Positions 1 through 32,317 of a stretch of DNA of 32,317 nucleotides are shown in pieces (position 1 is the stretch's first letter; every line of letters begins with the position of its first letter). Under the pieces are notes generated by a model. That model was not told where the DNA came from and did not search any database. It worked only from the letters and a program-made list of their open reading frames with translations. The position numbers were made by a program, and so were the translations under genes. The stretch is taken from contig JAFRSP010000031.1 in the NCBI GenBank assembly GCA_017427525.1, positions 1-32,317 of the forward strand. Direction: 5' to 3'. Origin of the DNA: Clostridia bacterium (lineage in GTDB: Bacteria; Bacillota; Clostridia; Oscillospirales; Feifaniaceae).

Positions 1-45
1 AAGAGCTCTGTTTTTTGGAAAGTGAATCCTCTTTTACTACATTTT

Positions 46-3000
46 TCATGACTGGGCCGGAGCTTCCTTTTCCGCTTCTCTTCCCATGAAGGAAGGCTGC
101 ACGGCTTCTTTTGCAGCCTGCGCCGCGATCTGCTCCAGCTGGTCAATCACCCATTCGCCGGTTTCCAGCCCGTTTTTCCCCTTGTCCGGACGAATCGTGA
201 GATAGGGTTTGCTCCCAGCCGAAAAGAGGACTTTCCCTCTGTGAGAGGCGGCAAGCGCCATAACGGCCTCCATCGGCAGCCGGCGCGCATCGACAACCAG
301 ATTCCCGCTGCGCTCTGCCATCTCCTCCACACCGACGGCTCCGGCACGGTTTCGCAGCAGAGAGGTGCGGCAGAGGTTTTCGAGCTGTTTCGGCACATCG
401 CCGAAGCGGTCGCACAGCTCGTCGTAGAGGTCCGAGAGATCTTCTTCGTTTTTGATGGCAGCGATCTTCTTATAGATGTCGATGCGCAGCTCGCTGCTCT
501 CGATGTAGCCCACCGGGATATTTGCATCGATCACAAAATCCACCGAGCAGTTCACCTCGTCAACACGCTCGCCCTTTTCCTCTAAAACCGCCTCCTCGAG
601 CAACTTGAGGTAGAGATCGTAGCCCACGGCTTCCATATGGCCGTGCTGCTCGGCTCCGAGCACATTGCCCGCGCCCCGAATCTCGAGGTCGCGCATGGCA
701 ATTTTAGAGCCGGAACCAAACTGGGTAAACTCCCGGATAGCCGAGAGTCGCTTGGAGGCGTCTTCGCTGTGCACCTTGTTCTTCTGATAGGTGAAAAAGG
801 CATAGGCCCTCCGGCTGGAGCGGCCGACCCGTCCCCGGATCTGATAGAGCTGCGAAAGCCCGAGATGGTCGGCATTTTCCACAATCAACGTGTTGGCGCT
901 CGGAATGTCGACTCCGGTTTCGATGATGGTGGTGCAGACCAGGATATCGATCTCCCCCGCGACCATGTTCTCCCAGATCTCGCTGAGCTGCTCCTCCTTC
1001 ATTTTGCCGTGGATCGTGCGGATCCTGGCCTCCGGAAACCGCAGCTGCAAACGCGACGCAACCCTATCAATGGTTTCGACCCGATTGTGCAGGTAAAACA
1101 CCTGCCCTCCGCGGCGCAGCTCCCGCCGGATCGCATCGGCGATCAGTCCTTCCTCATATTCCAGCACATAGGTCTGTACCGGAAGACGGTCCTGCGGGGA
1201 CTGGTTGATGACCGACATGTCACGGATGCCCGAGAGCACCATGCCCAATGTGCGCGGGATCGGCGTTGCGGTGAGGGTAAGCACGTCGACGCTGCGGGCG
1301 ATCTCCTTGAGCCTCTCCTTGTGGCCCACTCCGAACCGCTGCTCCTCATCGACGATCAGCAGCCCGAGATCCTTGAAAACAACGTCTTTTTGCAGCAGGC
1401 GATGGGTTCCGATCACCATATCGATTTCACCCGTACGCAGACGGCGCAGAATGTCTGCCTGCTGTCGCGGCGTGCGGAAACGGGAGAGATTTTCAATCCG
1501 GATGGGAAAGGTGGAAAACCGGCTGAGCGCCGTTGTGTAGTGCTGCCACGACAAGATCGTGGTGGGAACCAGCATGGCGACCTGTTTCCCGTTCTCAATG
1601 GCCTTGAAGGCGGCACGCAGCGCCACCTCGGTCTTTCCGAATCCCACGTCGCCGCACAGCAGTCTGTCCATGGGAACAGGGCGCTGCATGTCGCGTTTGA
1701 CCTCGTCGATGCAACGGAGCTGATCGTCGGTCTCCACATAGGGAAAGCCCTCTTCAAAGGACGATTGCCAGTCGCTGTCTTCCCCGAAGGCAAAGCCCGG
1801 CAATCTTTCTCGCTGTGCATAGAGTTCGGTGAGCTGCTTTGCCATATCGCGGGCCGCATGCCGCACCCGCTGCTTGGTCTTCTGCCATTCCACGCCCCCC
1901 ATTTTGGAGAGGCGCACCTTGTTGTTATCGTCTCCTGAGATATATTTGCTGACCAGATCAAGCTGGTCGGCGGGAACATAGAGCACGTCGCTCCCCTGGT
2001 AGAGGATCTTGATATAGTCTTTGGTCACATTTTCCACATGGAGCTGCACAATTCCCTGATATCGCCCGATCCCGTAATTTTGATGCACCACATAGTCGCC
2101 GACTCGCAGATCGGAATAGGTTTTGATCTTCTCTCCCTTTGTCTGCACGACAGACCGACGCCGCGAAGCCCTTGCCTGAACCGCCGCAACGCCGCTCAAT
2201 ACGGCAAGACCGCTCTGGGGATAGACCACACCTCCGCTGAGTCCGCCGGTGAGAAAGCGAATCTTTGCGGCATTTACTCCATTTTCCCGCAGCAGCTGCG
2301 AAAGCGTTTCGCTCTGCCGCTCGGTCGCAGACAAAAAGAAAATCTCGTAGTTTTGTTCCAGCAGCTCTCTCACCTCGTCGAGCAACAGAGAGAGATTGCT
2401 GCCAAGTCCGCTTTCATGGCGCTCGGAGCTCGCAACCAGGCCGCGGGGCGGCAGCTCGTATCGTCCATGGGGCAGAGCTTCTAAAAAGATCAGCTCCCGT
2501 TTGCCCAGTCCGCTCCAAAACTCCCCCTGCGTGAGGGCAAACCGGGTCAGCTCAGCGCAGAGCTCCCCCTCCTCTATCGCACGTCGAAGCTCCTCCTCAT
2601 GCAGAGCGCAGGCCTCTTCGATCGCCTTGGCACAGGCACGCTCCTCATCAACCATCACAAGGGCGTTTTCCACATAATCGAACAGGGTTGCCGGATGCTC
2701 CCACAGAAAGGGAATCATGCAGTCGAGCGGCGCGGCGCCCTGCTCTGCCCGCTCAAGGAGACTTTGCAGACGTGCAGCGCTGGCTTTCGCCGCCGTGCCG
2801 CGCCGCTTTGCGGCATCCTGCGCTGCGGCGCGCAGCCGCAAAATCAGGCCCCCCTGTCCTCCCTCGGGCAAAAGCTGGGTGACCGGCAGGATCACGGCCC
2901 GTTCTTTTTTTGCAATACGGCGCTGCGTCAGCACGTCGAACTCATGCAGGGTATCGATTTCATCCCCATAAAACTCCAGGCGAATCGGATACTCCGCCCC

Positions 3001-3558
3001 CGCGGAAAAAATATCCATAATTCCACCTCTGGCCGAAAACTGTCCGGGCCCCTCCACCTGCACGCTTCGTTCATAGCCCGCTTGGATCAGACGTTCCGCC
3101 AGCGCGCGGGGCGACACCGTATCTCCGCGGACAAGCTCGATACAGCTTTCCCGCAAAAGATCGGGCGGAAGCGTAAACTGCGCCGCCGCCTGGGGCGTGG
3201 ACAGCACGATCTGCGCCCCGTCGAGCGAAAGCAGGGCCGAAAGACGCTGCTGCACATATTCGCCCGAAATCCCCTGCGTTTCGTAAAAAGCCAGATCCAC
3301 CGTGGGGTAGAGCACCGTTTTCACCGAGAGTCCCTCGAGCTCCCTTTGCAGGCGGCGACAGCCCGCTTCATCCGCGCACAGGAGAACAATTTTCCTTTTT
3401 ATGGAAATCAGCCAGCACAAAAGGGCCTTTCCCTCTTGGGAAAGACCGGTCACTGCAATCGGCTGCTCCCCTTCCCGCAGCAGAGTTTCCAGCTGCATCA
3501 CATGGGGGAGCGAGCGGAGTTTATCCTGCAATCGCTTCATTTCACTTGCCAATTCCAT
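46..3558 (-). CDS. mfd: Transcription-repair coupling factor Mfd
   Basis: Full-length Mfd (1170 aa, the usual size). It is an ATP-driven translocase that removes RNA polymerase stalled at DNA lesions and recruits UvrA. The N-terminal third resembles the UvrB-like module. The translocase half shows Walker A GDVGFGKT near residue 638, the DEEQ box (VDEEQRFG) near 736, TATPIPRTL just after it, and the helicase-C QIRGRVGR motif. It is the last gene of the glmU-prs-pth-mfd cluster and overlaps the end of pth by 17 bases, so it is probably translationally coupled. The start at 3558 has no clear Shine-Dalgarno site; Met7 at 3540, just past the pth stop, is an alternative. The gene ends 45 bases from the window edge and no terminator is visible. 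Confidence 0.97.
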   Translation of the reverse strand: MELASEMKRLQDKLRSLPHVMQLETLLREGEQPIAVTGLSQEGKALLCWLISIKRKIVLLCADEAGCRRLQRELEGLSVKTVLYPTVDLAFYETQGISGEYVQQRLSALLSLDGAQIVLSTPQAAAQFTLPPDLLRESCIELVRGDTVSPRALAERLIQAGYERSVQVEGPGQFSARGGIMDIFSAGAEYPIRLEFYGDEIDTLHEFDVLTQRRIAKKERAVILPVTQLLPEGGQGGLILRLRAAAQDAAKRRGTAAKASAARLQSLLERAEQGAAPLDCMIPFLWEHPATLFDYVENALVMVDEERACAKAIEEACALHEEELRRAIEEGELCAELTRFALTQGEFWSGLGKRELIFLEALPHGRYELPPRGLVASSERHESGLGSNLSLLLDEVRELLEQNYEIFFLSATERQSETLSQLLRENGVNAAKIRFLTGGLSGGVVYPQSGLAVLSGVAAVQARASRRRSVVQTKGEKIKTYSDLRVGDYVVHQNYGIGRYQGIVQLHVENVTKDYIKILYQGSDVLYVPADQLDLVSKYISGDDNNKVRLSKMGGVEWQKTKQRVRHAARDMAKQLTELYAQRERLPGFAFGEDSDWQSSFEEGFPYVETDDQLRCIDEVKRDMQRPVPMDRLLCGDVGFGKTEVALRAAFKAIENGKQVAMLVPTTILSWQHYTTALSRFSTFPIRIENLSRFRTPRQQADILRRLRTGEIDMVIGTHRLLQKDVVFKDLGLLIVDEEQRFGVGHKERLKEIARSVDVLTLTATPIPRTLGMVLSGIRDMSVINQSPQDRLPVQTYVLEYEEGLIADAIRRELRRGGQVFYLHNRVETIDRVASRLQLRFPEARIRTIHGKMKEEQLSEIWENMVAGEIDILVCTTIIETGVDIPSANTLIVENADHLGLSQLYQIRGRVGRSSRRAYAFFTYQKNKVHSEDASKRLSAIREFTQFGSGSKIAMRDLEIRGAGNVLGAEQHGHMEAVGYDLYLKLLEEAVLEEKGERVDEVNCSVDFVIDANIPVGYIESSELRIDIYKKIAAIKNEEDLSDLYDELCDRFGDVPKQLENLCRTSLLRNRAGAVGVEEMAERSGNLVVDARRLPMEAVMALAASHRGKVLFSAGSKPYLTIRPDKGKNGLETGEWVIDQLEQIAAQAAKEAVQPSFMGREAEKEAPAQS

Positions 3559-4150
3559 TCAGTTTATTCTGCGCGGCATAGACTCCATCGGTCACGATGA
3601 GTTCCACGCCTTGCGCCACATAGCCCAACACCTCGAAGACCTGCTTTTGTTCCTCCTCCGTGAACCGGCCAAGCACATGGTCGGCGAGGGGCATGCCGGG
3701 ATACGCCGCCTTTCCGATCCCGATGCGGATCCTGGGAAAGTTCTCGCTCCCGAGACGAGAAATAATGGATTTGATTCCGTTGTGTCCCCCATCCGAGCCC
3801 TTTCCCCGAACGCGCAGATGGCCGACAGGGATATCCTTGTCGTCGTAGATGACGATCACGCGCTCCGGGGGAATCCGATAAAAACGGGCAGCCTCTCCCA
3901 CTGCATCCCCCGAGAGATTCATATAGGTCTGCGGCATCATCAGCAGCACTCGCTTTCCGCCGATCACGGCATTGCCGATCAGGGCGTGAAAACGCAGCCG
4001 ATTGACAGGGGCCTTCAGAAGCTGGGAGAGGTATTCCATCGCCAAAAAACCCGCGTTGTGCCGCGTGATGGTATAATCCTTTCCCGGATTCCCAAGTCCT
4101 GCCACAAGATAGTCCGGCGTACCGGTCTGTCTGAAAGCGGAAAACAGCAT
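3542..4150 (-). CDS. pth: Peptidyl-tRNA hydrolase
   Basis: Pth (SpoVC in Bacillus), 202 aa. It releases peptides from prematurely dissociated peptidyl-tRNA in the cytoplasm. The sequence shows the N-terminal GLGNPG signature, TRHNAGF with the catalytic histidine, and the GSDGGHNGIKS segment containing the second conserved histidine-asparagine pair. A good ribosome site (AGGAGGG) lies 7 bases before the ATG at 4150. The N-terminus is about ten residues longer than in E. coli (MLFSAFRQTG before the first strand), but no internal start has a better ribosome site. The gene sits between the DUF4177-like gene and mfd, the conserved Firmicute position. Confidence 0.96.
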   Translation of the reverse strand: MLFSAFRQTGTPDYLVAGLGNPGKDYTITRHNAGFLAMEYLSQLLKAPVNRLRFHALIGNAVIGGKRVLLMMPQTYMNLSGDAVGEAARFYRIPPERVIVIYDDKDIPVGHLRVRGKGSDGGHNGIKSIISRLGSENFPRIRIGIGKAAYPGMPLADHVLGRFTEEEQKQVFEVLGYVAQGVELIVTDGVYAAQNKLNGIGK

Positions 4151-4166
4151 GGAGCTTCCCTCCTGA

Positions 4167-4349
4167 TCAAAGGTTTGCGGTTTCTTTTTCTCGCTGCAGC
4201 ACGATCAGCACGGTGCCCCGAAGATCGGAAGACAGGTCGATGGAGACGCTGACAACCTCCCAGCCCTGCGACGATTTTTCCTCAAGCAGCGCCTCTATGG
4301 TCTGATAGGTCTTTTCCTTCCTGCGTTCGAGAATCAAGAACTCTTTCAC
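4167..4349 (-). CDS. Small DUF4177-like protein
   Basis: A 60-residue protein with a GTG start at 4349, preceded by an AGGGGG ribosome site. The pattern (MKEFLILER, then a helix, then QGWEVVSVSID, then a final strand VLIVLQRE) resembles the small DUF4177 beta-alpha-beta proteins, in which a conserved GWE(L/V)V motif follows a helix. Their function is unknown. It lies between prs and pth, 16 bases upstream of pth, where Bacillus carries ctc (ribosomal L25-like). The sequence is not L25-like. Family assignment is by motif only. Confidence 0.7.
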   Translation of the reverse strand: MKEFLILERRKEKTYQTIEALLEEKSSQGWEVVSVSIDLSSDLRGTVLIVLQREKETANL

Positions 4350-4393
4350 GGAGCATTCCCCCTCTTCGGCGCCCCTGCGGTCCAGATGGAAGA

Positions 4394-4421
4394 ATTCCGA
4401 CCGGGGAACACCGGTCGGAAT
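4394..4421 (-). terminator. Perfect hairpin between prs and the DUF4177-like gene
   Basis: An 11-bp perfect inverted repeat (ATTCCGACCGG and its complement, 6-base loop) in the 100-base gap after prs. On the minus strand it is followed only by TCTTCC, a weak U-tract, so it could be a partial terminator or a processing/stability hairpin that lowers expression of pth-mfd relative to glmU-prs. Confidence 0.5.
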
Positions 4422-4449
4422 CAGCCTGGATCAAAAACGCCTTGTCGTC

Positions 4450-5418
4450 TCAGTTGAACAGGGTAGAGACCGAAAGGTCTTCATATACCCGTCCGATGGC
4501 TTCGGCAAAAACGGGCGCAATGCTGAGGATCTTGAGCTTTTCGATGCGCTTTTCCTCAGGGATGTCGATCGAATCGGTCACAACAAATTCCCGAATGGGG
4601 CTGGCCGCAATGTTCTCCATCGCCTTGCCCGACAGTACTCCGTGAGAAGCGGCAGCCGAAACCGAGGCGGCTCCGTTTTTCACCAGAGCCTCAGCGGCGT
4701 GGCACAGCGTGCCGGCCGTGTCGGCCATATCGTCGAGCAGCAGGCAGTGCTTTCCCTTGACCTCTCCTATGATGTTCATCACTTCGCTGACATTCGGGCG
4801 GGGACGGCGTTTGTCCACGATGGCCAGCGAGACCTCGCCCAGCTTTTCCGTGAACTTGCGGGCACGCGCAACCGAGCCGGCGTCGGGCGAAACCACCACA
4901 AAGTTTTCGTTGCCGATCACTCTGAGCTGCTCGCGATAATACTCTGCCAAAACAGGAGCCGCCTGCAGGTGATCCACGGGGATGTTGAAAAAGCCCTGGA
5001 TCTGATCGGCGTGCAGATCCATCGTCAGCACACGGTCGGTTCCCGCCGCCGTCATCAGATCTGCCACGAGCTTTGCCGAAATCGGGTCACGGGCGCGGGC
5101 CTTGCGGTCCTGGCGGGCATACCCGAAATAGGGGATCACGGCGGTGATCCGACCGGCGGAGGCACGCTTAAAGGCATCGATCATGATCAGCAGTTCCATC
5201 AGATGGTCGTTGACCGGCTTGGAGGTGGACTGCACGATAAAAACGTCGCAGCCACGCACAGACTCGTTGGTGGTCACACAAACCTCTCCGTCCGAAAAGC
5301 GCTTGACCTCCGCGCTTCCCAGCTTGGTTCCCAGCCTTTCCGCAATGGCTTCGGCGAGCGGACGGTTGGCGTTTCCGGCAAAAATCTTGAAGGGATGCCG
5401 ATTGAGAGACTGCACCAT
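4450..5418 (-). CDS. prs: Ribose-phosphate pyrophosphokinase
   Basis: PRPP synthetase, 322 aa, class I length. It makes phosphoribosyl pyrophosphate from ribose 5-phosphate and ATP for nucleotide, histidine, tryptophan and NAD synthesis. Visible family features are FAGNANRPLAEAIA near the N-terminus, the RQDRKARARDPISAK flexible-loop segment, DLHADQIQGFF (metal/ATP site), VVSPDAGSVARA, and the PRPP-binding loop LLDDMADTAGTL. The ATG at 5418 has an AAGGAGGAG ribosome site lying in the end of glmU, with only 5 bases between the two genes, so they are co-transcribed. The glmU-prs pairing is typical of Firmicutes. Confidence 0.97.
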   Translation of the reverse strand: MVQSLNRHPFKIFAGNANRPLAEAIAERLGTKLGSAEVKRFSDGEVCVTTNESVRGCDVFIVQSTSKPVNDHLMELLIMIDAFKRASAGRITAVIPYFGYARQDRKARARDPISAKLVADLMTAAGTDRVLTMDLHADQIQGFFNIPVDHLQAAPVLAEYYREQLRVIGNENFVVVSPDAGSVARARKFTEKLGEVSLAIVDKRRPRPNVSEVMNIIGEVKGKHCLLLDDMADTAGTLCHAAEALVKNGAASVSAAASHGVLSGKAMENIAASPIREFVVTDSIDIPEEKRIEKLKILSIAPVFAEAIGRVYEDLSVSTLFN

Positions 5419-5423
5419 GGTGT

Positions 5424-6794
5424 TTACTCCTCCTTGTTTGTCAAAACCCAGTTGTCTTTTATCACCTGACGTGCCCGCGCGATGGCGAAGGCGTCCTTAG
5501 GCACATTGTCTGTAATCGTGGAGCCGGCGGCGATGTAGGCGTTGTCCTCCAATGTGACCGGCGCGACGAGATTGACGTTGCAGCCGATAAAGACCTTGTC
5601 TCCCACGGTCGTGCGGTATTTCTGCCTGCCGTCGTAATTGGTCGTAACCACGCCGCACCCGAAGTTGCACCCCTCGCCCACATCGGCATCGCCGATATAA
5701 GTGAGGTGCGCCACACTGGTGCCTGCGCCCAGCTTGGAATTCTTGATTTCCACAAAGTTTCCGATCTTCACCTTTTCCGCAATGAGACAGTCGGGTCGGA
5801 TATGGGCATAGGGCCCAATCCGCACGCCCGTTCCCACCACGCTGCGCTCGATCTGACTGCTCACGACCGTCGTTCCATCGCCCAGCACACTGTCTTCCAC
5901 CACGGCTGCAGGCCCCAGAACGCACTCTTCGCCGATGTAGCTCCGCCCTGTCAGACGGGTCCCTGCGTGAATCACGGTGCCCGCCCCGATCGAGCAGTCC
6001 GGCCCGATGAGTACGCCGTCGGTCGAGGTCAGCATCACGCCGTTTTTCATATGTTGCTCAAAAATCCGCTCCTGTGCCGCCCGCTGCAGAGAGAGCAGCT
6101 GCTGCAGAGTGTTTGCCCCCAAGATCTCCACGCTGTCCTTTGCCGCAAAGGCGCCCGCTCTGCGTCCGTGCTGCAGCGCAAGCTCCACCACGTCGGTGAG
6201 ATAATACTCCCCTTTGACATTGTCGTTTTTGATCCGGGGCAGCGCGTCCAGCAGCGCATCCACCTCAAACCAATATGCAGAGGAGTTGATCTCATTGATC
6301 GCCCGCTCTTCCTCGGTGGCGTCCTTCTCCTCCACAATGTGGGAGAGCCCCCCCTGCTCGTCCCGCACGATGCGGCCGTATCCAAAGGGGTTTTCAAGGT
6401 GCGCCGAAATCACGGTGACGGCGTTTTGCTCGTCCACATGCTGCTGATAGGCAGCCTTCATGGTTTCGCTCGAGATCAGAGGACAGTCGCCGGCCAGCAC
6501 CAGACAGTGAGCGCCGCGGTGCCGCTCCAAAAAACCTGTGGCCTGCATCACGGCGTGCCCCGTTCCGAGGCGCTCGGTCTGCATCGCGTATTCCACTTCG
6601 TCTCCCACCTGACGGCGTACATCTTCATGATTTCTCCCGATGATCAGGCAGCAGTCGGCAATTCCCGCTTTCTTTGCGGCCGACAGAACCCATTCCACCA
6701 TGGTTTTGCCCAAAACGGGAAGCAGTACCTTCGCCGTGGGCACCTTCATGCGTGTTCCGTCGCCCGCCGCCAATACAATCGCACAGTTTTCCAT
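5424..6794 (-). CDS. glmU: Bifunctional UDP-GlcNAc pyrophosphorylase / glucosamine-1-phosphate acetyltransferase
   Basis: GlmU, 456 aa, which makes UDP-N-acetylglucosamine for peptidoglycan and wall polymers. The N-terminal nucleotidyltransferase domain opens with LAAGDGTRM and KVLLPVLGK. The usual proline before the KVL lysine is alanine here, a minor variation. The C-terminal half is a left-handed beta-helix of hexapeptide repeats, with HLTYIGDADVGEG (catalytic histidine region) and TTNYDGRQKYRT. The ATG at 6794 has GGAG nine bases upstream. It is the first gene of the minus-strand cluster, with a candidate promoter at 7049-7077 that would give a leader of about 250 bases. Confidence 0.97.
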   Translation of the reverse strand: MENCAIVLAAGDGTRMKVPTAKVLLPVLGKTMVEWVLSAAKKAGIADCCLIIGRNHEDVRRQVGDEVEYAMQTERLGTGHAVMQATGFLERHRGAHCLVLAGDCPLISSETMKAAYQQHVDEQNAVTVISAHLENPFGYGRIVRDEQGGLSHIVEEKDATEEERAINEINSSAYWFEVDALLDALPRIKNDNVKGEYYLTDVVELALQHGRRAGAFAAKDSVEILGANTLQQLLSLQRAAQERIFEQHMKNGVMLTSTDGVLIGPDCSIGAGTVIHAGTRLTGRSYIGEECVLGPAAVVEDSVLGDGTTVVSSQIERSVVGTGVRIGPYAHIRPDCLIAEKVKIGNFVEIKNSKLGAGTSVAHLTYIGDADVGEGCNFGCGVVTTNYDGRQKYRTTVGDKVFIGCNVNLVAPVTLEDNAYIAAGSTITDNVPKDAFAIARARQVIKDNWVLTNKEE

Positions 6795-6982
6795 CTATCA
6801 AAACTCCATTTTCTCAACAAATTCCGGTGCGGCGCAGCGCAGGCACGACCAACCCTGCGTGAAGAGCCCCGCAAAACAATCCCTTTTGTTCCCGCTCTTG
6901 TCTGCACGCTCTTTCACCTGTATCGTTCGCGGATTTGAACTGTTTGGCCGCCGGGTAAAGAGGCTTTTACACAAACACACGG

Positions 6983-7016
6983 AAGGAGTCACGGGACCGA
7001 ACCCCCGTGGCTCCTT
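6983..7016. terminator. Strong hairpin between divergent glmU and glyS promoters
   Basis: A 13-bp stem (AAGGAGTCACGGG with CCCGTGGCTCCTT, loop ACCGAACC). Read on the plus strand it pairs fully, with one G-U, and is followed by TGCATCATTTTTT. Read on the minus strand it has one C-A mismatch, lies inside the predicted glmU leader, and has no U-tract. It may stop antisense transcripts leaving glmU or structure the glmU leader. The rest of 6795-7258 holds the two divergent promoters and no convincing gene. Confidence 0.45.
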
Positions 7017-7048
7017 GCATCATTTTTTCTCATCTGAGCGTCAATTTC

Positions 7049-7077
7049 ATTATCCTCTATTTCGCTGTGGTTTTCAA
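7049..7077 (-). promoter_or_regulatory. Candidate glmU operon promoter
   Basis: On the minus strand TTGAAA (7072-7077), 17 bases, GATAAT (7049-7054). Each box is one mismatch from the sigma-A consensus. It is the best match upstream of glmU and lies back to back with the glyS promoter. Confidence 0.5.
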
Positions 7078-7128
7078 TATGTTTTTTCGTATTTCCGGAG
7101 AAAAGCAACCAAAAATCCTCCCCTTTTG

Positions 7129-7157
7129 TTGACAGCTCTTTCGGAAGCAGATACAAT
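7129..7157 (+). promoter_or_regulatory. glyS promoter
   Basis: TTGACA (7129-7134), 17-base spacer, TACAAT (7152-7157): a near-perfect sigma-A promoter. Transcription would start near 7164, giving a leader of about 95 bases. Confidence 0.75.
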
Positions 7158-7258
7158 TGAAGCTGTGCAGCTCTGCGACGGGGCGACTGTGCTGAACCCC
7201 GATCTGCCGAAGAATTCCGCCAGGCACCCCCTGGCTTGACAAAAAAGGAAGTGCGAGA

Positions 7259-8656
7259 ATGGACAACAGAAGCAAAACCATGGAGAAAATTGTCGCCCTG
7301 TGCAAAGGGCGCGGCTTCGTCTACCCCGGCTCCGAAATTTACGGCGGGTTGGCCAACTCCTGGGACTATGGCCCGCTCGGCGTGGAGTTTAAAAACAATC
7401 TGAAAAAAGCCTGGTGGAAGAGATTCGTACAGGAGAGCACCACCAATGTGGGGCTCGATTCGGCGATTCTGATGAATCCGCAGGTATGGGTGGCCTCCGG
7501 CCATGTCGGAGGGTTCTCTGATCCTCTGATGGACTGCAAGGCCTGCAAGACCCGCCACAGAGCCGACAAGCTGATCGAAGATACCGGTGTCAATCCCGCC
7601 GGCTGGAGCGACCAGCAAATGCTGGACTACATCCGGGAGCAGCAGATCGTCTGCCCGGTCTGCGGCAAGTGCGATTTCACCGATATCCGGAAATTCAACC
7701 TGATGTTCAAGACCTTCCAGGGTGTCACGGAGGACAGCAAGAGCGAGCTTTTCCTGCGTCCCGAAACCGCACAGGGCATCTTCGTCAATTTCAAAAATAT
7801 CCAGCGCACCACCCGCCGCAAGGTTCCCTTCGGCGTGGCGCAGATCGGGAAATCCTTCCGCAATGAGATCACCCCCGGAAATTTCATCTTCCGCATCCGG
7901 GAATTCGAGCAGATGGAGCTCGAGTTCTTCTGCAAGCCGGGCACCGATCTCGAGTGGTTTGCCTACTGGAAAGATTTCTGCAAGCAGTTCCTGCTCGATC
8001 TCGGCATCAAAGAGGAAAATCTCAAGCTGCGCGACCACGAGAAAGAGGAGCTTTCGCACTATTCCAACGCGACCACCGACTTTGAATATCTCTTCCCCTT
8101 CGGCTGGGGCGAGTTGTGGGGCGTTGCCGACCGTACGGATTTCGATTTGACCTCTCATCAGACCGTCTCCGGCGAGTCCATGGAGTATTTCGATCCCGAA
8201 ACCAACAGCAAATACATCCCCTACGTGGTCGAACCCAGTCTGGGCGCCGACCGTGCGGCGCTCGCCTTCCTGGTGGAGGCCTATGACGAAGAGGTCGTGG
8301 ACGCCGAAAAGAACGACACCCGCGTGGTCATGCGCTTCCACCCCGCGCTGGCCCCCTTCAAGGCCGCCGTGCTGCCCCTCTCCAAAAAGCTGGCCGAGCC
8401 TGCGGAGGCCCTGCTTCAGGAGCTTTCGAAATCTTTCATGGTTGACTATGACGACGCCGGCTCGATCGGAAAACGCTATCGCCGCCAAGACGAGATCGGC
8501 ACCCCCTACTGCATCACGCTCGACTTCCAGACGGTGGGCGACGATGCGACTCCTGCCGATCACTGTGTGACCATTCGGGAGCGCGACAGCATGGAGCAGG
8601 TGCGCATTCCGATCGACCAGGTGGCCGCCTGGCTGGCAGAAAAGGTTGCGTTCTAA
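7259..8656 (+). CDS. glyS: Glycyl-tRNA synthetase (single-chain, alpha2 type)
   Basis: Class II glycyl-tRNA synthetase of the single-polypeptide type, 465 aa; it charges tRNA-Gly. Visible features are the N-terminal [23 protein letters not shown] segment (split here: [12 protein letters not shown], then [11 protein letters not shown]), two CxxC pairs (CKACKT and CPVCGKC) that suggest a zinc-binding insertion, motif 2 around [10 protein letters not shown], motif 3 near [13 protein letters not shown], and a C-terminal anticodon-binding domain ending in the DxxTVxxRDS-like stretch. The ATG at 7259 has an AAGGAAG ribosome site. The gene is monocistronic: own promoter upstream and a strong terminator 60 bases downstream. 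It is divergent from glmU. A tRNA-Gly(CCC) is encoded at 26286. Confidence 0.97.
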
Positions 8657-8715
8657 CCGACCGGTCCCGCGCTCTTTGCAAATCCTACCCTGCCTTTGAA
8701 AATCAAAAGGGAATC

Positions 8716-8757
8716 AAAGCCCCTTTTACAGATCCGAAGGTCTGTGAAAGGGGCTTT
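8716..8757 (+). terminator. glyS terminator
   Basis: A 19-bp stem (AAAGCCCCTTTTACAGATC with its complement, allowing G-U pairs), CGAA tetraloop, followed by a T-rich run. The A/T ends of the stem could also let it act on the opposite strand, after the gene at 8823-9302. Confidence 0.9.
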
Positions 8758-8822
8758 TTCTCTACTTCAAACCCGGGGCTTCGGAAGAGAGCGTTCCTCA
8801 GCGGCCACGCTGTATGCAAATC

Positions 8823-9302
8823 TCATTCCCAAGTCATTCCTTTATCCGTGATATGCTCCGGCTCGACCTCGACGATACAGACCCTCTCCCGGGAGATTGT
8901 GATCTCCCGCTCGCCCTCTTCCGGATAATCGGGCGACAGCTCGCGATTGAAGCAACGCAGCGCATGGCGGCGGCGCGCATCGTCTTCCACGATGCGCGCG
9001 CGTCCGAAGACGATCACACTGCGAAAGTGGGTGTTGAACTCCTGCTGCACCACCTTGTCCTGCCCCACTACGCAGAAGGAAACCTTGTCGCAGCGGCGGA
9101 TCGCGTCCAGCTTGTTCCCCACTTTTGCACAGTGGAAGTAAATCCGCCCGTTCTCTTCGTCGTACACATAGTTGATCGGCACGGTATAGGGGTAGCCATC
9201 ATCCCCAAGCACGGCGAGCACACCGGAGGGGCAGAGTTGTAACAGCTCCAGCGTTTCCTGCTCGGAAAGCGCCTTGTCATTCCTTCTCATGGGTCGAAAC
9301 AT
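8823..9302 (-). CDS. Pyridoxamine 5'-phosphate oxidase-fold flavoprotein (NimA-like)
   Basis: A 159-residue protein with the split-barrel fold of PNPOx-like flavoproteins, close in pattern to the NimA/5-nitroimidazole-resistance group: MRRNDKALSEQE, then GVLAVLGDDGYPYTVPINYVYD (two strands), then IYFHCAKVGNKLDAI, and KVSFCVVGQDK. Members bind FMN or heme and reduce small molecules, but the substrate is not known here. The ATG at 9302 is chosen because AAGGAG lies 7 bases upstream; an in-frame ATG at 9320 would place that site inside the gene. It is divergent from the dCMP deaminase, with 265 bases between them. That gap is AT-rich and holds only weak promoter-like boxes. Confidence 0.85.
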   Translation of the reverse strand: MFRPMRRNDKALSEQETLELLQLCPSGVLAVLGDDGYPYTVPINYVYDEENGRIYFHCAKVGNKLDAIRRCDKVSFCVVGQDKVVQQEFNTHFRSVIVFGRARIVEDDARRRHALRCFNRELSPDYPEEGEREITISRERVCIVEVEPEHITDKGMTWE

Positions 9303-9567
9303 GTCGGTTCTCCTTTCCATGCAATCGGCGGGATCCTGCCTGCATCATATGTCAGTGATTTTTCCCCAGAACACCACCATCCTGCACAGCGGGAAAGACG
9401 CTTTTCAAAAAATGCCCCTTGTTTTTTCCGAACGCTTTCGCTAATATGATAGTGTGGCAATTTATGTTTCTTGCAAAATTCTACATTTTTGGAAATCTGA
9501 TATAAAAACTCAATGAATCGTCTGTTTTTTGTCGGAAAAACCCGCGAAAACACCGTGGAGGAGCCTC

Positions 9568-10050
9568 ATGAGAGTTGACAAGGAAAACTATTATCTCGAC
9601 ATTGCCGAAACCGTTTTGGAGCGCGGAACCTGCTTAAGACGCAACTACGGCGCGATTATCGTCAAGAACGACGAGATCGTTTCCACCGGGTATTCCGGGG
9701 CGCCGCGCGGCCGCCAGAACTGCATCAATTTAGGATACTGCCGAAGAGATGCGCTTCAGATCCCCTCCGGCGAGCGCTATGAGCTGTGCCGCTCGGTGCA
9801 TGCCGAGGCCAACGCCATCATCTCCGCCTCCCGCCGCGACATGTTGGGCGCGACGCTCTATTTGGCGGGCCGCGACATGAAATCGGGCTCCATCATCGAA
9901 TCGCCCTCTTCCTGCTCCATGTGCCGCCGCCTCATCATCAACGCTGGGATCAGCCGTGTTGTGACGAGGGGCGAAGGGCGAAACTATCAAATCACCAACG
10001 TGGAGGACTGGATCGTCAATGACGATTCTCTCCCTGAAAACCTGAAATAG
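9568..10050 (+). CDS. Deoxycytidylate (dCMP) deaminase family protein
   Basis: A 160-aa zinc deaminase of the dCMP/ComEB family, which converts dCMP to dUMP to feed thymidylate synthesis. The active site is HAEAN (His78, Glu80 as proton shuttle) and SCSMC (Cys116, Cys119). His78 and the two cysteines would hold zinc. The usual PC of the PCxxC motif is SC here. GYSGAPRGRQNC near residues 41-52 is the conserved loop of this family. The ATG at 9568 follows GGAGGAG; an upstream in-frame TTG is rejected. It runs in the same direction as trkA, 132 bases upstream, with no obvious terminator between, so the genes may be co-transcribed. Naming it comEB is not justified by context. Confidence 0.88.
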   Translation: MRVDKENYYLDIAETVLERGTCLRRNYGAIIVKNDEIVSTGYSGAPRGRQNCINLGYCRRDALQIPSGERYELCRSVHAEANAIISASRRDMLGATLYLAGRDMKSGSIIESPSSCSMCRRLIINAGISRVVTRGEGRNYQITNVEDWIVNDDSLPENLK

Positions 10051-10182
10051 AATTCGATCCTTTTTCCCTGCTTAAAAAATCCATCATGCGTCCGGAGCGT
10101 CCCATTCCGCAAGACGCAGGCAAAATCGCTGCGCTCTCTGCATCTTTCATTTTGGAAGCGCCCCGCAGTGAGGAGACACCAT

Positions 10183-11538
10183 ATGAATATTGTGATCGTT
10201 GGAGACGGAAAGGTCGGCCATGCGCTGGCCGAACAGCTCTCCTCGGAAGGCCACGACATCGTGGTGATCGACAACAGTCCCGACCGCCTGAAGAATTCTG
10301 ATACACGGCTCGACGTGATCGCCGTGCAGGGCAACGGAGTCAACTATTCCGTTCAGCTCGAGGCAGGCGTGCCCAAAGCCGATCTGCTGGTGGCCGCCAC
10401 CCCCTCGGACGAATGCAATATGCTCTGCTGCCTGGTTGCACACAAGCTGGGGGCAAAGCACACGATTGCAAGAGTTCGAAATCCGGAATATACCCAGCAA
10501 CTGGTGCTGCTGCGGGAAGACCTTGGCCTCTCGATGGCCGTCAATCCGGAGCTGGCCACCTCGAAGGAGATCTCCCGCATTCTGGCCTTTCCCTCCGCCA
10601 CAAAAATCGAAACCTTCTGCAAGGGCAGAGTGGAACTGTGCGAATTCACGATTCCCAAAAACAGTCCTCTGCACGGCTTGGTTCTCAGTTCACTTTATGG
10701 GAAATACCGTCTCAAAGTGCTGATCTGCACCGTGCAGCGCAACGGCAAGGTCTATATTCCGCAGGGCGACTTTATGCTGCAGGCCGGCGACCATATCGGC
10801 ATCACGGCCTCCCCTGCCGAGATCTCGGCCTTTTTCAAAGCGGTGGACTTAACCCGAGAAAAGGTGCGCAACGTCTTTTTGGTGGGCGGAAGCCGCATCG
10901 CATACTATCTCACCCGTCAGCTGCTTGATATGGGCATGCAGGTCACCCTGGTGGAGTGCAACCATCGGCGCTGCCTCGAGCTGTGCGAAAGCTTTCCGCG
11001 CGCCATCATCATTGAGGGCGACGGCAACGATCACGAGCTTCTGCTGGAAGAGGGCTTGGGAGAAGCGGACGCCTTTGTGGCGCTGACCGGGAACGACGAG
11101 GCAAACATCCTGCTCAGTATGTTTGCCTCTGTGACCGGCGTATCCAAAACGATTACCAAGATCAACCGATCCCCCCTGCTCAAGGTGACCGACCAGCTTC
11201 CCCTCGACAGCGTGGTCTCTCCCAAGTCGGTCGCGACCAACCACATCCTCCAGTATGTCCGCGCGCTCAACAATTCCCGCGGAAGCAATGTGGAAACCTT
11301 GCACCGCCTGCTCAACGACCAGGTGGAAGCCCTGGAATTCCTGGTTACGGAGAGCTTCGACCGGCATTCGATCCCCCTGAAATCTCTCCCGCTCGAGAAA
11401 GACCTTCTGGTTGCCAGTATCATTCGAAACGGAAAGGTCATTATTCCGGGCGGAAACGATACCATTGAGATCGGCGACAGCGTTGTGGTGGTCACAACCA
11501 GACCGTATATGAAGGATATCAAGGATATCTTCCGCTGA
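10183..11538 (+). CDS. trkA: Trk/Ktr potassium uptake regulatory subunit TrkA
   Basis: Peripheral NAD-binding subunit of a potassium channel, 451 aa, built as two tandem RCK units (RCK_N plus RCK_C twice), as in full-length TrkA. The first Rossmann motif is GDGKVGHALA at residues 7-16; the second half opens with VFLVGGSRIAYYL. Both RCK_C domains are visible around IPKNSPLHGL and SIPLKSLPL. It gates the TrkH pore in response to nucleotides. The ATG at 10183 has GAGGAG upstream; an in-frame GTG 15 bases earlier overlaps that site and is rejected. trkH follows 212 bases downstream. Confidence 0.95.
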   Translation: MNIVIVGDGKVGHALAEQLSSEGHDIVVIDNSPDRLKNSDTRLDVIAVQGNGVNYSVQLEAGVPKADLLVAATPSDECNMLCCLVAHKLGAKHTIARVRNPEYTQQLVLLREDLGLSMAVNPELATSKEISRILAFPSATKIETFCKGRVELCEFTIPKNSPLHGLVLSSLYGKYRLKVLICTVQRNGKVYIPQGDFMLQAGDHIGITASPAEISAFFKAVDLTREKVRNVFLVGGSRIAYYLTRQLLDMGMQVTLVECNHRRCLELCESFPRAIIIEGDGNDHELLLEEGLGEADAFVALTGNDEANILLSMFASVTGVSKTITKINRSPLLKVTDQLPLDSVVSPKSVATNHILQYVRALNNSRGSNVETLHRLLNDQVEALEFLVTESFDRHSIPLKSLPLEKDLLVASIIRNGKVIIPGGNDTIEIGDSVVVVTTRPYMKDIKDIFR

Positions 11539-11750
11539 TCGTTGCTTTTCCGCCTCTTGCCCGAATACAACGGCGGGCTGATCCATTCGGCGGAGAAAGC
11601 GCCGTTTTCAAGGACAAAAGCGGCTGTCCCGAAGGCAGCATCCAAAACCGGCGGGGTATCTCACTCCCCGCTGCGGCGTCTGTTTTCTTCCTCTGCTCTT
11701 GCGGGGGGACCGCTTTCCCCGACTTCATCCGTTCGGAGCGTGAACACGGT

Positions 11751-13196
11751 ATGAATTACGCGATTGTCTTTTATATGCTCGGCTTCATCTGCAACGTCGA
11801 GGCGCTGCTCATGCTGCTGCCGCTGACCGTCGGCATCTTCTACCATGAGCCGGTCGTGGAGACCTTTGTGATCCCCATTGTGTTGTTGCTGGCCGTCGGT
11901 ACGGTTTTGACCCGAAAGCGGCCCCAAAAGCAGCGCTTTTATGCACGGGAAGGCTTTTTCATCGTCTCTCTCTGCTGGATCGTGCTCTCTGCTTTCGGCG
12001 CCCTGCCTCTGCTGATGAGCGGGCAATGTCCCTCATTTATCGACTGTTTTTTTGAAACCGTATCCGGTTTCACAACCACCGGAGCCTCCATTCTTCCCAA
12101 TGTTGAGATCTTCAACAAATCCGTGCTGTTCTGGCGCTCCTTCACCCACTGGATCGGGGGGATGGGCGTGCTGGTTTTCGTGCTCACCGTGCTCCCTCTG
12201 GCGGGGCAGAGCTCGATCCACCTGATGCGGGCAGAATCGCCCGGACCGATCGTGGGCAAGCTGCTTCCCAAGCTGCGCTCCACCGCCATGCTGCTCTATG
12301 GCATCTACATGGGGCTGACGGCGCTTTTGGTTCTGCTTCTCTGCTTCGGCGGCATGTCGCTCTACGACAGCTTCATCTTTGCCTTCGGCACTGCGGGAAC
12401 CGGAGGATTCGCCAACTACGCGGCCAGTGTGGGTCACTTCAACAGCCCCTATATCACCTGGGTCATCACGGTTTTCATGGCGTTGTTCGGCATCAATTTC
12501 AACGTCTATTACCTGCTCTTGTTCGGCAAAGCCGCGCAGGCTTTTAAGAGCGAAGAGGTTCGCTGGTATCTCGGCATCATCGTGGCCGCAACTGCCCTTG
12601 TGACCTTCAACATCCGGCATCTGTATGACAGTCTTGGTCTTGCGCTGCGCCACGCGGCTTTTCAGGTTTCCGCCATCATCACAACCACCGGCTTCTCCAC
12701 AGCCGACTTTGTGCAGTGGCCGACCTTCTCCCGCTCGATTTTGCTGCTGCTCATGACGATCGGCGCCTGCGCCGGTTCCACCGGCGGCGGCATCAAAACC
12801 TCCCGCGTGGTAATCGGCGTTAAGGCGGCCGGCCAGTCGCTGCGCCGGCTGTTGCACCCCCGCACTGCCACCTGCGTCCGCCTGGAGGGCAATCGGGTGG
12901 AGGAAGAGACCATCTCCACCGTGGGCTCCTACCTGACACTTTATCTCATGATCGTCATCGTTTCGGTTCTGGTGGTAAGCCTGGAGGGATATGATTTTGA
13001 GACCACCTTCACGGCCGTGCTGACCTGCTTCAACAACGTCGGCCCCGGCATGTCTCTGGTCGGTCCCACCCAAAATTTCAGTTTCTTCTCTGGTCTATCC
13101 AAGCTGGTTCTCTCACTCGACATGCTCCTTGGACGACTTGAAATCTTCCCCATGCTGGTATTGCTTTCTCCCTCCATCTGGAAAAAGAGCCGATAA
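11751..13196 (+). CDS. trkH: Potassium uptake protein TrkH (pore subunit)
   Basis: Integral membrane cation channel, 481 aa, the partner of TrkA. All four pore-loop (selectivity filter) segments of the TrkH/KtrB superfamily are present: SGFTTTGAS, GTAGTGGFAN, ITTTGFSTADF and FNNVGPGMSLVGP. GGGIKTSRV follows the third pore, as in the gating-loop region of TrkH. The protein ends in the standard LEIF..LVLLSPSIW. The ATG at 11751 has only GGAG 12 bases upstream, so translation may be modest. The 212 bases before it hold a small GC-rich hairpin (11651-11671) but no gene. Confidence 0.95.
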   Translation: MNYAIVFYMLGFICNVEALLMLLPLTVGIFYHEPVVETFVIPIVLLLAVGTVLTRKRPQKQRFYAREGFFIVSLCWIVLSAFGALPLLMSGQCPSFIDCFFETVSGFTTTGASILPNVEIFNKSVLFWRSFTHWIGGMGVLVFVLTVLPLAGQSSIHLMRAESPGPIVGKLLPKLRSTAMLLYGIYMGLTALLVLLLCFGGMSLYDSFIFAFGTAGTGGFANYAASVGHFNSPYITWVITVFMALFGINFNVYYLLLFGKAAQAFKSEEVRWYLGIIVAATALVTFNIRHLYDSLGLALRHAAFQVSAIITTTGFSTADFVQWPTFSRSILLLLMTIGACAGSTGGGIKTSRVVIGVKAAGQSLRRLLHPRTATCVRLEGNRVEEETISTVGSYLTLYLMIVIVSVLVVSLEGYDFETTFTAVLTCFNNVGPGMSLVGPTQNFSFFSGLSKLVLSLDMLLGRLEIFPMLVLLSPSIWKKSR

Positions 13197-13210
13197 TCCA
13201 TCTGTCAAAC

Positions 13211-13287
13211 AGAAGCATATCTTTCCGGAAAACGGGCCATTCTTCTTTATTATCCACCGTTTTTTGAAAGGATGTGCTTCTATTTTT
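13211..13287 (+). terminator. Probable trkH terminator
   Basis: A long imperfect stem: AGAAGCA (13211-13217) pairs with TGCTTCT (13275-13281), extended by TCTTTC/GAAAGG, enclosing an AAAACGG/CCGTTTT stem. The outer stem is followed by ATTTTTG. Confidence 0.5.
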
Positions 13288-13326
13288 GTGGAATTCTACA
13301 TAAAATCATAATTTTTCAAAAACCAC

Positions 13327-13355
13327 TGGACAAATGCAAACAGGTCTGTTATACT
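13327..13355 (+). promoter_or_regulatory. Promoter of the lysine-riboswitch transcript
   Basis: TGGACA (13327-13332), 17 bases, TATACT (13350-13355). The expected start near 13362 falls exactly at the 5' end of the riboswitch P1 helix. Confidence 0.75.
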
Positions 13356-13363
13356 CGACTCAC

Positions 13364-13549
13364 GAAGTTGATAGAGGTTGCAGTGAGATGAGTAACCGGG
13401 GGAGCAGACATGCGATGAAGCCGGTGAAAGGGGTAACTGCCGAAGGGGAGCACAGGTATGTGCTCCTGCTGGGCTTAATGTGAAAATCATTAAGACTCCT
13501 GCGGAAGGGTGTCCGTCTCTTCCGCAGAGGCGCTATCGATGGGAACTTC
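13364..13549 (+). ncRNA. Lysine riboswitch (L-box) leader of the amidohydrolase gene
   Basis: The leader carries the conserved elements of the lysine riboswitch in order: GATAGAGGTTGCAG (13370-13383), GATGAGTAACC, CGGTGAAAGGGG followed by CTGCCGAAG (13437-13445), a P4 hairpin (GGAGCACA/TGTGCTCC, 13447-13466), GCTGGG (13468-13473) and a P5 hairpin (CTTAATG/CATTAAG, 13474-13494). P1 forms between GAAGTTGATAG (13364-13374) and CTATC plus AACTTC (13533-13537, 13544-13549), with a 6-base bulge. An extra 9-bp hairpin (13499-13507/13519-13527) sits between P5 and the 3' strand of P1, where the standard fold has none. A terminator follows at 13603-13635 and only then the gene start, so control is at transcription termination. 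The class is recognised from memory of its consensus; a covariance search with RF00168 would settle it. Confidence 0.82.
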
Positions 13550-13565
13550 CACCTGTTGAAAGTCT

Positions 13566-13585
13566 GCGCATGTTTTGTCATGCGC
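13566..13585 (+). other. Hairpin between riboswitch and terminator
   Basis: GCGCATG and CATGCGC with a 6-base loop: a perfect 7-bp stem in the expression platform, with no U-tract. It may act as a spacer or pause site while the aptamer folds. Confidence 0.5.
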
Positions 13586-13602
13586 GGCTTCGTTGTGTTG
13601 TG

Positions 13603-13635
13603 AAGGTTGCATCGAAGGCGATGCAACCTTTTTTT
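13603..13635 (+). terminator. Riboswitch-controlled intrinsic terminator
   Basis: A 12-bp perfect stem (AAGGTTGCATCG and complement, loop AAGG) followed by T7. It lies between the lysine aptamer and the gene start at 13689. Its 5' arm can instead pair with 13537-13549, the 3' strand of P1, which gives a simple antiterminator. Confidence 0.92.
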
Positions 13636-13688
13636 GTTGCATCGCCGTGAGCCATATTAACTCAAAAACAACAAAGAAGGAGTTTATT

Positions 13689-15284
13689 ATGGACAGAGTA
13701 TTTTTCAACGGAAAGGTCTATGTGGAAAGAGACCGCTTTGAAGAGGCCATCCTGGTGCGCGGCGATCGAATTGCACTGGTCGGGAAAAACGACGAAGTGC
13801 TTGCTGCCGCCGGCGACTGTGAGCGGGTCGACCTTGAAGGCCGCACCGTGATCCCCGGCCTCAACGACAGCCATCTTCACCTCCAGATGCTGGGGAAAAG
13901 CCTCAATGAGGTTCAGCTGTATGGCTGCACCTCCCTTGCAGAGGTCATCCGCCGCGGCAAAGAATTCCTGGCTACGCATCCCCTCAAAGACGGTGCACCC
14001 TTGACAGGCTTTGGTTGGAATCAGGACTATTTTACGGACGAAGTTCGGATGCCCAACCGCTATGATCTCGATCAGATCACCACCGACCGACCGGTCATTT
14101 TCTCCCGCGCATGCGGCCACGCCATCTCAGCAAACAGCTATGCGATCGAGCATATCGGCCTCACTGCCGACAGCGCACAGCCCGAGGGCGGCGAGTTCGG
14201 TATCACCGATGGCGAGCCGAACGGCCTTTTCTTCGAGCACGCCTCCAGTCTTCTTGATCCTCTGCGCGTTCCCGTGACGCCTGAGCTTCTTGCCACACAG
14301 CTCAAGTCCGGAATGGATTATGCCGCTTCCATGGGTCTCACCACCGTTCAGAGCAACGATCTGAGCGAGAGCAATTACCTCAAGTATCTCGCCGCGTTTG
14401 ACATTCTTCGCGCGAAGGACGCCATCACCTGCCGCTACTGGTCGCAGTGCAGCTTCACCACGGCCGAAAACCTGATCGGCTTCTTCAGCGAGGGCTTCAA
14501 GCGCGGAAGCGGAGACAATCTGGTACAGTTCGGTTCCGTAAAGCTGTTCATCGACGGTTCTCTCGGCGCCCGTACCGCCCTGCTGCGCGGACCCTATGCC
14601 GACGATCCGAATGCCCTCGGCATCAAGACGCTGGCCGATGACGTGTTTGACGACATCGTGCGCATCAGCGATGAGCACAACTGCACGGTCGTGACCCACT
14701 GCATCGGCGACGGCGCCGTGGAAAACTGCATCAACAGCTATGCCAAGGTGATCAAGGACGGCACCAATCCCAACCGCCACGGCATCGTGCACTGCCAGAT
14801 CACCGATGTCCCGCTGCTGGAGCGTATGCAGAAGCTCAATATCTGCGCCCTGGTGCAGCCCATCTTCATCCACTACGACATGCATGTGGTTCGTCAGCGG
14901 GTGGGCGATGCGCTGGCCGATACCTCCTATGCTTTCGGCACGCTGGGCCGCATGGGTGTTCCCGTCTCCTACGGCACCGACTGCCCCGTGGAAGACCTCA
15001 ACCCCTACGACAACATCTACTGCGCCGTGACCCGCAGAGATCTGAACGGCGGCGAGATCTATCTCGAGAAGGAGTGTGTGGATCGCTTCACCGCGATCGA
15101 CAATTACACTGTCGGCAGCGCCTACACCTGCTTCGATGAAAACGGCCGCGGCCGCATCAAGGAAGGCTTCCTGGCCGACTTCGTTGTGCTCGACGCCGAT
15201 ATCTTCACTGTTCCCGAAGATCAGATCCGTGCGATTCGCCCCGTTGCAACCTATCTGGGCGGCCGCGTCGCCTATCAGCGCTAA
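13689..15284 (+). CDS. YtcJ-type metal-dependent amidohydrolase under lysine-riboswitch control
   Basis: A 531-aa member of the amidohydrolase superfamily, amidohydrolase_3/YtcJ branch (which includes N-substituted formamide deformylase). Metal-site features are DSHLHL (His62, His64), VKLFIDGSLGAR (Lys285), THCIGDGA (His337), VHCQITD (His368) and SYGTDCPVE (Asp431), so the enzyme looks catalytically intact. No signal peptide or membrane segment, so it should be cytoplasmic. The ATG at 13689 follows AAGAAGGAG. An in-frame extension back to 13575 runs through the terminator and is rejected. The gene is monocistronic: a terminator follows at 15347. The substrate is unknown. The upstream lysine riboswitch suggests a product that is lysine or feeds lysine, for example an N-acyl or N-formyl lysine, but this is inference. 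Confidence 0.9.
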   Translation: MDRVFFNGKVYVERDRFEEAILVRGDRIALVGKNDEVLAAAGDCERVDLEGRTVIPGLNDSHLHLQMLGKSLNEVQLYGCTSLAEVIRRGKEFLATHPLKDGAPLTGFGWNQDYFTDEVRMPNRYDLDQITTDRPVIFSRACGHAISANSYAIEHIGLTADSAQPEGGEFGITDGEPNGLFFEHASSLLDPLRVPVTPELLATQLKSGMDYAASMGLTTVQSNDLSESNYLKYLAAFDILRAKDAITCRYWSQCSFTTAENLIGFFSEGFKRGSGDNLVQFGSVKLFIDGSLGARTALLRGPYADDPNALGIKTLADDVFDDIVRISDEHNCTVVTHCIGDGAVENCINSYAKVIKDGTNPNRHGIVHCQITDVPLLERMQKLNICALVQPIFIHYDMHVVRQRVGDALADTSYAFGTLGRMGVPVSYGTDCPVEDLNPYDNIYCAVTRRDLNGGEIYLEKECVDRFTAIDNYTVGSAYTCFDENGRGRIKEGFLADFVVLDADIFTVPEDQIRAIRPVATYLGGRVAYQR

Positions 15285-15346
15285 ATCTTCCCGCTTTGTG
15301 CGATGAACTTCAAGCATTCTTTCCTTACGCTTTTATTATCTTATAG

Positions 15347-15393
15347 AAGAGAAGATGCCGCCTTGCCAAGTGAGGCGGCATCTTCTCTTTTCT
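15347..15393 (+). terminator. Amidohydrolase terminator
   Basis: A 16-bp stem (AAGAGAAGATGCCGCC and its complement, 11-base loop) followed by TTCTCT. The 385-base gap to 15669 holds this element, a second terminator at 15553 and no gene. Confidence 0.85.
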
Positions 15394-15552
15394 CTACGAC
15401 CCCAGTTCGCCTCACGCTTCAGCGACAGGACTTCTGTCTGGCCCTCGTCCGATGGACAAGCGGCTGACATCGGTCGGCGGCGAGAACCGCCCTTCGTGCC
15501 CCGCGCGGGAACGAGCATATCTGCACCGGCGGCACAGGCATTCGTTATGCAA

Positions 15553-15588
15553 AAAAAGCAGGATTGCGCATCCGCAATCCTGCTTTTT
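15553..15588. terminator. Bidirectional terminator downstream of the flavoprotein gene
   Basis: A 16-bp stem: AAAAAGCAGGATTGCG and its complement around CATC. It has A/T tracts on both sides, T5 plus CTTTT on the plus strand and T7 on the minus strand, so it can end transcripts from either side. It is the likely end of the minus-strand gene at 15670-16296. Confidence 0.85.
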
Positions 15589-15669
15589 CTTTTGAGCCAA
15601 ACCGGCGCTGCACGAACAGGCCCGTTTCCTCCTATTCCTCTGCAGAAAAGCTCTGTCCCGATTTGGGAA

Positions 15670-16296
15670 CTACCGAATGAAATTGGTGAATATCCTCTTT
15701 TCCTGTGCCGGAGGCTCCACGCCATGTTCCTTGGCCGTTTGAATGCAGCGGAGCAGCCACGCCATATTTGCCCCCAGCGTGCGCATGACCTGAAGACCCT
15801 CTTTGTCCTGTGCGACCTGCTCGGCATTCGAGCCGTGCACCATATTCCAATAGCAGGAACTGACCAGCGGCATCTGGGAGATCGTGATATATTTGGTAAG
15901 CACATCCAGGCTGGCAGTGGTTCCCGCACGGCGTGCGGAAACCACGCAGGCACCCGGCTTGTGAGCAAAGGCCTCCGATCCTGCATAGAACATGCGGTCC
16001 AAAAACGAGAGCATCGCCCCTGCAGGAGAAGCATAGTGCACCGGCGAGCCGATCACAAGTCCGTCGGCCTGTTCCATCTTTTCGATGGCTTCATTGACTC
16101 TATCCTCATCTCCGAACACGCACCGTCCGGTCTGCGAGCAGCCTCCACAGGCCATGCAGCCGCGCACGTCTCCGCTTCCGATCTGCAGGATCTCGGTTTC
16201 GATCCCCTCTTTTTCCAGCGCGCTGGCCACCTCTGCCAGTGCCGTATAGGTACAACCTTTTTCATGAGGACTTCCATTGATGAGAAGCACCTTCAT
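15670..16296 (-). CDS. Iron-sulfur flavoprotein-like NAD(P)H-dependent FMN reductase
   Basis: A 208-residue flavodoxin-fold protein. The FMN phosphate loop is INGSPHEKGCT (residues 6-16). A compact cysteine motif C-x2-C-x2-C-x5-C (Cys47, 50, 53, 59) matches that of the archaeal and clostridial iron-sulfur flavoprotein (Isf) family, which carries one 4Fe-4S cluster next to FMN. SPVHYASPAGAM is the conserved flavin-contact strand of the family. These enzymes pass electrons to oxygen, peroxide or quinones. The ATG at 16296 follows AAAGGAGGAG; the longer in-frame extension lacks a ribosome site. It has its own promoter (16367-16395) and is divergent from the FAD-Rieske oxidoreductase, 232 bases away. 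Confidence 0.88.
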   Translation of the reverse strand: MKVLLINGSPHEKGCTYTALAEVASALEKEGIETEILQIGSGDVRGCMACGGCSQTGRCVFGDEDRVNEAIEKMEQADGLVIGSPVHYASPAGAMLSFLDRMFYAGSEAFAHKPGACVVSARRAGTTASLDVLTKYITISQMPLVSSCYWNMVHGSNAEQVAQDKEGLQVMRTLGANMAWLLRCIQTAKEHGVEPPAQEKRIFTNFIR

Positions 16297-16366
16297 TTTT
16301 CTCTCCTCCTTTTTCAATCGCTCTGCCTGGCAAGCTGCGGCATACCAGGCGAATTCTGATGGCAAC

Positions 16367-16395
16367 AGTATAGCATGCCGCGCCAAAAATCTCAA
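16367..16395 (-). promoter_or_regulatory. Promoter of the iron-sulfur flavoprotein gene
   Basis: On the minus strand TTGAGA (16390-16395), 17 bases, TATACT (16367-16372), with an expected start near 16360, about 65 bases before the ATG. Confidence 0.7.
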
Positions 16396-16419
16396 TCCTA
16401 TGGCATATTGCAGCGTTTT

Positions 16420-16439
16420 TTTGAAACACTACTTTCAAA
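16420..16439. promoter_or_regulatory. Inverted repeat between divergent redox genes
   Basis: TTTGAAA, 6 bases (CACTAC), TTTCAAA: a perfect 7-bp dyad between the two divergent redox genes, 25 bases from the flavoprotein promoter. It may be an operator for a shared regulator. No plus-strand promoter is obvious nearby. Confidence 0.4.
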
Positions 16440-16528
16440 ACAGGGGCTTCTCTTGGGAAACGCATTTGCAGCGTGTCTCTCTTTCCTTCTGCACCCGAGA
16501 GATGGGTCTTCTTCATGGAGGAACACAC

Positions 16529-17992
16529 ATGGAATCGATTTGGGCACAAACCTGTGAAATCAAAGCACGGGATCCGCTGCATGGCAATGCCGAAACCGAG
16601 GTTGCCGTGATCGGTGCGGGGATGGCCGGCCTTCTCATCGCCCATATGCTGCAGGAAGCCGGATTCCGTACTCTCGTTTTGGAAGCGGACCGGACCGCCG
16701 GCGGGCAGACCCGCAACACCACGGCAAAAATCACCTCGCAGCATGGGTTGTTTTATCACAAGCTGACTCAAACGATGGGAATGGCGTCGGCAAAAGCCTA
16801 TGCTGCAGCCAACGAAACGGCTATCGCCGAGTTTCGTCGCCTGATCCAAGAGCGAAACATCGACTGCGAGTTTGAAGAGCGCCGCGCATATCTCTATGGC
16901 AGCGACAGGGAAACGCTTCTGGCCGAAGCAGAGAGCGCTTCGAGCTTGGGCCTTCCTGCAACCTTTGTGGATGCTCCCACGCTCCCTTTTCCCGTTTCCG
17001 GTGCAGTTTGTTTTGACGGGCAGGCCCAGTTCCACCCACTGAAGTTCCTGCGGGCGCTCTCTGCAGATCTGACCATCTATGAAAAAACGCGGGTTTCCCA
17101 TGTGGAAGAAAACCGCATTCTGACCGATCGCGGCATCGTGACAGCCGAAAAAATCCTCTTTGCCTGCCACTATCCCTTTGTCAACTTTCCAGGCATGTAT
17201 TTCGCCCGTATGCATCAGGAGCGCTCCTATGTTTTGGCGCTGGAGTATGCTTCAAATCTGGAAGGGATGTGGATCGGAGCCGACGAGAACTCCTATTCTT
17301 TTCGCAATGCCGGACGCTATCTTTTGCTGGGCGGCGGAGGACACCGCTGCGGCGAAAACAGCATCGGCGGGCGCTATGAAGCGCTGCGGAAACGGGCAAA
17401 AGCCTGGTTCCCCGGCAGCAGAGAGGTCGCCCACTGGTCTGCACAGGACTGCGTAACGGTGGACGATGTGCCCTATATCGGGCGCTATGCCGACAGCCGT
17501 CCAAACTGGTATGTAGCCACCGGATTCCGTAAATGGGGGATGACCTCCTCGATGGTCGCAGCGCTTGTTCTGCGGGATCTGCTCACCGGCAAAAGCAACC
17601 CCGCTGCTGCGGTTTTTGCCCCGGAGCGTTTTGATTTGAAAAGCATCGCCGGCATCGTCAAGGAGGGTGCACAGGCCGCCAAAGGGGTGAGTCGGCGGCT
17701 TTTGAAGGTCCCCAAAACGCTGGCCGCCGAACTGCCTGCCGGTCACGGCGGCGTGGTGCTCTTCAACGGGGAAAAGATCGGCGTCTATAAGGATGAGAAT
17801 GGGAGGCTCTACCCTGTCGACCTCACCTGCCCGCATCTCGGCTGTCAGCTCGAGTGGAATCCTGATGAAAAAAGCTGGGACTGTCCCTGCCACGGCTCTC
17901 GATTTGACCGCTTCGGAACCCTTCTCTCCGGTCCGGCGCAGACCGATCTTCCCGAAACCGTTGCGCAAGGGCAGGACGAATCAAAGCCCTAA
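16529..17992 (+). CDS. FAD-dependent oxidoreductase with C-terminal Rieske [2Fe-2S] domain
   Basis: A 487-residue fusion. Residues about 24-400 form a DAO-type FAD oxidoreductase: the dinucleotide motif is VIGAGMAG (residues 27-34), followed by LEADRTAGGQT and, near the end of the domain, WYVATGFRKWGMTSSM. Residues about 410-475 are a Rieske domain: CPHLGC (Cys434, His436) and CPCHGSRF (Cys452, His455). Cys439 and Cys454 are in place for the structural disulfide. The partner substrate is unknown. Such fusions are common in anaerobic Firmicutes and pass electrons between flavin and the cluster. The ATG at 16529 follows GGAGGA; a long in-frame upstream extension crosses the divergent promoter and is rejected. 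It faces the Isf-like gene. Confidence 0.92.
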   Translation: MESIWAQTCEIKARDPLHGNAETEVAVIGAGMAGLLIAHMLQEAGFRTLVLEADRTAGGQTRNTTAKITSQHGLFYHKLTQTMGMASAKAYAAANETAIAEFRRLIQERNIDCEFEERRAYLYGSDRETLLAEAESASSLGLPATFVDAPTLPFPVSGAVCFDGQAQFHPLKFLRALSADLTIYEKTRVSHVEENRILTDRGIVTAEKILFACHYPFVNFPGMYFARMHQERSYVLALEYASNLEGMWIGADENSYSFRNAGRYLLLGGGGHRCGENSIGGRYEALRKRAKAWFPGSREVAHWSAQDCVTVDDVPYIGRYADSRPNWYVATGFRKWGMTSSMVAALVLRDLLTGKSNPAAAVFAPERFDLKSIAGIVKEGAQAAKGVSRRLLKVPKTLAAELPAGHGGVVLFNGEKIGVYKDENGRLYPVDLTCPHLGCQLEWNPDEKSWDCPCHGSRFDRFGTLLSGPAQTDLPETVAQGQDESKP

Positions 17993-18069
17993 CGCCGACC
18001 GTCTCAAACGATCTTTCTCATAAATTCTGTCTAAAAAAGGCGAAAGAAAAGGCTTATCACTTCTGAAGC

Positions 18070-18088
18070 TTCAAGTCCTCTTATCCGC
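18070..18088 (+). repeat. Inverted 19-base copy of the tRNA-Leu 3' end
   Basis: This stretch, TTCAAGTCCTCTTATCCGC, is the exact reverse complement of 18141-18159, the T-arm/acceptor end of the tRNA-Leu gene. In the minus-strand transcript it lies about 50 bases 3' of the tRNA, beyond the terminator-like hairpin, and is perfectly antisense to the tRNA 3' end. Confidence 0.85.
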
Positions 18089-18099
18089 CTTAAACACAG

Positions 18100-18136
18100 A
18101 AAGGGAAACCCATCACTCTACGATGGGTTTCCCTTT
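18100..18136 (-). terminator. tRNA-Leu terminator
   Basis: A 15-bp perfect stem (AAAGGGAAACCCATC and complement, 7-base loop) that begins immediately after the encoded CCA. The run after it on the minus strand is only TTTCTG, so termination may be incomplete. Confidence 0.75.
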
Positions 18137-18223
18137 TGGTGCGGATAAGAGGACTTGAACCTCCACCGAGTTGCCCCGACTAGAACCTGAATCTAGCGCG
18201 TCTGCCAATTCCGCCATATCCGC
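18137..18223 (-). tRNA. tRNA-Leu(CAG)
   Basis: An 87-base class II tRNA including encoded CCA. Acceptor GCGGATA pairs with TATCCGC, discriminator A. The anticodon stem-loop is CTAGA-TTCAGGT-TCTAG (anticodon CAG). There is a variable arm GTCGGGGCAACTCGG and a T-loop GGTTCAAGTCC. Its own promoter lies 23 bases upstream. Confidence 0.97.
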
Positions 18224-18245
18224 ATATGCCTTTTGTTGTATTTTA

Positions 18246-18273
18246 AGTATAAGCGAAGAAAAGAAAATGTCAA
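18246..18273 (-). promoter_or_regulatory. tRNA-Leu promoter
   Basis: On the minus strand TTGACA (18268-18273), 16 bases, TATACT (18246-18251), about 23 bases before the mature tRNA 5' end. Confidence 0.8.
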
Positions 18274-18384
18274 GGGGTTTTCTTAAAAAATGTTCGCCTC
18301 GCAAAGAAAGGTCTGCCATCAAAGTTCACACCGCAAAGACGTCTTTTCCTCCCGTGTCAAACCCCTGTATCGCATCAAATGCAG

Positions 18385-18876
18385 TCACACGGTTTGAGTT
18401 CCCGCCGGATCCCTTGTAAACAACAGCCTGTATTGAATATAGTCATTGTCTTTTGTGTCAAAATTCTCCGACGAGAGCAGGAAGATGTTTTTATATTTCG
18501 TTTGATAGGTGCGGATGTAGGAAAACGACTGGATTTCCCCATTCGTATCATAGGCATTTTCGGTTTCCTGATGCAGTGGGCGTGAATCCATCTGCAGACG
18601 ATCTGCAAATTCATCGAAATTTGTGACAAATCGTCCGATCTGACAAACGAAATCGCCGAGCCCCCCTTCTTTTTTCTCAAATTCTTCTTGCAGGAGTTCC
18701 ATCGTCCAGGAGAACGCCTCATAGAAATTGTTTTGAATCAACTCATTGAGGAGCGCGCTGATCTCGGAATCCTGCCTGCTCTCTATCTGCTTCCTCACCA
18801 AATCGGCGACTTCCAAAAGAAAATCGATATCTTCGGAGTCTTGCAGATCTCTATCCTTCATAAGCTTTTCCAACAT
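18385..18876 (-). CDS. Hypothetical acidic protein, not recognised
   Basis: A 163-residue soluble protein I do not recognise. The ATG at 18876 has an AGGGGGTG ribosome site 6-8 bases upstream, and a consensus promoter lies at 19010-19038, so it is probably expressed. The N-terminal 70 residues are acidic and mostly helical by composition (MLEKLMKDRD, DFLLEVADLVRK, ISALLNELIQNN). The C-terminal part is richer in Asn, Tyr and Thr and may form strands (YIRTYQTKYKNIFLL). No signal peptide, membrane segment or cysteine pair. Its AT content is higher than its neighbours and it stands alone between two tRNA genes, which is compatible with acquisition. The leader contains an attenuator-like hairpin. 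Confidence 0.7.
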   Translation of the reverse strand: MLEKLMKDRDLQDSEDIDFLLEVADLVRKQIESRQDSEISALLNELIQNNFYEAFSWTMELLQEEFEKKEGGLGDFVCQIGRFVTNFDEFADRLQMDSRPLHQETENAYDTNGEIQSFSYIRTYQTKYKNIFLLSSENFDTKDNDYIQYRLLFTRDPAGTQTV

Positions 18877-18921
18877 ATCGGATCACCCCCTATCGGCCGG
18901 ACGTCTCGGCCCTGTGTCAAC

Positions 18922-18961
18922 AAAAAACTGCGGAGACCTCCGCTGAGCAGATCAGGTCTCT
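18922..18961 (-). promoter_or_regulatory. Attenuator-like leader hairpin upstream of the hypothetical gene
   Basis: On the minus strand GCGGA-GGTC-TCCGC (18930-18943) is followed by AG and T6 (18922-18927), an intrinsic terminator shape about 80 bases after the predicted start. GAGACC (18933-18938) can instead pair with GGTCTC (18955-18960), which would break that stem. The two are mutually exclusive. Confidence 0.4.
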
Positions 18962-19009
18962 GTTTCAAATGCCGCGCCATGCAGCATTGCGATCTGCCCA
19001 TGCCTCTTA

Positions 19010-19038
19010 AATATACTGTGCTCCAAGACTCTTGTCAA
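19010..19038 (-). promoter_or_regulatory. Strong promoter of the hypothetical gene
   Basis: On the minus strand TTGACA (19033-19038), 17 bases, TATATT (19010-19015). It points at the gene at 18385-18876 with a leader of about 125 bases. Confidence 0.75.
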
Positions 19039-19198
19039 TAAAATACAGAGTTCGAAACCCTTGTCCTGACCCCGCATCGGGCGCACCTTTTTGCAGAGGA
19101 GGAACGGCAAAATGGGCGCGAAGCAACCTTTTGATGCTGATGAGAAGGGACTGCAAAACAGATGCTTTGAGCCAGGCAATCGCCGTCTATATAGATAT

Positions 19199-19233
19199 AA
19201 AACCGGCGTGACCATTGCGGTCAAGCCGGTTTT
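19199..19233. other. Hairpin in a gene-free stretch
   Basis: AAAACCGGC-G-TGACC pairs with GGTCA-A-GCCGGTTTT, 5-base loop, one mismatch. It looks like a bidirectional terminator but no gene is seen ending here. Apart from the leader and promoter described separately, 19039-19376 holds no gene I can support. Confidence 0.5.
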
Positions 19234-19376
19234 GTCGCTCTCTTCTGGATTGGGGGCAAAATCCGATGCTCGTTATACTTGCAGGCAAAGAAGAACCCCC
19301 TCAACAAAATCCCGATTTGTTTGGTCCATAATACCATTGCTGACTTGAATGCCAAAGCGATCATGCTCAAATCCGG

Positions 19377-19407
19377 AAGGAGGCGCTTCCTCACGAAGCG
19401 CCTCCTT
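19377..19407 (-). terminator. Hairpin after tRNA-Pro
   Basis: A 13-bp perfect stem (AAGGAGGCGCTTC and complement, 5-base loop) 17 bases after the tRNA 3' end. On the minus strand no U-tract follows, so it may act in 3' processing; on the plus strand a T-rich stretch follows. Confidence 0.55.
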
Positions 19408-19424
19408 CACCTGTCTTTTGTTTT

Positions 19425-19501
19425 TGGTCGGAGTGGCGGGACTTGAACCCGCGGCCTCTTGGTCCCGAACCAAGCGCGCTACCAAACTGCGCTACACCCC
19501 G
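19425..19501 (-). tRNA. tRNA-Pro(CGG)
   Basis: 77 bases including encoded CCA. Acceptor CGGGGTG with CACTCCG, discriminator A. The anticodon stem-loop is CTTGG-TTCGGGA-CCAAG (anticodon CGG). T-arm GCGGGTTCAAGTCCCGC. Confidence 0.96.
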
Positions 19502-19533
19502 TTTTGCAGCAAGATACAACTGCGACAAAATGT

Positions 19534-19562
19534 AGTATACCCGATTTCTCCCAGAGAGTCAA
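19534..19562 (-). promoter_or_regulatory. tRNA-Pro promoter
   Basis: On the minus strand TTGACT (19557-19562), 17 bases, TATACT (19534-19539). Confidence 0.78.
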
Positions 19563-19662
19563 GCCCTGAAACACAAAGAACGTTCATTCCCAAACCCTTT
19601 CCGGAAAACCTTTTGAAACTCATTGAATTTTCGCTCTTTTCTTCCGACCACTATCTTGGAGC

Positions 19663-19698
19663 AAAAGGGGGGGCCGAAACTGTTTCGGTCCCCCTTTT
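19663..19698. terminator. Terminator after the nitroreductase gene
   Basis: AAAAGGGGG(GG)CCGAAAC facing TTTCGGTCCCCCTTTT, a long GC-rich stem with A/T ends on both strands, about 70 bases beyond the nitroreductase stop. It is probably bidirectional. Confidence 0.8.
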
Positions 19699-19765
19699 GT
19701 TTGCGTCTTTTGGCTTTCCGTGCCCGGCAGGATAACGCTGATGCCCTGAGTCTTTCAAATCCCGT

Positions 19766-20278
19766 TCAGAGAACGGTGACAGTTTCGCTCAGCGGCTTGC
19801 GGCTGCCGTGCATTTCACTCGGGACCGCATCGCTTGCCGGATACCCGATCGGCAGGAGACAGAGCGGCTCGACCCCCTCCGGCAGGGAAAACGCCTCTCG
19901 CACCTTTTCGGGGTCAAAATAGCCGACCCAAGTGGTCCCAAGGCCCAATTCTGCCGCCTTCAGCATCATTTGGGTCGCCACGATGGAACAGTCGGCGTCC
20001 ATGGAATCGTGCTTGCTGAAGGGATTCTTCCAGCTCACGGCGGTGTCGCCGCAGACGAGCAGAACCACAGGCGCATTGAAGGCGCAGCGGGTAATGGCAC
20101 GGATCACAGCGATTGCCTTTTCACTTTTCAGCACATAGATCTTTTGCGGCTGATAGTTGCAGGCCGTGGGCGCGCAGCGCCCCGCCTCCAACACGGCATT
20201 CAGCTCCTCCTCTTTGATCGGTTTTTCCGAGAAACTGCGAACAGAGAAACGGGAATTTGCAAGAGCAGAAAAATCCAT
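19766..20278 (-). CDS. Nitroreductase family protein
   Basis: A 170-aa FMN-dependent NAD(P)H oxidoreductase of the nitroreductase family. RFSVRSFSEKPI (residues 9-20) is the typical N-terminal FMN-phosphate site, APTACNYQP (near 36-44) the second contact, and GLGTTWVGYFDP plus LPIGYPA the C-terminal part of the fold. The natural substrate cannot be read from sequence. It lacks a ferredoxin domain. The ATG at 20278 follows AAAGGAAG. It starts 83 bases downstream of the ParC-like gene on the same strand with no clear terminator between, so it may be partly co-transcribed. Confidence 0.9.
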   Translation of the reverse strand: MDFSALANSRFSVRSFSEKPIKEEELNAVLEAGRCAPTACNYQPQKIYVLKSEKAIAVIRAITRCAFNAPVVLLVCGDTAVSWKNPFSKHDSMDADCSIVATQMMLKAAELGLGTTWVGYFDPEKVREAFSLPEGVEPLCLLPIGYPASDAVPSEMHGSRKPLSETVTVL

Positions 20279-20361
20279 ATCGACACTTCCTTTCTAAAGA
20301 ATCCATCTTCAAAGCCGCAGCAGGTAGCGGCGCGAAGTCTCTCTCGCGGCGGAACTGTCTG

Positions 20362-22560
20362 TCAGAGTTTCAGCTGGAAACGGTCCCGATCCTTGTCGCT
20401 GAGATTGGCGCCGGCGGCCGGCAGCGCCTTGGAGCGATACCGAGAGGGATTTTCAAACATCCCTTCGGTATAGGGCTCGACACTCACCAGGCGATGACGC
20501 GGCGAAAGGGTTAAAACCTGAACGCCCTGCGTGTCGCGGGACTGCTTTTCCGGAATCATGGCGGGGTTCACCAGAAGCCGCTTTCCGGAGGAGGAAGTCA
20601 AAACCACGAGTTCCTCCCCGTCGGTGATGGCGACAAGGGGCGATTTGTCTCCATAGGCGCCGGTCAGCTTCTTGCGGTTGGTCTTTGTGGCATAGGCGGA
20701 AAGAGGCACGCGGGCGGCCTTTCCGTTTTCATAGAAGAAGCATAGCCATCCCTCATAGTCGGTTGTCGGGACAATGGCGACCGGGGTTTCCTCTTCCGCC
20801 ATTTCCAGCTTGCCCGGCAAGAATACGCCCATTGCTGACGCCTTGACGTCGTCGAACTCGTGCAGCTTGGCCTTGTAGACCTGCTTGGCGGTTGTGAAAA
20901 CCAGCAGATCGGCGCGGTTGAAGGTGGGGATAGCGCTGACGATTTCATCGCCTTCTTTGAGCCGCTGTTCACTCGCCATGCGGAGCGATTGGGCCGTGAT
21001 CTTTTTGAAATATCCCTCTTTTGTGAGAAAGGCCGTTACGGCGTAATCGGCGACCTGCTCGGGCTCTTCGGCGGGGAGAACGTCTTCATAGAGGATCTCG
21101 GTCCGACGGGGCGAAGCATATCGATCGCGGATCTCGGCAAGTTCCTTCAGGATCACGTCGACCAGCTTCGCTTCGCTGCGCAGGATCTCGGAAAGTCGAT
21201 CGATTTCGCTTTGCAGATTCTCTGCCTCCTCCAACCGTTTGAGCACCAACTCCCGGTTGAGAGTGCGCAGCTTGATCTCTGCAATGTATTCCGCCTGCAC
21301 CTCGTCGATGCCGAACCCAATCATGAGGTTGGGAACGACCTCGCTGTCTTCTTCCGTGTTTTTGATGATGGCGATCGCCTTGTCGATATCGAGCAGGATG
21401 ACCCGCAGCCCCTCCAGCAGGTGCAGTCTCTCCTTCATATGAGCCAGGTCATAGCCGATACGGCGGCGCACGCAGTCGCATCGAAAGGAGGTCCATTCAT
21501 TGAGGATCTCGCGAACCCCCATCACGCGGGGGTTGCTGCCCACCAGAATATTGAAGTTGCAGGAAAAGGTATCTTCCAGCGTGGTCAGACGGAAGAGACG
21601 TGCCATGAGCCGATCGGGGTCGGTTCCACGCTTCACGTCGATCGCGATGCGGAGTCCTGAGAGATCTGTCTCATCTCGAATATCGGTGATTTCTCGAAAC
21701 CGTCCCGATTTTGAGAGCTCGATCACCTTGTCGATGATGGCCTCCACCGTGGTGGTGTAGGGGATCTCATAGATCTCGATGATGTTTTCCTTTTCAAGAA
21801 AGCGATATTTTGCCCGCAGGCGAAAGGAGCCCCGCCCTGTCTCATAGATTTTGTTGAGTGCCTCGGCATCGTAGATCAGCTGTCCACCCTGGGAAAAATC
21901 GGGCGCCAAAAGGGTGGACGCAATATGATGATCGCCGTTTTGAATCACGGCGATGGCGGTGTCGCAAACCTCTTTCAGGTTGAAGGAACAGATGTTCGAA
22001 GCCATTCCCACTGCAATGCCCTGATTGGCATTGACCAGTACATTCGGAAAGGTGGTGGGCAACAGGGTGGGCTCCTTCATGGAATTGTCGTAATTGGGCA
22101 CAAAGTCCACAGGGTCTTTTTCGATGTCGGCAAAAAGCTCACGGCAGATCGGATCCAGCTTCACCTCAGTGTAGCGGGAGGCTGCCCACGCCATGTCGCG
22201 GGAGAAGACCTTTCCGAAATTCCCCTTGGAGTCCACATAGGGCAGCAGCAGAGCGTCGTACCCACGCGAAAGGCGCACCATGGTGTCGTAAATCGCAGCG
22301 TCTCCGTGGGGGTTGAGCTTCATGGTCTGCCCCACCACGTTGGCCGACTTGGTGCGGCTGCCACTGAGCAGCCCCATCTTATACATGGTATAGAGCAGCT
22401 TTCGGTGCGAAGGCTTGAAGCCGTCGATCTCAGGGATGGCCCTTGAGATAATGACACTCATGGCGTAGGGCATATAGTTTTGCTCCAGCGTTTCGGTGAT
22501 GGGCTGATCGATAAACGCGCCCTCCACATATTCTTTTTTCGGTGCTTTCTTTCTTGCCAT
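20362..22560 (-). CDS. Type IIA topoisomerase subunit A, ParC-like
   Basis: DNA-cleaving subunit of a type IIA topoisomerase, 732 aa, shorter than typical GyrA (about 800-870). The active tyrosine is Tyr130 in AASRYTEVKL. PHGDAAIYDT (84-93) is the quinolone-determining segment: the position of E. coli GyrA Ser83 is alanine here (Ala88), while the Asp87 position is conserved (Asp92). No GyrA-box (QxRGGKG) is seen in the C-terminal pinwheel, which favours decatenase (topoisomerase IV) over gyrase. The ATG at 22560 follows AAGGAG; an in-frame start at 22632 lacks one. It lies 106 bases downstream of its ParE-like partner, presumably as one operon. Confidence 0.88.
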   Translation of the reverse strand: MARKKAPKKEYVEGAFIDQPITETLEQNYMPYAMSVIISRAIPEIDGFKPSHRKLLYTMYKMGLLSGSRTKSANVVGQTMKLNPHGDAAIYDTMVRLSRGYDALLLPYVDSKGNFGKVFSRDMAWAASRYTEVKLDPICRELFADIEKDPVDFVPNYDNSMKEPTLLPTTFPNVLVNANQGIAVGMASNICSFNLKEVCDTAIAVIQNGDHHIASTLLAPDFSQGGQLIYDAEALNKIYETGRGSFRLRAKYRFLEKENIIEIYEIPYTTTVEAIIDKVIELSKSGRFREITDIRDETDLSGLRIAIDVKRGTDPDRLMARLFRLTTLEDTFSCNFNILVGSNPRVMGVREILNEWTSFRCDCVRRRIGYDLAHMKERLHLLEGLRVILLDIDKAIAIIKNTEEDSEVVPNLMIGFGIDEVQAEYIAEIKLRTLNRELVLKRLEEAENLQSEIDRLSEILRSEAKLVDVILKELAEIRDRYASPRRTEILYEDVLPAEEPEQVADYAVTAFLTKEGYFKKITAQSLRMASEQRLKEGDEIVSAIPTFNRADLLVFTTAKQVYKAKLHEFDDVKASAMGVFLPGKLEMAEEETPVAIVPTTDYEGWLCFFYENGKAARVPLSAYATKTNRKKLTGAYGDKSPLVAITDGEELVVLTSSSGKRLLVNPAMIPEKQSRDTQGVQVLTLSPRHRLVSVEPYTEGMFENPSRYRSKALPAAGANLSDKDRDRFQLKL

Positions 22561-22666
22561 GGAGTACTCCTTCGCTGTTTCAAGTATCAGATCAGCCCGC
22601 ATAAATGCAGCGCCTCCTGCGGACTGCGTCAAAGCCCTGCGCCCCTATACGGCGCAGCTTGGCCCT

Positions 22667-24652
22667 TTAGGACACATCGGCTGAGTCGAGATACCGGCTC
22701 CCGTTTTGCGCGATAAAGTCTTTTCTGCCCTGCAAATTGTCGCCCAGCAGCAGCTCGAACATCTCGGCCGTGCGCATCGCGTCGTCCGGCGTGACGCGGA
22801 TGAGGCGGCGAGTGGCCGGATTCATGGTGGTCTGCCACATCATGTCGGGCTCGTTTTCGCCAAGCCCTTTGGATCGCTGAATGGTCACCTTGCCGGAAAG
22901 CGAGGCCGTGATCTCATCGCGCTCCCGATCGGTATAGGCAAAGTAGGTCTTTCCCTTGCAGGTGATCTCATAGAGCGGGCTCTCGGCGATATACACCCTG
23001 CCTTCTCGCAGCAGGGTAGGCGTCAGCCGGTAGATCATCGTGAGAATCAAGGTGCGGATCTGAAAGCCGTCCACATCGGCATCGGTGCAGATGATGATTT
23101 TTTTGTAGCGCAGGGCGTTCAAATCGAAAGTGGAGAGCTCGCGGTTGTTTTTGGAGCGGACCTCGACTCCGCAGCCCATGACCCGCAGCAGGTCTACGAT
23201 GATCTCGTTTTTGAAGATCTTGTCGAAATCGCTCTTAAGGCAATTGAGGATCTTTCCGCGCACCGGAATGATGGCCTGGAACTCAGCGTCACGCCCCTGC
23301 TTGCAGGCGCCAAGCGCGGAATCTCCCTCCACGATATACAGCTCGCGCTTCTCCAGGTCTTTGGTTCGGCAGTCAACAAATTTCTGTACGCGGCTCACCA
23401 TATCGGTTCCGCCCGAGAGGGTTTTCTTCAGATTGATGCGGGCTTTTTCCGACTGCTCGCGGGCCCGCTTGTTGACCAGCACCTGATCCAGCACCTTCGC
23501 CAGATCGGCAGGGTTCTCCAAAAAACAGATCTCGAGCTGCTCCTTCAAAAAGGCGGTCATGGCCTCGGTGATGAATTTGTTGTTGATGGCCTTTTTGGTC
23601 TGGTTCTCATACGAGGTGCGTGTGGAGTGGGAATTGCTGATGAACACCAGACAATCTGCCACATCGGAAAAGGTGATTTTGGTCTCGTTCTTATTGTATT
23701 TCCCCGCTGCTTTCAGATGCGCATCGATGACCGAGACAAAGGCCGACCGAACGGCCTTATCGGGGGAACCGCCATGCTCCAGGTAGGAGGAGTTGTGGTA
23801 GTATTCGAGCACCTGCACGCTGACCGAAAAGGCAAAAGCCACCTCGAGCTTGACCTTGTAGAGCGGCTTGTCCTCCCGATCCCGCCCCTGCCTCTCTCCG
23901 CGGGCGAAAAAGGGCGTGGTGAGACCGTTTTCTCCGATCCGCTCGGCAAGATAGTCGGCAATGCCATTTTCATAGCGCCAGCTCTGTTCCTCGAAGCGAC
24001 CCTTCTCGACCTCGTTGCGGAAGAGAAAGGTGAGCCCTGCATTGACGACCGCCTGCCGCTTCAGCATGTCGCGGAAGTATTCTTCAGGAATAGCAATCTC
24101 GGTGAAAACGTCGCGATCCGGACGCCAGCGCGTGATGGTTCCGGTCCTCCGCCCCGAATAGGGCGTGGCCTGCAACTCCCCCACCGGCTCTCCACGCTCG
24201 AACTGCAGCTCATATCGCGTTCCGTCGCGCAGAGAGGTCACATGGAACCACTCGGAGGCATACTGGGTAGCGCAGGCTCCGAGGCCGTTGAGTCCGAGGG
24301 AATACATATAGTTTTCTCCCTCGTCGTTATTGTATTTTCCTCCGGCATAGAGCTCGCAGTAGACCAGTTCCCAGTTGTATCGGCCTTCCTTCTCATTGTA
24401 GTCCATGGGCACGCCGCGGCCGAAATCCTCCACCTCAAGCGATCCATCGGCATAACGGGTGACAAGGATCTGGTCTCCGAACCCCTCGCGGGCCTCGTCG
24501 ATGGAATTCGACAGAATCTCAAAAAAGGAATGCTGACAACCTTCGAGTCCATCCGACCCGAAGATCACGGCGGGGCGCAGGCGGACCCTGTCTGCCCCTT
24601 TGAGGGTGACAATACTGTCGTTTCCATAAGTTTGGGCGGTTTTTCTGGCCAT
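22667..24652 (-). CDS. Type IIA topoisomerase subunit B, ParE-like (divergent)
   Basis: ATPase subunit paired with the ParC-like gene, 661 aa. The GHKL domain has FFEILSNSIDEA (Glu45, Asn49), DFGRGVPMD and SLGLNGLGA; the last differs from the usual GGLHGVGAS lid. The Toprim domain has EGDSALGACKQGRD and TDADVDGFQIRTL, and the C-terminal part has QRSKGLGE in place of QRYKGLGE. The unusual lid and Toprim spellings mark it as a divergent branch seen in Clostridia and not canonical GyrB. The ATG at 24652 follows GAGGAGG. A promoter with a perfect TATAAT box lies at 24695-24723. Confidence 0.88.
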   Translation of the reverse strand: MARKTAQTYGNDSIVTLKGADRVRLRPAVIFGSDGLEGCQHSFFEILSNSIDEAREGFGDQILVTRYADGSLEVEDFGRGVPMDYNEKEGRYNWELVYCELYAGGKYNNDEGENYMYSLGLNGLGACATQYASEWFHVTSLRDGTRYELQFERGEPVGELQATPYSGRRTGTITRWRPDRDVFTEIAIPEEYFRDMLKRQAVVNAGLTFLFRNEVEKGRFEEQSWRYENGIADYLAERIGENGLTTPFFARGERQGRDREDKPLYKVKLEVAFAFSVSVQVLEYYHNSSYLEHGGSPDKAVRSAFVSVIDAHLKAAGKYNKNETKITFSDVADCLVFISNSHSTRTSYENQTKKAINNKFITEAMTAFLKEQLEICFLENPADLAKVLDQVLVNKRAREQSEKARINLKKTLSGGTDMVSRVQKFVDCRTKDLEKRELYIVEGDSALGACKQGRDAEFQAIIPVRGKILNCLKSDFDKIFKNEIIVDLLRVMGCGVEVRSKNNRELSTFDLNALRYKKIIICTDADVDGFQIRTLILTMIYRLTPTLLREGRVYIAESPLYEITCKGKTYFAYTDRERDEITASLSGKVTIQRSKGLGENEPDMMWQTTMNPATRRLIRVTPDDAMRTAEMFELLLGDNLQGRKDFIAQNGSRYLDSADVS

Positions 24653-24670
24653 TCCAACCTCCTCAAGCTG

Positions 24671-24699
24671 TTGGTGATTATAAAAATCCAAAATATTAT
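24671..24699 (+). promoter_or_regulatory. Possible divergent promoter toward yaaL-bofA
   Basis: TTGGTG (24671-24676), 17 bases, TATTAT (24694-24699) on the plus strand, overlapping the -10 box of the opposing parE promoter. The leader would be about 135 bases. Weak -35 box. Confidence 0.35.
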
Positions 24700-24723
24700 A
24701 CAGGAAATCCACATAAAACGCAA
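24695..24723 (-). promoter_or_regulatory. parE-parC promoter
   Basis: On the minus strand TTGCGT (24718-24723), 17 bases, TATAAT (24695-24700), about 45 bases before the ParE-like start. Confidence 0.8.
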
Positions 24724-24842
24724 GAAAAACCCAGCTGTGCGCGTTCTGGAAGAAAAGAAACATGAATAGAATACTTTAGCATCCATTTGCCAAGGCTAGC
24801 TAAGCAGCAAACAAGCCTGTGGGTAAAAAGGGGGAATCCGTT

Positions 24843-25076
24843 GTGAAAAAAAGCGCCGACTGGGGATATGCGCCTTCCCAGCGCATGCAGTGGCTGCGGG
24901 GAGAGCGGCAGCGGGTGCTCGACCGGTTTGCACAGGCCACCGATCCCGCCCTGATCGAGGCCCTCATCTATGAGGATCAATCGCTGAGCAAACAGCAGTC
25001 GGCCTGCATCTGCCAGGCCAAGGAACAGGCACATGCCGAACGGCTGCGGCGGGAGGAGGCGTTTTTCCATGAATGA
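24843..25076 (+). CDS. YaaL-like DUF2508 protein
   Basis: A 77-residue charged helical protein. The start is GTG at 24843 with AAGGGGG 8 bases upstream; an earlier in-frame GTG at 24819 overlaps no ribosome site. The middle segment (RVLDRFAQATDPALIEALIYEDQSL) resembles DUF2508, the family of B. subtilis YaaL, which is encoded just before bofA. Here too it is immediately upstream of bofA, overlapping it by 8 bases. Function unknown. Context supports the assignment more than sequence does. Confidence 0.7.
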   Translation: MKKSADWGYAPSQRMQWLRGERQRVLDRFAQATDPALIEALIYEDQSLSKQQSACICQAKEQAHAERLRREEAFFHE

Positions 25077-25332
25077 TTGGGCTTTGCTGACCCCCGTTAT
25101 CGGAATTGTCGGGCTGATGCTCTTCTTGTTGCTGCTGCGCCCGCTCTCTGCCCTGATGCGCTGGCTGCTCCGCGCGGCGCTTTCTCTGCTTGGCTTGGCT
25201 GCCGTCAGCCTCTTTGGCTCTCCATTCGGCCTGACGGTCGGCATCAATGCCGTCACCGTCGCCACTGCGCTTGTGCTCGGCATCCCGGGCGTGACGGCGC
25301 TGGCCGTCAGCCGCCTGATTTTAAACCTGTGA
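25069..25332 (+). CDS. bofA: Pro-sigma-K processing inhibitor BofA-like protein
   Basis: An 87-aa small membrane protein with two long hydrophobic helices (about residues 6-27 and 35-52) and the conserved C-terminal TVGINAVTVATALVLGIPG segment (two pieces: GINAVTVATAL and VLGIPG) of the BofA family. In Bacillus BofA, with SpoIVFA, holds the protease SpoIVFB inactive at the forespore outer membrane and so delays sigma-K activation. Its presence suggests a spore-forming ancestry. The ATG at 25069 has GGGAGGAGG upstream and overlaps the YaaL-like stop by 8 bases. recR, usually next to this pair, is not in the window. Confidence 0.85.
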   Translation: MNDWALLTPVIGIVGLMLFLLLLRPLSALMRWLLRAALSLLGLAAVSLFGSPFGLTVGINAVTVATALVLGIPGVTALAVSRLILNL

Positions 25333-25333
25333 C

Positions 25334-25362
25334 TTGGAAATCCGCTTCCCCTATGCTATAAT
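25334..25362 (+). promoter_or_regulatory. birA promoter
   Basis: TTGGAA (25334-25339), 17 bases, TATAAT (25357-25362), starting right after the bofA stop. About 55 bases of leader. Confidence 0.75.
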
Positions 25363-25422
25363 CCTTCTGATAAACCTCTGGAAAACCCTACCCATCCGCA
25401 CACAAGAAGGAGAGTATCAGCT

Positions 25423-26142
25423 ATGATCAAAAGCGTGTTCCGCTATGGCCAGCTATCCTCTACCAACGATGAGGCGCTGCGTCTCGCAAACTCCGGCGCT
25501 CCGCACGGCACCATCGTCACCGCCGTGCGGCAGACCGCGGGACGCGGTCGACAGGGCCGCAGCTTCTTTTCCGAAGAGGGCGGCTCCTATGTCACCCTGC
25601 TGCTCCGTCCGCAGGGAGAACCGGCAGACTGGCTTTTGACCACCTCGCTGGCAGGTCTCGCCGTGTGCGACGCCGCAGCTACCTGCTGCGGGGCCGATTG
25701 CCGCATCAAATGGCCCAACGACGTGCAGCTGAACGGGAAAAAGTTCTGCGGCATCCTGACGCAGGTTTTTTTTGAAGGCGCGCCCATCCTGCTGGTCGGC
25801 ATCGGCTGCAATGTGGCCCAGAAGGCCTTTCCTCCCGAGCTCGCAGAGATCGCCACCTCGCTGGCGATCGAGGGGTATTCCGTCTCTGTGGAACAATTCC
25901 TGAATGCCCTGATCCGGGCGCTCGACCGCTGGGTCGGCAGCCCGCCCGATAGAGAACAGGTGATTTCCGATCTGGCTAAGCGCTCCAACGTCTTGGGAAA
26001 AGAGATTTCGCTGATTACCCCTCAGGGGAAACAAGAGGCGCTCGCCGTGGGGTTGGATCCCGCAACGGGCGGCCTCATCGTGCAGCAGGGCGGTGTGCGC
26101 CGTATCATCACGAGCGGAGAAATCTCCCTGAGGGTCAACTGA
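25423..26142 (+). CDS. birA: Biotin--[acetyl-CoA-carboxylase] ligase (monofunctional BirA)
   Basis: A 239-aa enzyme that activates biotin with ATP and attaches it to carboxylase carrier proteins. The active-site loop is GRGRQGRSFFS (residues 44-54). STNDEAL near the N-terminus and KWPNDVQLNGKKFCGILTQ (split: KWPNDVQ and GKKFCGILTQ) are family motifs. GIGCNV is also conserved. The N-terminal DNA-binding domain of E. coli BirA is absent, so it should not repress biotin genes. The ATG at 25423 has AGAAGGAGAG upstream. No terminator is obvious before tRNA-Gly. Confidence 0.94.
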   Translation: MIKSVFRYGQLSSTNDEALRLANSGAPHGTIVTAVRQTAGRGRQGRSFFSEEGGSYVTLLLRPQGEPADWLLTTSLAGLAVCDAAATCCGADCRIKWPNDVQLNGKKFCGILTQVFFEGAPILLVGIGCNVAQKAFPPELAEIATSLAIEGYSVSVEQFLNALIRALDRWVGSPPDREQVISDLAKRSNVLGKEISLITPQGKQEALAVGLDPATGGLIVQQGGVRRIITSGEISLRVN

Positions 26143-26177
26143 CCCATACTTTTCTCCGTCCGACTTTGTTTAATTTC

Positions 26178-26206
26178 AGTATAGCATACTTCGGAAATCC
26201 CGACAA
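26178..26206 (-). promoter_or_regulatory. Possible antisense promoter facing birA
   Basis: On the minus strand TTGTCG (26201-26206), 17 bases, TATACT (26178-26183). It points into the 3' end of birA and no minus-strand gene follows nearby. Confidence 0.35.
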
Positions 26207-26244
26207 ATGCAGCTTGTATCCCACCGGAAATCGTTTGAAACCCC

Positions 26245-26273
26245 TTGCTTTTTTCTGCCGTTTATGGTATCCT
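26245..26273 (+). promoter_or_regulatory. tRNA-Gly promoter
   Basis: TTGCTT (26245-26250), 17 bases, TATCCT (26268-26273), 12 bases before the mature tRNA. Confidence 0.65.
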
Positions 26274-26285
26274 TAAACACACCCT

Positions 26286-26359
26286 GCGGGTGTAGTTCAT
26301 CGGTAGAATGAAAGCTTCCCAAGCTTTAGAGGTGGGTTCGACTCCCATCACCCGCTCCA
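26286..26359 (+). tRNA. tRNA-Gly(CCC)
   Basis: 74 bases including encoded CCA. Acceptor GCGGGTG with CACCCGC, discriminator T. Anticodon stem-loop AAAGC-TTCCCAA-GCTTT (anticodon CCC). T-arm GTGGGTTCGACTCCCAT. Confidence 0.96.
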
Positions 26360-26365
26360 GAAAGA

Positions 26366-26401
26366 GCCCTCTTTTGCAAAGCCGCAAAGGAGGGCATTTT
26401 T
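26366..26401 (+). terminator. tRNA-Gly terminator
   Basis: A 12-bp stem GCCCTCTTTTGC with GCAAAGGAGGGC, followed by ATTTTTG. Confidence 0.85.
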
Positions 26402-26524
26402 GTTGCAGGCATTCTTTTTATGCAAAAACCTGCGGCGTTTTCGTCTCTTCTTGGGCTTTATGCAGCTTTCCCAAAAAGGTATGTCTTCTCCCTTCTCTGC
26501 GCCATTTGTTGCAGCAGTGCAGAA

Positions 26525-26556
26525 GAAAAAATGCGCTCACCCGATGGGTGAGCGCG
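26525..26556 (-). terminator. hsp20 terminator
   Basis: CGCTCACCC with GGGTGAGCG around a 3-base loop, followed on the minus strand by CATTTTTTC. Confidence 0.85.
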
Positions 26557-26598
26557 TTTTGATGCTTAGCAGTCCTTACGGCGCGAAGGGGGCGGCGC

Positions 26599-27057
26599 TT
26601 ATTCAATTTCCAGCTGGCGCTGGGTCGGAACCACTTCGGGCTTCTTGGGAAGGGTGAGCTTCAGCACGCCCTTGTCGAGCTTTGCCTTGATGCCCTCCTG
26701 GTCGATGTTGGAAATATCAAAAGATCTGCTGTAGGTTCCATAGGATCGTTCGCAGCTGATATAGTTCCCCTTCTTGTCCTTGTTTTCATACTCGGAATGA
26801 CGTTCCGCGCTGATGGTCAGCAGGTTTCCGTCGATCCCCAGATGGATATCCTCCTTCTCAAATCCGGGGAGATCTGCCTCCAACAGATAGCTGTCGCCCT
26901 GATCGGTGATATCGGTCTTGAATTCAGCAAGCCCACCGGTACGATAAAAGCTGCCAAAGGGCTCTTCAAAAAATCTGCGCTGCAATTCCTCCATTTCACG
27001 GAAGGGATTGTATGCCAGCGCCTGCTGGTTTCTGCGATAGGGTGTAAGTCCGAACAT
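26599..27057 (-). CDS. Hsp20/alpha-crystallin family small heat-shock protein
   Basis: A 152-aa ATP-independent chaperone that holds unfolded proteins. After an N-terminal arm (NPFREMEELQRRFF) the alpha-crystallin domain spans about residues 43-140: DITDQGDSYLLEADLPGF, GNLLTISAER, YGTYSRSFDI, and KAKLDKGVLKLTLPK with the conserved GVLxLTLPK end. The final IxI-like tail is QLEIE. The ATG at 27057 follows AAAGGAGGAAG. A perfect CIRCE operator about 210 bases upstream predicts control by HrcA. A monocistronic unit with its own terminator. Confidence 0.95.
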   Translation of the reverse strand: MFGLTPYRRNQQALAYNPFREMEELQRRFFEEPFGSFYRTGGLAEFKTDITDQGDSYLLEADLPGFEKEDIHLGIDGNLLTISAERHSEYENKDKKGNYISCERSYGTYSRSFDISNIDQEGIKAKLDKGVLKLTLPKKPEVVPTQRQLEIE

Positions 27058-27215
27058 AGAACTTCCTCCTTTGATTTCGTTTTATGAATCGTATGCGTAT
27101 CTGCCTTTTCATGATGCATGGTCAGACAATCCGGCAGATCAGGCCTTGGCTGGTATTCCAGCACATCGGGAACACCTTCCTTCCTATTTTTCCTCTTTTC
27201 ATCTACTATGATACC

Positions 27216-27237
27216 CATGAAATTCGCAATTTTCATG
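27216..27237. promoter_or_regulatory. Inverted repeat in the hsp20 leader region
   Basis: CATGAAATT, CGC, AATTTTCATG: a near-perfect dyad 27 bases downstream of CIRCE in the hsp20 direction. Possible second operator or leader hairpin. Function unknown. Confidence 0.35.
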
Positions 27238-27263
27238 ACCATTCTATGAATAAACTGTAAATT

Positions 27264-27290
27264 TTAGCACTCTAAGTGTTAGAGTGCTAA
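27264..27290 (-). promoter_or_regulatory. CIRCE element (HrcA operator) for hsp20
   Basis: TTAGCACTC, 9 bases, GAGTGCTAA: a perfect match to the CIRCE consensus. It overlaps a candidate hsp20 promoter on the minus strand (TTAGAG, 17 bases, TATTCA). HrcA bound here would block it until heat shock. The rest of 27058-27425 holds only the leader and a terminator. Confidence 0.93.
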
Positions 27291-27380
27291 AATCGCCTTT
27301 TCTTTTTTGGATCATTCCGCAAGGATTCTCAAACCGATTTGATTGATGAATCCACATCATCTTCCGTTGCTTTTGATATT

Positions 27381-27412
27381 GAAAAACCCGGCGCCAACAC
27401 GCCGGGTTTTTC
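27381..27412 (-). terminator. arsR-chrA operon terminator
   Basis: A 13-bp perfect stem (GAAAAACCCGGCG and complement, 6-base loop), 14 bases after the last chrA stop. T5 is in the 3' arm. Confidence 0.88.
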
Positions 27413-27425
27413 ATATTCTTCCACA

Positions 27426-27986
27426 TCAAAAAGCATATACCAAAGCTCCAAGGCAGGCGGAAATCACGATCAGCGTGATCGGCGACAGCTTCTTCTTTCC
27501 GACCTTCTCAGAGCCGAAAAAGACGAGGGCCAGCAGCGCAGTGATCCCCGCAGCGCGCAGGCTAAATACGGCTCCCTGCCCAAAAAACCCGCAGTTTTTT
27601 CCCATCATAAAGCAGCCGGTCGCAAGAATTATGCCGACCATACAGGGCTTGAGTCCTCGAAGCACGGCCTGAACATAGCGGTTTTTCCCCGCCGTTTTTA
27701 ACGCAGCCGTCATCAAGAGAATCGTTACAAAAGAGGGGAGCACCACCGCCAGCGTGGCGGCAATCGCGCCGAAAAAGCCGGCCTTTGTGCTGCCGACATA
27801 GGTGGCGAGGTTGACCATAATCGGCCCTGGCGTGCTCTCGCTCACGGCGATCATATAGGTCAGCAGCTCTTCATCGATCCAGCCGTGAGAGAGCACGATA
27901 TCCCGAATCAGAGGAATCGCCGCGTAGGCTCCGCCGAAGGCAAAGCACCCCACCTTGAGAAATCCAAGAAAAAGCTCGAGCACCAT
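27426..27986 (-). CDS. Chromate transporter ChrA, half-size subunit (second)
   Basis: A 186-aa short-chain ChrA protein. The N-terminal FLKVGCFAFGGAYAAIPLI (in pieces FLKVGCFAFGG and AYAAIPLI), GWIDEELL and ESTPGPIMVN are ChrA signature segments, followed by about five further membrane helices. Short ChrA proteins come as adjacent pairs that together resemble one full-length CHR carrier. The start at 27986 shares one base with the stop of the first chrA gene (TGATG), so the two are translationally coupled. The substrate may be chromate or another oxyanion; biochemical evidence exists only for some family members. Confidence 0.92.
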   Translation of the reverse strand: MVLELFLGFLKVGCFAFGGAYAAIPLIRDIVLSHGWIDEELLTYMIAVSESTPGPIMVNLATYVGSTKAGFFGAIAATLAVVLPSFVTILLMTAALKTAGKNRYVQAVLRGLKPCMVGIILATGCFMMGKNCGFFGQGAVFSLRAAGITALLALVFFGSEKVGKKKLSPITLIVISACLGALVYAF

Positions 27987-28564
27987 CACACTACACCCCC
28001 TTCCTTTTGCTTCGTCCCACTCTGGGTGAGGAAGACGATAAGGCTGAAGGCCGCGGCGATCAACATCATCCCGATGACAGAAAACTTCCACGCAAACAGG
28101 TCGATGAGCAACATCGCCGTGAAGGAAACGCAAAAAATCGTGCGGGGCAGCCAATTGCGATTCATCTTTCGAAGCATGGTGTGCGCCGCATCCACAATGA
28201 GAATGCCCACTGCGAGCTTGATTCCCTGAAACGCATGGGCAATCCACGCAATCTCCAGATAGTTATCGAGAAAAAACGAAATCAGGTAAATGATGCAAAA
28301 GGAGGGCAGCACGATACCAAGCGTTGCGATTCCCGCACCTGAGAGCCCCTTTTTCCGATATCCGACATAGGTGGCACAGTTGATGGCAATAGGGCCGGGT
28401 GTAGACTCTGCAAGAACGACAACATCCATCATGTCCTCATGGGAGATCCACCCTTTCTCCTCCACACAGATCCGCTCGATCACCGAAATCATTGCATAGC
28501 CCCCGCCGAAGGTGAATAACCCGATTTTTAAAAAGGTGAAAAACAGCTCAAAGACAAGACTCAT
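27986..28564 (-). CDS. Chromate transporter ChrA, half-size subunit (first)
   Basis: A 192-aa membrane protein, partner of the next gene. FLKIGLFTFGGGYAMI, GWISHEDMMD and ESTPGPIAINCATYVG are the same CHR signatures as in its partner. Six or so helices follow. The ATG at 28564 overlaps the arsR stop (ATGA), with AGGGGG upstream inside arsR. The order arsR-chrA-chrA in one tightly overlapped operon means the exporter is controlled by the first gene. Confidence 0.92.
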   Translation of the reverse strand: MSLVFELFFTFLKIGLFTFGGGYAMISVIERICVEEKGWISHEDMMDVVVLAESTPGPIAINCATYVGYRKKGLSGAGIATLGIVLPSFCIIYLISFFLDNYLEIAWIAHAFQGIKLAVGILIVDAAHTMLRKMNRNWLPRTIFCVSFTAMLLIDLFAWKFSVIGMMLIAAAFSLIVFLTQSGTKQKEGGVV

Positions 28565-28890
28565 GGTTTGTCCCCCTCTTTACGGAACTCACATTCACAG
28601 ACATCGGCGTCGCGGTTGAGCACCAGCGATTTCTGCTGCATGATCCGGAATTCCTGCACAAGGAAGTCCAGCGCCTCCTGTTTCGGCAGATAGTGCGTGT
28701 GGTATCCGAATTGTTCCCCATAGACAAGCCCTGCTTCCCGCAGCACCTTCATGTGCTGTGAGATGGCGGATTCCGTGATCCCCAGCTTTTTGGAAAGAGA
28801 GCGCACACAGTGCTTGCGCTCCAGCAGCTGCCGATAAATCGAAGCCCGTGTCGGTTCCCCCAAAGCCTTAAGCAACATTGCGATGTCCAT
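28561..28890 (-). CDS. ArsR-family transcriptional regulator
   Basis: A 109-aa winged-helix repressor. The recognition helix region is SLSKKLGITESAISQHMKVL (in two parts, about residues 32-51) followed by the wing REAGLVYGEQFGYHTHYL. A single Cys (Cys28) lies where ArsR itself has CVCD, and a CEC motif lies near the C-terminus (DADVCECEF). Those cysteines, with HTH histidines, could bind a metal, but this is not a standard ArsR, CadC or SmtB site. The ATG at 28890 follows AGGAGGGG; the longer in-frame start runs through the promoter and operator. It is first in an operon with two chrA genes and its promoter overlaps a 34-base palindrome. Confidence 0.9.
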   Translation of the reverse strand: MDIAMLLKALGEPTRASIYRQLLERKHCVRSLSKKLGITESAISQHMKVLREAGLVYGEQFGYHTHYLPKQEALDFLVQEFRIMQQKSLVLNRDADVCECEFRKEGDKP

Positions 28891-28918
28891 TCCGTCCCCT
28901 CCTGTCCTTTGCATCTGT

Positions 28919-28947
28919 ATTGTACACGCACATTTTATTTTAGTCAA
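28919..28947 (-). promoter_or_regulatory. arsR-chrA-chrA promoter
   Basis: On the minus strand TTGACT (28942-28947), 17 bases, TACAAT (28919-28924). Its -35 box and spacer lie inside the palindrome. Confidence 0.82.
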
Positions 28948-28963
28948 CACTAAAATAAAATGT
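28930..28963. promoter_or_regulatory. ArsR-type operator palindrome
   Basis: ACATTTTATTTTAGT, CAAC, ACTAAAATAAAATGT: two perfect 15-bp arms with a 4-base centre, overlapping the promoter. AT-rich dyads of this type are usual for the ArsR family. Autoregulation is inferred. Confidence 0.85.
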
Positions 28964-28967
28964 GGAC

Positions 28968-29013
28968 AAAAAACGGCTCTTTCGCACAGCACCTGTGCTG
29001 TGTGAAAGAGCCG
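28968..29013 (-). terminator. Uracil/xanthine permease terminator
   Basis: A 19-bp stem (CGGCTCTTTCGCACAGCAC with its complement, one G-U, 2-base loop region) followed on the minus strand by T6. It abuts the arsR operator. Confidence 0.9.
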
Positions 29014-29064
29014 CTTGGGTTTTGTTTAGAATAACTCCGCCGCTTTGGGAAAAGCAGGGAGCTT

Positions 29065-30324
29065 TTAGTCGGCCAGGATCCCCGCTTTGTCACAGAGGTG
29101 GAAGATCAGGCTCAGGAGGATACCGACCACACAGGCCAGCGTCATTCCCGAGATCTTGAGACCGCCGATATCAACCGCCAGCCCGGAAAGACCTGCAACG
29201 AACACCACAGAGGTGAGAATCAGGTTCCTGGATTTGCCGTAGTCCACCTGCGCATCCACGATCAGACGGATACCGGAGGTGCCGATCATGCCGTAAAGAA
29301 GGAAGGAAATTCCGCCGATGACGTTCCCGGGGATGGTCTGAATCAAGGCAGAAAGCGGCCCGATGAAGGCCATCAGGATCGAAATGATTGCTGCGCCGCC
29401 GATGACATAGACACTGTAAACGCCGGTGATGGCCATAACGCCGATATTCTCTCCGTATGTCGTGGTGGGAACCGCGCCGATGAAGCCGGACAGGGCGGTC
29501 GAGAGATCGTCGCCCAGCATGGAACGATGCAGGCCGGGATCCTTGAGCAGATCTCTGCCCACGATCTTACTGGTGACAAGCTGATGCCCGATGTGCTCAC
29601 TTGTGATCACCAGCAGAACCGGCAACATGATCAGAATCGCCTGCATATCGAACTTGGGAAACTGGAACGCAGGCATCTGGAACAGCTTTGCAGACGTCAC
29701 AGCCTCAAACGAGACCTGATGGAACAAAAACGCAGTGCCGTATCCGCACAGCATCGCGATCAGCAGCGGAATCACGGAGAAGAATCCGCGGAAAATCACC
29801 GAACCGAGGATGGCCACGCCGATGGTGACAAGAAACACCACCCAGTCTCCGGCAGTGGTCGTTTCGCTCAGGAGGTTGGCGCCTGTCGTGCCGCCGGCAA
29901 CCGTGTTGGAGGCAAGCTCCAGCCCGATCAGCGCGACAACCGGTCCCATGGCGGCGGGAGGCAGCACCACATCGATCCAGTCTGTGCCGACCTTGCCGAT
30001 GATGAGGGCCAAAACACATCCGGCCAAACCCACTGCGACAAATCCGCCCTGTGCGTATTCATATCCCATTGTGAGAATAATGGCCTGCGCAGGGGCGATA
30101 AAAGCAAAGCTGGAGCCGAGGTAGGCAGGAGCTCTTCCCTTGGTGATAAAAATAAACAACAGGGTTCCCACGCCGTTCATAAACAGAACGATTCCGGGAT
30201 TGACCCCAAAAATAATGGGTACCAGCACTGAAGCTCCAAACATCGCGAAAACGTGTTGAACCGACAATGCGATACCCTGTCCAAGCGGGACCTTTTCTTC
30301 AATTCCAATAATCCTTTTTTCCAC
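29065..30324 (-). CDS. Uracil/xanthine permease (NCS2 family)
   Basis: A 419-aa NCS2 nucleobase symporter of the UraA type. About 12-14 helices. The N-terminal SVQHVFAMFGASVLVP (residues about 20-35), YLGSSFAFIAP and, in the helix-8/10 region, ITSEHIGHQLVTS and GAVPTTTYGENIGVMA match UraA (the glutamates in TSEHIGH and YGENIG bind uracil in the E. coli protein). Substrate is therefore probably uracil. The GTG start at 30324 has GGGAGGA upstream; an in-frame ATG at 30384 is upstream of the -10 box and is rejected. It has its own promoter and terminator. The 338 bases before it up to 30662 hold only this promoter. Confidence 0.93.
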   Translation of the reverse strand: MEKRIIGIEEKVPLGQGIALSVQHVFAMFGASVLVPIIFGVNPGIVLFMNGVGTLLFIFITKGRAPAYLGSSFAFIAPAQAIILTMGYEYAQGGFVAVGLAGCVLALIIGKVGTDWIDVVLPPAAMGPVVALIGLELASNTVAGGTTGANLLSETTTAGDWVVFLVTIGVAILGSVIFRGFFSVIPLLIAMLCGYGTAFLFHQVSFEAVTSAKLFQMPAFQFPKFDMQAILIMLPVLLVITSEHIGHQLVTSKIVGRDLLKDPGLHRSMLGDDLSTALSGFIGAVPTTTYGENIGVMAITGVYSVYVIGGAAIISILMAFIGPLSALIQTIPGNVIGGISFLLYGMIGTSGIRLIVDAQVDYGKSRNLILTSVVFVAGLSGLAVDIGGLKISGMTLACVVGILLSLIFHLCDKAGILAD

Positions 30325-30354
30325 CGATGGATTCCTCCCTTCGTATCTCGCGCC

Positions 30355-30384
30355 ATTATACCACATTGCACTTTGACCACGCAA
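30355..30384 (-). promoter_or_regulatory. Uracil permease promoter
   Basis: On the minus strand TTGCGT (30379-30384), 18 bases, TATAAT (30355-30360). No PyrR-type attenuator is seen in the short leader. Confidence 0.7.
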
Positions 30385-30662
30385 GCCTGATTTGGAGAAA
30401 AACCGGGAAAAATCGACAGTTCTTTTTCTGCGTCATAGCATAGGTCAGATCGGAACAGGATGCAAAAAACACTCCGACCCCATCTGCTTACCCTGACAAG
30501 CGGTGTACCGAGCAGTGTACAGAATAGAAGCATCAAATCGCACCACATTCCACCGAACAATTGCACTCGCAAGGAGCATTGCAACGCTTTTTTCCGTTTT
30601 TCACAGGATGAATGCTTCTCAATGGGTGGAGCACTCGGTATAAGAGAGAGCCTCAACCAAAG

Positions 30663-31166
30663 TCACAGCAGCCTTCCCATGAGATACTCATCCACATAAG
30701 CGCCATCTACAAACAAGGCCCGCGGTTTGATCCCTTCGATCTCAAACCCAAATTTTTGATAGAGCCTGATCGCAATATCGTTGTCGCGGCGCACGATCAG
30801 TTCCAAACGCGTGAGTCCGGCCCCCTGCGCCCACTCCTCAAGCATCTGAAACAGAGCAGTTCCCAATCCCTTTCCGCGGGCGCAAGCAAGCAGCCCAATC
30901 GTAAGATAGGCGCTGTGGGCAATCCTGCGCGGAGCCCCGCGCTCGGCCTTCAGAAACCCAACCAGCTGCTCTCCGTCGAAGGCCAGAAACATTGCAGAAC
31001 CTTCCTCTTCGAGTCTTTCCAGTTGATGGGCAAGGACCCACCAGTCTGCAGGGCGCTCGCCCGGTTCATACATCATGTTTTTGGTCTCGGTATCGAGCTG
31101 CTGCTGCATGGCAACCAGCGCCTCTGCGTCTTCTGCGCGTGCGTTTCTGATGATGAACTGACCCAC
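30663..31166 (-). CDS. GNAT-family N-acetyltransferase
   Basis: A 167-aa acetyltransferase. The acetyl-CoA pyrophosphate loop is ARGKGLGTALF (about residues 96-106), preceded by the AYLTIGLLA strand, and RDNDIAIRLYQKFGF is the C-terminal helix-strand typical of the family. The acceptor cannot be told from the sequence. The GTG start at 31166 has AGGAG about 11 bases upstream. Transcribed alone from a promoter at 31245-31273. Confidence 0.9.
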   Translation of the reverse strand: MGQFIIRNARAEDAEALVAMQQQLDTETKNMMYEPGERPADWWVLAHQLERLEEEGSAMFLAFDGEQLVGFLKAERGAPRRIAHSAYLTIGLLACARGKGLGTALFQMLEEWAQGAGLTRLELIVRRDNDIAIRLYQKFGFEIEGIKPRALFVDGAYVDEYLMGRLL

Positions 31167-31244
31167 AGTTACGATCTCTCCTCTCCGGTTTCAGCGCTTC
31201 TATCCCATCACGATATTGAAACAGCCGCCTTTCGGGATACCCAA

Positions 31245-31273
31245 AGGATATCACATTGTGTCTTTCGCTTCAA
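31245..31273 (-). promoter_or_regulatory. Acetyltransferase promoter
   Basis: On the minus strand TTGAAG (31268-31273), 17 bases, TATCCT (31245-31250). The gap 31274-31520 holds one hairpin, a short T-tailed hairpin at 31422-31443 and no supported gene. Confidence 0.6.
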
Positions 31274-31351
31274 GTGAACGCTTTTTGCCCTATGTTCGTC
31301 TTCTTTGCTGCAGCAGCAAGAAAATGCGGAACTCCTCTGCTTTCCCAATAA

Positions 31352-31387
31352 AAGAGCCAATCAGGCGGGTCCTCCTGATTGGCTCTT
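31352..31387. terminator. Hairpin downstream of the tRNA cluster
   Basis: A 14-bp perfect stem AAGAGCCAATCAGG and complement, 8-base loop. On the minus strand it is followed by TTATTG. It may be a backup terminator for the tRNA cluster. Confidence 0.55.
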
Positions 31388-31520
31388 CGTGGTTTGGAAG
31401 AAAGGCAGGCAACAGCCTCTCCACGTAAAAAAACGTGTTTTTTGACCTGTTGCTTAGATATGCCGACGGTGGTTCCTGCGGTGGTTTTGGATGAGAATAG
31501 AATCTCATGCAAAAGAACGA

Positions 31521-31553
31521 AAAGCCCGAAAACCGCATCGTTTCGGGCTTTTT
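31521..31553 (-). terminator. tRNA cluster terminator
   Basis: AAAGCCCGAAA and complement, 9-base loop, just after tRNA-Thr. U-rich on both sides. Confidence 0.8.
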
Positions 31554-31555
31554 CA

Positions 31556-31631
31556 TGGAGCTGTTAGGCAGATTCGAACTGCCGACCTCATCCTTACCAA
31601 GGATGTGCTCTGCCTACTGAGCTATAACAGC
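31556..31631 (-). tRNA. tRNA-Thr(GGT)
   Basis: 76 bases including CCA. Acceptor GCTGTTA with TAACAGC, discriminator T. Anticodon stem-loop CATCC-TTGGTAA-GGATG (anticodon GGT). Last of a four-gene minus-strand cluster. Confidence 0.96.
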
Positions 31632-31632
31632 A

Positions 31633-31708
<76 letters not shown>

Positions 31709-31711
31709 ATA

Positions 31712-31786
31712 TGGTGACCCGTGGGAGAATCGAACTCCCGTTTGCGGCGTGAGAGGCCGCCGTCTTGACCGCTTGACCAACGGGCC
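31712..31786 (-). tRNA. tRNA-Glu(CTC)
   Basis: 75 bases including CCA. Acceptor GGCCCGT with ACGGGTC, discriminator A. Anticodon stem-loop GCGGC-CTCTCAC-GCCGC (anticodon CTC). Confidence 0.95.
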
Positions 31787-31789
31787 ATG

Positions 31790-31865
31790 TGGCAGGGGCA
31801 GAAGGATTTGAACCCTCGGCACGCGGTTTTGGAGACCGCTGCTCTACCAACTGAGCTATACCCCT
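31790..31865 (-). tRNA. tRNA-Trp(CCA)
   Basis: 76 bases including CCA. Acceptor AGGGGTA with TGCCCCT, discriminator G. Anticodon stem-loop GCGGT-CTCCAAA-ACCGC (anticodon CCA). First gene of the cluster, directly after its promoter. Confidence 0.96.
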
Positions 31866-31892
31866 AGATAGAAAGGCGACAACCATACTCGA

Positions 31893-31921
31893 ATTATAGC
31901 CTATCTGCATCCACATGTCAA
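31893..31921 (-). promoter_or_regulatory. tRNA cluster promoter
   Basis: On the minus strand TTGACA (31916-31921), 17 bases, TATAAT (31893-31898): a perfect sigma-A consensus, as expected for a strongly transcribed stable-RNA operon. The 178 bases from 31922 to 32099 hold no gene and no clear terminator. Confidence 0.92.
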
Positions 31922-32099
31922 CCGAAAATTTCAATGAAAATGAAGGATTTCCATGTTGAACACGCAGCGAGATCGCTTGATTCCTGCATGGGCGCGCGCC
32001 TTTAAATTATGAGGTCGAACAGCCGTTCTCCACGTTGCAAGCGCTTGAAAACCAACTATTTAAACAGGACATCGAAATCCGTCGACAACCTGAATGCAT

Positions 32100-32176
32100 T
32101 GGTGGGCCTTCAGGGACTCGAACCCGGGACCGACCGGTTATGAGCCGGCTGCTCTGACCAACTGAGCTAAAGGCCC
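32100..32176 (-). tRNA. tRNA with CAT anticodon, probably tRNA-Ile2 (or elongator Met)
   Basis: 77 bases including CCA. Acceptor GGGCCTT with AAGGCCC, discriminator A. Anticodon stem-loop GCCGG-CTCATAA-CCGGT (anticodon CAT). The body (CCTTTAGCTCAGTTGGT, loop CTCATAA) is closer to the Firmicute tRNA-Ile2, whose C34 becomes lysidine by TilS, than to the Bacillus elongator Met (loop TTCATAC). It is not an initiator (acceptor starts with a G-C pair). Confidence 0.9.
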
Positions 32177-32179
32177 GTT

Positions 32180-32255
32180 TGGCTCCCCCTGTTGGACTCG
32201 AACCAACGACCCTGCGGTTAACAGCCGCATGCTCTACCAACTGAGCTAAGGAGGA
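32180..32255 (-). tRNA. tRNA-Asn(GTT)
   Basis: 76 bases including CCA. Acceptor TCCTCCT with AGGGGGA, discriminator G. Anticodon stem-loop TGCGG-CTGTTAA-CCGCA (anticodon GTT). Confidence 0.95.
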
Positions 32256-32262
32256 ATATGGA

Positions 32263-32288
32263 GCAGTGGCTGCGTTTGCAGCCACTGC
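32263..32288 (-). other. Hairpin between 5S rRNA end and tRNA-Asn
   Basis: An 11-bp perfect stem (GCAGTGGCTGC and complement, 4-base loop) without a U-tract. Probably an RNase processing stem in an rRNA-tRNA transcript. Confidence 0.6.
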
Positions 32289-32317
32289 CTGGTGTTGGCG
32301 CCGACTTATCTTTCCGG
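32289..32317 (-). rRNA. rrf: 3' end of 5S rRNA (partial, runs off the window)
   Basis: On the minus strand the last bases read GATAAGTCGGCGCCAACACC followed by AG, matching the pattern of a 5S 3' end (GAGTAxGTCGCxGCCA, then a helix I strand). Only about 29 bases are present, so this rests on a short motif plus its position before tRNA genes. Confidence 0.5.

Follow-up and report, generated by a model that had tools for sequence, protein, structure and literature searches.

A pocket-variant subtype of the lysine-class riboswitch upstream of a YtcJ-type amidohydrolase in Oscillospirales

The RNA encoded at positions 13364–13543 (plus strand) of the window, by which is meant the whole stretch of 32,317 nucleotides analysed from a Clostridia bacterium (contig JAFRSP010000031.1), is a distinct pocket-variant subtype of the lysine-class riboswitch and is filed here as a variant and not as an ordinary member of the class. 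It precedes a gene for a YtcJ-type metal-dependent amidohydrolase, and the explanation that we favour, with somewhat better than even confidence, is that it is an OFF switch which silences an amide-salvage enzyme when the amino-acid product of this enzyme is plentiful. A riboswitch on one branch of PF07969 constitutes a built-in metabolite reporter, so that the ligand of the RNA would name the product of the enzyme, in a family of more than 100,000 sequences (PMC13081902) where the substrate is known for few members. With lysine as the ligand, a new salvage enzyme controlled by a tuned lysine sensor would be present in gut bacteria that lack the lysine pathway; with any other ligand, a second sensor would be hidden in a riboswitch class known since 2003. 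A true variant class would disclose a metabolite new to RNA sensing and, with it, what is produced by a very large enzyme family, most of it of little known function.

A lysine-class aptamer before a lone amidohydrolase gene

A search with the Rfam model RF00168, which an earlier note on this DNA had called for, matched 13364–13543 over the full model (1–182) with 76.5 bits (E = 1.6e-18), where the gathering threshold is 30. All aptamer elements quoted in that note are present, and the conserved junction core AGAGG, GAAAGG and GCCGAA is complete. In the assembly of the window (1.42 Mb, 93.9% complete) this is the sole lysine-type riboswitch found. About 9 nt 5' of the aptamer lies a promoter-like site, TGGACA-17-TATACT (13327–13355, plus strand), which is σ70-like by consensus match only. 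The 3' strand of P1, CTATCGATGG (13533–13542, plus strand), has as alternative partners the 5' strand of P1 or the terminator, an intrinsic one located between aptamer and gene at 13602–13635 (plus strand; hairpin 13602–13631 followed by a T-run), and the 5' arm of this terminator, CATCGAAGG (13610–13618), can pair with 13533–13542 as an antiterminator.

The gene behind the switch is an intact open reading frame on the plus strand, from an ATG at 13689 to a stop at 15284, and encodes a YtcJ-type metal-dependent amidohydrolase of 531 aa. The unit is closed 3' of the stop by a terminator hairpin with a U-rich tail (15346–15391, plus strand, -35.4 kcal/mol), for which reason the hydrolase gene looks monocistronic. 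The observation that the sole gene behind the riboswitch is an intact amidohydrolase with its own terminator was thus borne out, and where an RF00168 element is expected to precede a gene of lysine biosynthesis or transport, a lone amidohydrolase was found.

Directly upstream, at 10168–13196 of the window, there are homologues of the potassium uptake genes TrkA-TrkH (named by inspection), and the gene order is identical in G005, a genome from another genus of the same family. K+ is a co-ligand of lysine riboswitches (PMC10043782), and the TrkA-TrkH genes are here upstream of the switch.

A variant pocket floor

In the structure of the T. maritima aptamer G11, G163, G141 and A162 form a quartet flooring the lysine pocket, with G141 conserved to more than 95% (PMC3764141). 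When 131 lysine-class aptamers from the order (Oscillospirales) were read in the numbering of that structure, G141 appeared in all 122 that precede other genes, 111 of them having it opposite A162, while all nine hydrolase leaders carry C141 opposite G162, a bulged base 161 and a regular helix beyond. In the window this is seen in the P5/J5-1 element (13495–13535, plus strand; numbering as in PMC3764141), where C141 (13498) pairs with G162 (13529) and A161 (13528) is bulged, the further positions being G163 (13530), C at 164 (13531) and C166 (13533). The bulged base is A in eight of the nine and U in G193. The C141-G162 pair together with the bulge replaces half of the purine quartet, and neither G141 nor the G11·G163·G141·A162 floor is found in the window aptamer or the eight others. 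The remaining core segments and near-invariant positions that were checked are the same as in the lysine consensus. The claim of an ordinary lysine riboswitch thus stands as far as the class, RF00168, is concerned and fails at the floor of the pocket, which departs from the consensus.

The nine aptamers with C141-G162 are exactly those that lead into a YtcJ hydrolase gene, either directly or through a transporter gene paired with it. Because aptamers with high scores are over-represented in the sample, nine is a minimum, and there may be variants in front of other genes. Behind the 122 ordinary aptamers no amidohydrolase was detected in the ~1.5 kb fetched downstream, a stretch beyond which a hydrolase placed behind a transporter, as in G193, could lie in some cases; the genes found there are mostly asd, nhaC, dapA, amino-acid ABC proteins, lysC, lysA and yfcC. 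Four genomes (G001, G002, G003 and G265) harbour both aptamer types, the ordinary one on nhaC or an amino-acid ABC protein and the variant on the hydrolase. G193 drew attention only by its deviant aptamer, before its hydrolase had been recognised, and so tests the rule connecting floor and gene without having been used to tune it.

At two loci (L236 in G342 and L244 in G336) an ordinary lysine riboswitch is situated ~500 nt upstream of an open reading frame that resembles the 3-keto-5-aminohexanoate cleavage enzyme, an enzyme of lysine fermentation. These riboswitches possibly control lysine degradation instead of synthesis.

Conservation of the riboswitch-hydrolase unit

A survey of genomes for the same pairing, as suggested in the earlier note, showed it to be kept in nine genomes from several families. 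Each of the four genomes of the genus has the riboswitch directly before the hydrolase orthologue, the other three proteins being 63–73% identical to that of the window. In G005 the order is TrkA-TrkH-riboswitch-hydrolase with a second hydrolase copy 600 bp further on, so that two tandem hydrolases, 55–56% identical to that of the window, are situated behind a single riboswitch (L026, 8212–12023). Three genomes from two other families (G265, G099 and G273) have the order riboswitch, amino-acid permease, hydrolase, and G193, from yet another family, has the riboswitch, an AGCS (sodium:alanine) symporter and a distant YtcJ hydrolase. In this last case the variant riboswitch, the symporter and the hydrolase form one apparent operon (L260, 5312–8759), and the nearest relative of the hydrolase is an Erysipelotrichaceae protein.

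A phylogeny of 46 hydrolases groups the genes behind eight of the nine leaders in one clade and places the G193 hydrolase across a 100/100 branch, beside the Erysipelotrichaceae protein. Hydrolases separated by such a branch and accompanied by different transporters force at least two separate linkages. Across the several families, at 45–73% protein identity, the linkage is maintained, aptamers, terminators and reading frames all being intact; the riboswitch-hydrolase unit is real and selected. The close homologues on named contigs belong to Candidatus Galloscillospira (Oscillospiraceae), to a MAG from goat caecum and to a Clostridiales MAG. No paper joining a lysine riboswitch with YtcJ was found in the literature searched.

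The same permease-hydrolase pair occurs among close homologues in other Clostridia without a riboswitch, and Rfam searches at relaxed thresholds gave no weak lysine element near these pairs. When the permeases of G265 and G099 were compared with transporter models they matched best as L-type (neutral amino acid) transporters (254 bits), followed by the FrlA (fructoselysine carrier) model (192–196 bits) and by basic amino acid/polyamine antiporters (110–125 bits). Other surroundings of YtcJ homologues were noted as well; at L128, L131 and L132 (G456, G664 and G553) the gene is placed directly behind an ORF resembling the S component of an ECF transporter, with no riboswitch, and at L022, L077, L080 and L081 homologues from the same clade lie near glmM/glmS with its glmS ribozyme, with no lysine riboswitch of their own.

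Switch direction

In all nine leaders the 5' arm of the terminator can be matched, as its complement, with the P1 3' strand, which is usually CTATCGATG. For eight of them the antiterminator duplexes were computed to ~-6 to -13.5 kcal/mol, and in G003 the elements were seen by inspection. The leaders of the genus, at ~-8 kcal/mol, have weaker antiterminators than G265, G099 and G273 (~-13 kcal/mol), and in the genus the antiterminator is not always the winner in the minimum-energy fold of the whole leader; in the fold of the window leader the P1 strand pairs elsewhere. An antiterminator in the window leader is therefore put forward as plausible. A closed P1 leaves the terminator arm free, which corresponds to an OFF switch, and judged from these predicted structures all nine leaders have an OFF-type layout.

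The hydrolase

The protein matches PF07969 (Amidohydro_3) with 312.6 bits over residues 47–529. Its metal ligands H62, H64, K285, H337, H368 and D431, found without change in all 46 homologues, correspond to the six-residue metal site shown by mutation in a bile salt hydrolase of PF07969 (PMC13081902). An AlphaFold2 model built from ten sequences (pLDDT 87.9, pTM 0.90) is closest to two uncharacterised Pyrococcus hydrolases, 3igh (Z 46) and 3icj (Z 44), after which comes a broad tie of amidohydrolases with lysine/arginine carboxypeptidases among them; sequence and fold searches of the PDB gave nothing beyond these. A search for residues specific to the hydrolases of the riboswitch clade gave only scattered positions. 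By inspection the protein has no signal peptide and it is predicted to be cytoplasmic.

Lysine and cell wall metabolism of the hosts

Profile searches of the genomes, on which all gene absences given here rest, did not find lysA in any of the four genomes of the genus, nor dapA and dapB in six of the nine hydrolase-linked genomes (G000–G003, G005 and G265). Weak LysA-like matches in G005 and G265 fall short of the curated cut-off and were not counted as LysA, the one in G265 scoring better as another PLP decarboxylase. Both dapA and dapB are present in G099 and G273, as well as in G004 and G006, two members of the family in which the riboswitch is on asd-dapA-dapB. Among the 315 good genomes of the order 288 have dapB, and it is missing in six of the eight hydrolase-linked genomes of the window clade compared with 21 of the 307 others (p = 6e-6); because these eight are not independent the count is also given per genus, 3/4 against 12/164 (p = 0.002). 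The six genomes in which dapA and dapB are missing, the four of the genus having no lysA either, are apparent lysine auxotrophs, which favours salvage. The presence of dapB in three of the nine (G099, G273 and G193) shows that auxotrophy is not a condition for the unit.

MurE is found in all and contains the DNPR motif (loci L153, L155–L157, L159 and L160 for G000–G003, G005 and G265), a motif usually tied to DAP-adding enzymes. Near murE in G005 (L159) another core-like motif was considered as an aptamer and rejected since the remaining aptamer parts are not there.

Ligand and function

In the explanation that we favour, a transcription-terminating OFF riboswitch would control a YtcJ-type binuclear metal amidohydrolase, elsewhere together with an amino-acid permease, and the hydrolase would cut the amide bond of a small imported compound and release an amino acid. 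When plentiful this amino acid would bind the aptamer, P1 would close, the terminator would form and the gene would be silenced; under scarcity the P1 3' strand would instead pair with the terminator 5' arm and the gene would be read. Against this explanation speak dapB in three of the nine genomes, the ordinary lysine riboswitches resident in four of them, the weaker antiterminators of the genus, and the riboswitch-free permease-hydrolase pairs of close homologues, by which the role of the enzyme need not be tied to lysine. We infer that the RNA binds what the enzyme produces, and that this is lysine or something closely similar. The probabilities of lysine and of some other ligand appear about equal, lysine itself being given a chance just short of even; lysine is supported by the auxotrophy and the preserved core, and another ligand by the exact split of floor and gene, its repeat in an unrelated operon and the co-resident ordinary switches. 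The proposal of a lysine salvage enzyme switched off when lysine is plentiful agrees with the OFF layout and with the missing dapA, dapB and lysA, but as the variant pocket was found only before the YtcJ hydrolase family, lysine as ligand and as product is something that we infer.

The two readings of the pocket are branches of this explanation. A variant class hidden in RF00168 and dedicated to YtcJ-type amidohydrolases and amino-acid permeases, sensing a non-lysine amino acid or related compound that is the product of the hydrolase or near to it, can be held tentatively, somewhat below even. It would account for the floor split of 9/9 against 0/122, with the genes behind split likewise, for a linkage that arose at least twice, with YtcJ enzymes distant from each other, and for linked transporters that are L-type-like and AGCS and not cationic; in G001, G002, G003 and G265, where variant and ordinary aptamers exist side by side and the latter are on transporters, there would be no need for another sensor of lysine. 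That a common riboswitch class can include rare variants with another ligand is also a known phenomenon (reviewed in PMC10043782). On the other hand, 141 and 162 belong to the floor of the pocket, with no direct ligand contact reported (PMC3764141), and the other near-invariant core positions checked stay as in the class; moreover, eight of the nine variants, being from a single hydrolase clade, lack independence, and low-scoring aptamers are under-sampled so that further variants may precede ordinary lysine genes. Ordinary lysine salvage, in which C141-G162 is neutral or tunes the affinity and lysine is freed from an N-acyl, formyl, carbamoyl or peptide form, is about as probable, likewise somewhat below even. 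The gene absences in six genomes and in the genus speak for it, as do the aptamer score far above the gathering threshold, the classification of Streptomyces epsilon-lysine acylases as YtcJ-like amidohydrolases (PMC10699109) and the C. difficile lysine riboswitch before yfcC and an M20D amidohydrolase (PMC11477304), and an N-epsilon-acyl lysine, with its neutral side chain, would suit an L-type or FrlA-like permease. It leaves unexplained why the variant floor is confined to hydrolase leaders, and dapB in three of the nine genomes and the carboxylated lysine, invariant here and missing in the epsilon-lysine acylases, argue against it.

Two further explanations have little probability. That the hydrolase is a biosynthetic N-acyl-DAP deacylase, in place of DapE or acetyl-DAP deacetylase, would fit the MurE motif, which indicates a DAP-kind diamino acid in the wall, and the Thermotogales dap operons, in which a lysine riboswitch is placed over an amidohydrolase (PMC5584792). 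It is very improbable, and close to refuted for the genome of the window, as the precursor-making dapA and dapB are absent in six genomes and the hydrolase gene elsewhere sits with a permease. A chance or lineage-bound juxtaposition, with the riboswitch a relic and the hydrolase a housekeeping enzyme unrelated to lysine, could be argued from the many YtcJ homologues lacking a riboswitch, but is contradicted by the linkage across several families, the intact elements and the origins, at least two in number, and is given a slighter chance still.

Comparison with known systems

The Pyrococcus metal-dependent hydrolases 3icj and 3igh, the closest solved folds (Z 44–46), share 27–28% identity with the protein, and the next structural matches, the L-lysine/L-arginine carboxypeptidase Cc2672 (3mtw, Z 31.9) and 3be7 (Z about 32–33 for this group), have ~18% identity and a Z tied with many other amidohydrolases, from which no specific link can be read. 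MetalloBSH of Bilophila wadsworthia belongs to the same Pfam family and has the same six metal-site residues, but is a secreted protein of 101 kDa that acts on taurine-conjugated bile salts (PMC13081902), whereas the 531 aa of the window protein, with PF07969 reaching residue 529, do not reach ~100 kDa and hold no C-terminal domain of that kind. The epsilon-lysine acylases (EC 3.5.1.17; SmELA and SgELA) are likewise YtcJ-like and free lysine from N-epsilon-acyl-lysine (PMC10699109). Compared by description only, they use histidine/aspartate metal ligands and have no carboxylated lysine (PMC11511702) in contrast to the invariant K285, and the window hydrolase is therefore not filed with them.

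As in the window, a lysine-class riboswitch precedes an amidohydrolase in C. difficile, there with a transporter (riboswitch-yfcC-M20D, PMC11477304); M20D is of another enzyme superfamily, the transporter is YfcC and no variant pocket is reported. With the lysine riboswitch (L box, LYS element, RF00168) the window RNA has the whole fold in common, as well as the AGAGG, GAAAGG, GCCGAA and TGG core, the L4 adenines, G163, C166 and a terminator-type expression platform. It differs in having C141-G162 and a bulged base where the ordinary riboswitch has G141·A162, and in preceding an amidohydrolase where the ordinary riboswitch precedes lysine biosynthesis genes or a known lysine transporter.
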